Shown here in pieces: positions 1 through 64,000 of a stretch of DNA of 64,000 nucleotides. The notes under the pieces were generated by a model. That model was not told where the DNA came from and did not search any database. It was given only the letters and a program-made list of their open reading frames with translations. The stretch spans positions 1 through 64,000 of the forward strand of contig JAPKZB010000032.1 in the NCBI GenBank assembly GCA_026393985.1, in the 5' to 3' direction. The DNA is from Acidobacteriota bacterium. Its GTDB lineage: Bacteria; Acidobacteriota; Terriglobia; Bryobacterales; Bryobacteraceae. How positions within the stretch are numbered: the first letter of the stretch is position 1; each line of letters opens with the position of its first letter. Position numbers and translations under genes: made by a program.

Positions 1-128
1 ACGGCTTTCTACAGATTCTGAGTCTCACGCTTTTCGAGAAAATGCCCATTTTACGGGCCTTTGAAGATATCGACTCCCAAGACCTGACCAATGAAAACCC
101 CAAGCAGTTGATTCTATTCGACTTTTAA
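1..128 (+). mobile_element. 3' end of an IS4-type transposase gene (cut by window edge)
   Basis: An open frame enters from the left edge (codons from base 3) and stops at TAA 126-128. The 41 residues visible contain LTLFEKMPI and end in KQLILFDF, a tail I recognise from IS4-family transposases, which commonly finish with LFEK-P and NQL-LFD motifs. No catalytic residue is inside the window, so intactness cannot be judged. The element's terminal inverted repeat should lie just after base 128, but its partner is outside the window. The next gene begins only 136 bases downstream, so the insertion may have replaced or supplied upstream regulatory DNA of the receptor gene. Confidence 0.6.
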
Positions 129-264
129 CCGGACACTAGTGAAACGGACTGTTAACGCGCGTCTTCGATGTTACCCTGCCGATATAGAATGTATCGCTGA
201 GCCAAGGGGCGCGCGTAGCTATTTGACAATCGAAACGTTCGCCTCCAGCGATGGGAAAGGAAAT

Positions 265-3200
265 ATGAATAAGAAAAGCATTGGAGGCGTAAAGCCACAC
301 GCCGCGCTACTTTTAGCCGCACTTGCCCTCACCGGTGCGGCATACGCTCAGGAGCGGGTCGGATCGATTGAAGGAACCGTATTAGATGTAAGCGGTGCGA
401 CCGTCGCCAAGGCTACGGTCGATTTGGAGGGCGGCGCACTCAAGCAGTCCATCACCACGAACGCGGGCGGCGCGTTCCTGTTTCCCTCCGTGCCCCCTGG
501 AACCTACACCCTCACCATACGCCAGCCCGGCTTCGCCACTTTTAAAGTCAACAACCTGAACGTCGCGCTTGGCAAAATCACCTCGGTCCAGGCCAAACTC
601 GAAGTCGGTCAGGTCAGCGAAAGCGTCTCCGTCAGCGCCGAAGCCATCCAGATCGACACCGCCACCAACGTGGTCGCCACCGCCGTCACCGCCGACATCT
701 ACGACCGCCTGCCCAAGGGCCGCAGCTTCGACTCGCTCTTCCTCATGCAGCCCGGCGTCCGCAACGAACCGCGCTCCGGCGGCTTCCAGACCGATGGCAG
801 CTCGGCCTCGGAAAACATCTTTAACATCGACGGCGTCGAGGTCACCAATCAGCAGAACGGCCTCCTCCGCACCCAGAACCAGATCCCCATCGAATGGGTT
901 CAGGAAACTTCGGTCAAAAGCTCCGGCATCGACGCCCAGTACGGCGGCGCCATCGGCGGCGTCATGAACGTCTCCACCAAGAGCGGCACCAACCAGTTCC
1001 ACGGCCAACTGTCGTACTACCTAAACACCGACGGCATGAACGCCGGTCCGCGCGCCACCCTGCGCCTCAATCCCTCCAACGACAACATCGGGGACTACTT
1101 CTTCAACTTCCGCGACGGCAAGAAGTTCCAGAACCCCGGCTTCACCCTCGGTGGCCCGGTCATCAAAAATAAGATCTGGTTCTTTACGAGCGCCTATCCC
1201 CAGTTCACCAACTATGACCGCACCGTGAAGTTCCTCCGGGACGGCTCCGTGGCCAGCTTCCAGCGCAACGACCGCCAGGACTTCACCCTCACCCGCCTCG
1301 ACTTCCAGCCCTTTGAAAAACTCCGCGGCAGCTTCGGCTACCAATACAACCCCTACCGGGTCCGCGGTCTCCTCCCCAGCCAGCAGGGAACCGACAACCC
1401 GGCTAACGTGAACGCCCTGCGTGGGCAAGGCGGCCGCACCCCGGTCACCTCCTACAACTACCAGGCCGACTGGACCGCCTCCTCCAAATTCCTCGTCAGC
1501 GTCTACGGCGGCTTCCAGTACAGCAACTACAAGGACTACGGCGTTCCCCGCGGTACCTACATCGCCTACACGGCCCCCAACCTCGCCCTTCCCGGCCTCG
1601 GCCTGCCCGTTCCCCAGCAGTTCGTCGCCGCTTCCGGTGCCTTCACCCCTAACAACCGGCAGACCGTCAAGGACATCTACGAGCGGCACAACCTCAACGT
1701 CATCGGCAGCTACCTGCTCAACGCCAAAGGCCAGCACAACCTCCGCTTCGGCTACTCGCTCAACCGCATTCACAACTCCCCCCAGGCCGCCACATGGCCC
1801 GACGGCTACCTCCGCATCGCCTGGAACCTCGGCTATAACGCCGTCACCAAGCCCGTCCGCGGCGCCCGCGGCCCCTACGGCTACTACGTCAACCGCGTCT
1901 TCGCTACCGAAGGCGACGTGGGCGGCCGGAATCAGGGTCTCTTTATCAACGACTCCTGGCGCGTGAACCGCAAGCTCACCCTCAGCCTCGGCATCCGCAC
2001 CGAAAACGAGTACATCCCCTCCTACCGCACCGACAGCGGCATCCAGGCCCGCGCCATCGGCTTTGGCTGGCGGGATAAGTTCGCCCCCCGCCTCGGCTTC
2101 GCCTACGACCCCACCGGTACCGGCAAGCAGAAGTTCTCTGCCAGCTGGGGTATGTACTACGACCTGTTCAAGTACGAACTCCCGCGCGGCAGCTTCGGCG
2201 GCGACAAGTGGAAGGACTATGTCTACACCCTCGACTCCGGCGACCTCTCCCGCATTCAACCCGGCGCCGGTAGCAGCGGCAACAGCGGCACCTTCCCGGG
2301 CAGCCTCATCGAAGTCGTCGACTGGCGTATCCCCTCGAACGATCCCAGCGACAACACCATCGACCCGAACCTGAAGCCCATCCGCACCCAGAACTTCGAC
2401 GTCATGCACGAATATCTGTTCCGCGGCAATTGGGTCGCCCGCACCCGCTACACCCACCGCAAAATGGATCGCACCATCGAAGACGTGGGCGTCCTGACCC
2501 CGCAGGGCGAGCTCTATTTCATCGCCAACCCCGGTTACGGCGTCACGGTCGACGCGGCCAAGTGGCCCAAGGGCTATCCGGCCAACGTCACCCCCAAGGC
2601 CAAGCGCGATTACGACGCGGTCGATTTCACCGTCGAGCGCCGTTTTGCCGCTAACTACTTCTTTCAGACCAGCTACATCTGGAGCCGCCTCTACGGCAAC
2701 TACGCCGGCTTGGCCAACTCGGATGAAAACGCCCGGACTTCGCCTTCGGTCACCCGTCTGTTCGACGAACCCTGGATGGCATACGATCAGAAGGGCAAGG
2801 TGGTCGACGGCCGTCTCGCCACCGACCGGCCCCACACCCTCAAGTTCTTCGGCAGCTACGACAAGAAGTGGCTCGGCGGCACCATGCGCCTTGGCCCCTC
2901 CTTCCAGTTCTACAGCGGAACGCCCATCTCCACCCAGGCCGACGTCAACGCGGTGCCGGTGCAGGTGTATGGCCGCGGCGACCTCGGGCGCACCCCGAAG
3001 TTCACCAACACCGACCTGCTCCTCTCCCACGACTTCCGCTTCAAAGGCATGGACGAGAAGAAGCGCTTCCGGCTCGAAGTCAACTTCCAGAACCTGTTCA
3101 ACAACAACAGCGTCGTCAACGTGTTTGAAACCCTCACCCACGCCAACGACGGCCACACCAACTTCGATGACACGGCCGACATCTTCAAGGGCTACAACAT

Positions 3201-3309
3201 CACCAACCTGATGACCACCCAGAAGCTCCGCCGCGACCCCCGCTACGGCGCCGCCAGCGACTACCAGTCGCCCCGGCAGATCCGTCTCGGCTTCCACTTC
3301 TTCTTCTAA
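265..3309 (+). CDS. TonB-dependent receptor, Oar-like, with carboxypeptidase-regulatory-like N-terminal domain
   Basis: Outer-membrane receptor of the large Acidobacteria type, predicted to import a bulky ligand with TonB energy; the substrate is unknown. I start it at ATG 265, preceded by GGGAAAGGA, because that yields a clean signal peptide ending near AAYAQ at residue 29; a GTG at 139 in the same frame would put 42 unlikely residues ahead of it. Residues about 31-115 form a carboxypeptidase-regulatory-like Ig fold, then a plug region (NIFNIDGVEV, YGGAIGGVMNVSTKSGT) and a long beta barrel ending in phenylalanines (FHFFF), as expected for BAM targeting. Length is 1014 aa, normal for the family. 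A TTGACA lies at 223-228 but no convincing -10 follows. It stands alone, between a transposase remnant and a convergent nitrilase gene. Confidence 0.93.
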   Translation: MNKKSIGGVKPHAALLLAALALTGAAYAQERVGSIEGTVLDVSGATVAKATVDLEGGALKQSITTNAGGAFLFPSVPPGTYTLTIRQPGFATFKVNNLNVALGKITSVQAKLEVGQVSESVSVSAEAIQIDTATNVVATAVTADIYDRLPKGRSFDSLFLMQPGVRNEPRSGGFQTDGSSASENIFNIDGVEVTNQQNGLLRTQNQIPIEWVQETSVKSSGIDAQYGGAIGGVMNVSTKSGTNQFHGQLSYYLNTDGMNAGPRATLRLNPSNDNIGDYFFNFRDGKKFQNPGFTLGGPVIKNKIWFFTSAYPQFTNYDRTVKFLRDGSVASFQRNDRQDFTLTRLDFQPFEKLRGSFGYQYNPYRVRGLLPSQQGTDNPANVNALRGQGGRTPVTSYNYQADWTASSKFLVSVYGGFQYSNYKDYGVPRGTYIAYTAPNLALPGLGLPVPQQFVAASGAFTPNNRQTVKDIYERHNLNVIGSYLLNAKGQHNLRFGYSLNRIHNSPQAATWPDGYLRIAWNLGYNAVTKPVRGARGPYGYYVNRVFATEGDVGGRNQGLFINDSWRVNRKLTLSLGIRTENEYIPSYRTDSGIQARAIGFGWRDKFAPRLGFAYDPTGTGKQKFSASWGMYYDLFKYELPRGSFGGDKWKDYVYTLDSGDLSRIQPGAGSSGNSGTFPGSLIEVVDWRIPSNDPSDNTIDPNLKPIRTQNFDVMHEYLFRGNWVARTRYTHRKMDRTIEDVGVLTPQGELYFIANPGYGVTVDAAKWPKGYPANVTPKAKRDYDAVDFTVERRFAANYFFQTSYIWSRLYGNYAGLANSDENARTSPSVTRLFDEPWMAYDQKGKVVDGRLATDRPHTLKFFGSYDKKWLGGTMRLGPSFQFYSGTPISTQADVNAVPVQVYGRGDLGRTPKFTNTDLLLSHDFRFKGMDEKKRFRLEVNFQNLFNNNSVVNVFETLTHANDGHTNFDDTADIFKGYNITNLMTTQKLRRDPRYGAASDYQSPRQIRLGFHFFF

Positions 3310-3349
3310 ACAGTCCGCCCCACCGGGGCAGCCACTCCCTCACCAAACC

Positions 3350-3383
3350 CGCGGCCTCCCGTCCCACCGGACCGGAGGCCGCG
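3350..3383. terminator. Bidirectional hairpin between convergent genes
   Basis: A perfect 10-bp inverted repeat, CGCGGCCTCC (3350-3359) and GGAGGCCGCG (3374-3383), with a 14-base loop lies between the receptor stop and the end of the oppositely oriented nitrilase gene. T-rich flanks are short, so termination efficiency is uncertain. Confidence 0.6.
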
Positions 3384-3416
3384 CTGCTTTCCCACCCTCC
3401 ACCGCCCCGCGTCACA

Positions 3417-4262
3417 CTACTGCGCTTTGTTTAGGATCTCCCCGTACAGCTCCGGCCGCCGCCGCTCGAGCAACTCCCGCCGCACCTTCCCCGGATTCAC
3501 CCGCCCCAGCACCACCTGGTCCTGTTCCCCCTGATTGGCGGCCACCACCTTCCCGCCCGGGTCGATAATCAGGCACCGCCGCGGATGCACAAACGCCAGC
3601 CACACCCCGTTCTCGTAGGCCCGCACCCGCATCATCATGTCATTCATCTCGCCATAAGAGCCCCACGCCGGCACCAGCAAAAACTGCGCTCCCTTCAGCG
3701 CCAGAATCCGCGCCGGCTCCGTCATCTGCCGGTCGTAGCAGATCAGCGTCCCCCACCGTCCAAACCGCGTCGTCACCACGGGAAAGCTGGTGCCCTTGGT
3801 GTTGAACGGTTCATCATCCGCCGTATGGCTCTTCGAGTAGTGGGCCGCCAGCTCTCCCTCGGGCGAGAAGACGGCGACCGAATTAAACATCTCCTCCCCG
3901 CGTCGCTCGGCAAAACCGATCGAGAGATAGATCTGCAACTCCCGCGCCAGCCCCGCGATGCGCCCGAGCAACGGACCATCGATCCGTTCCCCCGCAGCCA
4001 GATACCGCTCCCGCGTCAACCCCGGCGTCCGCTTCTCGTTGCCCACATAGCCCTCGAGAAACCCTTCGGGCGAAATCACCACCTGCGCCCCCCGCCCCGC
4101 GGCCTCCCGCGTGTACCGCTCCAGTTTCCGGTAATTCGCCTCTTTATCCCAAGGCTCCGGCATCACACTCAGCCCGGCCACGACAAACGACCCGTCCGCC
4201 GGCGGCGGAGCCGCCACCACCGTTCCCGCCACGAAAACAGAAAGCAACCAACGAAGCACCAT
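3417..4262 (-). CDS. Secreted carbon-nitrogen hydrolase (nitrilase superfamily)
   Basis: Predicted to hydrolyse a C-N bond (amide, nitrile or carbamoyl) outside the cytoplasmic membrane. All three residues of the nitrilase catalytic triad are visible: Glu66 in PEGF, Lys144 in SKSH and Cys175 in LICYDRQ. Residues 1 to about 20 look like a signal peptide (hydrophobic, ending VVAAPPP), which is unusual for this normally cytosolic superfamily but seen in secreted members. Length (281 aa) is typical. The start is an ATG at 4262. It is monocistronic, convergent with receptor 1, and diverges from the orphan repeat-tailed gene across a 284-base gap. The substrate cannot be predicted from sequence. 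Confidence 0.85.
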   Translation of the reverse strand: MVLRWLLSVFVAGTVVAAPPPADGSFVVAGLSVMPEPWDKEANYRKLERYTREAAGRGAQVVISPEGFLEGYVGNEKRTPGLTRERYLAAGERIDGPLLGRIAGLARELQIYLSIGFAERRGEEMFNSVAVFSPEGELAAHYSKSHTADDEPFNTKGTSFPVVTTRFGRWGTLICYDRQMTEPARILALKGAQFLLVPAWGSYGEMNDMMMRVRAYENGVWLAFVHPRRCLIIDPGGKVVAANQGEQDQVVLGRVNPGKVRRELLERRRPELYGEILNKAQ

Positions 4263-4440
4263 GAGCGTTCCGCCCTGAGCTTATCAGATCCGGCGAGGCG
4301 AACACGCTGCACCCTCTGGACGGCATCGCCCCCAACCAGACGCTGCGGCTCTCCACCCGACGGCTTCACGACCTAACAAAATAAACCCCATCTCTATCAT
4401 TCCAAAACACTTCCTCCCGTTTTCCGGCCCCGCCCCACCC

Positions 4441-4546
4441 CCGGAAATTTGGTCCCCCCGTGCTACAGTCCAAGCAGAGAAGAATCCCAACGCCCTGAAC
4501 GGCCAATCCCGTCAGGGCGTTTTTCTTTTCTTCGACGAGAATTCCC
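4441..4546 (+). promoter_or_regulatory. Structured leader A: extended -10, hairpin with T-tract, GAGAAT region
   Basis: TGCTACAGT (TACAGT at 4464-4469) resembles an extended -10 element. Just downstream is a perfect 9-bp stem, ACGCCCTGA (4490-4498) with TCAGGGCGT (4512-4520), a 13-base loop, and then T5-C-T4. This has the form of an intrinsic terminator, yet it lies between the presumed promoter and the start codon, so it would act as an attenuator. CGAGAATTCCC then leads into ATG 4547. Near-identical DNA precedes the decayed paralog at 46.57-46.67 kb (- strand), and the same layout precedes the AP2/HNH-like gene at 29.66 kb. From the end of the nitrilase gene (4263) to about 4440 I see nothing else. 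Confidence 0.6.
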
Positions 4547-5371
4547 ATGACCGACCAACTCACCGCCAAGGAAAAAACGGCTCGCCGCGCCGCCGGCAGC
4601 TGCCAGAACGCACCGAAAAACGCCTCCCAAACCAGGAGCCGCGGCATCGGACTCAAAGACACCGCCGAGACCGCCACCATCGACCTCGCCGCCGGCGCCG
4701 GTCTCACCCTGCTCACAAGCGAAAGCCCCGCGGCTTACGCCGAAATGACCGCCGAATACCAGCGCACCGTCGGACCCACCAACCGCGTTGAAGCTAGCAT
4801 CGTCCAGCGCATCGTCGACGCCCAGTGGCGCCTGCTCCGCATCACGCGTCTGCAGACCCTCGAAATCGAATCCGGCTTTGAAGAGGTCCGCCAGATCGAT
4901 CACCCCGGTCTGCCCGACTGCGGCGTCGCCCTCGCCGATGCCCTCGGAGCCAACCGGGTCGCCGACGACGCCAAGTACATCCGTCGCCTCGAGCGCGAAG
5001 AGACTCGCCTCCTCCGCGTCATCAAGATGACCTACAGCGAACTCAAGGAGCTCCGCAAACTCAATCCGCTGCCCGTGCCGCCGGTTCGTCATCGGATCGA
5101 ATGCATCGGAGAGCCAGCCGCCATCATGACCGAAACCCACCAGGCGCTAGCCCGCCAAGCCAGCGCCGAAGAATCCACGCCAGCCGCCGAGACCACGCAA
5201 CCCGTTGAAAAAGCAGAGGTAGTGCCCCCCAGCCCAAACGACCGAAGCCAACTGGCCCCCGAGCTTCCGCACTACCCCAAACCCCTCGGCCTCTGGCTCG
5301 CACAGCCGACCAAGCCCAAAACCTTCGCCGCCGGCACCGGCGGCCTTTACGGAGAACTGGAACCCGTATAA
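4547..5371 (+). CDS. Uncharacterised protein of a paralogous family with repeat-derived 3' end
   Basis: Function unknown. The 274-aa product has a basic, low-complexity N-terminus, a conserved central part (about residues 60-165) with PTNRVEASIVQRI, DAQWRLLRITRLQTLEIE and YIRRLEREETRL, predicted to be helical, and a Pro/Glu-rich tail containing NDRSQLA. The centre resembles a widespread but unnamed family in Acidobacteria and Planctomycetes, where many copies per genome share a PT-R-lV-Q-A-WRLRR core (from memory, not searched). A second, decayed copy lies at 45.7-46.6 kb. The start is fixed by the conserved leader and GAGAATTCCC before ATG 4547. The NDRSQ codons belong to a repeat that continues past the stop codon, so the tail was probably longer in the ancestor. 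Confidence 0.7.
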   Translation: MTDQLTAKEKTARRAAGSCQNAPKNASQTRSRGIGLKDTAETATIDLAAGAGLTLLTSESPAAYAEMTAEYQRTVGPTNRVEASIVQRIVDAQWRLLRITRLQTLEIESGFEEVRQIDHPGLPDCGVALADALGANRVADDAKYIRRLEREETRLLRVIKMTYSELKELRKLNPLPVPPVRHRIECIGEPAAIMTETHQALARQASAEESTPAAETTQPVEKAEVVPPSPNDRSQLAPELPHYPKPLGLWLAQPTKPKTFAAGTGGLYGELEPV

Positions 5372-5700
5372 ACCCATTACAATCATTAGGTTCCAGTCAA
5401 CCTCCCGACGACCGGAGCCAACCGGCCTCGCGCTCGGAATCTCCGCCCACCGCAAAACCTGCACCGCGAGAGCCCAAAGCCTCTCGAAGGAATCTGGAAT
5501 CACCCAACTCTCCTCCAATCAACAAGTTACAGCGATCAACCCAACGACCGAAGCCAACCGGCCACCCGCTCACCGCCCCCGGCCAGCACAAAACCTGCGC
5601 CGCCAGCTCGAGAAGCCGCTCGGAAGAACTGGAACTCGTCCAACTCCCTTCCAATCAACACGTTACGACCACCAGCCCAACGACCGAAGCCAACGCCCCC
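5236..5700 (+). repeat. Degenerate tandem repeat (about 136 bp unit) at the 3' end of the orphan gene
   Basis: A core reading AACGACCGAAGCCAACYGGCC recurs with its ACCG at 5241, 5411, 5547 and 5683, giving intervals of 170, 136 and 136 bases. The flanking sequence also repeats (for example CAAAACCTGC, CTCGAGAAGCCGCTCGGAAG and CCAATCAACAMGTTAC). Unit 1 lies inside the coding region; units 2-4 lie after the TAA at 5369-5371 and are out of frame. The last unit is cut off at the end of the convergent TPR gene. This fills the non-coding stretch 5372-5699, in which I see nothing else. The decayed paralog near 46 kb has the same core with intervals of 174, 135 and 113. Confidence 0.75.
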
Positions 5701-6545
5701 TACCGCCGCTCCGTCAACGCATGGTGCCGCTTCCGCGCCGCCAGCGCCTTCTCCCGCTCCCCCGCCTTGGCATACAACTGCGCCAAAGCGTAGTACGCCG
5801 GTCCATACTCCGGATTCAACTCCACCACCCGCTCAAGCAGCGCCACCGCCCGCCCCGGCGCCACCCCCCGGTGCAGCGCAAACGCCGCCGGCCAGAACTT
5901 CCCGTCCAACCCCCAAGCCTTCTCAAACAACGCCGCATCCCCCCGCTCCAAACCCAGCAAATACCACCCCAGCGCCGACCCCGCATGCCGCGCCGTATAC
6001 CCCGCCAGCCGCCGCTCCACCTCCGGCCCCGCCGGCAGCAGCGTCTCCAAACCCGCGTACAGCGTCTCCTCCTCCGGCGCCCGGTCAATCGCCTGCACAA
6101 ACGCCCCCACCGCCTCCCCGTTCCGCCCCTGCGCATACAACGCCAACCCCAGCAGCCGCCACAACTCCGCTTCCCCCGGATACGCCTTCACCGCCGCCCG
6201 CAGCACCCCCTCGGCCTCCTTCTCCCGCCGCCCGTCCAACAACCCCTGCGCCGCCTCCCCCATCCGCTGCCCAAACATCGCCCGACCCCGCTTCACCATC
6301 GCCGCCCCCGGCGCCAGCCGCCCCGCCTGCTCCATCGCCGCCACCGCCTCCGCCGCCGCCCCCGTCCGCAGCCGCGCCTCCGCCACCGCCAGCCACATCA
6401 CCGGCTGCCCCGGTGCCTGCCGCACCGCCTCCTCGAGCGCAATCCGCGCCTCCTGCGCATGACCCGCCTTTAACGCCGCCACCCCCTTCGCGAGCCACTC
6501 CTCCGCCCCCGCCTGCAGCAGCAGCAGCGCCAGCACCATCACCAT
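5700..6545 (-). CDS. Secreted or membrane-anchored TPR protein
   Basis: About 281 aa, opening with a hydrophobic segment (VMVLALLLLQAGA) followed by helical repeats: an N-terminal pair around residues 15-85 (LAKGVAALKAGHAQEARIAL), another around 125-160 (LWRLLGLALYAQGRNGEAV) and a C-terminal one around 247-272 (AYYALAQLYAKAGEREKAL). TPRs usually mediate protein contacts. Two starts are possible: ATG 6545, or ATG 6539, which shares its A with the TGA of the upstream FG-GAP gene (TGATG). Either implies translational coupling. It is the last gene of a four-gene operon with a TonB receptor, so it may act in a periplasmic assembly with that receptor; this role is inference. Confidence 0.8.
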   Translation of the reverse strand: MVMVLALLLLQAGAEEWLAKGVAALKAGHAQEARIALEEAVRQAPGQPVMWLAVAEARLRTGAAAEAVAAMEQAGRLAPGAAMVKRGRAMFGQRMGEAAQGLLDGRREKEAEGVLRAAVKAYPGEAELWRLLGLALYAQGRNGEAVGAFVQAIDRAPEEETLYAGLETLLPAGPEVERRLAGYTARHAGSALGWYLLGLERGDAALFEKAWGLDGKFWPAAFALHRGVAPGRAVALLERVVELNPEYGPAYYALAQLYAKAGEREKALAARKRHHALTERR

Positions 6546-8179
6546 ACCCGCTTCCCCACAACTCCCGCCCCCTCCTTCACCCGGTACAACGCCCCCGCCG
6601 CCAACCGCCCCAACTCCTCCGTCTCCCCGTTCGGCCACCGGATCTCCACCCGCTCCGCCCCCGCCGCCGCCCCCAGCCCGAAATACACCGCGAAGTCGTG
6701 CTGCGAAGCATAGCTTCCCCCGCTCCGCACCTCCTCCGTCATCGTCTTCCCCCCCACCGTCACCCGCACCCGCGCCCCAATCGCGCTCCGGTTCGACCGC
6801 GTCCCCTCCAACCGCAATCCCAGCCCGTTCCCCCGCTTCGCCTCCACCCGGTACACCACCGGCCCCGCCCCCAAATTCGTCACGACGATCTCCTCCATCC
6901 CGTCCCCATCCAAATCCCCCACCGCAAGCCCCCGCGACGCCATCGGCGTCCCCATCCGCGCCGTCGCAAACACCCCGCCCCCGTTCCAATACAGCGACTT
7001 CGTCTGCTTCTGCGCCGCCCCCAGCTCCGGGTAAATATGCCCGTTCGCCATCACCAGATCCCGCCGCCCGTCCCGGTCCCAGTCCACCACACCCAAGCCC
7101 CATCCCACCGCCGTCGCATCGCTCCCCAACCCCGTCTCCTCCGTCGCGTCCACGAAGAACCAATCCCCCAGATTCCGGTACAGGCTCGGCGTCTCGTCAA
7201 TGAAGTTCGTCTTCACCAGGTCCATCCGCCCATCCCCGTCCACGTCCACCGCCGCCACGCCCATGCTCCCTAACTCCTCCCCGTTGGCCCCGTACGCCGC
7301 CCCCGCCTCCACGGCCACGTCCGTCAACGTCCCGTCCCGGTTGTTGCGCAACAGAATCCCCGGCGTCGAATCACAGGCGATGTAGACGTCCGTCCACCCG
7401 TCCCCGTCAAAGTCCGACACCACCACCCCCAATCCGTAGTGCAGCCCCTCCACCCCGCGCAGCGCCCGCTCCGTCACGTCCCGAAACTTCCCGTCTCCCT
7501 CGTTCCGGTACAGCATCGGCCGGTCCGTCGGAAACCCGCGCGGCCCGCAGAAGACCTCCAGCCCCAGCCACGTGCAGTACTTCGTCGCCCCCGGCCGGCC
7601 CGCCCGCTCCAAATCAAAAGCCACGTAATTCGCCACCACCAGGTCCAGCCGCCCGTCCCGGTCGTAATCTACAAACGCGCACCCGGTCGAAAACCGCTTC
7701 CCCGCCACCGGCATCCCCGCCGCCGCCGTCACGTCGCGAAACCTGCCCCGCTCGTTCCGGTACAGCCGGCTCGCCCCGTAGTAGGTCAGCAGCACATCCG
7801 TCCACCCGTCGTTGTCGTAGTCCCCCGCGCACACCCCCTGCCCCCACTCCCGCGGCGCAAAGCCACTCGCCGCCGAGACATCCACAAACTTCCCAGCCCC
7901 CGTGTTCCGGTACAGCACCGGCGCCGCCCCATCGGCAAACAACAGGTCCACCGCCCCGTCGTTGTCGTAGTCCACCGCCGCCACCCCGTTGCCCGTCATG
8001 CTCAGGATGTACCGCGATGTCCCGTCCCCGTACCGGTGCTTCGCCGTCAACCCCGCCGCTACCTCCCGCAAAGAAAAAGCGGGCGCGGCCACCTTCGGCC
8101 CGCCCGCTCTCTTCCCCGTCCGCGGACCGCTGCCCATCCCTTGGAACAGCAGCAGTCCGGTCAGCAACCAAGCAATCAT
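6539..8179 (-). CDS. FG-GAP/VCBS repeat protein with C-terminal ASPIC/UnbV domain (CRTAC1-like)
   Basis: A secreted beta-propeller protein of 546 aa. A short hydrophobic leader (MIAWLLTGLLLFQG) is followed by at least six FG-GAP-type blades, each with a calcium-binding D-x-D-x-D-G motif: DYDNDG twice, DYDRDG, DFDGDG, DVDGDG, DWDRDG and DLDGDG. The last 80 or so residues match the ASPIC/UnbV domain (GARVRVTVGG, RSGGSYASQ, IRWPNGETEEL). Such proteins are abundant in Acidobacteria and are usually encoded next to TPR proteins, as here. The gene lies 7 bases downstream of TonB receptor 2 and overlaps the TPR gene, indicating one transcript. Biochemical function is unknown; binding of an extracellular glycan or protein is plausible. 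Confidence 0.9.
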   Translation of the reverse strand: MIAWLLTGLLLFQGMGSGPRTGKRAGGPKVAAPAFSLREVAAGLTAKHRYGDGTSRYILSMTGNGVAAVDYDNDGAVDLLFADGAAPVLYRNTGAGKFVDVSAASGFAPREWGQGVCAGDYDNDGWTDVLLTYYGASRLYRNERGRFRDVTAAAGMPVAGKRFSTGCAFVDYDRDGRLDLVVANYVAFDLERAGRPGATKYCTWLGLEVFCGPRGFPTDRPMLYRNEGDGKFRDVTERALRGVEGLHYGLGVVVSDFDGDGWTDVYIACDSTPGILLRNNRDGTLTDVAVEAGAAYGANGEELGSMGVAAVDVDGDGRMDLVKTNFIDETPSLYRNLGDWFFVDATEETGLGSDATAVGWGLGVVDWDRDGRRDLVMANGHIYPELGAAQKQTKSLYWNGGGVFATARMGTPMASRGLAVGDLDGDGMEEIVVTNLGAGPVVYRVEAKRGNGLGLRLEGTRSNRSAIGARVRVTVGGKTMTEEVRSGGSYASQHDFAVYFGLGAAAGAERVEIRWPNGETEELGRLAAGALYRVKEGAGVVGKRVW

Positions 8180-8186
8180 CTAGCCA

Positions 8187-11100
8187 TTAGAACGTAAATT
8201 TCAGCGCCATCTGCACCAGCCGCGCATTCACCGACGTCGACGTGATTTGACCGTATCCCGTGTTGTCGATGTTGTTGCCCGGGTTGCCGAAGTTCGCCTT
8301 GTTCAGCACGTTGAACATTTCCGTCCGGAACTGCATATTGAACCGCTCGGCGAACTTGAAGTCCTTGAACACCGAGAAGTCCACCGTGCTCTGCCCCGGC
8401 CCACGCAACATGCCACGGCCGGAGTTGCCGTAGGTACCGCGCGGAGCGCGGAAGAACGCCGCCGGGTTGATGTAGGTGCGCAGATTACTCTTCAGGTCGC
8501 CGGGCGTTTTCAGGGGAACGCCCGCGTTCACGTTGGCAAAGAACGGGGCGGCGGGGTCCGTCGCGATGCCGCCCAAACCCTGGCCGCTATCGCGGTTGAA
8601 CACCGTGATCGGGGTGCCGGTCTGCGCCACGAAGAAGGCGTTTACGCTCCAGTTGTTGAGCAGGAACTTGCCGGCTCCGCCCGTGAACTTGCTCGGCAGG
8701 TCCTGGTTCAGCACAACGGTCAACCGGTGAGTCCGATCGAAGTTCGCCGGGCCTTTGGCGCGGCTCAGGTCGTTCCACGGCGTCGGGAAGATGCTGGTAA
8801 AAAAGCGCGCGTTGTCGTCGCCATTGCCGAGCGTTTTGCCCCAGGTGTAGGCCCCCTGCATCGTCGTCAGTTTGCTGCGCTTCTTCACCGTGGTTTGGAA
8901 CGAGTGGTAGGTGGAAGAGCCGTTCTGCGCGGTGATGAGCAGTGTGCCAAAGCCGGGGTACCGGCGCACGGCCGTGCCGTCGGCCTGCGGAATGATCGGG
9001 TTGAAGTTCCGGCGAGCCATCAGGTTGGTGCCCTTCGTCCCAACATAGGCGGATTCAATCAGGACGTTGCCCTTCAGTTGCCGCTGCACGCTGAAGTTGT
9101 ACTGCCAGGCGTTGTCGTACTTGGTGTTCTTTTCGGTTCCCCAAACCTGCTGCTGGTCGGTCGTACGGGTCGGGAACGGAATCCGCTTCGGGTCGTAGCC
9201 CGGATCGAGGTAAGTCCAGTTGTCGGGAGCGTTCAAGCGGCACGGGGTGCCCGGGGCCGAACAGTCCGCTTCCAACTGCGCGAAAGTCGGCGGATTGTTG
9301 AAAGCCTGTTGGGCGATCTGGCCCGTCCGGGTGTCGTAATAGAGCCCGGCACCGGCCCGGATGACCCACGCCTCACCCAAACGATAAGCGAGACCCACGC
9401 GAGGGGCAATGTTGTTCGCGTCGTTGTAAAGACCAGACTTCGGAACGCCGTTGACCCCGCCCTGTACGATGCCCGACGCTTCCAGGGTACCCACTCCGGT
9501 GTAGCGGTCCGGCCACCAGTTCACCATGCCGAGGTTGTAAGCGGCCGGTTGGAAGTGATACTCGTAACGAGCGCCGTAGTTGAGCGTCAGTCGCTCGCTC
9601 ACTTTCCAATCGTCGTTGACGAAGGCGCTCACCAGGTTGTCGCGCATCTTCAATTCGCCGCCGACGCCCGGCGCGCCGAACTGCTTCAACCGCGCATGGC
9701 TGAGAAGGAAGTCAGCATATTCGTCGCCGCTCGCTTGGCCATTGTATTGCCATAGCCCACGGCTGACCAGCGCGTTCTTCGGGTTGTAGTCAGAAATCTG
9801 GCTCTCTGCGCCGTACTTGATGTTGTGCTTGCCGCGGATCCAGGTCATCGTCGCGCCCATCGTGTAGCGTTTGATGAAGTCCGACCAGTTGGCCTGATTG
9901 CCGAACTGCGTGTAGTTGAGAATATTGATGCGCGGCATGCCGTCGAGGTTGGTGACCGACAGGGGCCGAAGCCCGACGGTGGTCGGCGCATCCTGATTCT
10001 GCATCTGCAAAAACTGCGAAGAGTCGTCGAAGCCGAATCGCGCTTCCAGCACCTGGGTGGCGCTAAACAAGTGGGTGTAGGTCACGTTGCCGGAATCCTT
10101 CTGGCGGTTGGCGATGTTGCCGAAACCGGGCAAGCCTTGCCCGAAGGGCGACAGGTCACCCTGTTTGCTCTTGAACCAACGGCCGGAGATGGTATCGTTC
10201 TGGCCGAAGCGATGGTCAAACTTCACAGTCCACATGTCGATATCCGTGGCGATCGACTGCGCGGCGAAGAAGTTGTTGGCACCGAGCGAGAAATTCGGCA
10301 CCGGGATGAACTTGTCCTGAATCGCCTTCGAAATGGGATTGATGCGGGAGGCCGGGATGATCGCTCCAGGAAAGGGTTGGCCGGTCACGGGGTCGTTGAT
10401 GACCCGCCGCTGGGAAAAGTCGCCGTTGCGCATAGCCAGGGTCGGGACAATACGCTGAATCGCGGCGCCCGAAGAGTTGGCGTTGCGTTGGCGGGAGCTT
10501 TCAACTCCGAAGAAGAAGAAGGTGCGGTCCTTGCCGTTGTAAACTTTCGGCATCAGCACCGGGCCGCCGATGTTGGCGCCGAATTGGTTTTGGTTGTTCT
10601 GGCCGCGGACGGGGTTGAAGAACGGGCGGGAGTTAAGCTTCGTGTTCCGGAGGAACTCGTAGGCCGAGCCGTGAAACTGGTTGGTTCCGCTGCGGGTGGT
10701 AACGTTGATGGCCGAACCCAGGTTGCGGCCGTATTCGGCACTGAACAGGCTCGTCATCACCTTGAATTCGCTTAAGAACTCAATCGACGGGGTACCATCG
10801 CCGTCGGGCGCATTGTTCAGGGGGTTAGTGGTCGGGACGCCGTCGACGAGGAGGTTGTTGCTGCCGCGGCGCGCTCCGTTGACGCTGACGCTGGCGCTGC
10901 CGGTGCCGGGATTGTCGGCGTTGAAGACGTCACCAACGACGCCCGCCGAAGTGCCTAGAATCTGCGTAAAGTTCCGCGTCGCCAGCGGAATCGATTGGAT
11001 CGTCCGTTGCTCCACCACCTGCCCGATCGTCACCTTCTCGCTCTGCAGCAGCGGCGTCTCCGCCGTCACGTTCACCGTATCGGTCACCTGCCCCACGCTC

Positions 11101-11417
11101 AACGTCACGTCAATGCGCGCCCGCTCGCTCGTGTTCACAATGACGCCCGTCTGCTGCACGCGCTGAAAACCCTTGCTCTCCACCACAATCCGGTACGTCC
11201 CGGACCGCAGCAGCGGAAACAGATAGTTGCCCGCGTCATCGGTTACCGTACGGAATTCCCCTCCGGTCTGCGCGTTCGTCGCCGTCACCGCGGCGCCCAC
11301 AATCACGGCGCCGGTCGGATCTTTCACCGTCCCGGTCACACTGCCCGTTGTTTCCTGAGCGGCCAACGGCGCCAGCCCGAGGATGATCCCAAAGCAAAAT
11401 TTAACGGCTTGATTCAT
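8187..11417 (-). CDS. TonB-dependent receptor, Oar-like
   Basis: Outer-membrane receptor of 1076 aa. The signal peptide ends near LAPLAAQ (residue 21), followed by a carboxypeptidase-regulatory-like domain (TGSVTGTVKDPTGAVIVGA, about residues 24-110), a plug (NLLVDGVPTTNPLNN, SAINVTTRSGTNQFHGS) and a barrel that finishes in ALKFTF with terminal phenylalanine. It is the second gene of the minus-strand operon, 19 bases after the YncE/phosphoesterase gene and 7 before the FG-GAP gene. That linkage suggests the products serve one uptake or degradation task, perhaps for a phosphorylated substrate, but no substrate can be read from sequence. Confidence 0.94.
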   Translation of the reverse strand: MNQAVKFCFGIILGLAPLAAQETTGSVTGTVKDPTGAVIVGAAVTATNAQTGGEFRTVTDDAGNYLFPLLRSGTYRIVVESKGFQRVQQTGVIVNTSERARIDVTLSVGQVTDTVNVTAETPLLQSEKVTIGQVVEQRTIQSIPLATRNFTQILGTSAGVVGDVFNADNPGTGSASVSVNGARRGSNNLLVDGVPTTNPLNNAPDGDGTPSIEFLSEFKVMTSLFSAEYGRNLGSAINVTTRSGTNQFHGSAYEFLRNTKLNSRPFFNPVRGQNNQNQFGANIGGPVLMPKVYNGKDRTFFFFGVESSRQRNANSSGAAIQRIVPTLAMRNGDFSQRRVINDPVTGQPFPGAIIPASRINPISKAIQDKFIPVPNFSLGANNFFAAQSIATDIDMWTVKFDHRFGQNDTISGRWFKSKQGDLSPFGQGLPGFGNIANRQKDSGNVTYTHLFSATQVLEARFGFDDSSQFLQMQNQDAPTTVGLRPLSVTNLDGMPRINILNYTQFGNQANWSDFIKRYTMGATMTWIRGKHNIKYGAESQISDYNPKNALVSRGLWQYNGQASGDEYADFLLSHARLKQFGAPGVGGELKMRDNLVSAFVNDDWKVSERLTLNYGARYEYHFQPAAYNLGMVNWWPDRYTGVGTLEASGIVQGGVNGVPKSGLYNDANNIAPRVGLAYRLGEAWVIRAGAGLYYDTRTGQIAQQAFNNPPTFAQLEADCSAPGTPCRLNAPDNWTYLDPGYDPKRIPFPTRTTDQQQVWGTEKNTKYDNAWQYNFSVQRQLKGNVLIESAYVGTKGTNLMARRNFNPIIPQADGTAVRRYPGFGTLLITAQNGSSTYHSFQTTVKKRSKLTTMQGAYTWGKTLGNGDDNARFFTSIFPTPWNDLSRAKGPANFDRTHRLTVVLNQDLPSKFTGGAGKFLLNNWSVNAFFVAQTGTPITVFNRDSGQGLGGIATDPAAPFFANVNAGVPLKTPGDLKSNLRTYINPAAFFRAPRGTYGNSGRGMLRGPGQSTVDFSVFKDFKFAERFNMQFRTEMFNVLNKANFGNPGNNIDNTGYGQITSTSVNARLVQMALKFTF

Positions 11418-11436
11418 GGGCCGTAGTATACCCCAA

Positions 11437-13902
11437 TTAGGGTTTCAGGCCGATGACGCCGGGGTACGGCGCATCGTACCCCTTCGCCTCGCCCCACAGA
11501 ATCCGGTTCAGCGTATCCGTCGGCACATCGTCCACATCGCTCCAATTCATCATGGCCGACTCCTCGGCCGCCCACCGCTCCCGCCCCTGCAGCGCCCGCA
11601 GCGGCGGGTTTAACTCATCCAGCTTCACCCGCGCCGGCACATGCGTGTACGGCCGCAAATCCGCGTCTTTCACAAACACCCCGTTCATCGCCCGCGCCGC
11701 CTGCAAAAACCGCGTCTTCGGCTCAATCCGGAACACGTCCTGAATCGTCCGCACCATGCTCGTCTGCGTGTAAAAGTTCGAATTCAGCGACTTCCGCTTC
11801 ACGTGCGGCCCAATCGCCAGCGCCACCGTCCGGTTCCCCGCCACGTGGTCCACCCCGTCCTGCGCATCGTCCTCCACCACCAGAATCAGCGACTTCGCCC
11901 AGATCTTGCTCTTGCTGATCCCCTCCACCATCCGGCCCAGCGCCAGATCGTTATCCGCCACCATCGCCCGCGGCGTCGGCGCCCCTGGGTTCTTCCCCAC
12001 CGTGTGGTCGCTCATCATCGTCACAATCGTCAGGTTCGGCGTCGTCCCGTCCTTGTCCCACTTCGCCAGCCGCTCCAAAAACGCCTCGGCCCGAATCTGG
12101 TCCGGAATCTTCATCTCGCTCGGCGGGAACCGCTCATCATAGATCCCTTTCATCGCCGGCACGCCGCACCGCGACGCTACCACGTCCCGCCACGTCCCCT
12201 TCTTGTAGTGATCCCAGTAGAACGTCCACGGCGGCAGCGCGCTCTCGTTCACATCCTTTACGAGCCCCGTCTTGGCGTCAAACACCGCCGGCAGCGACAG
12301 CGGCCCCAGCAACTGCACCCGCAGCGGCCGCCGCGCCCCCTGCCAGAAAAAGCCCTGTGGACTCACCGCCAACCCGTCCGCCATGTTCCACGCATAACCC
12401 CGCGGCGCCGCCTGCAGCGCCCGCTCCACGTGGTCGCTCACAAAACCCATCATCAGCCACTGATGCCCCTCAAAACTAATCGCCCCCGACGCATAAAAGT
12501 TATCGAGCAGCACAAACTCCTCGGCTAGCGCATGATGATTCGGCGTCACCTCCCGCGGATACATCGCCAACTCCTTCTTCCCGTTCCCCACCGGCATATC
12601 GCCGAACACCTGATCATACGTCCGGTTCTCTTTGATCAGCAGAAACACGTGCTCAATGCCCAGCCGGTCCAGATCCTTCACCCCGCCCTGCGGCGTAAAC
12701 CGCGGCGCGTTCGCCAACTTCACCTCGCGCTGTCCCGCCGCCGCCTGCGCCTGGCTCGGCGCCGGAATCGTCATCAGACTGCCCTCAAAAGCCCGCGTGT
12801 TGAACTGCCCCGGCGCCTGCTCCGTGTTCCCCACGCCCTTGATGTTCACGACGCGCAAATCGCCCTTGCCATCGAGCGCCATCGCCGAAGGAAACCACCC
12901 CGTCGGGATCGCCCCCACCCGCTTGCCGCCCTCCACAATCGCCACCGCGTTCTCCCCCGCGCACGCGACATACAACCGGCTCCCGTCACCGCTATAGAGC
13001 ACCCCCACCGGCTGCCCGCCCACGGCCAGCGTCCGCGTCTTTCGTGACTTGGTCTCCACCAGCGTCACCGTATCCGCATGGCCGTTGGCCACCGCCACCT
13101 CGCCCCCATCTGGCCGCATCGCCACGCCCGACGGCGCCCGGTCCACCGGCACATCCTCCCGCTTGCCGTCCGCCAGCGCTAACACCGTCAAACTCCCCGG
13201 CAGCACCGACCCGTTGGCATCCACCGGCACCTCCACCCCGCCACTCGGCGCCGTCGCCGCGCCCGCCGGCACCGCCGACCCCGCCCGGTTCGTCACATAC
13301 GCCACCCCGTCCCGCACCACCACGCCAAACGGCGCCAAACCCGTCGCCCAGCGCCGGATCTCCTTCCGCGTCGCCCGGTCAAACGCCACCAGCACGTTGT
13401 CCCGGTGCATCGCTACGTACACCGTCTTGCCGTCGGCCGCAAACGCGATCCCCGTCGGCACCGCATGCCCCGGCAGGTTCAACCGCTCCGTCGCCGTCAC
13501 TTTTCCGGTGGCCCCCACCCCTAACACCAGCAAGCTGTCCGGCCCGGTCCGCGTCGTCTCCGACGCCCAAATCTCTTTGCCATCCGGCGAAAACGCAATC
13601 CCCGCATACGACGTCGTCTTCGCCTTTGCCCGGTCGACGACGCTCCCGCTCGTGCCGTCCAGAATCACCACCTCGTTCCCGCTCAGCACCGCCAGCCACC
13701 GCTTGGCCGGATCAAACGCCAGATCCACCGGACGCCCCTTGAAAAACAGCTGGCTCCCCCACGGCTTCACCAACTGATGGTTCGCCAGCAGAAAGCTGCC
13801 GTCCACCTGCCGCCCCAATAGAGTCGTCGAAATCAGGGGCGCCGACGCCGCTCCCAACGCGGCCACCGCCGCCACCAGCCATGCTGCATTCCGAAAGGTC
13901 AT
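11437..13902 (-). CDS. Bifunctional YncE-like beta-propeller / phosphoesterase-family protein
   Basis: An 821-aa secreted fusion. A signal-like N-terminus (residues 1-25) precedes a YVTN/YncE-type propeller of repeated blades (about 50-375; e.g. GIAFSPDGKEIWAS, GVAMRPDGGEVAVANG). The C-terminal half (about 410-800) is a phosphoesterase domain of the acid phosphatase / phospholipase C type, with ENRTYDQVFGD at 425-435, NNFYASGAIS-like and VEDDAQDGVDH segments typical of alkaline-phosphatase-superfamily folds. This two-domain architecture is common in Acidobacteria. It likely cleaves a phosphate ester in the periplasm or outside. First gene of the receptor 2 operon; its ATG (13902) is 32 bases from the divergent cysM start, with a perfect palindrome between them. 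Confidence 0.87.
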   Translation of the reverse strand: MTFRNAAWLVAAVAALGAASAPLISTTLLGRQVDGSFLLANHQLVKPWGSQLFFKGRPVDLAFDPAKRWLAVLSGNEVVILDGTSGSVVDRAKAKTTSYAGIAFSPDGKEIWASETTRTGPDSLLVLGVGATGKVTATERLNLPGHAVPTGIAFAADGKTVYVAMHRDNVLVAFDRATRKEIRRWATGLAPFGVVVRDGVAYVTNRAGSAVPAGAATAPSGGVEVPVDANGSVLPGSLTVLALADGKREDVPVDRAPSGVAMRPDGGEVAVANGHADTVTLVETKSRKTRTLAVGGQPVGVLYSGDGSRLYVACAGENAVAIVEGGKRVGAIPTGWFPSAMALDGKGDLRVVNIKGVGNTEQAPGQFNTRAFEGSLMTIPAPSQAQAAAGQREVKLANAPRFTPQGGVKDLDRLGIEHVFLLIKENRTYDQVFGDMPVGNGKKELAMYPREVTPNHHALAEEFVLLDNFYASGAISFEGHQWLMMGFVSDHVERALQAAPRGYAWNMADGLAVSPQGFFWQGARRPLRVQLLGPLSLPAVFDAKTGLVKDVNESALPPWTFYWDHYKKGTWRDVVASRCGVPAMKGIYDERFPPSEMKIPDQIRAEAFLERLAKWDKDGTTPNLTIVTMMSDHTVGKNPGAPTPRAMVADNDLALGRMVEGISKSKIWAKSLILVVEDDAQDGVDHVAGNRTVALAIGPHVKRKSLNSNFYTQTSMVRTIQDVFRIEPKTRFLQAARAMNGVFVKDADLRPYTHVPARVKLDELNPPLRALQGRERWAAEESAMMNWSDVDDVPTDTLNRILWGEAKGYDAPYPGVIGLKP

Positions 13903-13913
13903 CGCCTCAAAGC

Positions 13914-13925
13914 GTAACGCGTTAC
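13914..13925. promoter_or_regulatory. Perfect 12-bp palindrome in a 32-bp divergent intergenic region
   Basis: GTAACGCGTTAC reads identically on both strands and occupies the middle of the gap between the phosphoesterase operon (-) and the cysM operon (+). Position and symmetry suit a dimeric regulator that could control both operons. A related palindrome with the same ACGCGT core, CTTACGCGTAAG, lies at 37217-37228. Confidence 0.4.
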
Positions 13926-13934
13926 CCTGGGAGG

Positions 13935-14840
13935 ATGCACCTGATCGAAGCCATCGGCAACACGCCGCTCTTCCGGCTCGACCGCCTAACTGCCCACCTG
14001 CCCGGCATCGAACTCTACGGCAAAGCCGAGTTCTCGAACCCCGGCGGCAGCGTCAAAGACCGCCCGGCGCTCAACATGATCCTCGACGGCGAACGCCGCA
14101 GCCTCCTCACCCCGGACAAAATTCTCCTCGACTCCACCTCCGGAAATACCGGCATCGCCTACGCCATGATCGCCGCCGCCCGCGGCTATCCGGTCAAACT
14201 CTGCCTCCCGGCCAACGCCTCGCCGGAACGCAAACAGATCCTCGCCGCCTACGGCGCCGAACTCGTCCTCACCGACCCCGACACCGGCTCCGACGGCGCC
14301 ATCCGCGAGTGCAAGAAGATCTACGCCGCCGACCCCGGCCGCTACTTCTACCCCGACCAGTACAACAACCCCGCCAACTGGCAGGCCCACTACCAGACCA
14401 CCGCCCTCGAAATCCTCGCCCAAACCGATCACCGCATCACCCACTTCGTCGCCGCCATGGGCACCTCCGGCACCTTCGTCGGCACCACCCGCCGCCTCAA
14501 AGAGGTCAACCCCGCCATCCAGTGCATCTCCGCCCAACCCTCCAGCGGCTTCCACGGCCTCGAAGGGCTCAAGCACATGCCCACCGCCATCGTCCCCGGC
14601 ATCTACGACGAATCGCTCGCCGACGACAACCTCTGGATTGAAACCGAAGATGCCTACCGCATGGCCCGCCGCCTCGCCCGTCAGGAAGGCCTTCTGGTCG
14701 GCATCTCCGCCGGCGCCAATGTCCACGGAGCCCTTTCGCTCGCTGAACGCATCAAAAAAGGGGTCATCGTCACCATCCTCTGCGACGGCGCCGAAAAGTA
14801 CCTCTCCGAACCCTTCTGGAACGACCCTCAATACTCATGA
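13935..14840 (+). CDS. cysM: PLP-dependent cysteine synthase, CysM type
   Basis: Beta-replacement enzyme that makes cysteine from an activated serine. The 301-aa protein has the fold-type II signature: PLP lysine K41 in GGSVKDRPALNM, phosphate-binding DSTSGNTGIAYAM and a glycine-rich segment MGTSGTFVG. ATG 13935 directly follows GGGAGG; an upstream in-frame extension to 13881 runs into the divergent gene and is unlikely. The gene overlaps the next by ATGA and heads a four-gene unit with a JAMM protease, a ubiquitin-like carrier and an E1/rhodanese protein. That set matches the mycobacterial CysM-Mec-CysO-MoeZ route, in which the sulfur donor is a protein thiocarboxylate and the acceptor O-phosphoserine. 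Acceptor use here is inference. Confidence 0.92.
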   Translation: MHLIEAIGNTPLFRLDRLTAHLPGIELYGKAEFSNPGGSVKDRPALNMILDGERRSLLTPDKILLDSTSGNTGIAYAMIAAARGYPVKLCLPANASPERKQILAAYGAELVLTDPDTGSDGAIRECKKIYAADPGRYFYPDQYNNPANWQAHYQTTALEILAQTDHRITHFVAAMGTSGTFVGTTRRLKEVNPAIQCISAQPSSGFHGLEGLKHMPTAIVPGIYDESLADDNLWIETEDAYRMARRLARQEGLLVGISAGANVHGALSLAERIKKGVIVTILCDGAEKYLSEPFWNDPQYS

Positions 14841-15253
14841 TCCGCGTACACCCCGAACCCTGGGCCACCATGGTCGCCCACGCTGAAGCCACCTACCCCA
14901 ACGAGTGCTGCGGCGCCATGCTGGGCACGGCCGATGGCGACGACAAAACCGTCACCGTCGCCCTCCCGCTTGAAAACGCCTACACCGGCGCCCAGGAAGA
15001 CCGCTACGAAATCCGCCCCGAAGATCTCCTCCGCGTCGAGCGCGAAGCCCGCCAGCGCGGCCTCGACGTCCTCGGCATCTTCCACTCCCATCCGGACTGC
15101 GACGCCTACTTCTCGAAAACCGACCTCGAAAACTCCTGCCCCTGGTACAGCTTCATCGTCCTCAGCATCCAAAAAGGGAAGTTCCACCACGCCAACAGCT
15201 GGCTCCCGAACGCCGAGCAAACGAAAGCCGAGCAGGAACCTTTAGAATATTAA
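14837..15253 (+). CDS. mec: JAMM/MPN+ metalloprotease (Mec-like)
   Basis: Zinc isopeptidase-like enzyme expected to release cysteine from the cysteinyl-carrier conjugate, and possibly to trim the carrier. The 138-aa sequence has the complete JAMM centre: Glu23 (PNECCG), then His83 and His85, Ser93 and Asp96 in HSHPDCDAYFSKTD. Its ATG overlaps the cysM stop (ATGA), and the gene ends 13 bases before the carrier gene, which has a good AAGGAAAC upstream. It is homologous in context to mycobacterial Mec+. The carrier ends in GGRC rather than GG, so a processing role on the C-terminus, known for JAMM proteins paired with QbsE-type carriers, is also possible. Confidence 0.88.
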   Translation: MIRVHPEPWATMVAHAEATYPNECCGAMLGTADGDDKTVTVALPLENAYTGAQEDRYEIRPEDLLRVEREARQRGLDVLGIFHSHPDCDAYFSKTDLENSCPWYSFIVLSIQKGKFHHANSWLPNAEQTKAEQEPLEY

Positions 15254-15266
15254 GGAAACATCCAAA

Positions 15267-15545
15267 ATGGCCAAGATCCTCATTCCTACCCCCTTGCGGC
15301 AGTACGCCGAAAAGAATAACTCCGTCGAAGTCTCGGGCTCCACCGTCGGCGAAGCGCTCGCCAACCTCACCACGCAGTTCCCCGACCTCCGGAAGAACCT
15401 CTACAACGACGAAGGCAAACTCCGCAGCTTCGTCAACGTCTACGTCAACGACGAAGACATCCGCTACCTGCAGAAGGATGCCACCGCCATCGCCGATGGC
15501 GACACCATCTCCATCGTGCCCTCCATCGCCGGTGGCCGATGCTAA
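15267..15545 (+). CDS. cysO: Ubiquitin-like sulfur-carrier protein (MoaD/ThiS/CysO family) ending GG-RC
   Basis: Small (92 aa) beta-grasp carrier that would be adenylated and thiocarboxylated on its C-terminal glycine by the MoeZ protein encoded next, then feed sulfide to CysM. The start (MAKILIPTPLRQYAEKN) and the end (DGDTISIVPSIAGG) fit CysO. The diglycine is at residues 89-90 but is followed by Arg91-Cys92, so the glycine is not terminal. The extra two codons lie in the 7-base overlap with moeZ (CGATGCTAA). Either the JAMM partner removes RC, as described for QbsE/HcyS-type carriers, or the overlap has disabled activation; the former seems likelier since the whole cassette is intact. Confidence 0.88.
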   Translation: MAKILIPTPLRQYAEKNNSVEVSGSTVGEALANLTTQFPDLRKNLYNDEGKLRSFVNVYVNDEDIRYLQKDATAIADGDTISIVPSIAGGRC

Positions 15546-16666
15546 CTCAGGAAGAGGTATCCCGCTATAGCCGGCACCTGATTATGCCGGAGGTCGGCGT
15601 CGCCGGCCAGGAAAAGCTCAAAGCCGCCAAAGTCCTCCTCATCGGAACCGGCGGCCTCGGCGCGCCCGTCGCCATGTACCTCGCCGCGGCCGGCGTTGGC
15701 ACCATCGGCCTCGTCGATTTCGACGTCGTCGATGTCTCGAACCTCCAGCGCCAGGTCATCCACGGCACCAAGGACATCGGCAAGAAGAAGATCGACTCGG
15801 CCGAAGAGACGATGCGCGACATCAACCCGCTCATCAAAATGATCAAGCACGAAGTCGCCCTGTCGAGCGCCAACGCCCTCGAAATCCTGAAGGATTACGA
15901 CATCATCGCCGACGGCACCGACAACTTCCCCACCCGCTTCCTGATCAACGACGCCTGCGTCCTGCTCAACAAGCCCAACGTCTACGCCTCCATCTTCCGC
16001 TTTGAAGGCCAGGCGACCATCTTCGCCGCCGAGGGCGGCCCTTGCTACCGCTGCCTCTATCCGGAACCGCCTCCTCCGGGCCTCGTCCCCAGCTGCGCCG
16101 AAGGCGGCGTGCTCGGCATTCTCCCGGGCGTGGTCGGCCTGTTGCAGGCCACCGAAGTCGTCAAGCTCATCCTCGGCGCCGGCGAACCGCTCATCGGCCG
16201 TCTGCTGCTCTACGACGCCCTCGCCATGAAGTTCCGCGAACTCAAGCTCCGCAAGAACCCCGAGTGCCTCTGCGCCACCGGCCAGGTGAAGCTCATCGAC
16301 TACGAACAGTTCTGCGGCATCCCCAAACAACCGGAGCCCCCGCCCATGTCTGCCGAAATCAGCCCCAAAGAAGTCAAAGCGCTCATCGACGCCAAGGAAA
16401 ACTTCGTCCTCATCGATGTCCGTGAGCCGCACGAGTTCCAGATCGGCCGCATCCCCACCTCCACGCTCATCCCGCTCGGGGATCTGCCGAAAAAGGTAGC
16501 CGAACTCGATCCCGCCGCCAACTACGTCCTCCATTGCAAGATGGGCGGCCGCAGCGCCAAGGGTTGCGATGTCCTCCGGCAGGCGGGCTTCAAAAATGTC
16601 CGGAACATGACCGGCGGTATCTCGGCCTGGTCCGACCAGGTCGATCCCTCCGTGCCCAAGTATTAG
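15539..16666 (+). CDS. moeZ: E1-like adenylyltransferase with C-terminal rhodanese domain (MoeZ)
   Basis: Activates the carrier C-terminus with ATP and transfers sulfur to it. Residues 1-255 are a ThiF/MoeB domain with the nucleotide loop GTGGLGAP (36-43), DGTDNFPTR around 125-133, zinc-type cysteines C169 and C172 (CYRC) and C243/C245 (CLC), and Cys186 in PSCAEGGVLGILPG. Residues about 272-375 are a rhodanese domain with active-site Cys333 in HCKMGGRSA. The start codon overlaps the end of the carrier gene, consistent with coupled translation. The final gene of the cysteine cassette; a 42-base gap separates it from TonB receptor 3. Confidence 0.93.
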   Translation: MLTQEEVSRYSRHLIMPEVGVAGQEKLKAAKVLLIGTGGLGAPVAMYLAAAGVGTIGLVDFDVVDVSNLQRQVIHGTKDIGKKKIDSAEETMRDINPLIKMIKHEVALSSANALEILKDYDIIADGTDNFPTRFLINDACVLLNKPNVYASIFRFEGQATIFAAEGGPCYRCLYPEPPPPGLVPSCAEGGVLGILPGVVGLLQATEVVKLILGAGEPLIGRLLLYDALAMKFRELKLRKNPECLCATGQVKLIDYEQFCGIPKQPEPPPMSAEISPKEVKALIDAKENFVLIDVREPHEFQIGRIPTSTLIPLGDLPKKVAELDPAANYVLHCKMGGRSAKGCDVLRQAGFKNVRNMTGGISAWSDQVDPSVPKY

Positions 16667-16708
16667 TCATCAACTGTTCATGGGCTGCACGATACCATGG
16701 TGTAGCCT

Positions 16709-19700
16709 ATGAGTAGAATTCCGTTTTGTCTGCTGGCCCTCGCGGCCATGCCTCTCTTCGCTCAGTTTGACTCGGCCACCGTTCTCGGCCTCGTGCGCGA
16801 CCCCTCCGGACTCGGTCTGCCCAAAGCCAAACTGAAACTCACCAACGTGCGCACCGGCGTCGAAGCCTCCACGGAAGCCGACGGCGCCGGCGCTTATCAA
16901 TTCCTCACCGTCCGCGCCGGCCGCTACAAGATCGCCGCCGAAGCGGCGGGCTTCAAGACGGCCGTCGCGCAGGAGTTCGAAGTCACCGTCAACGCCCGCC
17001 AGCGCGTCGATCTGCAACTCGAAGTCGGTGCGACCACCGAAAGCGTTACCATCAACGCCGCCGCCCAGGTGCTTGAAACCGACACCAGCTCCCGTGGCAC
17101 CGTCGTCGGCACCCAGCAGGTCGTCAACCTCCCGCTCAACGGCCGCGCCTACGCCGACCTCGCGCTGCTCGCCCCCGGCGTCCGCCGCAGCGGCATCGCC
17201 AACTCGCGCGACGCCTCCTTCAACGTAAACGGCATGCGCAGTTCGCAGAATAACTTCGTCGTCGACGGCGTCGACAACAACTCCTACGGCACCTCGAACC
17301 AGGGCTTTTCCAATCAGAACGTCCAGATCACCCCGGACGCCGTGCAGGAGTTCCGCCTCGAGACCAGTAACTTCTCGGCCGAGTTCGGCCGCGCCGGCGG
17401 CGCCGTCATCAACGCCTCCATCCGCAGCGGCACCAACGAGCTCCACGCCTCGGCTTGGGAGTACCTGCGCAACACCTCGCTCAACGCCACCGGCTTCTTC
17501 AAACCGGTCAACAACCAGAAGCCCACGCTGATCCAGAATCAGTTCGGCGCGGCCATCGGCGGCGCGCTCGTCAAGAACAAGATGTTCCTCTTCGGCGACT
17601 ACGAAGGCTACCGCCGCATCAGCCGCACCATCACCTACGCCACGCTCCCCGATCTGGCCATGCGGCAGGGCAACCTCGGCATCCCCATCCGCAACCCCTA
17701 CACCGGCGAAATCTACCCGAACGGTGTCATTCCCGCCAGCGCCATCAGCCGCTCGGCCCGCGAAATCCTCGCCGATCTGCCCGCCCCCAACCGCGCCGGC
17801 GCCGGCCCGCTTGGCGTCGGCAACAACTTCGAATCCCAGCCCCGCCGCAGCGACCAGAACGACAAAGGCGACATTCGCTACGACCAGTACTTCAACAGCA
17901 AATGGACCGCCTTCGTCCGCTACAGCCACCGGCTGATGAACAACCTCGAACCGCCCGCCATCCCCGGCCCCTCCGGCGGCGACTCCAACGGCACCGTGCG
18001 CGTCCGCAACGAACAGATGGCCGTCGGGAGCACCTACACCATCAACCCCACCTCGCTCATCGAAATCCGCGCCGGCATCTCCCGCACCGAAGGCGGCAAG
18101 TTCCCCATGTTCGTCGGCACTCCCACCATCGGAGATCGCTTCGGCATCCCCAACATCCCGAACGACCCGCGCTTCACCGGCGGCGTCATGAGCACCGGCA
18201 TCAACGGCTTCACCTCCATCGGCGTCCAGGGCTCGAACCCCCAGTTCCAGAACCCCTTCGTCATCAACCCCAAGGTCAACTATTCGAAGATCCTCAGCAA
18301 ACACAGCCTGAAGGCCGGCTACGAGTACCAGAGCATCGATACCGATATCGACGACTTCAACCCGAAGTACGGCGGCAGCGGATTCTCCGGACGCTTCTCC
18401 CAAGTCCCCGGCACGCCCAACGACGACCGCCAGTTCGTCGCCGACTACCTGTTCGGCGCCCGTTCCACCTACCAACTGAACACAGCGACCATCGTCAACT
18501 ACCGCCAGCGGATGCACTTCCTCTACCTGCAGGATGACTTCAAGGTCTCCCGCCGCCTGACGTTGAACGTCGGCCTCCGCTACGAGTTCGCCACCCCGCA
18601 GTGGGAAGGCGCCAACCGCCTGGCCAACTTCGACCCCTCCAACAATACGGTCGTCCTGGCCAAAGACGGCTCCCTCCGCGACCGCGCGCTCGTCAACCCC
18701 GACCGCAACAACTTCGGCCCCCGCATCGGCGCGGCCTACACGCTCAACGACAAGACCGTCATCCGCGCCGCCTTCGGCGTCAGCTACCTCCACTTCAACC
18801 GCATGGGCGGCGAGAATCTGCTCGCCTACAACCTGCCGTTCATCCTCAACCCGAACATCAACCAGGTCGCCCCGGCCATGCCCAGCGGCGGCCAGCCGCT
18901 CTGCCCCTCGACCGGCAACTACAATCCAGCCACCTGCTTCCTACCCTTTGAGCGCGGCTTCCCCAACAACTTCCTCAACATCGCCAACGTGCGTACCAAT
19001 ACCGTCCGCACCAACCAGATTCCCTTCGGCTTGCCCTCGGCCTCGGTGAAGAGCACCCACTTCACCATCCAGCGGCAGATCGCCGCGGGCCTCGTGCTCG
19101 ACCTCGGCTACGTCGGCACCTTCGGCCGCAACATGATGATCCTCGGCGACCTCAACACCGCCCGGGTCAATCAGCCCGGACAGAATCTGTCTGTCGATGC
19201 GCGCCGGCCCATCCAGGGTTTCAGCTACATCCAATCGGCCTTCCCCGGCGGCTTTCTCGACTATCACGCCTTCCAGGCCAAACTCGAGCGGAAGTTCTCA
19301 AGCGGCTTCTACTTCCTCAACTCCTTCACCTGGTCCAAGGCCATCGATAACGCCTCGGGCCATCTGGAAGCCCAGAACGGCGACAACAGCCGCGTCAACT
19401 ACGAGAACCTCGCCGCCGAGAAGGGTCTGAGCGGCTACGACCAGCCCTTCAACAACGTCACGACGTTCCTCTACGACCTGCCGTTTGGCCAAGGTCGCCG
19501 CTTCGGCTCCGGTTGGAGCAAAGCCGCCGATCTGGTCGCGGGTGGCTGGCGGCTTTCGGCCATCAACTTTGCCGGCAGCGGCACCCCGGTGAACCTGAAC
19601 TGGGGGCCCTCGGCCCAGTTCCAGGTGAGCGGCGCACCCACCTACCGGCCCAACATCTCGGGCAACCCGCTCGTGCCCGAAGGCCAGCGTTCCATCAGCC

Positions 19701-19996
19701 GCTGGCTCGACTCCGCGGTCGTCTCCGTCCCGACCGATCCCCGGTTCCCCTTCGGCAACGCGGGCCGCAACATTGTCCGCGGCCCGTCGCTCCACCAGAT
19801 GAACTTCGGCCTCCACAAGGACTTTCATATCACCGAAAAGTTCAAGACCGAGTTCCGCATGGAAGCCTTCAACTTCTTCAACAAAACCAACCTCGGCAAC
19901 CCGAACGGCAACCGCTCTTCGGGCGGCTTTGGCACCATCACCGGTTTGAACGGGCCGGCGCGCGAGATTCAGTTCGCGCTTCGCTTCGCGTTTTGA
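16709..19996 (+). CDS. TonB-dependent receptor, Oar-like
   Basis: A 1095-aa outer-membrane receptor. The signal peptide ends near MPLFAQ (residue 19). A carboxypeptidase-regulatory-like domain (VLGLVRDPSGLGLPKAKL, about 24-110) follows, then a plug with NNFVVDGVDNNSYGT and GAVINASIRSGTNELHAS, and a barrel ending FALRFAF. Residue use and length are ordinary for Acidobacteria. It is followed by a strong terminator (20004-20029), so it is probably transcribed separately from the NHL gene downstream. The ligand is unknown; proximity to the sulfur cassette may be coincidental. Confidence 0.94.
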   Translation: MSRIPFCLLALAAMPLFAQFDSATVLGLVRDPSGLGLPKAKLKLTNVRTGVEASTEADGAGAYQFLTVRAGRYKIAAEAAGFKTAVAQEFEVTVNARQRVDLQLEVGATTESVTINAAAQVLETDTSSRGTVVGTQQVVNLPLNGRAYADLALLAPGVRRSGIANSRDASFNVNGMRSSQNNFVVDGVDNNSYGTSNQGFSNQNVQITPDAVQEFRLETSNFSAEFGRAGGAVINASIRSGTNELHASAWEYLRNTSLNATGFFKPVNNQKPTLIQNQFGAAIGGALVKNKMFLFGDYEGYRRISRTITYATLPDLAMRQGNLGIPIRNPYTGEIYPNGVIPASAISRSAREILADLPAPNRAGAGPLGVGNNFESQPRRSDQNDKGDIRYDQYFNSKWTAFVRYSHRLMNNLEPPAIPGPSGGDSNGTVRVRNEQMAVGSTYTINPTSLIEIRAGISRTEGGKFPMFVGTPTIGDRFGIPNIPNDPRFTGGVMSTGINGFTSIGVQGSNPQFQNPFVINPKVNYSKILSKHSLKAGYEYQSIDTDIDDFNPKYGGSGFSGRFSQVPGTPNDDRQFVADYLFGARSTYQLNTATIVNYRQRMHFLYLQDDFKVSRRLTLNVGLRYEFATPQWEGANRLANFDPSNNTVVLAKDGSLRDRALVNPDRNNFGPRIGAAYTLNDKTVIRAAFGVSYLHFNRMGGENLLAYNLPFILNPNINQVAPAMPSGGQPLCPSTGNYNPATCFLPFERGFPNNFLNIANVRTNTVRTNQIPFGLPSASVKSTHFTIQRQIAAGLVLDLGYVGTFGRNMMILGDLNTARVNQPGQNLSVDARRPIQGFSYIQSAFPGGFLDYHAFQAKLERKFSSGFYFLNSFTWSKAIDNASGHLEAQNGDNSRVNYENLAAEKGLSGYDQPFNNVTTFLYDLPFGQGRRFGSGWSKAADLVAGGWRLSAINFAGSGTPVNLNWGPSAQFQVSGAPTYRPNISGNPLVPEGQRSISRWLDSAVVSVPTDPRFPFGNAGRNIVRGPSLHQMNFGLHKDFHITEKFKTEFRMEAFNFFNKTNLGNPNGNRSSGGFGTITGLNGPAREIQFALRFAF

Positions 19997-20003
19997 TCAG
20001 AAT

Positions 20004-20029
20004 CTGCGGGGCGCACACGCGCCCCGCAG
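20004..20029 (+). terminator. Hairpin terminator after TonB receptor 3
   Basis: A perfect 11-bp stem, CTGCGGGGCGC (20004-20014) and GCGCCCCGCAG (20019-20029), with a four-base loop sits 7 bases after the TGA. The following sequence TATACTCTTCTT is pyrimidine-rich rather than a clean T-run. Confidence 0.7.
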
Positions 20030-20081
20030 TATACTCTTCTTCCGCCGATGTGATTGAATAACGGGGAGGCTTCCCATCCGC

Positions 20082-21152
20082 ATGAAACGATTCTTCAGCG
20101 TCACCCTATCCCTGGCTCTTCTCGCCCTCGCCTGGCACCTCGCCCCGGGCGGCGCCACCTCCGCTCTTGGCCAAGCCGGCAACATCAGCGGCCAAGGCAA
20201 ATACAAGTTCCGCGTTCTGTTCAACTCCTCCCACCTTCCCGCCGAAGCGCAGAAGGTTCTGAAGGCCGCCCACGGCGGCTTCGCCATCGACAGCCGCAAG
20301 GGCAAAGGCGATATCTACTTCGCCCTGCCGGGCGCCGGCATCATTCAGATCAGCTCGGACCTGAAGTCCACCAAGATGCTGCCCACCGACCCGGCTATGC
20401 GCGATACCAACATGCACAACGCCCTGTTCTGGAAGGCCAAGGACGGCACCCCGCTGCTCTCCTTCCCCGGGAACTCGGTCGGCAAGATCTTCACTACCGC
20501 CATGGACGGCAAGCTCCTCGGCACGCTCAACGCCCCGGCGGCGAACACCGACATGGGCAACCCCACGGCCAACGCCTACTTCGCCGGCGGCGGCGCCTTC
20601 GTGCCCACCGACGTCGAACAGCTCGAGGGCATGTTCTACATTCCCACCGGCTACTCGAAGCTCGACTACGTGTTGACGGCGAAGGTCAACTCGGTCAGCC
20701 CCTTTGATGCATCCTGGAACCCGCTCGCCTTCGGTGGCCGCGGCACCGGCCCCGGCCAGCTCGGCACCGGCCACGGCATCGCCATTCCCCGTGGCACCAC
20801 CCGTATCGACGTCGCCGACCGGCCCAACTCGGAAATCGACCGCTACAGCCGCACCGGCGAGTATCTGTCCACCCTGAGCCTGCCCAAGGGCTCCTTCCCC
20901 TGCGACATCCAGTACCTCGATAAGTTCGCCGTCGTCGGCGCGCTGCATGGGCCGGACCGCAGCAAGGGCGCGCCCATCTACCTGCTCGAGAACGACCAGG
21001 TGGTCTCCACCATCATGCCCAAGGAAGAGCTGGGCCTGTCCAACTTCCAGCACATCCACAACGCTGTCATCAAGAAGCAGGGCGGCAAGCTGTTCATCAT
21101 CGCACAGGCCTGGAATCCGGGCGACTTCGCGATCCTCGAACAGGTGAAGTAA
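20082..21152 (+). CDS. Secreted NHL / six-bladed beta-propeller protein
   Basis: A 356-aa secreted protein. The signal peptide covers about 33 residues (SVTLSLALLALAWHL, cleavage near ALGQAG). The rest shows propeller-like repeats, including GGRGTGPGQLGTGHGIAI, a linker characteristic of NHL/6-bladed propellers, followed by IDVADRPNSEIDRYSRTG. No catalytic residues are evident; a binding or scaffold role is likely. Initiation at ATG 20082 follows GGGGAGGC at 20065-20072. Its last 27 codons (from 21072, KKQGGKLF onward) are the source of two degenerate copies in the array downstream. It converges on the uridine kinase gene. Confidence 0.8.
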   Translation: MKRFFSVTLSLALLALAWHLAPGGATSALGQAGNISGQGKYKFRVLFNSSHLPAEAQKVLKAAHGGFAIDSRKGKGDIYFALPGAGIIQISSDLKSTKMLPTDPAMRDTNMHNALFWKAKDGTPLLSFPGNSVGKIFTTAMDGKLLGTLNAPAANTDMGNPTANAYFAGGGAFVPTDVEQLEGMFYIPTGYSKLDYVLTAKVNSVSPFDASWNPLAFGGRGTGPGQLGTGHGIAIPRGTTRIDVADRPNSEIDRYSRTGEYLSTLSLPKGSFPCDIQYLDKFAVVGALHGPDRSKGAPIYLLENDQVVSTIMPKEELGLSNFQHIHNAVIKKQGGKLFIIAQAWNPGDFAILEQVK

Positions 21153-21660
21153 GGCTGCTTGGTGGTTTACGCGTCGAGACCGTGGCGCAACACGGTCTCG
21201 ACCGACTCATTGAGCTGCACGTCACACCCGCAGCAGAAAGCCCGCGTGCCGCTTGGTGGGCAGAAAGAAGCACTCGGCCTTGGGCCGGAAGAAGCAGGGC
21301 GGCAAGCTGTTCCTCATCGCGCAGGCCTGAAACCCCAGCGACTTCGCGATCCTCGAACAGGTGAAGTAGTCCGGCCTTGCGCCCTGGACGTCGAGACCGT
21401 GCCGCGGCACGGTCTCGACGGATTCCTCAAGCTGCCCGCCCCCGCAGCACAAGGCCCGCGTGCCGCTTGGTGGGCAGAAGGAAGCGTTCGGCCCCGGGCC
21501 GAAAGAAGCAGGGCGGCAAGCTGAGCTCCTCGAACAGGTGCAGTAATCCCGCCTCGCGGCCTAAGTGTCGAGCCCGTGGCGCAACACGGTCTCGACCGAC
21601 TCATCGAGCTGCCCGTCTCCCCGCACCACCAGGTGCGCGTGCCGTTTGGTGGGAAGGATG
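21072..21660. repeat. Tandem array made of fused 3' ends of the two convergent flanking genes
   Basis: The region contains three copies of the NHL-gene tail (21072-21152 genuine; 21289-21369; 21503-21545, internally deleted by about 40 bases) alternating with three copies of the uridine-kinase tail (about 21167-21288; 21384-21502; and the genuine end from 21561). Unit spacing measured at GTCGAG is 217 bases (21173 to 21390) and 177 bases (21390 to 21567). Each kinase-tail copy begins with an inverted repeat: GTCGAGACCGTG with CACGGTCTCGAC, perfect at 21173-21202 and 21390-21419, and with one mismatch at 21567-21596. The stretch 21153-21560 has no gene; it is fully accounted for by this array. 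Confidence 0.85.
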
Positions 21661-22160
21661 TAGCGTTCCGCCATCGGCTTCACGGTAGTGCGGTACTGCC
21701 AGGCGACCGATTCGGCGGTCCTGCCCCGCTCGCGAATGTCGCGTGCCAGCCGGCGGGCGTAGCAGATCTCGTCTTCGAGATCGACGTAGACGGTGGTATC
21801 GAACAGCCGCCGCAGCTCCTCCCAATAGAGCGTGAAGAGTCCCTCGACGACAACGTGAGGCGCCGGCGCGAGCGGCTCGCAGCGATCGAGGCGCTCGTGC
21901 GTCGCAAAGTCGTAGACCGGAATCTCGACAGGCTGCCCTTGACGGATCACCGCGAGGTGCTGCCGCAGCAGGCCGTCGTCGATCGAGGCCGGTTCGTCGA
22001 AGTTCACCGCGGCGCGTTCGGCCAGCGTCAGGTGATGCAGCTCCCGGTAGTAGGAGTCCATCGAAATCACCGGCGCGGTGAGTCGCTGCGCCAGCCGGCG
22101 CGCCAGTTCACTTTTGCCGGAGCCCGAAGGCCCGGCGATGCCAATCAGATAGACCGTCAT
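21561..22160 (-). CDS. udk: Uridine/cytidine kinase-like P-loop kinase
   Basis: Phosphorylates uridine or cytidine in pyrimidine salvage. The 199-aa sequence opens with a P-loop GPSGSGKS (residues 10-17), followed by ISMDSYYREL, NFDEPASID and a phosphoribulokinase/uridine kinase region (VYDFATHER, VVVEGLFTLYWEELRRLFDTTVYVD), then RRLARDIRERGR. The last residues, SVETVLRHGLDT, are encoded by the inverted repeat that recurs in the adjacent array, so the C-terminus may be a late addition. ATG 22160 lies 4 bases after the YciI-like gene, at the end of a long minus-strand cluster. Confidence 0.85.
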   Translation of the reverse strand: MTVYLIGIAGPSGSGKSELARRLAQRLTAPVISMDSYYRELHHLTLAERAAVNFDEPASIDDGLLRQHLAVIRQGQPVEIPVYDFATHERLDRCEPLAPAPHVVVEGLFTLYWEELRRLFDTTVYVDLEDEICYARRLARDIRERGRTAESVAWQYRTTVKPMAERYILPTKRHAHLVVRGDGQLDESVETVLRHGLDT

Positions 22161-22164
22161 GGGG

Positions 22165-22533
22165 CTATCGCTTGGCCGGCGGGAGCACGCCGATTCCCTT
22201 GGCGGCGTACCACTTGTGCAGCTCGACCCGCAGCCGGCCGGCCTTCACGGCCGGGTCCTGGTCGCACCACGCCTGCGCCTGTTTGAGATCGTCGGTATCA
22301 AAGACAAAGATGCCGCGCAGGTCACCCGTGCCGGCCATGGGCCCGGCGAGAATCAGCTTCTTCTCCCCGGCCAGCTTGTTAATGTTGGCCATGTGCCCTT
22401 CCTGGAGCTTCCGGACCTCCTCGGTGGCCTCAGCGGTCCACTGGGGACCGCGATAGAGCATCCCCATGACGTAGAAACGCATCTCCTGCGCCGTCAGCGA
22501 CAGACTGAAGAGGAACAATAAGAGCATCCGCAT
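22165..22533 (-). CDS. YciI-like domain protein with signal peptide
   Basis: A 122-aa protein with an apparent signal peptide (MRMLLLFLFSLSLTAQ) and a YciI-like ferredoxin fold: MRFYVMGMLYRGP, EGHMANINKLAGEKKLILAGPM, and GIFVFDTDDLKQAQAWCDQDPAVKAG. The His in EGHM and the Asp in DDP-like DQDP match positions conserved in the family. Secreted YciI proteins occur repeatedly in Acidobacteria; the reaction is unknown. A second ATG at 22527 would also work. It sits in the same transcriptional direction between the flavoprotein and udk genes with short gaps. Confidence 0.85.
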   Translation of the reverse strand: MRMLLLFLFSLSLTAQEMRFYVMGMLYRGPQWTAEATEEVRKLQEGHMANINKLAGEKKLILAGPMAGTGDLRGIFVFDTDDLKQAQAWCDQDPAVKAGRLRVELHKWYAAKGIGVLPPAKR

Positions 22534-22559
22534 GATCCGTCAGTATACCCGCTCGCGGC

Positions 22560-23676
22560 TCACACCCCCGTGGCCGTGGCATACGCCGAAGCCCACGCCC
22601 ACTGGAAGTTGTATCCGCCCAGCCAGCCGGTGACATCCACGGCTTCGCCAATGAAGAAGAGCCCCTTTTGCCGCTTGGCTTCCATGGTGGTCGAAGAGAG
22701 TTCGGCCGTATCGACGCCGCCCGCGGTGACTTCCGCCTTCTCGTAACCCTCGGTGCCGGCGGGCTCGACGCGGAACCGGTGCACGGACTCGGCCAGCTTG
22801 CGGCACTCTTTATCGGTCCACTCGGCAAGCGGCTCACTGGCCGCGAGGCGCTCGGCGAGCCGCGAGGGCAGCGCGGCGGCGAGCGCCGTGCGGGCCGAGA
22901 TGCGCTCCTGCTTGCGCGCAATCAACACCGTCGCCAGATCTTGGCCGGGCGCGAGGTTCAGCTCCACCGCCTCGCCCGGATGCCAGTAGGAGGAGATCTG
23001 CAGAATGGCCGGCCCGCTCAAGCCCCGATGGGTGAACAGCATCTTTTCGCGGAAGGCGCGCTTGCCGATGCGCGCCACGCACTCGGACGCTACCCCGCTC
23101 AAGCCCTCCCAACCCGGCCACAGCAGCGGCACCAGCGCCGGACGCGGCTCGACCACGCGCAGGCCGAACTGCCGGGCGAGGTCGAAGGCAAGGCCTGTGG
23201 CGCCGATCTTCGGAATCGAGAGGCCGCCGGTGGCCACGACCAGCACCGGCGCCCGGTGTTCGCCCACCACGTATTCGCCGTCGTGCCGCACCTCACCCAC
23301 GCGATAGCCGGTAACGATCTGCACCCCGGCCGCCGCGCACTCGGCCTCGAGCATCGCGACCACCTGCGCCGCCGATCCGTCGCAGAACAGCTGCCCGAGC
23401 GTCTTTTCGTGCCAGGCGATCCGGTGCTGCGCCAGCAGCGCGAGAAAGTCCGCGGGCCGGTAGCGGGCGAGCGCCGACTTGGCAAAGTGCGGATTCTCGC
23501 TCAGGAAGTTTTCGGGCCGCACCTCGCGATTGGTGAAGTTGCAGCGGCCGCCTCCCGAGATCAGAATCTTGCGGCCGAGCTGCTGATTGTGTTCGAGCAC
23601 CACGACGCGGCGCCCGCGACGGCCCATCTGCGCCGCGCAGAAGAGGCCGGCGGCGCCGCCGCCCAGCACCATGGCG

Positions 23677-23690
<14 letters not shown>
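22560..23690 (-). CDS. HI0933/YhiN-family FAD-dependent oxidoreductase
   Basis: Flavoprotein of 376 aa. It has an N-terminal dinucleotide-binding motif [14 protein letters not shown], the family hallmark [16 protein letters not shown], an [14 protein letters not shown] stretch, and a C-terminal [20 protein letters not shown]. Members such as BaiN reduce unsaturated bile-acid intermediates, but most are uncharacterised. The best start is TTG 23690, overlapping the end of accC by 14 bases, since the in-frame ATG at 23672 would leave almost nothing before the FAD motif. It is co-directional with accBC and probably coexpressed. Confidence 0.88.
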
Positions 23691-25023
<1,333 letters not shown>

Positions 25024-25028
25024 ACGGA

Positions 25029-25493
25029 TTAGCTCGGGCGAACGGTGAATAGCGTGGTGCCGTACTCGACGGGCTGTCCATTGTCGACGTGCTTGGCGAT
25101 GATGGTGCCGGAGACCTCGCACTCGATTTCGTTCATCAGCTTCATGCTCTCGACGATGCAGAGCACCTTGCCGTGCTTGACGGCATCGCCGACATTAACG
25201 AACTCGGCGGCGCCGGGCGACGGGGCGGAGTAGTAAGTCCCGACGATGGGCGATTTGACGGTCAACAGGCCCTCTTCGGGCTTGGGCGGGGCGGGGGAGG
25301 CGGGCACGGCCGGGGCCGAGACCACCGGCAGGGCCGGGGCCGGGGCAACGGCGGCGGGAGCGGCCACGACCACCTCCTGCGCGGCGGCGCCGCGCACGAT
25401 GCGGACGCGATGGTCGCCGCGCTGCACTTCAAGCTCGGCCACGCCGCTGTCGAGGAGCGCTTGGATCAGTTCTTTGATTTCAGAGATGTTCAT
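25029..25493 (-). CDS. accB: Biotin carboxyl carrier protein of acetyl-CoA carboxylase
   Basis: Carries biotin between the carboxylase and carboxyltransferase. The 154-aa protein has an N-terminal domain ([21 protein letters not shown]), an Ala/Pro linker at about 43-73, and a biotinyl domain at 77-152. The acceptor lysine is K118 in ESMKLMNE; the usual residue before M is Ala, here Ser, a tolerated substitution. It is flanked upstream by the M24 peptidase gene, from which it is separated by an 18-bp duplication that copies the end of that gene. Confidence 0.95.
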
Positions 25494-25494
25494 T

Positions 25495-25530
25495 GCTTAG
25501 AGAACCATGAGTGCTTAGAGAACCATGAGT
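25495..25530. repeat. Perfect 18-bp tandem duplication between peptidase and accB genes
   Basis: GCTTAGAGAACCATGAGT occurs at 25495-25512 and again at 25513-25530. The second copy contains the last codons and stop of the M24 peptidase gene, the first is a non-coding copy after the stop. The duplication lengthens the spacer before the accB ATG. Confidence 0.9.
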
Positions 25531-26573
25531 TTTTTCGAGGTTGGCGTCAGGATTTCGCAGCCCGAGGCAGTGACGAGCACCGTATCTTCAATGCGGACCC
25601 CGCCCGAACCTTCGAGATAAGCGCCGGGCTCGATGGTGATGACCATACCGGCCTCGAGGCGCGTTTTGTCTTTTTTGCCGATGCGCGGCATTTCGTGAAT
25701 TTCCAACCCGAGACCGTGCCCCGTGCTGTGCACAAAGGCCTTTCCGTACCCGTGAGCTGTAAGGACCTTCCGGGCGGCTGCATCGACGGAAGCCGTGGTC
25801 ACTCCCGCCTTTACCCGGTCAAGCGCCGCCAACTGCGCCTCGGAGACGGCGTCATACAACTGGCGGGTGGCAGTGGGCACCTTACCGAGGTGAGCCATGC
25901 GAGTCATGTCGCTGGCGTAACCACCCAGGAATGCACCCATATCGATCAATAATAACCCACGGCCGGAGATCCTGGCGGGGCCGGGATGGGCGTGGGGCAG
26001 GGCGCTGCGTTCGCCGAAGGCGACGATGGTTTCAAAGGCGGGTTTTTCGGCGCCGCGGCGGCGCATGCGGTACTCGATTTCGGCGGCGAGATCGGTTTCC
26101 GTCATCCCGGCAGCGAAGTGCCCCAGCGCCTCTTCGAGGGCGGCGGAGTTGAGCAGCACCGAGGCGCGAATGGCCTCCTGCTCGGCGGCCGTTTTGACCA
26201 TGCGGAGCGCTTCGCAGGTGTCGTCGAGGGCGCACCAGTCGACACGGGCCTTCTGCAGGGCGCCCATGGAGCGGAAGCTGATGCGGGCGTTCTCAAAGGC
26301 CACTTGACGAAACGAAGCCAATTGGCCGGCGATGGCGATTTCAAGCGGGCCCTTGGCGATGACCACCTTGGCCGCGGCTTCCCGGTGGGCCTGGAGGGTG
26401 TAGCGCGGGTCGGTGAACAGGGTAACCCGGCCGGGGGAGACCAGCAGGGCGCCGTTGCTGCCGGTGAAGCCGGAGAAGTAGCGGACGTTGGGCGCGCTGG
26501 TGATGACGGCGGCGTCGGCCTGCCGGGCGGTGAGAGCGGCGCGGAGGGCGGCGACCCGGTCCTTAAACGGCAA
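25515..26573 (-). CDS. M24-family Xaa-Pro aminopeptidase
   Basis: Cytosolic metallopeptidase that removes N-terminal residues preceding proline or cleaves Xaa-Pro dipeptides. The 352-aa protein has an N-terminal creatinase-like domain (VRYFSGFTGSNGALLV) and a pita-bread catalytic domain with all metal ligands: Asp211 (LLIDMG), Asp222 (ASDMTR), His286 (STGHGLGLEIHE), Glu315 (TIEPGAY) and Glu329 (RIEDTV). The start ATG at 26573 lies 11 bases inside the end of the reductase gene. PepP/PepQ-like peptidases just upstream of accBC are common in diverse bacteria, which supports a real operon. Confidence 0.92.
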   Translation of the reverse strand: MPFKDRVAALRAALTARQADAAVITSAPNVRYFSGFTGSNGALLVSPGRVTLFTDPRYTLQAHREAAAKVVIAKGPLEIAIAGQLASFRQVAFENARISFRSMGALQKARVDWCALDDTCEALRMVKTAAEQEAIRASVLLNSAALEEALGHFAAGMTETDLAAEIEYRMRRRGAEKPAFETIVAFGERSALPHAHPGPARISGRGLLLIDMGAFLGGYASDMTRMAHLGKVPTATRQLYDAVSEAQLAALDRVKAGVTTASVDAAARKVLTAHGYGKAFVHSTGHGLGLEIHEMPRIGKKDKTRLEAGMVITIEPGAYLEGSGGVRIEDTVLVTASGCEILTPTSKKLMVL

Positions 26574-27531
26574 GGAGCAGCTTCCCCGTGGTCCGGCGGG
26601 CGGCCAGATCTTCCTGCGCCTGGCGGGCGTCGCTGAGCGGATAAATCTGGTGGATGTGGAGCTTCAGATCGCCGCTGGCCAGCCAACTGAGCACGTCGCC
26701 GGCGCGCCAGAGCAACTCGTCGCGGGTGGCGATGTGATGGGCCAGGGTGGGGCGGGTGAGGAAGAGCGAACCTTTGGCGTTCAGCAGCAGGGGTTCGACG
26801 GCGGGCACCGGGCCGCTGGCGTTGCCGAAGGTAACCATCATGCCGCGCGGGCGAAGCGAGTCGAGCGATTTCACAAATGTGGAGGCGCCCACCGAATCAT
26901 AGACCACGTCGACGCCCTTGCCGTCGGTGAGGCGGCGGGTTTCCGCGGCGAAGTCCACCTGTTCATAAAGGATGACCTCGTCGGCGCCGGCCTGGCGGGC
27001 GAGTTCGGCCTTGGCAGCGGTGCCGACGGTGGCGATGACGCGGGCGCCGCGGCGCTTGGCCATCTGGACGATGCACTGGCCGGCACCGCCGGCGGCGGCG
27101 TGGACCAGACAGGTGTGTCCCTGTTGGAGCGGGAAGGTGGAGTGGGTCAGGTAATGGGCCGTCATGCCCTGGAGCATGGCTGCGGCGGCGAGTTCGCCGG
27201 AGACCCCGGAGGGAATCTTCACCAGTTGCCAGGCGGGGGTGACGGCGTATTCGGCATAGGCGCCGCGCGGACCGGCGTAGGCAACCCGGTCGCCGGGGGC
27301 GACCTCGGTGACTCCTTCGCCGACGCTTTCCACCACGCCCGCGGCCTCCATGCCGAGGATCATGGGCAGGTCGGCCTTGTAGAGGCCCATGCGGAAGTAG
27401 ATGTCAATGAAGTTAACGCCGGCGTGGGTGACCCGCACGAGGGCCTGCCCCGGGCCGGCGACGGGCGCGGCCGTTTGCTGAAAGTGCAGTTGCTCGGGAC
27501 CACCGCACTGATGAACCACAATCGCTTTCAT
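26563..27531 (-). CDS. Quinone oxidoreductase-type zinc-independent medium-chain dehydrogenase
   Basis: NADPH-dependent reductase of the MDR superfamily, quinone reductase class. The 322-aa protein starts at ATG 27531 (MKAIVVHQCGGPEQL), with GroES-like N-terminus (GVNFIDIYFRMG, GMEAAGVVESVGEGV) and a Rossmann segment VHAAAGGAGQCIVQMAKRRGARVIATV. It lacks the zinc-ligand cysteines of alcohol dehydrogenases. A longer upstream frame is rejected because it overlaps the preceding gene. Its ATG overlaps the preceding stop (ATGA), and its end overlaps the peptidase start, so the cluster is tightly packed. The physiological substrate is unknown. Confidence 0.92.
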   Translation of the reverse strand: MKAIVVHQCGGPEQLHFQQTAAPVAGPGQALVRVTHAGVNFIDIYFRMGLYKADLPMILGMEAAGVVESVGEGVTEVAPGDRVAYAGPRGAYAEYAVTPAWQLVKIPSGVSGELAAAAMLQGMTAHYLTHSTFPLQQGHTCLVHAAAGGAGQCIVQMAKRRGARVIATVGTAAKAELARQAGADEVILYEQVDFAAETRRLTDGKGVDVVYDSVGASTFVKSLDSLRPRGMMVTFGNASGPVPAVEPLLLNAKGSLFLTRPTLAHHIATRDELLWRAGDVLSWLASGDLKLHIHQIYPLSDARQAQEDLAARRTTGKLLLAV

Positions 27532-28100
27532 ACGCGAACTCTCCTGCGAAGATGAACCACGCCCGCAAACGCGAGCAGGTAGAGAAAGGCCAGCGGGAAG
27601 GACAGAATCCGTCCCACGGTGACCACGGCGTCGGGACCTTTGAGCCCGGCGCGGAAGAGGACAAAGTGGAGCAGCGTTCGCCAGTTGCCGTAGTCCACCC
27701 AGAAGTAGTCGCCGTTCTCGTTGAGGACGAAGAGTTTGGCGGGCAGGCGGAGAGCGAGCATCCACTTCCATTTGGTCATGATGGGCTCGTTCGAGCAGAG
27801 GATGCCGATGATGGAGTGGTGGCGGGCCTGGAGTTCGCGGACGATCCGGGCACGGCCGGCGGGGCCGGGGTAGTCGGTGATGCGCCAGAGACGGCCGCGG
27901 TCGGGACGGAAGCCGATGGGGGCGCCGGCGTAGCAGGTGATCAGATCGATTTGCAGCTGCGGGCCGTAGAGTTCGTAGAGGCCGGGCAGCAGGTCCTCGA
28001 GCAGCTGCCGGGAGCCACTTTCGACGATGGCCACGCGATCAAAATGCGGGATGCGCTGGGACAGAAAGAGCCGCAACTCCCTACTATAGCCGAACCCCAA
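27528..28100 (-). CDS. Conserved hypothetical protein with C-terminal membrane segment
   Basis: I do not recognise a named family with certainty. The protein of up to 190 aa has a nucleotide-sugar-enzyme-like layout: RVAIVESGSRQLLEDLLPGLYE, IDLITCYAGAP, IIGILCSNEPIMTKWKWMLALRLPAKLFVLNENGDYFW, and a C-terminal hydrophobic segment LSFPLAFLYLLAFAGVVHL ending in basic residues. The middle motif recalls heptosyltransferase-like proteins encoded in Acidobacteria. Start is uncertain: TTG 28100 or TTG 28076; a TATAGT lies between them. The stop overlaps the reductase start, so it is likely the first intact gene of the minus-strand cluster. Confidence 0.6.
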   Translation of the reverse strand: MGFGYSRELRLFLSQRIPHFDRVAIVESGSRQLLEDLLPGLYELYGPQLQIDLITCYAGAPIGFRPDRGRLWRITDYPGPAGRARIVRELQARHHSIIGILCSNEPIMTKWKWMLALRLPAKLFVLNENGDYFWVDYGNWRTLLHFVLFRAGLKGPDAVVTVGRILSFPLAFLYLLAFAGVVHLRRRVRV

Positions 28101-28117
28101 ACGGCGCGAGAGCTCCT

Positions 28118-29380
28118 TTATGACCAGGATCTGCCCGGCGGCTGGCCGCAGTGCAGGTCGACCGGACCACCGCTCTTGGTCTGGGCCCGCACCTGCCCGG
28201 GGTTGGCCAGCCAGGAGGCTTCGCGGAGGCCATTGACTGCGAGGACGAGGCGGAGATCGGTTTCGGCGCGGAGAAACTCGACGAACCTGCCGCGGACCTT
28301 GCTGCCGGCGATCTCGGGTTCCCGGCGGGGCGGCAGGTTACCGGAAAGCTCCGGGAGGGGCGGCGGCTGATCGGCTGTCCTGGCGATGCGGACGAACCGT
28401 TCGGCGGCGTTCTGGGCCTCCGGGTAGCGCTTGGACCACCGGGCGGCCCGGATATAGAGGGGGAAATAACGGTCCACTGCGGCGGACTTGATGGAGCTGA
28501 GCTTCTTCAAATCGAGGAAGGATTGGTCGAACTCCTTTCCGAGGAGGAGTTCGCGGCGAGAGACGGAGGGCGGCCTGATAGACGTCAGGGACGGGGGTGC
28601 CTTTCCAGGCGGCGAGGAGAAACTCGGCGGCGGCGCAATCGCGCTTGGCGACGGAGAGGCCGACGAGGGCCCTCTGGTAGCCGCGCGGGCTGGCCGGGGT
28701 GCCTTCAACTTTGATTTTGGACTTGTCGAACTTGAGGTTGAACAGGGCCATGCAAATGGAGTCGCCACGGACGTAGGCTCGGAGGTGGTCTTCCACCTGG
28801 TCGACGGTCATGCCGTAGGTCTGCTCCAAGGCTTGCCGGACCGGGGCGCCGGCGAGAACGAGTTGTTTGAAGCGGACGAATTTGGGCCGTAAGTCCTCTT
28901 AGTAGAAGAGCCCGGCGTAGAAGAGCCCGGCATGTTCGCGCTTGTTATGTTCGGCCGAATCGTGGCCGACGGCAAGCACGTTCTTCAACACGTTCTTCAA
29001 CGGCAGCCACCCCGTGCGGAGTTGATAGAGGTGGGCGGGGATGGGGTTGCCGATTCGAATTTTGCCGCCGAATTCGTCGATGGTGGAGTAGAGTTCGGCG
29101 AGCCCTTCGTTCCTCGAGAGGGGTAAGCTGAGCTGGGAGTGTTTGACGAGGAGGTGGAGGTACTCATGCCCGGCGGTTCGCGCGGGGCGTAGGCTTTGTA
29201 ATGTTTCCGGGTGCCGAAGAACCACCGAAGGCATTCAAACTGTCCAAGGACTTCGAGCGCCCGGCCCTTACCGCCATCGGAGAGCAGTTCAAAATGCCCG
29301 GACTCATAACGGGTCCATTTGTCGGCGGCGAGGGCCACCGGCAGACAGCGTAGAGTAAGTACGGCGAGACGGCCGCGTAT
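28118..29380 (-). pseudogene. Decayed secreted peptidase-MA-like / TPR protein
   Basis: Fragments of one protein lie in two reading frames. The presumed start is ATA (29380-29378) with GGAG upstream, followed by a signal peptide (RLAVLTLRCLPVALAA) and DKWTRYESGHFELLSDGG. After RKHYKAYAPREPPG the frame shifts and a segment appears deleted, resuming with AGHEYLHLLVKHSQ, a HExxH zinc-peptidase-like motif. An in-frame TAA at 28899-28901 follows a 15-bp tandem duplication, after which the same frame continues (EDLRPKFVRFKQLVLAG) and shifts again near 28570-28600 to the C-terminal part ending near LHCGQPPGR. Start loss, two frameshifts and a nonsense codon make function unlikely. The complete family in Solibacter relatives is a secreted protein with a TPR-like tail. 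Confidence 0.75.
28903..28932. repeat. 15-bp tandem duplication inside the pseudogene
   Basis: TAGAAGAGCCCGGCG (28903-28917) is followed by TAGAAGAGCCCGGCA (28918-28932), 14 of 15 identical. On the minus strand it encodes AGLFY twice directly before the nonsense codon. Confidence 0.85.
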
Positions 29381-29539
29381 GACTTACTCCAACCGAAAGC
29401 GGGGCAGCGGCAGGAGGCTCCCGCAAAGTTTTGTAGCCGGAAAAATGGGGTTCACGACCTGTCGATATTTTTTATCTGTTTTCTTTACAATATTTTGCGA
29501 AGATTTTCCAGAGGCCGTGGTTCGGAATCGGTGGCTCGT

Positions 29540-29655
29540 TCGCTAGACTGCGGGTAGCGGTAGGCAACACGCCCCGGCACTTCTTCAAACGGCTCTTCGG
29601 AGCGGTTGGAACAAGTGACCGGGGCGTTTGTGTTTGCACCGCGAGGAGAATCCCC
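29540..29655 (+). promoter_or_regulatory. Structured leader B': large hairpin before the AP2/HNH-like gene
   Basis: GCTAGACTGCGG (TAGACT, -10-like) is followed by a hairpin whose 9-bp base, ACGCCCCGG (29569-29577) with CCGGGGCGT (29619-29627), is perfect. It extends through CACTT/AAGTG to an inner stem AACGGCTC (29588-29595), TTCG loop, GAGCGGTT (29600-29607) with one mismatch. TTTGTGTTTG follows, then GAGGAGAATCCCC and ATG 29656. Layout and several short sequences match the leader at 4441-4546 although the protein encoded is unrelated. The rest of the 29381-29539 gap is AT-rich around 29470-29515 (possible promoter DNA); nothing else is recognisable. Confidence 0.55.
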
Positions 29656-30471
29656 ATGTCCCAATCCCTTGTCCCCCAAGAGTTACTCGCGCCCCTCGAG
29701 GCCTCCCGCCGTGTGATGGAATTCCATGGCCGTAAGATCGATCTGACCCGCTACTCCGCCCGGTCCATCTGGCTGAGCCTGACCAACCGTAACGGTAAAC
29801 CGGGCACTTCGACGCGGGGGATCACGTTCCATCCAGAACGGCAGGTATGGCAAGTTCGTTTCAACAGCCTGCTGGTGGCTTCGGCGCCGCACGCCGCCGA
29901 AGCCCGCCTGCTGCAGTTGCAGTTCCTCCACCAGGCCTTTGGAAAGCTCGGTCTGGAGTTGGACCGCATCTCCCGGCTGCAGCCGTACGTCGATGGCGAC
30001 ACTGGCTACCTGCCGCTGCCGGATGGCCGGTTAGCCCTGGTCGACGCCGCCGAGTTTGGCCGATGCGCCAACCGCAACTGGTTCGTGAAGGAAGGCTGCG
30101 TGCAATCGAAGATTCGCGGGCGCCACGTGGCGCTCTACCGCCTCGTGCTCGGCAACGAGCTGCCCAAGCTGATCAAGCCGGTCTACCACGACGGAGACCG
30201 GTTGAACTGCCGCCAGAGCAACCTGGGAGTGGCCAACTACGCCGAGGCTAACTGGTCCGGCCGGAAGATCGCCAAGAAGACGACCTCGGACTACAAAGGC
30301 GTCTCCTGGGCCAAGGGGCAGGCGCTTTGGCGGGCCAAGATCCGGAAAGACGGCAAGATGTTTCCGCTGGGAGATTTCCGCAGCGAGTGGGCGGCGGCCA
30401 GGGCCTACGACGAAGCGGCCCGGGAACTGTTCGGCGAGTTTGCGGCGCTGAACTTCCCGCGGCCGGGCGAG

Positions 30472-33344
<2,873 letters not shown>

Positions 33345-33345
<1 letters not shown>

Positions 33346-34361
33346 TGACTGATCTCCGGAAGGTGCACGCCGCTTTGGCCGCCTGGTATGAACAATGGAA
33401 GCGGGATCTGCCTTGGCGCCGGACCCGGGATCCTTATCGAATCTGGGTTTCCGAAATCATGCTGCAGCAGACGCGCGTGGCGGCGGTGATCCCTTATTAT
33501 GATCGGTTCGTCGAACGGTACCCAAATTATGATGCTCTGGCGGCGGCCGAAGAGCAGGAACTGTTGGGGATGTGGGCGGGGCTGGGCTACTATTCGCGGG
33601 CGCGGAACCTGCAGGCGGCGGCGCGGGAGATGGTGCGATTGGGGGGATTCCCGCGGGATTACCCGGCGATTCGCGCGCTGCCGGGGGTGGGGGAGTATAC
33701 GGCGGCGGCGGTGGCGTCGATTGCGTTCGGGCTGCCGCATGCGGTGGTGGACGGGAATGTGCTGCGGGTGATGGCCCGTTTTTTGGCCGAAGGCGGCGAG
33801 ATCACGGCGGCGGCGACGAAGAATCGTCTGCGGGAGGCGGCGGATGCGTTTTTGGACGCGGCGGAGCCGTCGCGGCATAATCAGGCGGTGATGGAGCTGG
33901 GGGCGACGGTGTGCACGCCGAAGGACCCGCAGTGCGGCCGGTGCCCGCTTGAGCCTTGGTGTGAGGGGCGGGCGCGGGGTTTGGCCCGAGAATTGCCGGT
34001 AAAGAGCAACAAGACGGTAATCCGTCGGGTGGAGCGATCGCTCCTTGTAGTCATGCGGAACGGAAACATTCTTCTCTGGCAGCGGCCACCGGACGCGGCG
34101 ATCCTGTCAGGTTTTTGGGAACTTCCCGAACCGCATCAGCTACCGAAGGTGAAACCGGGGGCGGCGCTCCACCGCTTCAAACACAGCATTACGAACCATG
34201 TCTATCACTTCGAGGTGTTTGCGGCGGCGGCGGGAAGGTGGTCGCCGCCGGAGGGGGAGGCGTGGCGATGGGTGCCGGTGTCGGGTTTGGCAGAGATTCC
34301 GTTGAGCACGACGGCGCGGAAGGCGCTGGCGGGATTGGCGCAGGGCAATCTGTTCCAATAA
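33345..34361 (+). CDS. mutY: A/G-specific adenine DNA glycosylase
   Basis: Removes adenine mispaired with 8-oxoguanine. The 338-aa protein has catalytic Glu37 (EIMLQQTRV), helix-hairpin-helix LPGVGEYTA with catalytic Asp136 (VVDGNV), and a [4Fe-4S] cluster motif C190-X6-C197-X2-C200-X5-C206. A NUDIX-like C-terminal domain that recognises 8-oxoG follows (about 228-335, LLWQRPPDAAILSGFWELP). No Shine-Dalgarno is visible before ATG 33345 and there is no gap from uvrA, so it may be translated from a leaderless transcript starting inside uvrA. Confidence 0.95.
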
Positions 34362-34455
34362 GGAAAGGGTTGTACCAAGTGTGAACTTTTTACCGGGTAG
34401 AAGGTTCCCGGGTTGGAATCGGGTAGACTGTCGGTAGATCGGGTTATTGGAGATT

Positions 34456-35805
34456 ATGCAGAAAAATCGTCTCGTGGGGCTGGCCAAGTCCTCCGTTGTT
34501 TTCTTGACGCTTCCGATATTGTTGTGGGCTTATTCTGTCGGCCCTGACGCGCGGCATACGGGTGCGCCCGGTGATCAGACTTGTGCCCGTTCCGGTTGTC
34601 ATACCGGTACGGCGGTGAACGGCGGGGGCGGGAAGGTGGAACTGCAGTTGCCGGGGGGATTGACGTACGTGCCCGGGCAGAAGCAGCGGGTTACGGTGGT
34701 GATTACCGATACCAACGCGACGACTCGTAACTACGGGTTTCAGGCTACGGCGCGGTTGGGGTCGAACGAGGCGAACGGGCAGGCGGGGACTTTCAGCCTC
34801 GTCGGCCGGGACGTAATTCTGTGTGTTGACGGGCGGGAGCGGACCGGGGCGAGTTGCCCGTCGACGGCGGCGCTGGAGTTTATCTCCCACGGGGACGCGA
34901 GCAACCGGACGGGGCGGTTTGAGTTTGATTGGACAGCTCCGGCGACGGACGTGGGTCCAGTGAAGATTTATGTCGCCGGTAACGCGGCGAACGGGAATGG
35001 AGCGGCTTCCGGGGATCGGATTTACACTGCCAATGTGACGCTGACGCCGGCGGCGAGCGGAGGGAACCGGCCGGTGATCACCTCGAACGGAGGGGTCGTC
35101 AACGGTGCAAGTTTCGCGCCCGGAATTGTGGCGGGAGCGTGGACAACGCTTTTCGGATCGAATCTGGCGGCAGCATTGAAAACCTGGGATGGTCTGATCG
35201 ACGCCCAAGGAAACTTCCCGACGGCGATTGATGGGGTACGGGTGACGATTGATGGTCTGCCGGCCTTCATTAATTTCATAAGCGCCAATCAGATCAACGT
35301 GCAGGCTCCGGCGTTGACGCGGACAGGGATGGTTCCGGTGGTGGTGACAACGCCGGGCGGGACGAGCGAGACGGTGATGGCGAACGTCGTGCGCGAGGCG
35401 CCCGGACTGTTCCTCTTCACGCAGTCGCCGGTGCGGTATCCGGCGGCGGTGCGGGCAACCGACGGGCGGTTCATCGCTCCGGCTGGTCTGTTCCCGGGCT
35501 TAACCACGGAACCGGCCAAGCCGGGGGATATCGTGCTGTTGTTCGGTACGGGCTTCGGGCCGACCACGCCAGCGGTGACGCCGGGGCGCGTCTTCAGCGG
35601 CGCGGCGCCTCTTGCAGACTTAAGCGCTTTGCAGGTGCGGATTGGCGGAATGAGCGTCACGCCGTCCTTTGCCGGGCTTTCCGGCTCCGGACTGTATCAG
35701 TTTAATGTGACCGTTCCCAACCTGCCGGATGGGAACCATCGGATCGAGATGCTGCTAAACGGACAGCAGATTCAGACGGACGTACAGTTGCCCGTCCGCC
35801 GCTAA
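34456..35805 (+). CDS. Secreted Reeler-like protein with CX4CH heme-type motif and Solibacter C-terminal domain
   Basis: A 449-aa exported protein starting at ATG 34456 (GGAG close upstream). After a signal segment (SSVVFLTLPILLWAYS) comes C43-ARSG-C48-H49, a CX4CH motif of the type that binds c-type heme. Residues about 55-200 form a Reeler-like / choice-of-anchor beta domain (PGQKQRVTVVITDTN, DRIYTANVTL). Residues about 210-449 match the TIGR03437-type Solibacter domain (GGVVNGASFAPGIVAGAWTT, ISANQINVQAPAL). The next gene is a paralog, making a tandem pair. Function unknown; surface adhesion or electron transfer are guesses. Confidence 0.8.
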   Translation: MQKNRLVGLAKSSVVFLTLPILLWAYSVGPDARHTGAPGDQTCARSGCHTGTAVNGGGGKVELQLPGGLTYVPGQKQRVTVVITDTNATTRNYGFQATARLGSNEANGQAGTFSLVGRDVILCVDGRERTGASCPSTAALEFISHGDASNRTGRFEFDWTAPATDVGPVKIYVAGNAANGNGAASGDRIYTANVTLTPAASGGNRPVITSNGGVVNGASFAPGIVAGAWTTLFGSNLAAALKTWDGLIDAQGNFPTAIDGVRVTIDGLPAFINFISANQINVQAPALTRTGMVPVVVTTPGGTSETVMANVVREAPGLFLFTQSPVRYPAAVRATDGRFIAPAGLFPGLTTEPAKPGDIVLLFGTGFGPTTPAVTPGRVFSGAAPLADLSALQVRIGGMSVTPSFAGLSGSGLYQFNVTVPNLPDGNHRIEMLLNGQQIQTDVQLPVRR

Positions 35806-35839
35806 GTGTAACTTCCACCTCACAAAATTGGAGAACCGA

Positions 35840-37192
35840 ATGAACCGGATGACTCGGACGGGATTGGTGTGCGCGGTCGCTTTGCTATCGACCAGCGCCG
35901 TGATGGGCTTCAGTCGCGGGGCGCCGGCAAACGCCTCGGGTGTCCCGACGGACATGGCGGGACGGACGTGCGCGGCATGTCACCGACCGGACGCGGCGAA
36001 TTCGGATCCGCGGGGGCGACTGACGGTGCTGCTCGACCGGGCGGTGTATCGGCCCGGGGTGAAGCAGACGTTGCGGGTGCGACTGGAGCATCCGGAGGCG
36101 CGGCGGTGGGGATTTCAAATGACAGCGCGGCCGACGAGCGATACAACGCAGATGGCGGGAAGTTTTACACCGAACGCAAACATTGTGGTGAATTGCGATC
36201 CGTCGGGGAGCGCGCCGTGCGGGGGCAGTCGGGAGTTTGCCACGCACAGTACGGCTTCGAGCCGGCAGGGTACCACGGGGGGTGTTGAGTGGGAGGTGGA
36301 ATGGACTCCGCCGGCGAACGAGGTGGGCGAAATCACGCTGTATCTGGCCGGCAACGCAGCGGATGGCACGGCCGGGAATACAAATGACCGGATTTACACG
36401 ACGACGGTGAAGCTGGCGGCGGAGGGGGCTTGTAACCTGACGCAGCGGCCGACGCTGCGCAGCTTGGCCAATGGCGCTTCGTTTGCGGGGACGCTCGCGC
36501 CAAACGGACTGGCGAGCGTTTTTGGGATGAACTTTGAGGTGGCGGGGCGAACGCGTCAGGTGGGAACGGGTGACCTAGTGAACGGGGCGTTTCCGCAGCA
36601 GTTGGCCTGCGTGGCGGTGGAAATTGCCGGGCGGCGGGCGCCGGTGACGTATGTGCAGGCGGATCAAATCAACTTCCAGGTGCCGACGGTGGCGCAGACG
36701 GGTCCGGTGCCGGTGGTGATCATTCTGAATCCGGGGCGGCCGAATGAACTGCGTTCCGACCAGGGTACGGTGACGCTGGCGGAGTACTCGCCGGGGTGGT
36801 TTACCTTTGGCGGGCGGTCGATTGCGGCGACGACGGCCGACGGGCGGATTGTAGCGGACCCGGCGGTGGTGCCGGGCGGGGTGGCGGCACGGCGGGGAGA
36901 CGTGGTGACGCTGTACGGGACAGGATTTGGGTTTACCGAGCCGGTCTTCCAGGCCGGCGAGATTCCGGAGCGGGCAGCGCGACTGCGGGATCCGATTACG
37001 ATCACCGTGGGGGGGACAGTGCTGGCGGCATCCGATATTCTCTACGCGGGGCTGGCGCCGGGGCTGATCAGTGGGCTATACCAGTTCAATATCCGGATTC
37101 CGATGGGGGTTTCGCCGGGTTTGACGCCCGTGGTGGCGACCATGGGCGGCGTCAGCACACAGACGGCGGGGGGCGGAATTCCTGTTCAGTAA
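35840..37192 (+). CDS. Secreted Reeler-like protein with CXXCH heme-type motif and Solibacter C-terminal domain
   Basis: Paralog of the preceding gene (450 aa), 34 bases downstream; ATG 35840 has GGAG six bases upstream. Signal segment VCAVALLSTSAVMG, then C44-AA-C47-H48, a canonical CXXCH heme c motif within GRTCAACHRPDAANSDPRG. A Reeler-like domain (about 50-195: PGVKQTLRVRLEHPE, NDRIYTTTVKL) and the TIGR03437-type domain (about 205-445: SLANGASFAGTLAPNGLAS, VQADQINFQVPTV) follow. Having the motif in two variants in neighbouring paralogs suggests the heme site is functionally relevant. A hairpin with T-run follows at 37231. Confidence 0.8.
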   Translation: MNRMTRTGLVCAVALLSTSAVMGFSRGAPANASGVPTDMAGRTCAACHRPDAANSDPRGRLTVLLDRAVYRPGVKQTLRVRLEHPEARRWGFQMTARPTSDTTQMAGSFTPNANIVVNCDPSGSAPCGGSREFATHSTASSRQGTTGGVEWEVEWTPPANEVGEITLYLAGNAADGTAGNTNDRIYTTTVKLAAEGACNLTQRPTLRSLANGASFAGTLAPNGLASVFGMNFEVAGRTRQVGTGDLVNGAFPQQLACVAVEIAGRRAPVTYVQADQINFQVPTVAQTGPVPVVIILNPGRPNELRSDQGTVTLAEYSPGWFTFGGRSIAATTADGRIVADPAVVPGGVAARRGDVVTLYGTGFGFTEPVFQAGEIPERAARLRDPITITVGGTVLAASDILYAGLAPGLISGLYQFNIRIPMGVSPGLTPVVATMGGVSTQTAGGGIPVQ

Positions 37193-37216
37193 ATTCCTAG
37201 CGGTGGTTTTCTTGCG

Positions 37217-37228
37217 CTTACGCGTAAG
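37217..37228. promoter_or_regulatory. Perfect 12-bp palindrome
   Basis: CTTACGCGTAAG, self-complementary, immediately before the hairpin at 37231. It shares the ACGCGT core and flanking T/A symmetry with the palindrome at 13914-13925. Could be an operator for the following gene. Confidence 0.3.
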
Positions 37229-37230
37229 AT

Positions 37231-37262
37231 GGGGGTAGCGTCCGAGTCTACCCCCCTTTTTT
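37231..37262 (+). terminator. Intrinsic terminator or attenuator hairpin before the 37268 gene
   Basis: GGGGGTAG (37231-37238) pairs perfectly with CTACCCCC (37248-37255) across a nine-base loop, followed by C and T6. This is a textbook intrinsic terminator for the upstream Reeler gene, but the next start codon lies only five bases after the T-run, so it may also act as an attenuator for that gene. Confidence 0.75.
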
Positions 37263-37267
37263 GCCTT

Positions 37268-38092
37268 ATGGTCAGCGGATTCCAGCGAACGGCAGGCTTT
37301 TTGTGGGCGCTGGTGTCCTGCACTGCGGTGTGGGCACAGGCTCCACCGAACACCAACGCGCCTTTTTACACGGCGGCGAGTGTGGTGGACGCCGCGACGA
37401 ACAAGCCGGGAGCGGTGGCGCCGAACGGGTTGGTATCGCTTTATGGCGTACGGCTTTCGTTTGCCACGCGGGCGCTGCAGCCGCAGGATATGATTGCCGA
37501 TTCGCTGCCGACGGCACTGCCGGGGACCGGGGTACGGATTGCGATCAGCACCATTGCAGTCCCGATTTTGTTTGTTTCCCCGCAGCAGGTTAATTTTCTG
37601 GTGCCGCCGCTGCTGCGGCCAGGCAGGCACAAGCTGCAGTTGACGCGCGATGGATGGAGCGGTCCGGAGGTGGAGCTGGAGGTGGCTGAGGTGGCGCCGG
37701 GAACCTTTGTGATGCAGACGCGGTTTGTGATTGCGACGCATGCCGATGGCGCGTTGATCGACGGGAAGGCGCCGGCGCGACCGGGGGAGGTGGTGATTGT
37801 TTACGCGAGTGGTTTGGGCCAGACGCTGCCACGGTTGGGTAACCTGAGCATTCCGCGAGGGGCGGTGCAGATTGAACGGCGGAGCCAGTTCCGGCTGCTG
37901 CTGAACGGTATGGACGTGGAGCCGGGCGGCGTGTTGTACGCCGGGGTGACGCCGGGCTTTGCCGGGCTGTATCAGATCAATGTGCGGCTTCCGGAGCGGT
38001 TGACCGACAATCCTGAGTTGCGACTGGGGATCGGGGAGCGGCTGAGCCCGGGCGGGTTGCTGTTGGCGGCCGGAGCGCCAGCGCTACAATAG
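37268..38092 (+). CDS. Secreted Solibacter-domain (TIGR03437-like) protein
   Basis: A 274-aa exported protein. I prefer ATG 37268 (signal peptide FLWALVSCTAVWAQ) over ATG 37229, which would place the terminator-like hairpin inside the coding region. The mature part resembles the C-terminal domain of the two preceding genes (AAVDAATNKPGAVAPNGLV-like start, LFVSPQQVNFLVPP, APGTFVMQTR, VVIVYASGLGQTLP, GLYQINVRLPE), so it is essentially this domain alone. No heme motif. No obvious Shine-Dalgarno. Probably surface-exposed; molecular role unknown. Confidence 0.75.
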   Translation: MVSGFQRTAGFLWALVSCTAVWAQAPPNTNAPFYTAASVVDAATNKPGAVAPNGLVSLYGVRLSFATRALQPQDMIADSLPTALPGTGVRIAISTIAVPILFVSPQQVNFLVPPLLRPGRHKLQLTRDGWSGPEVELEVAEVAPGTFVMQTRFVIATHADGALIDGKAPARPGEVVIVYASGLGQTLPRLGNLSIPRGAVQIERRSQFRLLLNGMDVEPGGVLYAGVTPGFAGLYQINVRLPERLTDNPELRLGIGERLSPGGLLLAAGAPALQ

Positions 38093-38099
38093 TTCGCTG

Positions 38100-38519
38100 A
38101 TGAGCCCTCGCAATGTCCTGGCCGTGCTGCTGGTGGCCGGCGTATCGTTTTTCTCGATAGGAAAGTTTTTCCAGGAGATCTCCGACTTCTACGCCCGGCG
38201 ACCGGAGGTGGACGGGGTGACGCAGTTCACGGCGCGGTATGCGCCGGTGCGGGCGATGCTGCCGGAGAAAGGGGTGATCGGATACCTGGCGGATCCGGGG
38301 GCGGGGGCGGATGAGTTGACGGCGACGGCGGAGTTGTATTTGGTGCAGTATGCGCTGGCGCCGGTGATTGTGGTCAATTCGACGGATCAGCGGTATGTGG
38401 TGACCAACTTTCACACGATGGTGACGACGGGGTCGATGGCGGATCAGGGGTTCAAGCTGGTGCGGGAGTTTGGCAACGGGGTGGCGGTGTTTGAGAACGA
38501 GAAGTGGGGGAAGCGCTAG
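38100..38519 (+). CDS. Small membrane-anchored protein, unrecognised
   Basis: A 139-aa protein of no family I recognise. An N-terminal transmembrane segment (VLAVLLVAGVSFFSIGKFF) is followed by a soluble domain with RYAPVRAMLPEKGVIGYLAD, TAELYLVQYALAPVIVVN and KLVREFGNGVAVFENEKWGK. Its stop codon directly abuts the ATG of the following polytopic membrane protein, and the preceding gene ends 7 bases upstream. The soluble part resembles the extracytoplasmic domains found with polyprenol-linked glycosyltransferases, so a partner role with the next gene is plausible inference. Confidence 0.6.
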   Translation: MSPRNVLAVLLVAGVSFFSIGKFFQEISDFYARRPEVDGVTQFTARYAPVRAMLPEKGVIGYLADPGAGADELTATAELYLVQYALAPVIVVNSTDQRYVVTNFHTMVTTGSMADQGFKLVREFGNGVAVFENEKWGKR

Positions 38520-39902
38520 ATGGGCGGTTTGGGTGGATTGCTCCTTTGTGTGTTGGCGGGATTTGGGTTGATGCGGGCGGTGTGGCCGGCGGCGCGGGGA
38601 TGGGGCGGGCACGATCCGCTGCGGTTGGCGATGGCGCCTTCGATGGGGCTGGGCCTTCTGTCGTTGGTCTATTTCGCGGTGCGGACGGTGGGCGGGGCCG
38701 GCGGCGGGATGGCGGTGGGGGCGTTTGCGGTGGTGGCGTTGGGATTGGCGGGGTTGGCGTGGTGGCGAGCGGCGGGAGCGGCGGCGGAGACGCGGGACTG
38801 GGCGAAGGGACCGGGATGGTTGTGGTGGATCTTCGGGGCGGTGGCGGGGATGGCCGCGTTGACGTTGGCGCTGATTCTGGTGGCGTCGCCGCACGGGGAG
38901 TGGGATGCGTGGTCCATCTGGAATTTACGGGCGCGTTTTTTGTTCCGGGCCGTGGAGGCGACGGCGCCATTCGACCCGCTGCTGAACTCGTCCCATCCGG
39001 ACTATCCGTTGCTGGTGCCGGCGTCAGTGGCGGGATTATGGACGTGGAACGGGGGGGAGGCGCAGTGGCTGGCGGCGGCGGTGGCGGTGGTGTTCTGGGC
39101 GAGCGCGGTGCTGGTGCCGGTGCTGGTGCTGGCGCGTCTGCGGAGCACGACGCTGGGATTGACGGCGGGATTGGCGCTGGCGGGGATGCCGCTGCTGACG
39201 CGGAACGCGAGCGCGATGTATGCCGACGTCGTAGTTGGTTACTTCTTTGCGGCGGCGGCGGGGCTGGGGCTGCTGGCGGTGGAGAAGGGCGCGGGGCGCG
39301 GGGCGGCGGCGCTGGCGGGGGCGGCGGCGGGATTGGGGGCGTGGTCCAAGAACGAAGGCTTGCTGTTTTGCGGGATTGTGGTGGTGACTTTTGTGGGAGT
39401 GGTGCGAAGCCGTGAGGAGTGGCGGGAGCGGTGGCAATTGGCCGGGGCGCTGGTGGCGGGGATGCTGGCGGTGCTCGCGTTTGTGGGCCATTTCAAGTAT
39501 CACTACGCGCCGGCGAATGATCTGGTGGCAGTGGGCAAAGGGGTGTCGATGGGGGCGCGGCTGTTGGACTTTTCGCGTTACTCGGCAACGTTTTGGGGCA
39601 TGGCGGAGGGTATCTTCCGATTTGGGGACTGGATGTTGCCTCCGGTGATTGTCTTTGGGGGCTGGTTGGCTTTGCAGGGGATACGAAAGATGGACCGGGG
39701 GATGGTTTTCTGGCCTTTTCTGGTGGGGAGCCTGCAGTTGTTCGGGTATCTGCTGGTGTATGTGGCCGGGTCGGAGCGGTTGGAGTGGCAGTTGGAGACG
39801 TCGGTGGAACGGCTGTTGCTGCAGATCTGGCCGGTGGCGGTGCTGGGGGTGTTGTATCTGGGCAAGGATTCTGCTGGAACGGAAAGGCGGGGCGGGCCGT
39901 AG
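38520..39902 (+). CDS. Polytopic membrane protein, GT-C glycosyltransferase-like
   Basis: A 460-aa protein with about 10-12 hydrophobic segments. After the third or so segment comes SPHGEWDAWSIWNLRARFLFR, an acidic loop like the first periplasmic loop of GT-C (PMT/ArnT-like) glycosyltransferases where a catalytic Asp sits; NSSHPDYPLLVP follows. Such enzymes transfer sugars from polyprenyl phosphates in the periplasm. The match is by topology and loop motif only, so the assignment is tentative. It starts at the base after the stop of the small membrane protein gene, implying coexpression. Confidence 0.6.
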   Translation: MGGLGGLLLCVLAGFGLMRAVWPAARGWGGHDPLRLAMAPSMGLGLLSLVYFAVRTVGGAGGGMAVGAFAVVALGLAGLAWWRAAGAAAETRDWAKGPGWLWWIFGAVAGMAALTLALILVASPHGEWDAWSIWNLRARFLFRAVEATAPFDPLLNSSHPDYPLLVPASVAGLWTWNGGEAQWLAAAVAVVFWASAVLVPVLVLARLRSTTLGLTAGLALAGMPLLTRNASAMYADVVVGYFFAAAAGLGLLAVEKGAGRGAAALAGAAAGLGAWSKNEGLLFCGIVVVTFVGVVRSREEWRERWQLAGALVAGMLAVLAFVGHFKYHYAPANDLVAVGKGVSMGARLLDFSRYSATFWGMAEGIFRFGDWMLPPVIVFGGWLALQGIRKMDRGMVFWPFLVGSLQLFGYLLVYVAGSERLEWQLETSVERLLLQIWPVAVLGVLYLGKDSAGTERRGGP

Positions 39903-39920
39903 AATAGGGGGAGGGTAACT

Positions 39921-40688
39921 ATGTTTCGGATCAACACGATGGTTCTGGCGATGAGCGCGTGCGGAGTGCTGGCGGCCGAGCCGTTGCCGTACCTGGTGGA
40001 CGCGGGGACGAAGATTCCGCTAGTGATGATTAACAGCGTTTCGACGCGTCACGCGGCCGAGGGGGACCGGTTGTATCTGGAGACCTCGTTTCCGATTCTG
40101 TCGAACGGGAAGATTGTGATCCCGCCGGGGAGTTATGTGGCTGGGACGATCACATCGGCCAAGCGGGGGGGACGGGTGAAGGGAAAGGCGGAGTTGTTTC
40201 TGCGTTTTGATTCGCTGACGCTGCCGAACGGGGTGACGCGGGATTTCCGGGCGCGGGTGGGCGGGATTGACGGTCGGTCTTCGCAGCAGTTGGACCGGAG
40301 TGAGGGCAAGATTACTGCCGAGGCGACCAAGGGAGCGGATGCGCGAACGGTGGGAGAGGGCGCGGCGGGCGGGGCGTCGATTGGGGTGATTGCGGGGAGT
40401 GTGTCGGGGCGACCGGGGATGGGAGCAGGGATTGGAGCGGCGGCGGGGGCGGCGGCGGGATTGATGGGGGTGCTGCTGACGCGGGGTCAGGATGTGGTTT
40501 TGGCGCGGGGGACGACGGTGGAGATGGTGTTGGACCGGGACCTACAGTTTACGGCGGCGGAGTTGGACTTTTCACAAGCGGGGGCGGCGCGGCGCCCGAT
40601 TGAGGAAGATGGGACGGCCGCCGGGGGCGGGCGGAACGGGTCGGTGCTGCCTGGACGACGGGGCGGCCTGGGGCCGCGGAACCCCTAA
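39921..40688 (+). CDS. Secreted glycine-zipper protein, function unknown
   Basis: A 255-aa protein with a signal peptide (MVLAMSACGVLAAE) and a beta-rich domain (GTKIPLVMINSVSTRHAAEGDRLYLET, VIPPGSYVAGTITSAKRGG, ELFLRFDSLTLPNG) similar in pattern to VirB10/TrbI-like C-terminal domains. A glycine-zipper membrane segment (GMGAGIGAAAGAAAGLMGV) follows, then VVLARGTTVEMVLDRDL and a low-complexity tail. GGGAGGG at 39908-39914 precedes the ATG. Resembles acidobacterial envelope proteins of unknown role. The region 40689-40835 after it contains only the short hairpin CTATCGCCGATAG before the next gene. Confidence 0.55.
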   Translation: MFRINTMVLAMSACGVLAAEPLPYLVDAGTKIPLVMINSVSTRHAAEGDRLYLETSFPILSNGKIVIPPGSYVAGTITSAKRGGRVKGKAELFLRFDSLTLPNGVTRDFRARVGGIDGRSSQQLDRSEGKITAEATKGADARTVGEGAAGGASIGVIAGSVSGRPGMGAGIGAAAGAAAGLMGVLLTRGQDVVLARGTTVEMVLDRDLQFTAAELDFSQAGAARRPIEEDGTAAGGGRNGSVLPGRRGGLGPRNP

Positions 40689-40835
40689 GGTTTTACTCCT
40701 AGGCTCTTGGCAAGGGCCTTAGTCCTTAAGGTTTAATCGCTTCACGAGTCCCTGCGAATGGAGCAAAAGTGCCGCTTTTTTGGGTCTTGCGGACTATTCT
40801 CCTTGGGGTCTATCGCCGATAGGATGGAGTAAGCG

Positions 40836-42815
40836 ATGGATTTAGGTGCCTTAGAACTGCAGATCTTTGTGAGCCTCGTGGTGGTTCTCGGTTCGGCGTT
40901 TGTTGCGTTGGTTTGCGACTACCTGAAGGGCAACAACGAGCAACTGCGAGAGCGGAACATTGAGTTGCGGGTGCGGACGGAGGAGCGGGAGCGGTTTGCG
41001 ATTCTGAATCCATCGGCATGGTTATCGCAGTTCCGGGGTCGTCCGTCTGCGGTGGCGGAGTCTGATCCGGTGGAGCGACCGGTGTCGGCGGAGTCGGTGA
41101 TGCGATCGCACGCGCCGGCGGAGAGACTGGCGCAGGTTGCCGAACGGGAAGTGGAGTTGATGAGCCGCGTTGGCCGGAGCGAGGGTGACTTGGCGGAGGC
41201 GCCGCCGGTGGCAGGCTTTGATGTTTCCGCGCGTCGGCGGTCGCGACAGAAGCGGGGAGTGGAGAGCGAGCCGGGGAGTGAGGCGCGAGAGAACTCGTAT
41301 GACTGGGTGCGCCCGGAGGTGATGGCGCGGGTGGCTCGGAAGGCGGGCCGGGGTCAGCGGGAAGCCGAAGAGGAGACCGCGCCGAGTTTCGTCGGCGGGG
41401 ACTTAGTTGGGCAGCCTGTACCGGTGCCTAGTATGGCGGCCGACGAAGAGAGTGCTGGCGAAGAGAGTGCTGGCGAGGAGAGGCGGGCCGAGACAGTGGC
41501 GCAGGCACGGTTTGCGGGAACGCCGCCTGTGATTATGCTGCGTCCGCTGCCGGCGATCAAGCTGGCCGAGGAGTTGGAGCGGGTGGCGGGGCCGGTGGAG
41601 CTGGAGCCGGCTACGAGTCAGCTCCTTGAAGAAGTGATTGCGGCGAGTGCGGCCAAGCCGATGGCGCCGGTGGTGGTGGCGGCGGGACCTGTGGTAGAAC
41701 CCGTGGTGGAAGCGGAGGCTATAGCGAAGGCGCAGGTTGTGGAAGTGGTCCACGAGCCGGAGCCGCTGCAGGAGGAGGAAGCCGAGAGCGAGGCGGCGTT
41801 GCCGGTCTTGGTGGCGGCCACACCGGTGGTGAGGGAGGAGGGGGAAGCGCCGCGGGCGAGCGCACCGGCGGTTGCCCCGGTCGTAGCGTTGGAACCGTCG
41901 GCTGGGCCGGTATTGGAGCCGGTGTTGGAGCCGGTGTTTGTGTCGTCTCAGTATGCTGGTTCGGCTTTGGCGGAGGCGGTATCGGCGGCGCGGCAGTTGG
42001 ATGGTGAGGAGCGGTCAATTCCCGTGCCGGAGGAGCCGGTCTATGCCATACCTTCTGCTGCGGCAGAAGCGGTTGTGCTGCCCTCGAGCACCGGTTTTCC
42101 GGCGGATACTCCCTACGCGGCTGAGGCCGAGACGCCGGCATACAATTGGTCTAGTCCGGAGTACGCGGTGACTCCAGGGGCGGCGGCCTCCTACGAGCCG
42201 TTTGAGGGCGGCGGCTACGCCGCGGCGCCGACGCAGATACCGGATTTCGCGACAGGGGCAATGGCCCCGCCGGATCTGACGGCAGTGGAGTCTGCGAGCA
42301 TTGCTGTTGGATCGAAGGCTAATGAGTTGCCGGAGTTGCTGCTGCCGGCAGGTATGCAGGATCAGGCGACCTATCGGCGGTTACTTGAGATGCCGAATCC
42401 GATGAGTGGTATTGTGATCTCGATCAGCATTAACGAATTCAACCAGTTGAAGAGCGCAACGGGAGAAGAGGCGTTGACGACCCTGATGGACTCGGTCGAG
42501 GTACTGATGGGGTCGATGATCCGGGACAGCGATTTCGGGGTCAAGGCGGGGGCTGATCAGTGGATATTTGTATATTCCATTGATGAGAATGGTTTTTCTC
42601 AGCGGCGGGTGGCGGGTTTGTCGGAGAAGTTATGGGATTTCCAGCTGCGGCACCTTGGGCAGAGTAACATCAGCTTCAGTTGGGCGGCGGTGAACGTGCA
42701 TGACGAGCGGTTCAGTGATGGGGTGGGCGCGGCGGTGGAGCGGATGGAAGCTTCACGGCGGGGTGGCGCGAAGAAGTCCGGGGGCGACCGGGCGCGGCTG
42801 GTGGCGAACGGCTAA
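40836..42815 (+). CDS. Membrane-anchored low-complexity protein with degenerate C-terminal GGDEF domain
   Basis: A 659-aa protein. One N-terminal membrane segment (LQIFVSLVVVLGSAFVALV), a short coiled region, a long Ala/Val/Glu/Pro-rich linker (about 60-500, including a 15-bp repeat EESAG-EESAG around residue 205), and a C-terminal domain (about 515-640) with the GGDEF fold outline: GIVISISINEFNQLKSATGEE, SDFGVKAGADQWIFVYSID, NISFSWAAVNVH. The signature GG-D/E-EF is replaced by GADQW, so cyclic-di-GMP synthesis is not expected; it may bind nucleotide or act as a structural module. GGATGGAGTAAGCG precedes the ATG. Convergent with UPF0182, 4 bases apart. Confidence 0.65.
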   Translation: MDLGALELQIFVSLVVVLGSAFVALVCDYLKGNNEQLRERNIELRVRTEERERFAILNPSAWLSQFRGRPSAVAESDPVERPVSAESVMRSHAPAERLAQVAEREVELMSRVGRSEGDLAEAPPVAGFDVSARRRSRQKRGVESEPGSEARENSYDWVRPEVMARVARKAGRGQREAEEETAPSFVGGDLVGQPVPVPSMAADEESAGEESAGEERRAETVAQARFAGTPPVIMLRPLPAIKLAEELERVAGPVELEPATSQLLEEVIAASAAKPMAPVVVAAGPVVEPVVEAEAIAKAQVVEVVHEPEPLQEEEAESEAALPVLVAATPVVREEGEAPRASAPAVAPVVALEPSAGPVLEPVLEPVFVSSQYAGSALAEAVSAARQLDGEERSIPVPEEPVYAIPSAAAEAVVLPSSTGFPADTPYAAEAETPAYNWSSPEYAVTPGAAASYEPFEGGGYAAAPTQIPDFATGAMAPPDLTAVESASIAVGSKANELPELLLPAGMQDQATYRRLLEMPNPMSGIVISISINEFNQLKSATGEEALTTLMDSVEVLMGSMIRDSDFGVKAGADQWIFVYSIDENGFSQRRVAGLSEKLWDFQLRHLGQSNISFSWAAVNVHDERFSDGVGAAVERMEASRRGGAKKSGGDRARLVANG

Positions 42816-42819
42816 GGGG

Positions 42820-45606
42820 TCACTTGCGCAGTTCGCTTTCGATGGCCTCGAGTTCGCGGCCGGCTTCGGCCCATTTACCTTGGGAAGTGAGTTGGCGATA
42901 GCGGTCCATGCGTTGCCGCAGGGATTGGAGACGGGTGCGGGGGTCAGCGGCCTCGGCAGGGGCGGGCACGGCGCCGGAGGGCGGTGGCGTTTCCTTGGAG
43001 TCGCGCGGCGGCGCTGGTGAGCTGGCGTTGAGTTCGGCGAGAGCCTGTTCGTAGGTATCGGTGTAGATGAGGCGATTGCCGACCGCGATGACCACCTTTT
43101 TGAGCTGCGGCATGCGGGCTTGACTGGCCTGGAGGTAGAAGGGTTGGGCGAAGAGGAACTTGTTGTCGACGGGCAGGACGGTCATTTGGCCGCGGAGGAC
43201 GCGGGAGCCCTGCTGGTTCCAGAGGGTGAGGTCCTTCGAGATGTTCTGGTCCTGGTTGATGCGGGACTCGATTTGCATGGGTCCGTAGAAGAGCTGCTCT
43301 TTGGGGAGTTCGAGGAAGGCGAGTTCGCCGAGGTGGGCGCCGTCGCCGCGGCCGATCATCATGCCGATGAGATTGTCTTTACCGCGGGGGGTGAAGGGTA
43401 GCATGAGGAGGAACTCGGGTCCGGCGGATTCGTCGCCGGGCAAGTCGGCGAGGGCGTAGACGGGGGCCATGGAGGATTTTCCGGAGGAGTTATCGGGGAC
43501 GAAATCGTCGGATGTGTTGAGGCGGGAGGGGGCGGAGCCCTGGCGGTTGGCGATGTCCCAGACGTCGACTTTGTTGTAGAAGGCTTCGGCGTCCTGCATG
43601 TGGAAGGTGAGATGGACTTCGGCCTGGATGCGGAATAGCCACTCGGGGTAGCGGGCGTGTTCGCGAAGTTCGGCGGGCATGGCCGCGGCGGGTTTGAGGA
43701 GGCTGGGGTAGAGTTGGCGCCAGGCGAGGATGATGGGGTCCTGGTCGTCAAAGACGTAGAGGTTGGTCTCGCCGGAGTAGGCGTCGACGGTGGCTTTGAC
43801 GGCGTTGCGGACGTAGTTGATGCGGCCGGCGGTGCGGGTGCGGACAGGGAAGGAGTAAGGATGGGAGTTGGAGGTGGTGTAGCCGTCGGCCATCCAGACG
43901 AGGCGGCCTTCTCTGGTGAGGACGAGATAGGGGTCTTCGTCCCAGGTGAGGAAGCCGGCGAGGGTTTCAAGGCGAGCGCCGACGCGGCGATGGATCATCA
44001 TGCGGCTATCGGGCTGGAGGGAGCCGGTGAGGACGATGTTGGGGTCGGTGTAGGCGATGGCGGCGATGAGGCGCATGGCGAACGATCCGATGAGGAAGCC
44101 GCCCTGGCCGTCGTAATGGTTGTGGACGTTGTCGGAGCCGGAGGGGTAGTTGAATTCGGGCTGGGCGGTGCGGACGAAGACGGGTTCATGGGCGACTTCG
44201 CCGTAGTAGATTTCGGGGCGGGTGAGCTTCATGCCGGGGACGGTGACTTTGGGCGGGGCGTCCTGGATGAAGAGGTTCGGGAGACCGTCGACGGTGATTT
44301 TGTTGGCGTCAGCGGCGACGATGCCGTAGCCGTGGGTGTAGACGACGTGGCGGTTGGGCCAGCGGTTGCGGGCCTCGCCGAGTTGCTGGATGTCGAGTTC
44401 GCGGGGGGTGAGCATGACCTGTTGGAGCTTGCCGTTGATGCGGTAGCGGTCGACGTCGGTATCGACGTAGCTGTAGGGGCGGAGGGGCTGGATCTGGCTG
44501 ACGGTATCGTGGAAGGCTTGCCAGTCCCAGAGGCGAACGTTGTTGAGCAGGTCGCGGTGCTTGTTGGCGTCGAGGGCGGTGTCGAGATTGGCGCGGAAGA
44601 GTTTGGGTTTGGCTGAGCCCTGAAGCTGATAGGCTTGGCGGGTGGCATCCATGTGGTGCTGGATGAAGGGGCGCTGGAGGGTGAGTTCGTTGGGCTTGAC
44701 GTAGACGGAGTTGATGAGGCCGGGCACGACACTTTGAATGGGGAGGACGACGAGGGCAGCGAGGGCGGATTTGCCGCGCCCGATGGCGACGAGGGCGGCG
44801 GCGACGAGGGTGGCGCCGACAAGGAGCCAGTTGAGAGGGATGCGGACGTTGGCGGCGATGTAGTCGACGCCGGTCATGAAGGTGTGGTCTTCGTAGGTGA
44901 GGTCGTAGCGGTTGAGGAAGAGGTGAGCGGCGAGTGCGGTGAGGGTGAGAGCGGCGAGGGTGCGGGTGCCGGTGCTGACGCCGTTGAAATTCTGCCAGTC
45001 AATTTCGAACTGGCCGGGGGCGACGGTGCGGAACAGGGAGCGGGCGGACCACGCCTGGCTGACGGCGAAGTGGACCAGAGTGGCGGCGGCGAGGGTGGCG
45101 ACGGCGAAGGAGGCGAGGGATTCGAGGAAGGGGAGGGCGAAGAAGTAGAAGGTGATGGGCTGGCCGAAGAAGGGGTCGGTGGGGCCGGCGGGGGCGGCGG
45201 AGTGGCGACTGGCGAAGTAACGAGCGGCGTCCCAACTGGAGAAGGCGACGGTGGAGAGGATCCAGCCGAGAACGAGGGCGCCGAGGGTGGCGAGTTTGGC
45301 GTAGAGGGGATGGCGGCGGAGGGAGGCTCCGGCGGCTTTCATGCCGCGAGCATTGGCGACCCAGAGGATGACGAAGGCGAGGAGGCCGGCGGCGAGGTGG
45401 GGTCCGGTTTGGTAGTAGAACTGGGCCCACCAGGCTTCGGTTTGGCCGACTTCGGCCCACCATTCGTAGTCGATGATGGTGCGGCAGATGGCGGTAGCGC
45501 TGAAGAGAGTGGCCAGGAGGATGGCGAGGAGGGTGCCTTTGCCCCAGCCCGCGTGGCGGGGGCGTCCGCTGAATGCGTCTTCGATGTCGATGGTGGAGTT
45601 CGCCAT
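42820..45606 (-). CDS. UPF0182 family membrane protein
   Basis: A 928-aa protein of the UPF0182 (COG1615) family: seven or so N-terminal membrane segments (LLAILLATLFSATAICRTII, AAGLLAFVILWVAN and further) with the characteristic YEWWAEVGQTEAWWAQFYYQ, then a large extracytoplasmic domain (HHMDATRQAYQLQ, QIQPLRPYSYVDTDVDRYRING, LPFTPRGKDNLIGMMIGR) and a C-terminal tail. Length is normal. The family is widespread but its function is undetermined. Monocistronic; the preceding 45607-45733 gap holds repeat DNA of the neighbouring decayed locus. Confidence 0.92.
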   Translation of the reverse strand: MANSTIDIEDAFSGRPRHAGWGKGTLLAILLATLFSATAICRTIIDYEWWAEVGQTEAWWAQFYYQTGPHLAAGLLAFVILWVANARGMKAAGASLRRHPLYAKLATLGALVLGWILSTVAFSSWDAARYFASRHSAAPAGPTDPFFGQPITFYFFALPFLESLASFAVATLAAATLVHFAVSQAWSARSLFRTVAPGQFEIDWQNFNGVSTGTRTLAALTLTALAAHLFLNRYDLTYEDHTFMTGVDYIAANVRIPLNWLLVGATLVAAALVAIGRGKSALAALVVLPIQSVVPGLINSVYVKPNELTLQRPFIQHHMDATRQAYQLQGSAKPKLFRANLDTALDANKHRDLLNNVRLWDWQAFHDTVSQIQPLRPYSYVDTDVDRYRINGKLQQVMLTPRELDIQQLGEARNRWPNRHVVYTHGYGIVAADANKITVDGLPNLFIQDAPPKVTVPGMKLTRPEIYYGEVAHEPVFVRTAQPEFNYPSGSDNVHNHYDGQGGFLIGSFAMRLIAAIAYTDPNIVLTGSLQPDSRMMIHRRVGARLETLAGFLTWDEDPYLVLTREGRLVWMADGYTTSNSHPYSFPVRTRTAGRINYVRNAVKATVDAYSGETNLYVFDDQDPIILAWRQLYPSLLKPAAAMPAELREHARYPEWLFRIQAEVHLTFHMQDAEAFYNKVDVWDIANRQGSAPSRLNTSDDFVPDNSSGKSSMAPVYALADLPGDESAGPEFLLMLPFTPRGKDNLIGMMIGRGDGAHLGELAFLELPKEQLFYGPMQIESRINQDQNISKDLTLWNQQGSRVLRGQMTVLPVDNKFLFAQPFYLQASQARMPQLKKVVIAVGNRLIYTDTYEQALAELNASSPAPPRDSKETPPPSGAVPAPAEAADPRTRLQSLRQRMDRYRQLTSQGKWAEAGRELEAIESELRK

Positions 45607-45667
45607 AGGGGTACGTCTTTAGTGTAGTCCTGGCTGGAGGCGATGGCGGTGGTGTCGCCGGGTTAGC

Positions 45668-46110
45668 TTCGGTCCTTGGGGTGTTTCCTCTAAGATTTCG
45701 TTTTTTCACTGGCTTAGCCGCGAAGGAACGCACTCATACGGGTTCTGGGGCCAGGCAGAGGCCGGCGCCGGGGGATTGGCTTCGGTCGCTGCCTTCCGGG
45801 GTAGTTTTCTTACTATTTGCAATGGTTTGCGGGGTAGTAGAGATCCAGAGAGCGACCTTGGTTTTCGGCGGGGCGACTGCGGGCGGGAAGGTGCAGCACC
45901 AGCCGGCGAGCTGGCTTCGGTCGTTAGCGGCGGGGGTGGTTTGCTTATTGTTTATAACGGGTTGCGGGGTTTTGGAAATCTCGGGGCGCGCAGCGGGTTG
46001 GGCGATGGGGGAGATTTCCGGGACGGCGGTTTCAGCCCTGGGCGCGGCGGCGACGGGTTGGACGGTGGAGCACCAGCCGGCGAGTTGGCTTCGGTCGTTG
46101 GCAGCCGGGG
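45668..46110 (-). repeat. Tandem repeat (about 135 bp unit) at the 3' end of the second orphan-family locus
   Basis: The core TTCGGTCG, the complement of CGACCGAA in the 5.2-5.7 kb repeat, recurs at 46090, 45916, 45781 and, degenerate, 45668; in gene direction the intervals are 174, 135 and 113 bases. The first three units are in frame and encode AANDRSQLAGWC twice and a variant GSDRSQSPG; the last is beyond the stop. The first two intervals nearly equal those at the other locus (170 and 136), so the repeat structure predates divergence of the two copies. Confidence 0.75.
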
Positions 46111-46566
46111 TGGTTTGCTGAGCGTTTACAACGGGTTGCAGTAATTCGGGAGTTTCCGGCGCTTCGAGGGCGCGGGCGAGGATCCTCTTTATTTTGTTGT
46201 ATTCGAGGCGGGGGATCACCGGCGGCTTGAGTTGGCGGGTGTACTTGGCATTGGCGCTTAGGCGGTTGGCGGCCGCCCTATGAATTTCGCAGGCGGCGGC
46301 GTGGGTTAAGCCGGGGTATTGGTCTTCGCGGGCGCCGTCGAGGCAGGTCTCCATTTCGAGAGTCTGGAGACGGGAGTTGCGGAGCGGGCGCCACTGGGCG
46401 TCGATGGGGAGTTGGACGATGCCGACTTCGAGCCGGTTGGTGGGGGCTACGTCGTCGTGGTACTCGGCGTCGTCTTCCCCGGCGAGGAGGGCGAGACCGG
46501 GGGCGTGGCTGAGGTTGATTGCGGCGCGGTGGACCTGTTTTGCCTGGGGCCGATTTGGTCGGGTAT
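45734..46566 (-). pseudogene. Decayed paralog of the orphan gene at 4547-5371
   Basis: In the position of the start codon, after a leader almost identical to that at 4441-4546, is ATA (46566-46564) followed by CCCGACCAA where the intact copy has ATGACCGACCAA. A frameshift follows within about 20 bases. In the second frame the family core is readable: AAINLSHAPGLALLAGEDD, PTNRLEVGIVQLPIDAQW, RLQTLEMETCLDG, then a helical part and the NDRSQLAGW repeats to the stop at 45734. A 206-residue open frame from ATG 46354 remains and could still be translated, but it lacks the conserved N-terminus. Loss of the start plus frameshift argues for a pseudogene. Confidence 0.65.
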
Positions 46567-46670
46567 CGGAATTCTCCCCAAGGAAGCAGAAAACGCCCTG
46601 ACGGGTTGGCCAGTCAGGACGTAGGGTTCCTTGTCTGCTTGGACTGTAGCATGGAAGGACCAGATTTCCG
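46567..46670 (-). promoter_or_regulatory. Structured leader A2, close copy of the leader at 4441-4546
   Basis: Reading on the minus strand: an extended -10 TGCTACAGT (TACAGT at 46648-46643), then ACGTCCTGAC (46622-46613), a 10-base loop, GTCAGGGCGT (46602-46593) and TTTT-C-T-rich sequence, then GAGAATTCCG before the mutated start. The stem is ten pairs with one G-U. Sequence matches the other copy from CCGGAAAT through AGTCCAAGCAGA and around the hairpin, although the gene behind it is broken. The gap to the divergent gene at 46858 (46671-46857) shows nothing else I can name. Confidence 0.6.
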
Positions 46671-46857
46671 GGGGGTGACGGGGGGTGAAAAACTTGGTTA
46701 AGTGTCTTGGAATGATGGGGCTGGGAATTATTCTTTCAGGTTGTGAAGCCGGTTGGAAGACAGCGACTAACTCGGTGGGGTGACACGGCGGGGTGGCTAC
46801 GCTGGTAGGATGTTGGGTTCGCGCGTGGCGCGAAAGTCTGCGGAGAGGCATAGGCGA

Positions 46858-48738
46858 ATGAAGAGTACAGGAGTGAAGCGGCGGACGGTTCTGCTGGCAG
46901 GCGGGGCGATGTCTCTGCGCGCGGCTGCGCCGGAACGATTCGACGTGGTGGTCTATGGGGCGACGCCGGGCGGCATCGCGGCGGCGGTGGCGGCGGCGCG
47001 GCTGGGACGGAGCGTTGGGCTCTGCGCGCTCGAGGATCACATTGGCGGCATCGTCTCCAACGGGTTGACTAACGCCGACATCGGCAAACGCCAGGCCGTG
47101 GGCGGGCTGTTCTACGAGTTCACCCGCCGCGTGGTGAGGTACTACGAACAGATGGACCGCGACAACCCGGCCCAGCCCAACGTCAAGCTTTGCCGCGATG
47201 GCTACTGGTACGAAGCCAATGCCGCCGAGAGGATCTTTCACGAGATGCTGGGCGAGCAGGGAGGACGCGTGCGGCTGCTGCTCGGCAAAGAGCTGCGGCG
47301 GGCGCGGCTGCGGCGGGGGCGTCTCGAGGAGATCGAGGCGGGCGGCACCTTGCTGCGGGCGTCCGTCTTTATCGACGCGACGTACGAGGGCGACCTGGCC
47401 GCCATGGCGGGCGCACCGTTCCGAACCGGGCGCGAATCCCGGGCCGAGTACGACGAGCCGCATGCGGGGCGGATCTACATGAAATTCGGGTCCACCGAAC
47501 CGCTGCCGGGCTCGACGGGTGAAGCGGACAACGCCACGCAGGGCTACTGTTTCCGTTTCCACGTGACGAACGATCCGCGGTTCCGCGTACCGATCGAGAA
47601 GCCGGCCAACTACCGCCGCGACGACTATGGGGCGACACTGGCCGACATAGGCACCGGCAAGGTGACGAAGTTCCGGCAGGTGATTCAGGTCTACGCCATG
47701 CCGAACGGACGGTTCGAGTTGAACAGCGACCATCCTGGCCCGGCGACCGGGATCCCCAGCGAGTCGCTGGATTTGACCGAGGACATCTGGGAGTGGCCCA
47801 CGGCGACGCCGGCGCGGCGGCGGGAGTTGTACGAGCGGGTGCGGACGCACAATGTCGGTTTGATCTGGTTTCTGCAGAACGACCCGGAGGTACCCGAAGT
47901 GGTGCGCGCCGATGCGCGGCAGTGGGGCTGGCACCGCGAGGAGTGGCCGTCGAACGGGCACGTGCCGCGGCAGGTGTATGTGCGGCAGGGACGGCGGATT
48001 GTCGGTGAGTACATTTTGACCGAGCGGGATGGCGATGTGGATCCGGCGATGCGGCGGACGCGCGTGCGGCCTGATTCGATTGCGGTGATTGAGTGGCCGT
48101 TTGATCCGCACGGGCACCATAAGTACGACCCGCGCCATCCGGGCGTGCGGGAGGGGTATTTTTATGTGGCGCACGCGCCGTTTCAGGTGCCGTACGGGGT
48201 GCTGACGCCGCGGAAGGTGGATGGATTGCTGGTACCGGTGGCGTGTTCGTGTAGCCACGTGGCGTACAACGCGCTGCGCATGGAGCCGGTATTCATGGCC
48301 CTGGGAGAGGCGTGCGGGATTGCGGCGCACGTCGCAATGGCGCGCGGGGTCCCGGTGCGCCGGGCGCCGGTGGACGAGATCCAGACGCTGCTGGTGGAAC
48401 GCCGGGGGGTGATCACGTTTGACGAGGAGTTACCGTTTACAGACCGGGCGTTTGCGAGCCTGCAGTTTCTTGGGGCGCGGGGTCTTGAGCGGGGGTACCG
48501 GGTGGATCGACGGGCGCCGGTGACGCGCGCCGGCGGGGCCGAACGGCTGGGGCGCGTTCTTGGCTATGCGGGCAAGCGGTTTGTGCTGCCGGGCGGTGAG
48601 GGGGCGGCACCGTTGACGGGGCGCGAGTTGGGGACGTGGCTCCGCGGCGCCGGGTACTCGAGCGCTGCGGAGGGCGACGGGCCGCTCGATCTGACCGGTT
48701 TCGCCGAGTTGGTTTACGCGGCGCTGCGGCGGGGCTGA
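46858..48738 (+). CDS. Exported FAD-dependent oxidoreductase (FAD_oxidored family)
   Basis: A 626-aa flavoprotein. ATG 46858 gives a twin-arginine-like leader, VKRRTVLLAGGAMSLRAA, followed by the FAD motif VVVYGATPGGIAAAVAAARLG and EDHIGGIVSNGLTNADIG. Motifs SVFIDATYEGDLAAMAGAPFRTGRES and PYGVLTPRKVDGLLVPVACSCSHVAYNALRMEP match the FAD-dependent oxidoreductase family often linked to polysaccharide catabolism in Acidobacteria and Planctomycetes. Upstream in-frame residues (from 46780) are basic and unlikely. Export by Tat would fit a cofactor-loaded protein. It converges on TonB receptor 4, 10 bases apart; substrate unknown. Confidence 0.88.
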   Translation: MKSTGVKRRTVLLAGGAMSLRAAAPERFDVVVYGATPGGIAAAVAAARLGRSVGLCALEDHIGGIVSNGLTNADIGKRQAVGGLFYEFTRRVVRYYEQMDRDNPAQPNVKLCRDGYWYEANAAERIFHEMLGEQGGRVRLLLGKELRRARLRRGRLEEIEAGGTLLRASVFIDATYEGDLAAMAGAPFRTGRESRAEYDEPHAGRIYMKFGSTEPLPGSTGEADNATQGYCFRFHVTNDPRFRVPIEKPANYRRDDYGATLADIGTGKVTKFRQVIQVYAMPNGRFELNSDHPGPATGIPSESLDLTEDIWEWPTATPARRRELYERVRTHNVGLIWFLQNDPEVPEVVRADARQWGWHREEWPSNGHVPRQVYVRQGRRIVGEYILTERDGDVDPAMRRTRVRPDSIAVIEWPFDPHGHHKYDPRHPGVREGYFYVAHAPFQVPYGVLTPRKVDGLLVPVACSCSHVAYNALRMEPVFMALGEACGIAAHVAMARGVPVRRAPVDEIQTLLVERRGVITFDEELPFTDRAFASLQFLGARGLERGYRVDRRAPVTRAGGAERLGRVLGYAGKRFVLPGGEGAAPLTGRELGTWLRGAGYSSAAEGDGPLDLTGFAELVYAALRRG

Positions 48739-48748
48739 ACGGGCGTGA

Positions 48749-51700
48749 TCAGAAGGAGATGCGGAGGCCGACCTGCATGCGCCGGGCCTCGAGCGCACCG
48801 AGAATGCGCCCGAAGTTAGCGTTGGCGTTCTGGCCATTGGCGGCCGGGGTGAAGCTGACATTGGGGCTGTTGTAGTTCACGGTGTTGAGCGCGTTGAAGA
48901 ACTCGCCGCGGGCTTCGAGGCGGGCCGTTTCGCCGAGAGCGAAGGTTTTGAAGAGGGAGAAGCTCAAATCGGCGAGGCCGGGGCCGCGGGTTTTGGGCAG
49001 GGTACGGGGTGCGTTGCCGATGACGAAGTTGGCCGGGTTACGGAAGGCGTCGGTATCGAACCAGCGTTCCGGCGTGCGCCCGTCGGCGGGCAGGGTGGGG
49101 TCGCGCAGCAGGTCGGGGAAGTTGATGCCGGTGAAGTTGTTCGCCCCGCGGACGGCGAGAGGCGCACCGCTTTGGAAGGTGCCAATACCGTTCATTTGCC
49201 AACCGCCGAGGACGCCGTTGAGGAGAGCGTTCGAGTTGGCGAGGAAGCGGCGGCCTTTACCGACGGGGAGCTCATAGACGCCGGACAGGACGAGGCGGCT
49301 GGCAATGTCGTCCTGGTCGAGGGAGCGGTCGAGCCGGCGGTTGAAGCGGCCGAGGCGGTATTCGCCCGTGCAGGCATCTCCGCCGCCCCCGCCGCCGATG
49401 GCGAAGCACTCGGTGATGAGTTTGGCCTTGGTGTAGTTAACGAGCATGGAGAGGCCGGAGGAGAAGCGTTTTTCGGCGGAGATCTGCACGGAGTGATAAG
49501 AGGACGAAAGGTTCATGTTCGCCCAGGTGGTGACTTGCAGGTAGTCCGGGAAGGGGCGCAGGAGCTGGCTGCGGGCAACGGTGCGTCCGGACAGGGCGCC
49601 GGTGGAGATCTGGCCGAAGTAGGGATTGGGCAGCTGGTCCTGGAGGGCGAGGCCAAGGGCGAAGTGCTTCGGGTCCAACTGGTTCAGGTCATAGTTACCG
49701 CCGAAGATCTTGGTGCCTTTGCTGCCGACGTAGGCGAGCTGGACGGTCCATCCGGCGAACAGCGACCGCTGGACGGCGAAGTTCCACTGCTGCATGTAGC
49801 CGGTGGAGATTTTGCGGGACTGGGAGCGGACATTCTGGCCGCGGAAGGCGCTGGGGCCGCCGGCGGCGCCGAGGGGCTGGAGGATGGCCGCGGGGCCATC
49901 GGCGAACTTGAAGGCACGCACGGGACCGCCGCCGGCGGCGACAAACTGCGTATCGACGCTGAAGCCGAGGGCGTTCTGGTTGTCGGGCACAATGAGCCAG
50001 CTTTCAATAGGGAGATAGATGAGGCCGTAACCGGCGCGGATAGCCGTCTTGCCGTCTTTGCCGGGGGCCCAGGCGAAGCCGATACGGGGCCCGAAGTTGT
50101 TCCGGTCGACGTCGACGTAGGAGGCGGGCACTCCATTGACGCCGGAGTAGACGAGGGTGCCGGGCATCTTGGTTTCGGGGTTAATGGTGTCGCCTTCAAA
50201 GTTAGAGTGGCGGTTGTGGAGTTCGGTGAAGCCGAAGCTGGCGTCCCAGCGAAGGCCGAGGTTCAGGGTGAGCCGCGAGGTGATTTTCCAGTCGTCCTGG
50301 AGGTAGAGAGCCAGGGGCGTGGCGCGCGACTGGAAGAACGGGCGGTAGCCGAGGGTGCCGCTGGAGACTTCGCCGAGTAGAAAGGTAGCCAGGCCGAAGC
50401 CGTTGCCGGCGGGGGAGAGGGGGTTGCCGGTGAGCGCCTGGGTAAATGAGAAATTGCCGGAAGGGTTGAGGCGATTGATGAAGCTGTTGCGCCAGTCACG
50501 GATATCGAGGCCGGCTTTCAGGCTGTGCTTGCCGCGGGCGATGCTGAGCTGATCGACAATCTGTCCGATGTTCTGAGCGCGGAGGCCGCCCGAGAACGAA
50601 GGGTTGCCGATGGTGAGCAAACCGGCGATCTGCACGGGCGGGAAGGTGTCCTGCGGAATGATGGAGGGATAGCCCAGCTTGGCCGGCCAGCCCTGATCGA
50701 AGCTAGGGTGGAGGAACGGCAGGTACTGGCGGGTGATGCCGAAGCGGATGTCGTTGACGATGGAGGGGGAGACGACGCGGGTCCAGGCGAGGACAGCGTT
50801 GTGGTTGTCGCGCTGGTCGTTGCGGGCGCCGGGGTCGGCGGCGCCGAGGCCCCAACCGGCGTTGCGCAGCGCATTCCAGGTGAAGGAGTAGCGGAAGAAG
50901 AGGCTATCGTTCTGGCCGATGCGGTGGTCGATGCGCGAGGTGGAGACGGTTTGATCGGAGGTGGACTTGGCGAGGGAGATGAAGTTATTGACGTTGGTGA
51001 CGGGATCGGTGGGGGCTGCGTTGGCGGTGGGCATGTAGGGCAGCACGCGGAGAGCGAGGGCGTCGAAGCGCGACCGGGGGATGACATTGCCGGGGAAGAG
51101 ACTGCGGACAAAGCCGGAGCCGGCGGGGTTGGGCGCGGTGGTGGCGGGGTCGTAAATGGGGATCAACTGGTTTCGCGAGTCGAAGGTTTTGGCAAAGTCG
51201 CCGTTGCGCTGTTCGGTGGTGGCGACGGTGCCGATCTGCGGAGCGCCGGTGGAGCGCCATTTCCACTGCTCCCAGCCGGCATAGAAGAAGGTGCGGTTTT
51301 TGCCGTTGTAGAGTTTTGGAATCAGCACGGGGCCACCGACGGTGCCGCCGTACTGGTTGTAGCGGAGCACCTGTTTGATACGGCCGGTACGGGGGTCGGG
51401 GCGGGTGGAGAAGGCGTTGCGGGCGTCCATGGCGTCGTTGCGCAGGAAGGAGTACAGGGAACCGTGAAACTGGTTGCCGCCGGATTTGGTGACGGCGTTG
51501 ATAACGCCGCCGGCGGTTTGACCATACTCGGCTTTGATGGCGTTGGTTTCGACGCGGAACTCGAGGACGGAGTCAGCCATGGGGACGACGGAGATTTCGT
51601 TGTGCACGGCGGCGGTGTTGGAGACGCCGTCGAGGAAGAACTGGTTACCGTAGGCGGGGCCGCCGTTGATGCGCATCTGCGAGAAGGTCTGGTTGTTGAC

Positions 51701-52213
51701 CTCGGCGAAGCCGTCGGTGGCGTTGGAGCGGGGGACGACGCCGGCGACGACTTTGACGAGGTTAAAGACGTGGCGGCCGTTGAGCGGAAGGTCTTCGATG
51801 CGCCGCTGTTCGACCACGGTGCCGAGCGAGGAGTCCTCGGTTTGGATGCGCGGGATTTCGGCCTTGATCTCGACCGACTCGGAGACGCTGCCGAGTTCGA
51901 AGGCGATGTCGACACGGAGGCGCTGGGCGACCTCCACGTTGAGCCCGGTGCGGGAGACCTGTTTGAAGCCGGTGGCGGAGGCGCGGACGGCGAACTGGCC
52001 GATGGGGAGGTTCGGAATGACGTAAGTGCCCGAATCGCTCGTGACGGCTTTGTAGGTAAGGCTGGTGGCGAGGGCGGTGGCCGTTACTTCGACGCTGGGG
52101 ACGGGTGCGCCGGCGGGATCGGTGACGGTGCCGGTGATGGTGCCGAGGGCGGTTTGCGCCAGGGCGGGCACGGCGAGAGGGGCGCAGAGGGAAAACAAGA
52201 GAAGGCGAAACAT
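48749..52213 (-). CDS. TonB-dependent receptor, Oar-like
   Basis: Outer-membrane receptor of 1154 aa. I start it at ATG 52213 (signal peptide LLLFSLCAPLAVPALAQ); a long in-frame upstream stretch is arginine/proline-rich and encodes the DNA repeat, so it is excluded. Domains: carboxypeptidase-regulatory-like (TGTVTDPAGAPVPSVEVTA, about 24-105), plug (NQFFLDGVSNTAAVHNE, AGGVINAVTKSGGNQFHGS) and barrel ending in GLRISF. Immediately upstream are five tandem 17-bp units each containing AGGAG; the last AGGAG is 6 bases from ATG. Convergent with the FAD oxidoreductase gene. Confidence 0.94.
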   Translation of the reverse strand: MFRLLLFSLCAPLAVPALAQTALGTITGTVTDPAGAPVPSVEVTATALATSLTYKAVTSDSGTYVIPNLPIGQFAVRASATGFKQVSRTGLNVEVAQRLRVDIAFELGSVSESVEIKAEIPRIQTEDSSLGTVVEQRRIEDLPLNGRHVFNLVKVVAGVVPRSNATDGFAEVNNQTFSQMRINGGPAYGNQFFLDGVSNTAAVHNEISVVPMADSVLEFRVETNAIKAEYGQTAGGVINAVTKSGGNQFHGSLYSFLRNDAMDARNAFSTRPDPRTGRIKQVLRYNQYGGTVGGPVLIPKLYNGKNRTFFYAGWEQWKWRSTGAPQIGTVATTEQRNGDFAKTFDSRNQLIPIYDPATTAPNPAGSGFVRSLFPGNVIPRSRFDALALRVLPYMPTANAAPTDPVTNVNNFISLAKSTSDQTVSTSRIDHRIGQNDSLFFRYSFTWNALRNAGWGLGAADPGARNDQRDNHNAVLAWTRVVSPSIVNDIRFGITRQYLPFLHPSFDQGWPAKLGYPSIIPQDTFPPVQIAGLLTIGNPSFSGGLRAQNIGQIVDQLSIARGKHSLKAGLDIRDWRNSFINRLNPSGNFSFTQALTGNPLSPAGNGFGLATFLLGEVSSGTLGYRPFFQSRATPLALYLQDDWKITSRLTLNLGLRWDASFGFTELHNRHSNFEGDTINPETKMPGTLVYSGVNGVPASYVDVDRNNFGPRIGFAWAPGKDGKTAIRAGYGLIYLPIESWLIVPDNQNALGFSVDTQFVAAGGGPVRAFKFADGPAAILQPLGAAGGPSAFRGQNVRSQSRKISTGYMQQWNFAVQRSLFAGWTVQLAYVGSKGTKIFGGNYDLNQLDPKHFALGLALQDQLPNPYFGQISTGALSGRTVARSQLLRPFPDYLQVTTWANMNLSSSYHSVQISAEKRFSSGLSMLVNYTKAKLITECFAIGGGGGGDACTGEYRLGRFNRRLDRSLDQDDIASRLVLSGVYELPVGKGRRFLANSNALLNGVLGGWQMNGIGTFQSGAPLAVRGANNFTGINFPDLLRDPTLPADGRTPERWFDTDAFRNPANFVIGNAPRTLPKTRGPGLADLSFSLFKTFALGETARLEARGEFFNALNTVNYNSPNVSFTPAANGQNANANFGRILGALEARRMQVGLRISF

Positions 52214-52214
52214 T

Positions 52215-52299
52215 GAAACTCCTGAGGCCGGGAAACTCCTGAGGCCGGGAAACTCCTGAGGCCGGGAAACTCCTGAGGCCGGGAAACTCCTGAGGCCAG
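52215..52299 (-). repeat. Five tandem 17-bp repeats carrying the ribosome-binding site of TonB receptor 4
   Basis: On the minus strand the unit is CCGGCCTCAGGAGTTTC. Units lie at 52283-52299 (one mismatch), 52266-52282, 52249-52265, 52232-52248 and 52215-52231, ending two bases before the ATG. Each copy holds AGGAG, so the messenger would carry five Shine-Dalgarno sequences in a row. The gap from 52300 to the stop of the next gene (52306) is six bases, so the promoter must lie inside that gene. Confidence 0.95.
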
Positions 52300-52305
52300 T
52301 CGGCT

Positions 52306-53109
52306 CTAATCGATTCCGGAACCTTTCGATTGTAGACGATGGGGGGAGACGATGAGGGCGGGTTCGCGGAGTCTTACCGTGCGCGGGGCCGGAGGTGGGG
52401 CGGCGGGTTCGTGCAGGCAGGCAAAGGGCAGTTGAAACAGCGACACCACGCTCTTGTAACACCAGCCGCCGAAGGGGAGGCCGAGGGCGACGGCGCCGTA
52501 AAGCGGGCGGTCCGGGCGGAGGCCGAGGGCCGCGGCCGGGTAGTCGCCTTCCGGACGCAGGGCCAGGGTTCGGCGGTACCGGTCGTCCTGCAGGGGGAGA
52601 CTCCAGGCGCGGCCTCCCCACCAGAAACGAGCGCGGATGCGGCGGCGGCCCAGGTCGTGGTCGTCCCGCACGGTGAAACGGAGGTCGCCGGGGGAGAAGA
52701 GGGCGAGCGAGGCGCCGGGCAACTCGCGGACGCGGGAGGAGCGCAAGCGGCCTTCGGTGTCGCCGAGCAGGGCGGGCGAACCTTCGAGGGCCGCGGGGAC
52801 GGCGCGCAGCGCGGGGAGGCGGGCGGGGCGTTCGAGCAGTTGCCAAGGCGTCCCTTCGATGAGACGATTCTCGGGCTGTTCAGGATGGTGGTCGGGCCAG
52901 TCGGCGTCGACGAGGATCCGGTCGAGAAGGCGGGGCTGCGTGCGACCGGAGAGGAGCGTGTGGTGGGGATAGAGAATCCCCTCCTGGCGGGGCGTTACCA
53001 AACGAACCCAACCGCGACCGTCGACGCGCAACCCGGCGATGCTGCGACCGTCGCCCTGCCGGGATATGGCGACGAGGAGGAGATCCTCTGGTGTACCAGA
53101 AGCGGACAC
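52306..53109 (-). CDS. Dual OB-fold (DuOB-like) domain protein
   Basis: A 267-aa protein whose first 100 residues match my recollection of the DuOB domain: LLVAISRQGDGRSIAGLRV, GWVRLVTPRQEG, then RLLDRILVDADWPDHHPEQPENRLI. DuOB proteins are thought to bind nucleic acid or nucleotides and often lie near mobile or defence genes. The C-terminal half is not assigned (RDDHDLGRRRIRARFWWGG, LGLRPDRPLYGAV). ATG/alternative start at 53109; Arg-rich. Co-directional with receptor 4 and downstream of the LysR gene by 39 bases; no defence gene is beside it. Family assignment is moderate. Confidence 0.55.
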   Translation of the reverse strand: MSASGTPEDLLLVAISRQGDGRSIAGLRVDGRGWVRLVTPRQEGILYPHHTLLSGRTQPRLLDRILVDADWPDHHPEQPENRLIEGTPWQLLERPARLPALRAVPAALEGSPALLGDTEGRLRSSRVRELPGASLALFSPGDLRFTVRDDHDLGRRRIRARFWWGGRAWSLPLQDDRYRRTLALRPEGDYPAAALGLRPDRPLYGAVALGLPFGGWCYKSVVSLFQLPFACLHEPAAPPPAPRTVRLREPALIVSPHRLQSKGSGID

Positions 53110-53148
53110 ACCAGGAGAGTGAGGCGGGGCGGGGAAAAATCTCCTGGG

Positions 53149-54066
53149 TTAGCGCGTGGCGAGGGGCGCGGCGGTTTCGACGCTGTGAGGGATTTCCTGG
53201 AGGAGGGAGAGGAACTGGTTGGTGGCGCGGTTGAATTTTTTGCGGCGCCGGTGGATGATGCCGAGGGGGCGGTAGAGCCGGGGCGCGGCGAGAGGGATGG
53301 CCAACAGTCGGCCGGCGTCTCGTTCGGCTTGCAGGACCCGGGCCGGGGCGATGGAGATGCCGGATCCGAGCATGACCGCCTCCTTAATCATCTGCAGGTT
53401 ATCGAAGTGCATGATGAGGTTGACGGAGACGTTGCGGTCGCGGAGGTAGCGGTCGACTTCGCGGCGGATGGGGAGTTCGTCGTCGAAGCCGATGAAGTCG
53501 GCGCCGTTGAGGCGAATCGGGTCGATTTCGGCCGAGGCGGCAAGGGCGTGGCCCGGGGAGCAGGCGACGACCATCTCTTCGGTTCGCCAGTCAATGACGG
53601 CGATTTCGCGGGTGGGTTCGGGGTAGGAGACGAGGCCGAGGTCGGCCTGGTCAGTGCGAACGGCTTCGTAGACGCGTTCGGGGCGGAGGTAATCGACGCG
53701 GAGGACGGCTTCGGGCCAGCGGCGGGCGAATTCGGCTTCGAGGCGCCACATCTCCGACAGGCCGACCGAGTAGATGGACGAGACGCGGACGGTGCCTTCG
53801 ACATCGCCGGCGAGGTTGGTGAGGGAGGCGTCGAACTCCTCCTTGCGGCGGAGGACGTCGCGGCAGAGTTCGTAGTAGAGGCGGCCGGCGGAGGTGAGGG
53901 TGAGGGGGCGGGTGGAGCGGTCGAGGAGTTTGACCGAGAGCGACTTTTCGAGTTCCTGGATGTGCTGGCTGGCGGCGGACTGGCTGATGGCGTTGAGGGC
54001 GGCGCCGCGGCTGACGCTGCGGTGGTGTCCGATGTCGCGAAAGAGCTTGAGGTGCTCGAAATTCAC
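53149..54066 (-). CDS. LysR-family transcriptional regulator
   Basis: A 305-aa LysR-type regulator. Residues 1-60 contain the winged helix-turn-helix ([38 protein letters not shown], here in two parts), and the rest is the effector-binding domain ([51 protein letters not shown]). It is divergent from gltB, with a T-N11-A site in the 167-base gap, like the GltC-gltAB arrangement of Bacillus. By analogy it may control glutamate synthase in response to a metabolite; inference. Confidence 0.88.
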
Positions 54067-54081
54067 AAGCGTCAGGATATC

Positions 54082-54096
54082 ATAAGACCGGCTTAT
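54082..54096. promoter_or_regulatory. Candidate LysR-type operator
   Basis: ATAAG-ACCGG-CTTAT, an interrupted palindrome with the T-N11-A pattern (T83 to A95) typical of LysR binding sites, 16 bases upstream of the LysR gene start and upstream of the gltB promoter. Confidence 0.5.
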
Positions 54097-54173
54097 TCCA
54101 ACAGGATGTCGGCATCGAGATTCATGATTCTGTTGTATTAGAGAATTGGATATTGAAGAGTATCAGGTTTCGT

Positions 54174-54202
54174 TTGACTAATAGTTCTCGATTCCCTATA
54201 TT
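54174..54202 (+). promoter_or_regulatory. Sigma-70-type promoter of gltB
   Basis: TTGACT (54174-54179), a spacer of exactly 17 bases, and TATATT (54197-54202). This is the best promoter in the window. Transcription would begin near 54209, about 25 bases before ATG 54234. Confidence 0.7.
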
Positions 54203-54233
54203 GGTATCTCTGGAACCTGAGGTTTTCCCGCAT

Positions 54234-57200
54234 ATGAGAGAGCAGTTCGAACATCCCACCCAGACCCGCCCGGGTCTACCGGAAGCGCAAGGTCTTTATT
54301 CGCCGGCCAATGAGCATGATGCTTGCGGCATTGGCTTTGTGGTGAACATTAAAGGTCACCGTTCGCACGACATCATTACGAAAGGCGTGCAGATTCTGAT
54401 CAATCTGACGCACCGGGGCGCGTGCGGCTGCGACCCGGAGACAGGGGACGGGGCAGGGCTGTTGATTCAGATTCCGCATTCGTTCTACGCCCGGGAGTGT
54501 CAGAAGCTGGGCTTCGCGCTGCCGGAGCCGGGCGAGTACGGCATGGGGCTGGTGTTTCTGCCGGTGGAGCACACGGCGCGGCTGCAAGCCGAGGGAATTG
54601 TCGAGCGGATCACGCGGGAGGAGGGTTTGGAGGTGCTGGGGTGGCGGGATACCCCGATTGACGCCGATGCCATTGGGCGGGTGGCGCGGGCTTCGCAACC
54701 CTACATTGAGCAGATTTTTATCCGCCGCGCGGCGGGGATGAGCGAGGATGCGCTCGAGCGGAAGCTGTATGTGATCCGCAAGCGGGCCGAGCACGAGATT
54801 GCGGCGAGCGAGATCCGGGATAAGGATTTCTTCTACATGCCGTCGCTGAGCTGCCGGACGGTGGTGTACAAGGGCCTGCTGCTGGCGCCGCAGATTCAGA
54901 AGTTCTACAAAGACCTGTCGGATGCCGAGTGCAAGAGTTCGCTGGCGATGGTGCATCAGCGGTTTTCGACCAACACGTTCCCGAGTTGGAAGCTGGCGCA
55001 TCCGTTCCGGTTTATCTGCCATAACGGCGAGATCAACACCGTGAAGGGCAACGCGAACTGGATGCGGGCGCGCGAGGCGGTGCTGGCTTCCGGGGTGTGG
55101 GGTGACGATCTCAAGAAGCTGCTGCCGATTGTCGAGCCGGGGGCGAGCGATTCGGCCACGCTCGATAATGTCGTGGAGTTGCTGACGCTATCGGGCCGGT
55201 CGCTACCGCACGCCATGGCGATGTTGATTCCGGAGGCATGGGATGCGGATACGACGATGCATCCGGACAAGAAGGCTTTTTATGAGTTCCATGCGTCGTT
55301 GATGGAGCCGTGGGATGGTCCGGCGTCGGTGGCGTTTACCGATGGCAAGGTGATTGGCGCGACGCTCGACCGGAACGGCTTGCGGCCGTCGCGGTACCTG
55401 GTGACCAAAGACGGGCTGCTGATTGTCTCCTCCGAGACCGGCGTTCTGCCGGTGCGACCGGAGGATGTGGAGTACAAGGGCCGTCTGCAGCCGGGCAAGA
55501 TGCTGCTCGTAGATATGCAGGCGCACCGCATTATTCCGGATGAGGAGCTGAAGCAGTCGCTGTGGAGCCGGCAGCCTTACGGGCAGTGGCTCGCGAAGAA
55601 TCAGATTACGCTCGACCATCTGCCGGAGCCGGCTCGGATCCACGCGACCGAGCACGAGACGCTGCTGCAGCGGCAGCGGGCGTTTGGCTATTCGGACGAA
55701 GATCTGAAGATCATCATGGGGCCGATGGCGGTGAACGGGGAGGAGGCGATCGGGTCGATGGGTATCGACTGGCCGCTGGCCTGTTTGTCGGATAAGCCGC
55801 AGAGTCTGTTCAACTACTTCCGGCAGTTGTTTGCGCAGGTGACGAATCCGGCGATTGACCCGATCCGGGAAGAGCTGGTGATGTCGATGACGAGCTACAT
55901 CGGCAACGAGCGGAACCTGCTGGACGAGACGCCGCTGCACTGCCATACGCTGAAGCTGACGCAGCCGGTGTTGACCAACCGGGACCTTGAGAAGATGCGG
56001 CGGGTGAGTCAGGGCGATTTTCTGGCCTACACGCTGCCGGCGCTGTACAACGTGCACGGTGGGGAGCGGGAGCTTTCGCGGGCGCTCGATTCGTTGTGCA
56101 AGCGGGCGTCGTGGGCGATTGAAGCGGGCTACTCGATTCTGATTTTGAGCGACCGGGGCATCAACGAAGATTCGGCGCCGATTCCGGCGCTGCTGGCGTT
56201 GACGGCGGTGCATAATCATCTGATCCGGGAGGGGAGCCGGACGCGGGTGGCGCTGGTGATTGAGAGCGGCGAACCGCGGGAGGTGATGCATTTCTGCCTC
56301 CTGATTGGTTACGGCGCGAGCGCGGTGAACCCGTATCTGGCGATTGAGACGCTCGAGAATCTGGCGCTGCGGGGCCGGCTGAACGTGCCGTTTGATGTGG
56401 CCTTGAAGCACTTCAAGAAGGCGATCAACAAGGGCATGTTGAAGGTTTTTTCGAAGATGGGCATTTCGACGCTGCAGAGCTACCGCGGCGCCCAGATCTT
56501 TGAAGCGATCGGGTTGAACTCCGATTTAGTGAAGCAGTACTTCACCGGGACGCCGTCGCGGATTGAAGGGGTGGGTCTCGAGGTGCTGGCCAAGGAAGCC
56601 AAGATGAAGCACGACCATGCCTACCGCCCGGTGACGGACGCGGATACGGAGTTGGACGTGGGCGGCACCTATCAGTACCGGGTGCGCGGCGAGTATCACC
56701 TGCTGAATCCGCAGACGGTGAGCGCGGTGCAGCGGGCGGTGCGCACGGAGAGCTACGCGACCTACAAAGAGTACTCGGACCATGTGAACAAGCAGACGCG
56801 GGCGCTGTGCACGATTCGCGGGTTGCTGCAGTTCAAAGAAGGCCATCCGGTGCCGCTTGAAGAGGTGGAGCCGGCGAGCGAGATCGTCAAGCGGTTCGCC
56901 ACCGGGGCGATGTCGTTCGGGTCGATCTCGAAAGAGGCGCACGAGACGATTGCCATAGCGATGAACCGCATTGGCGGGCGTTCAAATACCGGCGAGGGGG
57001 GCGAGGACGAGATCCGCTTCCGGCCGATGGAGAACGGGGACTCGAAGCGGTCTTCGATCAAGCAGGTGGCGAGCGGACGGTTCGGGGTAACGACGAACTA
57101 TCTGGTGAACGCCGACGAGTTGCAGATCAAGATTTCGCAGGGCGCCAAGCCGGGCGAAGGCGGACAGTTGCCGGGTCACAAGATTGACGAAGCGATTGCG

Positions 57201-58817
57201 AAGGTCCGGCATTCGACGCCGGGGGTAGGGCTGATTTCGCCACCGCCGCACCACGACATCTACTCGATTGAAGACCTGGCGCAGCTGATCTTCGATTTGA
57301 AGAACGTGAACCCGAAGTCGCGGATTTCGGTGAAGCTGGTTTCTGAGGTTGGCGTGGGTACCGTGGCGGCCGGCGTGGCGAAGGCGCACGCGGACCTGGT
57401 GCTGATTTCAGGCGATTCGGGCGGGACGGGCGCGGCGCCGATGACTTCGATCCGGCACGCGGGCGTGCCGTGGGAGTTGGGTCTGGCCGAGACGCAGCAG
57501 GTGCTGGTGATGAACGACCTGCGGAGCCGGATTCGGGTGCAGACCGACGGAAAGCTGCAGACGGGCCGCGACGTGGCGATTGCCGCGCTACTGGGCGCCG
57601 AGGAGTATGGCTTCTCGACGACGCCGCTGATTACGATGGGCTGCATCATGATGCGGAAGTGCCATCTGAACACGTGTCCGGTGGGGATTGCGACGCAGGA
57701 TCCGGCGCTGCGGGCCAAGTTCCAGGGCAAGCCCGAGGACTTGATCAACTTCTTCTTCTTCGTGGCGGAGGAGATGCGGGAGATCATGGCCAAGCTGGGC
57801 TTCCGCAAGGTAGACGAGATGGTGGGCCGGGTGGACCTGCTCGAGGCGCGCGATGTAAGCCAGCACTGGAAGGCGAGCGGCCTGGACCTGAGCGCGATTC
57901 TGTACAACCCGCCGGTGCCTTCGAAGGTGGGTCGGCGGTGCCTGATCAGCCAGGACCATGGGCTGGCCGATGCGCTGGACTACAAGCTGATCGACTTTGC
58001 CAAACCGGCGCTCGAGAACGCCGAGAAGGTGGAGTTCAAGATGCCGATCCGGAACGTGCACCGGACGGTGGGCGCGATGCTGTCGGGCGAGGTGGCCAAG
58101 CGGTACGGCTCCGAGGGTCTGCCGGATGATACGATCAAGTTTGAGTTCCAAGGTTCGGCCGGGCAGAGCTTTGGCGCGTTTTTGTCGCGCGGGGTGACGC
58201 TGGAGCTCGAAGGCGACGCCAATGACTACGTGGGCAAGGGGATGTCGGGCGGCAAGGTGATTGTGTACCCGCCAAAGAACTCCTCGTTTGTGCCGGAAGA
58301 GAACATTCTGGTGGGCAACGTGGTGCTGTACGGGGCGACGACCGGCGAAGCGTACTTCAACGGTATGGCCGGGGAGCGCTTCGCGGTGCGGAACTCGGGA
58401 GCGACGGCGGTGGTGGAAGGCGTGGGGGACCACGGCTGCGAGTACATGACCAAGGGATTGGTGGTGTGCCTGGGTAAGGCGGGCAAGAACTTCGCGGCGG
58501 GCATGAGCGGCGGGATTGCGTATGTGCTCGACGAGTCGGGCGAGTTCTGCCGGACCCGCTGCAACCGCGCGGGGGTGGATCTCGAACCGGTGGAGGACGC
58601 GGCCGATATGCAAGTGCTGCGAAATCTGATTGAGCGGCATGTGCGGTATACCGGCAGCCCGCGCGGCCGGTGGATCCTTGCCAACTGGGGTACGATGCTG
58701 CCACAGTTTGTGAAGGTATTCCCGCACGAATTGAAGCGCGTGGCCGGGGTGCCACGGCGCGAGACCCCGTACTTTGTCCCTGGCGCGGCGCAGGGAGAGC
58801 AGGTGATTCATGGGTAA
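54234..58817 (+). CDS. gltB: Glutamate synthase large subunit
   Basis: NADPH-dependent glutamate synthase alpha chain: hydrolyses glutamine in an N-terminal amidotransferase domain and transfers ammonia to 2-oxoglutarate at FMN. The 1527-aa protein starts at ATG 54234 (an in-frame upstream start at 54153 would include promoter DNA). Nucleophile Cys31 in DACGIGFVV follows a 30-residue propeptide. [3Fe-4S] ligands are Cys1137, Cys1143 and Cys1148 in [17 protein letters not shown]-terminal gltB-type beta-helix repeats ([38 protein letters not shown]). It overlaps gltD by 8 bases and is divergent from the LysR gene. Confidence 0.97.
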
Positions 58818-60234
58818 GGTAACTGGATTTATCGAGTTTGGGCGGGAAGTCCCCACGCGGCGGCCGGTGGCCGAGCGGGTGAGCGACTGGAAGGAGATCT
58901 ACGAGCCGTTTCCTCTCGTGAAGGTACAGACGCAGGGCGCCCGCTGCATGGACTGCGGCGTGCCGTTTTGTCATAACGGATGCCCGCTGAATAACATCAT
59001 TCCGGACTGGAACGACCTGGCTTACCGGGACCGGTGGCGGGACGCCATCCGCGTGCTGCATTCGACGAACAACTTCCCGGAGTTTACGGGGCGGATTTGT
59101 CCGGCGCCTTGCGAGGCGGCGTGCGTGCTGGGGATCAACGAGCCGCCGGTGGCGATCAAGACGATTGAACGGACCATCATCGACCATGCCTGGGAGGAAG
59201 GTTGGATTGTGCCGGAGCCGCCCGAGACGCGGACCGGGCGGAAGGTGGCCGTGGTGGGCAGCGGGCCGGCGGGCATGGCGGCGGCGCAGCAGTTGAACCG
59301 GGCCGGGCACAGCGTAACGCTGTTTGAAAAGAACGACCGGATTGGCGGGCTGATGCGGTACGGGATTCCGGACTTCAAGATGGAGAAGCACCATATTGAC
59401 CGCCGGGTGGAGCAGATGAAGGCCGAGGGCGTGGAGTTCGTCGTGAACGCCCATGTGGGTCACAACGTTTCGGTGGAAGAGCTGCGGAAGAACTTTGACG
59501 CCGTGCTGTTGACCGGGGGCTCGGAGGCGCCGCGGGACATCAAGGCCCCGGGGCGGGAGTTGCAGGGCATCTACTTTGCCATGGAGTGGCTGCCGAACCA
59601 GAACAAGCGCGTGGCGGGCGATACGGTGAAGGGAGAGTTTGATGTCCTGGCGACCGACAAGCACGTGATCATCATCGGCGGCGGCGACACGGGGGCGGAC
59701 TGCCTGGGCACTTCGCACCGGCACAAGTGCAAGAGCGTGACGCAGTTTGAACTGATGCCGATGCCGCCGGCGCAGCGGGCGCCGAGCACGCCGTGGCCGA
59801 TGTGGCCGCTGATGCTGCGGACCGAGAGCGCGCACGAAGAAGGTGGACGGCGCGAGTGGTCCATCCTGACGACGAAGTTTGAAGGCGACGGGGAGGGCAA
59901 CGTCCGGAAGCTACATACGGTGAAAGTCGGTCCGGCGCCGAAGTTTGAACCGATTCCGGGTTCCGAGCAGGTATGGGACGCCGATCTGGTGCTGCTGGCG
60001 ATGGGCTTTCTGGGTCCGGTGAAGGGCGGCATGCTGGAGCAGTTGGGCGTGGAGCTCGACAACCGGGGCAACGTGAAGTGTGATGAGGGTTATATGTCGT
60101 CGGTGGCGGGGGTTTTTGCGGCGGGCGACATGCGGCGCGGGCAATCGCTGGTGGTTTGGGCGATTGCGGAGGGCCGGAAGGCGGCACGCGGCGTGGACGC
60201 GTGGTTGATGGGCGAGAGCAAGCTGCCGGGGTGA
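58810..60234 (+). CDS. gltD: Glutamate synthase small subunit
   Basis: Electron-input subunit that passes electrons from NADPH through FAD and [4Fe-4S] clusters to GltB. The 474-aa protein has two N-terminal cysteine clusters, C46-X2-C49-X4-C54-X3-C58 and C97-X3-C101-X3-C105, an FAD motif [15 protein letters not shown] (about 146-160), and a second nucleotide motif [26 protein letters not shown]-type residues [12 protein letters not shown] are conserved. Start overlaps the gltB end, as is usual for gltBD. A strong hairpin at 60248 follows. Confidence 0.97.
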
Positions 60235-60247
60235 TGGGGCAGCGGTT

Positions 60248-60273
60248 GCTTCCGGGGCTAACGCCCCGGAAGC
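60248..60273. terminator. Bidirectional terminator hairpin between gltD and the DUF2442 gene
   Basis: A perfect 11-bp stem, GCTTCCGGGGC (60248-60258) and GCCCCGGAAGC (60263-60273), with loop TAAC. The loop and inner stem include the stop codon of the convergent DUF2442 gene. T-rich flank AGCATTTC on the right for the plus strand. Confidence 0.65.
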
Positions 60274-60491
60274 AGCATTTCGCCGATGCCCAAGTCTTCA
60301 TCGAGCAGGGGCCAGCGAATGGAGTAGCCGCTGGGCGAGAGCTGGCAGCGCGTGCGTTCGACGCTGGTGGCCTGGCTGAGGCGCTCGGAGATCATCTCCC
60401 AGCGGATTTCGGTTTTGCCGCGGTGGGTGAGGATGGTGAGATGGGTTTCGCTCGCGCTGATTTCGCGAGCGAGGATGGCGTTAGAAGGCAC
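60258..60491 (-). CDS. DUF2442 family protein
   Basis: A 77-aa protein with the short DUF2442 pattern: hydrophobic beta strands, GKTEIRWEMISERLSQAT, then RTRCQLSPSGYSIRWPLLDEDLGI, where the family has I-W-P-x-x-D-x-D-L. DUF2442 proteins are often encoded next to DUF4160 proteins and treated as possible toxin-antitoxin-like pairs; function is unproven. It overlaps the DUF4160 gene by 11 bases, so the two are translated together. The stop lies in the loop of the terminator hairpin. Confidence 0.75.
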   Translation of the reverse strand: MPSNAILAREISASETHLTILTHRGKTEIRWEMISERLSQATSVERTRCQLSPSGYSIRWPLLDEDLGIGEMLLPGR

Positions 60492-60741
60492 GGCGGCCTC
60501 CGAAGAGTTCGTACCAGCCGTTGGCGATTTCGTCGAAGTGGGTGTAGACGATGCGGCGGGCGTCGCGACGGGAGCGTGTCGTGAGGTTGTGCTCGAAGTC
60601 CTCTTCGATGACGAACTGGTCCGGGTGGAGCCAGAACTTACACTCGATGTTCCCCTTTTGCACGTAGACGTGCATGGGTTGTTCGCCTTCGTTCGAGTTG
60701 AAGTAACAACGCCAGCCCTGCACCTGGAGCACTGTCGGCAT
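60481..60741 (-). CDS. DUF4160 family protein
   Basis: An 86-aa protein matching DUF4160: MPTVLQVQGWRCYFNSNEGEQPMHVYVQKG, ECKFWLHPDQFVIEEDF, then a helical end (RDARRIVYTHFDEIANGWYELFGG). The pattern of a phenylalanine-rich strand followed by E-P-H-V-x-V and a C-terminal helix fits. GGGAGGT lies six bases before the ATG. The upstream CCCGCTG...CAGCGGG inverted repeat (60749-60777) contains a TATACT and could form the promoter region. Partner of DUF2442. Confidence 0.8.
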   Translation of the reverse strand: MPTVLQVQGWRCYFNSNEGEQPMHVYVQKGNIECKFWLHPDQFVIEEDFEHNLTTRSRRDARRIVYTHFDEIANGWYELFGGRRAF

Positions 60742-60798
60742 ACGCGACCTCCCGCTGGAAGCCAGTATAGTACAGCGGGTCCGGGCAGGGCCGGGAAG

Positions 60799-61407
60799 TT
60801 AGCGGGGCGCTTCGGAAGAGCCGGCGGCCGGAGCGGGCGCGGGGGCTGCTTTCTTGGCAGGGGTGTCCTTTTTTAGGGGACTGATGAGGATATGGGCGTT
60901 GCGGCCTTCGAGACGCGGCGAGCCTTCGACGGCACCGTAGGGTTTCAAGTCGGCGGCGAAGCGGAGCAGGAGTTTTTGGCCGAGCTCGACGTGGGCGATT
61001 TCGCGACCGCGGAACTGAACGACCGCCTTGACGCGGTTCCCTTCCCCGAGGAAGCGAATGGCGTGGTTCTTTTTGAAGTCGTAGTCGTGGTCGTCGGTGT
61101 TGGGCCGGAACTTCAGCTCTTTGACGTGGATGACGTGCTGTTTGCGCTTGGCATCGTGCGACTTCTTTTTCTGCTCGTACTGCCACTGGCCATAGTCCAT
61201 GGCCTTGGCGACGGGCGGCTCGGCGGTGGGCGCGATGACGATCAGATCCAGTCCGAGATCCTTGGCCTTCCGCACGGCTGCCGGGGTGGGCATGACCTCC
61301 ACGGTGCCATCCGGAAAAACGGCGCGTACTTCACGCGCTCGGATTGCTTCGTTAACATTTTCTCGAATCTTGGGGCGCGGAAGACGGAAGGGTCGGTTTG
61401 GATACAT
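60799..61407 (-). CDS. infC: Translation initiation factor IF-3
   Basis: Prevents premature subunit joining and checks initiator tRNA. The 202-aa protein shows IF-3 N-domain (NVNEAIRAREVRAVFPDGT, KAKDLGLDLIVIAPTAEPPVAKAMDYG) and C-domain (HVKELKFRPNTDDHDYDFKKNHAIRFL). The start at ATG 61407 is ordinary rather than the AUU start of enterobacterial infC. A C-terminal Ala/Lys/Pro tail extends beyond the usual length. Unusually, rpmI and rplT do not follow; the DUF4160/DUF2442 pair does. A TTGACA promoter lies upstream. Confidence 0.95.
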   Translation of the reverse strand: MYPNRPFRLPRPKIRENVNEAIRAREVRAVFPDGTVEVMPTPAAVRKAKDLGLDLIVIAPTAEPPVAKAMDYGQWQYEQKKKSHDAKRKQHVIHVKELKFRPNTDDHDYDFKKNHAIRFLGEGNRVKAVVQFRGREIAHVELGQKLLLRFAADLKPYGAVEGSPRLEGRNAHILISPLKKDTPAKKAAPAPAPAAGSSEAPR

Positions 61408-61417
61408 TCAGATCGTA

Positions 61418-61446
61418 TCCCTAGTGTAATAGGAACCAGCTGTCAA
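61418..61446 (-). promoter_or_regulatory. Candidate infC promoter
   Basis: On the minus strand TTGACA (61446-61441), a 17-base spacer, and TAGGGA (61423-61418). The -35 is perfect and the -10 is weak. The leader would be about ten bases or so. Confidence 0.5.
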
Positions 61447-61518
61447 GTCTATCCCGCATTTTTTTACTTTGGCTGCGGTATGGCGGCGGGAGATTCCGCG
61501 TACTATAGTGGCATTGCT

Positions 61519-63090
61519 ATGAGTCTGGCTCCAGGGCATCAAATTGGCGACTACCGCATTCTGCAGGAATTGGGCGCAGGAGGAATGGGTAAGGTCTTTA
61601 AGGTGCAGAACGTCATCTCGGACCGGCTGGAGGCAATGAAGGTACTGCTGCCTGACCTGAGCGGCAACACGGAACTGGCCGACCGGTTTCTGCGCGAGAT
61701 CAAGGTGCAGGCGAGTCTTGAGCATCCCAACATTGCGCGTCTGCACACGGCGATGCGCGATGGCAATCAGCTGCTGATGCTGATGGAGTTTGTCGAGGGG
61801 AGGACGGTGGAGAGCCTGTTTACGCCGGAGCGCCCGCTGCCGCTCGACTATGCGGTGTGGTGCTCGATGCAGGTGCTGAGCGCGCTGGGGTATGCGCACG
61901 AGCGCGGCATTGTGCACCGGGACATTAAGCCTTCGAACATGATGCTGACGGTACAGGGGCAGTTGAAGCTGCTGGACTTCGGTATTGCGCGGGTGGTGAA
62001 CGATCCGTCGCTGACGCAGACGCGGCAGACGATGGGGTCGCTGTTCTACATGTCGCCGGAGCAGATTAACGGGCAGCCGGTGGATTCGCGGTCGGACCTG
62101 TATTCGCTGGGAATCTCGCTGTACCAGATGGTGACGGGGCGGAAGCCGTTTGAGGGGACCAGCGAGTTTTCGATTATGGCGGCGCATATGCAGCAGCAGT
62201 CGATTCCGCCGATTCAGATTGATCCTTCGATGCCGCAGGCGTTGAACGATGTGATTTTGCGGGCGATGGCCAAAGACGCCAATCAACGTTTTCAGAGCGC
62301 GGGGGAGTTTTACGCGGCGCTCGACGGGGTGCTGCGGGTACTGCAGAGCGGGGGGGCGGCGGCTCCGGCAGCGATAGCGCCGCCGGCGCCGGCGGCGGTG
62401 GCGGCGGCGACGCCTGCGGCCGGAGGCGGCGGGTTGGCGCTGCGGTTGGGTGCGGTGGCGCTGGTGGTGGCGTTGTTGGCCGGTGGCGGGCTGGTTTGGT
62501 GGAAGCTGCGGAGGCCGGCGGCCGGACCGGTGGTGGCGGCGCCGGAGGTAGTCGCGGCTCCGGAGGGGAAGAGCGAACCGGCGGCCGAGGCGGTGGCGCC
62601 GGTGGTGGCAGAACCGGCTACCCCAGTGGTGGCGCGTGCACCGGGGTCGGGCGTCCAGCGACTGGACAAGCTGCCGCCGGAGCTGACAGGGAGAAGGGCG
62701 GCAGCACCGGTAGCCGCGGCAGAACCGGCCACACCGGCGCCCACGGCTCCCGCGCCCGCACCGGCCCCGGCGGCGGCCGCCGCGGTCGTGGTGACGCCGG
62801 CGGCGCCGCCGCGTTTGGGGGCGGCGGAGGCTTCCGAGTTGCGGGTGCGTCGCGTGCGGATTCAATCGCGTCTCGAAGCGTGCAAGGCTGCGCTGAACCA
62901 TCTGCGGGAGACGCTGGCCAGCCAGGGGCTGAAGCCGCGCGGCGACATTGGCGCGCTGCTCGAGACAGTGGCGAGTGAGATCGGCGAGGGGGAAACGGCG
63001 GTGCAGGGGGCGGACGCCGAGGCGGCGCGGCAGCACTTCAGCGTGGCCGAACAGGCGCTGCGGAAGGCGGAGCGGTTCTTTAACTTATAG
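61519..63090 (+). CDS. Membrane-anchored serine/threonine protein kinase
   Basis: A PknB-like Ser/Thr kinase of 523 aa. The start is ATG 61519; an in-frame reading upstream through infC is excluded. Kinase domain about 11-275: glycine loop GAGGMGKV (19-26), Lys41, catalytic HRDIKPSN with Asp135, DFG at 153-155, and SLFYMSPEQING (activation and APE region). A transmembrane helix is around 305-325 (LGAVALVVALLAGGGLVWW), then an Ala/Pro-rich linker and a C-terminal helical domain (RIQSRLEACKAALNHLRETLASQ). No PASTA repeats. Targets unknown. Convergent with the permease gene, 5 bases apart. Confidence 0.93.
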   Translation: MSLAPGHQIGDYRILQELGAGGMGKVFKVQNVISDRLEAMKVLLPDLSGNTELADRFLREIKVQASLEHPNIARLHTAMRDGNQLLMLMEFVEGRTVESLFTPERPLPLDYAVWCSMQVLSALGYAHERGIVHRDIKPSNMMLTVQGQLKLLDFGIARVVNDPSLTQTRQTMGSLFYMSPEQINGQPVDSRSDLYSLGISLYQMVTGRKPFEGTSEFSIMAAHMQQQSIPPIQIDPSMPQALNDVILRAMAKDANQRFQSAGEFYAALDGVLRVLQSGGAAAPAAIAPPAPAAVAAATPAAGGGGLALRLGAVALVVALLAGGGLVWWKLRRPAAGPVVAAPEVVAAPEGKSEPAAEAVAPVVAEPATPVVARAPGSGVQRLDKLPPELTGRRAAAPVAAAEPATPAPTAPAPAPAPAAAAAVVVTPAAPPRLGAAEASELRVRRVRIQSRLEACKAALNHLRETLASQGLKPRGDIGALLETVASEIGEGETAVQGADAEAARQHFSVAEQALRKAERFFNL

Positions 63091-63095
63091 CCCGG

Positions 63096-64000
63096 CTAGT
63101 CGCCTCGGAGAGCCGTGGCGGGGTCGATGCGGGTGGCGCGCCAGGCGGGTACAAAGGTTGCCAGGGCGGCGACCAGGGCCAGCAACAGCGCGACCGCGGC
63201 GTAGACGATGGGATTCCAGGCGCTGACGCCGTACAGGACGGTGGCCAGGGCTTGGCCGGCGATGGCCGCCAGGAGGATACCGGCGCCGATACCCAGGGCG
63301 GTCAGGCGCAGGCCCTGCCCCATGACGAGGCGGAGGATTTGCGTGGGGCTGGCGCCGAGGGCGAGACGAATGCCGAGTTCGGTGGCGCGGCGGGAGACGG
63401 AGTAGGCCATGACGCCGTAGATGCCGATGGAGGCGAGCAGGAGTGCGGCAGCGGCAAACAGCAGGGTGACCAGACTACGCAGGCGGGAGGCGGCAATGGA
63501 TTCGTTGACGACTTCGTCCATGGGGCGGATTCGGTTCAGCGGTATGCCGGGATCGAGCTGCTTCATCTCCTGCTTGAGCGCCCCGGCCAGTTGGGCGGTA
63601 GGCAGGGTGGAGCGCACGGCGATTGTGAGGGTGGGATAGGGCATCTGCGCGAAGGGCAGGTAGACTTCGGCGCGGGGTTCTTCGGCGAGACCGCGGCGAC
63701 GGATGCCCCCGACGATGCCGACGACTTCGCCGGTCCAGTCGGCGCCGTAGGAGAGGGTGATCTTGCGGCCGAGCGGGTTTTGGCCAGGAAAGAACTGGCG
63801 GGCCATGGGTGCGGAGAGAATGACGGCGCGCGGGGCGTCTTTGGTGTCACGGGCGTCGAAGAGGCGGCCGGTGAGCAGGGGGATGCGGAAGGTTTCAAAG
63901 TACCCCGGAGTGACCGAAACGTTGCCGACGGAGGGCTTGACGAGGGGCGGCGGTTGGCCGGGGATGGTGAGGTCCATGAAGGAGTAGACCCCGCCGAGCG
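63096..64000 (-). CDS. ABC-type permease (MacB/FtsX-like), C-terminal part, runs off window
   Basis: The visible 301 residues are the C-terminal part of a large permease of the MacB-PCD/FtsX type, in the style of the duplicated orphan permeases of Acidobacteria. The frame stays open through the right edge at 64000, so the true start is outside. A periplasmic domain (SVTPGYFETFRIPLLTGRLF, EVVGIVGGIRRRG) is followed by three or four membrane helices with the FtsX motif RRATELGIRLALGASPTQILRLV and the final PAWRATRIDPATALR. Role in efflux or lipoprotein handling is unknown. Confidence 0.88.
   Translation of the reverse strand, partial: LGGVYSFMDLTIPGQPPPLVKPSVGNVSVTPGYFETFRIPLLTGRLFDARDTKDAPRAVILSAPMARQFFPGQNPLGRKITLSYGADWTGEVVGIVGGIRRRGLAEEPRAEVYLPFAQMPYPTLTIAVRSTLPTAQLAGALKQEMKQLDPGIPLNRIRPMDEVVNESIAASRLRSLVTLLFAAAALLLASIGIYGVMAYSVSRRATELGIRLALGASPTQILRLVMGQGLRLTALGIGAGILLAAIAGQALATVLYGVSAWNPIVYAAVALLLALVAALATFVPAWRATRIDPATALRGD

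Follow-up and report, generated by a model that had tools for sequence, protein, structure and literature searches.

A promoter–hairpin leader carried by a dispersed gene family of Bryobacterales and found before a few unrelated genes: a candidate mobile attenuator

Why should a hairpin shaped like a transcription terminator stand between a predicted promoter and the start codon of a gene, and do so more than once? The question is raised by the window, the whole 64,000-nucleotide stretch of DNA analysed here, in which a first-pass annotation had noticed such a leader before two related genes and before an unrelated gene of AP2/HNH type. The related genes belong to what is called here the STGP family, after the motif STGP[RK]T.EGK of its proteins. 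The parts of the three leaders and the genes that follow them are these:

4365–4411, plus strand: upstream element starting TTCAC, the left end of a repeated unit (TTCAC in 13 of 14 related copies)
4461–4469, plus strand: extended -10 box TGCTACAGT of a predicted promoter, predicted start A4476 (CAG); TANNNT is constant in 25 sister leaders
4489–4521, plus strand: terminator-like hairpin AACGCCCTGA/TCAGGGCGTT, found by folding; stem near-constant in 19 subfamily copies
4520–4529, plus strand: T-tract 3' of the stem, read from the sequence; TTTT constant in the 19 copies
4537–4541, plus strand: GAGAA, resembling a ribosome site, read from the sequence
4547–5371, plus strand: degenerate STGP-family ORF of 274 aa, by sequence comparison
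46696–46751, minus strand: second copy's upstream element, with TTCAC at 46747
46643–46651, minus strand: TGCTACAGT, extended -10 box of the minus-strand copy, read from the sequence
46593–46622, minus strand: hairpin ACGTCCTGA/TCAGGGCGT of the second copy, by folding and pattern match
46223–46566, minus strand: STGP-family pseudogene, start codon lost (ATA, 46566–46564)
29447–29502, plus strand: the AP2/HNH gene's upstream element, with TTCAC at 29451
29544–29549, plus strand: -10 box TAGACT, predicted start A29556; TA.ACT in eight orthologues
29557–29642, plus strand: outer stem GCGG/CCGC, by which the predicted 5' end pairs with the bases that precede the ribosome site
29569–29627, plus strand: hairpin ACGCCCCGG/CCGGGGCGT before the AP2/HNH gene
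29656–30540, plus strand: AP2 and HNH gene, 294 aa

All three hairpins are present where they had been reported and lie far from chance expectation. Folding of each leader between its predicted start and its start codon gives, against dinucleotide shuffles, z = -4.6 (4476–4549, plus strand), -3.2 (46564–46638, minus strand) and -4.6 (29556–29658, plus strand). When the exact stem pattern is searched for with a loop of 12 bases and at most two mismatches, one match is returned, the minus-strand copy, where shuffles predict 0.00. In 464 kb of the same genome (the window and 20 further stretches; 928 kb of strand) there are 24 terminator-like hairpins with the perfect 8-bp stem required by the scan, a requirement that makes the minus-strand copy invisible to it. 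Three of the 24 precede a ribosome site and start codon: both plus-strand leaders, and one in locus L187 where, by our reading, a -10-like TATGCT is located 3' of the hairpin. A loose hairpin threshold is passed by 15 of 143 ORFs from the flanks of related loci and the window, a control set that includes many mechanical ORFs; the 15 include both plus-strand leaders, and without these two there are 13 of 141, which look like weak hairpins or hairpins of coding regions. A consensus promoter scan near the plus-strand STGP copy found only one promoter-like site, at 4373–4400 within the upstream element, and the terminator rule of that scan, which takes loops of 3–8, did not list the hairpin at 4489. 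Neither the window nor 10 further loci matched Rfam, with its riboswitches, T-boxes, leader peptides and other leaders, at the gathering score.

The plus- and minus-strand STGP leaders had been called near-identical from the -10 box through to the start codon. They do carry the same extended -10 box, but their identity is 81%, the minus-strand stem has one change, retained as a G-U pair, and the minus-strand start codon is gone. Both window copies are decayed, one having lost its start codon and the other its motif: the plus-strand ORF reads SCQNAPKNASQTRSRG in place of the RQNAQKSTGPKTEAG of intact copies, the latter translated from DNA. The AP2/HNH leader has the same plan as the other two and, weakly, the same upstream element, but not near-identical DNA. 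The tail of the minus-strand copy contains three tandem partial repeats (45767–46154), and in L025 and L026 repeated 3' segments resembling them stand after the stop codon of the STGP gene.

The family to which these decayed genes belong is large. Intact proteins start with MPDQLTPEQKKARRAEINRQNAQKSTGPKTEAG (translated from DNA of the same genome), and the window leader has five close copies in its own genome, three of them at contig ends. A paralogue query found matches in at least 36 of 61 genomes, its own counted; the best 80 of 370 place relatives in Acidobacteriota, in Planctomycetota and in other phyla, and 32 viral contigs also carry relatives, mostly as short-motif matches. Positions N, STGP, T, G, W and R are invariant in 44 aligned proteins, although for the STGP[RK]T part this is a selection effect, because the loci were chosen by that pattern. 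Apart from a SEC-C motif in one, the members scanned have no Pfam or NCBIfam match above curated cut-off, and the predicted fold of one protein (L063; pLDDT 83, all helical) has no Foldseek match at E ≤ 0.001 in PDB or viral models.

Does the leader recur with this family beyond the window? Among loci L032–L141, with a hairpin called at -8 kcal/mol or lower and no more than 130 nt from the chosen start, 26 of 97 STGP genes are preceded by a terminator-like hairpin, all of them in Acidobacteriota records or genomes of the window's kin, while every Planctomycetota locus is among the 71 genes without one. At least three leaders were missed in this set (L038, L039, L071), an inner start codon having been chosen. 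Of 40 further loci, 36 were readable; 17 of these have a hairpin and 19 have none. One genome, G025, contributed 15 STGP genes that were read, of which 14 have no hairpin (one with its upstream sequence masked) and the other, L194, has one.

A covariance model was built from 25 aligned sister leaders, none of them from the window; its consensus has 10 pairs, two of which show double changes (AU to GC and GC to AU). In the window's own genome it finds eight sites at E < 0.1, namely seven leaders (C17, C32, C35, C34, C23, C20 and C55), all before STGP genes, and an antisense echo of C17, which is itself a training sequence. C35 and C34 precede a diverged member with SKGPVT in the motif, absent among the protein-search matches listed. 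Over 61 genomes there are 81 matches at E ≤ 0.01, spread through 19 genomes. One antisense echo was dropped and 80 were inspected, 25 at training loci and 55 elsewhere. The gene that follows has the strict STGP motif in 53, including all 25 training loci. The classes beyond these were assigned by eye: 11 clear STGP genes, cut by a contig end or altered in the motif; three probable degenerate STGP genes; three HTH proteins and six unclear short ORFs in G053 and G044, genomes of another family; two occurrences of one other small protein (G006, G013); and two hairpins alone.

The idea of a recurrent cassette tied to a proliferating gene family is thus borne out, in that 39 of the 55 non-training matches (28 with the strict motif and 11 clear cases, with three more probable) precede an STGP-type gene. 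So is its occurrence before unrelated genes: all eight AP2/HNH orthologues have a leader hairpin, and HTH proteins follow three matches in the two genomes of another family. The first-pass annotation had proposed a covariance search and had named a lack of recurrence or covariation, or transcription starting 3' of the hairpin, as telling against it; the hairpin does recur, its stems change with pairing kept, and the gap between stem and start codon described below is almost too short for a promoter. The search itself is positive for the sister leaders, but the window's own two STGP leaders and the AP2/HNH leader are unmatched at E ≤ 10, nor are the AP2/HNH orthologues among the matches listed at E ≤ 0.01 in the 61 genomes. 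In the window's subfamily (19 copies) the stem is almost unchanged and the loops are variable.

Because the model missed the AP2/HNH leader, the tie between that leader and those of the STGP genes rests on the common plan and the upstream element. The AP2/HNH protein matches Pfam AP2 (E 5.8e-8) and a PHROG HNH endonuclease (E 4.6e-22), with Pfam HNH_3 below cut-off, and its gene has a single match in each of eight of the 61 genomes, all of the same genus. A middle pair is changed from G-C to C-G in two of the eight orthologues and broken in two others. The outer GCGG/CCGC stem, of four pairs, begins one base after the predicted start, encloses the hairpin and is unchanged in all eight. A model of the TTCAC element built without the AP2 copy places the AP2/HNH site third-best in 464 kb (E 1.3), behind both STGP copies, and one built without any window sequence places it second-best (E 3.1); such a match would be weak alone, yet it falls at the expected place. 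L308, L334 and L298, in G053 and G044, encode solitary HTH-like proteins behind the same promoter–hairpin plan. Pfam HTH matches are below cut-off for two of the three, and the stretches examined around them contain no terminase-like gene.

The anatomy of the leader can be read from the model matches. A hairpin followed by at least five T in the next eight bases was found in 71 of the 80, with a median of -23.4 kcal/mol. These leaders contain 37 distinct 7-bp core stems; the stem sequences differ, and the position of the stem and the T-tract persist. The eight bases after the last G-C pair hold 5.6 T on average against 1.0 in a control stretch, five or more T being the condition of detection. 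Of the 71, 68 have a TANNNT box, invariant in the 25 sister leaders, 3–24 nt before the stem, and in 38 of these 68 CAG occupies -1/+1/+2. The stem follows the predicted start at a distance of 0–14 nt in 68 of 69 leaders; in the remaining one, L296, the distance is 23 nt. Counted from a start at CAG, the stem would open at about +1 to +15, and the T-tract would reach to between +40 and +55 or so. Between the last G-C pair and the start codon there is a median of 30 nt (5–95%: 20–35), so a downstream promoter has hardly any room.

The sister leaders have no -35 box at the usual spacing; what is conserved is TANNNT, preceded in 45 of 48 instances by TTG at 6–9 nt, which is not the -35 position. 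They keep TTGAC (for example in L032–L037 and L217) 7–8 bases before the -10 box, again not at -35 distance. A promoter score with spacers of 16–19 nt gave a median of 9.0 against 7.5 in shuffles, 24% of which reach 9.0; its -35 picks are not -35-like, and it was set aside in favour of the analysis of the -10 box and start.

A hairpin with a T-tract resembles any intrinsic terminator, 24 of which were counted above, and might be no more than the ordinary terminator of the upstream gene, lying before an ORF by chance. The TANNNT box at most 24 nt from the stem, the CAG at the expected start, the short distance from stem to start codon and the constancy of the leader while left flanks differ all speak against such a coincidence, which we find hardly credible.

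The closeness of the hairpin to the predicted 5' end raises a weightier alternative. In ompA-like stabilisers, a 5'-terminal stem protects the mRNA. If the message here were to start inside the stem, its end would be shielded from 5'-end-dependent decay, and the T-tract would be the far side of an A/T-extended stem. The predicted pairing probability of bases +1 to +6 is 0.60 in the genus (68 leaders) against 0.51 when the 5' segment alone is permuted, and 0.76 against 0.55 in G053 and G044 (nine leaders). An outer stem surrounds the hairpin in all eight AP2/HNH leaders. The T-tract has been lost from some leaders with the stem kept: several hairpins in G053 and G044 are followed by just three T or by GTTCC, the 5'-terminal hairpin persisting, and these would be poor terminators, which favours a stabiliser. 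The T-tract of the genus, on the other hand, is very constant and extends beyond the pairing (TTTTTCTTTT in the window copy; 6–7 T in L108, L117 and L127), and the start sites on which the pairing figures depend are predicted ones. The 5'-terminal position and the leaders that have a stem but no T-tract make stabilisation a serious rival, possible though on balance unlikely.

The unit often has a second gene. Behind one own-genome STGP tail (C59) stands a gene like that for the terminase large subunit (TerL), with Pfam Terminase_6N above cut-off and a PHROG match at E 1e-32; the best PHROG terminase large subunit matches of three such proteins range from E 1e-32 to 1e-40. Relatives occur in at least 20 of 41 genomes, with up to at least 23 matches per genome, pieces counted. 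Forty distinct TerL loci were assembled from returned loci and 20 chosen stretches, some picked for a known STGP leader. Eleven are too short upstream to judge, and in 28 of the other 29, which include some orthologous pairs, an STGP gene lies upstream, within 230 nt in 25 and at 674–837 nt in three. A hairpin of -12 kcal/mol or better occurs in the stretch tested at 18 of the 28, in some cases in coding DNA, and 10 are without one. Clustering of the neighbours at 80 STGP loci had given no recurrent partner beyond the STGP family itself, the others looking like overlapping reading frames and common genes; the link to TerL surfaced only with a TerL query. At G000:C29:125043-128323 a terminase-like gene is apparently split, its pieces about 2 kb apart, with a TTCAC-type element near the second piece.

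In gene order and TerL homology the pair is like the small and large terminase subunits of phages. Of four phage proteins with the STGP motif, one (L159) matches a PHROG terminase small subunit (E 1e-6). Eight phage downstream ORFs gave no Pfam match at E ≤ 0.001, and of two of these eight compared with PHROGs one matches the terminase large subunit. A PHROG search of nine chromosomal STGP proteins found no terminase, the five TerL-paired ones among them matching no PHROG. Position and the one phage link suggest that the STGP protein is probably terminase-small-subunit-like. Unlike a phage terminase pair, the chromosomal pair occurs in many copies per chromosome, and no virion gene was matched among 13 flanking ORFs scanned from 18 selected as the longest on each side of nine units. 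It is also unlike an insertion sequence or transposon in that the STGP and TerL-like proteins scanned have no transposase match; its left end is sharp.

That left end defines the unit. A blast search of five related genomes with the window locus returned many paralogous copies. Of 14 related copies, seven align from exactly window position 4365 and the others start 3–51 nt further in; the one copy that departs from TTCAC has GTAAC. With the five copies of the window's own genome, the left flanks of 19 copies form 13 groups, or 12 with L362 and L366, whose alignment extends 160 nt further left, counted as one. In some groups the copies have a common left flank and are thus orthologues or later duplicates. 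Since the copies have a common left end, the leader travels inside the repeated unit. At the right, homology stops at the last stop codon or within about 25 nt of it in several copies and TerL units, and runs 110–140 nt past the stop in three own-genome tails. No target-site duplication and no empty site was found at the copies examined; the window locus in G010, considered as an empty site, holds a remnant of the same copy. In L354, L415 and L239 some STGP/TerL units are immediately followed or preceded by a palindrome-like repeat of the GCGCACAGG..GTCCGTTGTGCGC kind, which may be a second small repeat family.

In the window's subfamily the hairpin lies about 125–155 nt inside the left end. 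IS200/IS605 elements carry subterminal hairpins as recognition sites, and the present hairpin, which travels with a terminase-like gene pair, could be a DNA or RNA site recognised by the unit's own proteins, for mobility rather than expression, or a packaging site. The stem sequence varies across subfamilies, however, whereas the positions of the -10 box, T-tract and ribosome site are conserved, and a leader hairpin is also present at the AP2/HNH gene, which is single-copy. We regard a recognition site as very unlikely.

The explanation that we favour, with somewhat better than even confidence, is that the leader is a promoter-proximal attenuator or insulator of a mobile gene family, a "mobile attenuator". 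It would be the 5' control region of a dispersed unit that is spreading through the chromosomes of Bryobacterales, or did so in the past. The unit starts at TTCAC and has a predicted promoter with a strong -10 box; its message would begin at or just before the GC-rich hairpin, after which come the T-tract, the ribosome site and the STGP gene, often with the TerL-like gene behind it. Hairpin and T-tract would most likely end most transcripts after about 40–55 nt, whether these start at the unit's own promoter or enter from neighbouring genes, and copies would then be weakly expressed at any landing site. The purpose of the hairpin is thus probably to keep the STGP genes and a few unrelated genes turned down. 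It may be overridden by a trans factor, and it would be a constitutive attenuator or insulator rather than a riboswitch-type leader, since most leaders lack an upstream stretch that could serve as a switching partner; with the predicted start 0–14 nt from the stem, an antiterminator or sensor is without room in 68 of 69. Longer stretches precede the terminator-like hairpin in L387, L395, L417/L418 (TerL-paired) and L296, with a small extra hairpin in places, and there an alternative fold is possible. A constitutive early terminator that lowers the unit's own expression and blocks read-through from neighbours would suit a repeated unit and has a precedent in 5' terminators of IS genes (PMC2965389). 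Against an attenuator stand the double changes in just two of 10 stem pairs of the main clade, a stem that barely varies in the window's subfamily, and the many STGP genes without a hairpin (71 of 97 and 19 of 36).

Comparable arrangements are known. In IS200 and Tn10, leader RNA structure guards the mobile gene from outside promoters. The structure described here is likewise tied to a mobile gene, an expression-limiting role being our proposal; unlike those, the hairpin lies between its own predicted promoter and the ribosome site, and in the window folds it is itself unpaired with the ribosome site. Closer still are the 5' terminators of mobile genes termed "mobile attenuators", of which class 1 belongs to insertion-sequence genes and a second class precedes unrelated genes (Naville and Gautheret 2010, PMC2965389); those named there belong to transposase or IS families of Enterobacteria, bacilli and others. 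As in class 1 so described, a terminator-shaped hairpin lies in the 5' leader between the predicted promoter and the first gene of a dispersed, multi-copy element with differing flanks (12–13 among 19 copies). The present leader differs from those cases in serving an STGP/terminase-like family of Bryobacterales, with a similar leader before AP2/HNH and HTH genes. The remark in the first-pass annotation that no description of the leader was known must therefore be divided: nothing in the literature searched was recognised as the STGP family or as a stand-alone terminase-pair family, but the kind of leader has been described under the name of mobile attenuators. Relative to the literature searched, the STGP gene family, its terminase pairing and a leader common to unrelated genes are new. 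The ISPpu9 transposase gene also has a structured 5'-UTR, in a system to which two small RNAs belong (PMC8450116), and thus offers another structured 5'-UTR on a repeated mobile gene.

A more far-reaching view would join two proposals, that the STGP and TerL pair has turned into a mobile element of the chromosome, capsid-free and fixed at its left end, and that the promoter–hairpin leader defines a small regulon (STGP/TerL, the AP2/HNH nuclease and HTH proteins) whose members a single trans-acting factor, acting by antitermination or RNA binding, would release together. The combination seems doubtful, and each part would have its own consequence. If terminase-like pairs move without a capsid, they would be mobile elements of a new kind; should the shared leader mark a regulon, it would reveal how such genes are silenced and released by host or element. 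The fixed left end, the searchable leader and the phage-packaging partner give a handle on a large repeated family of soil Acidobacteriota.

The window contains other small repeats. Three direct repeats, imperfect and each containing a palindrome of the type GTCGAGACCGTG..CACGGTCTCGAC, lie at 21133–21622, and at 52215–52299 the 17-base unit GAAACTCCTGAGGCCGG occurs five times head-to-tail, with one change in the last copy.
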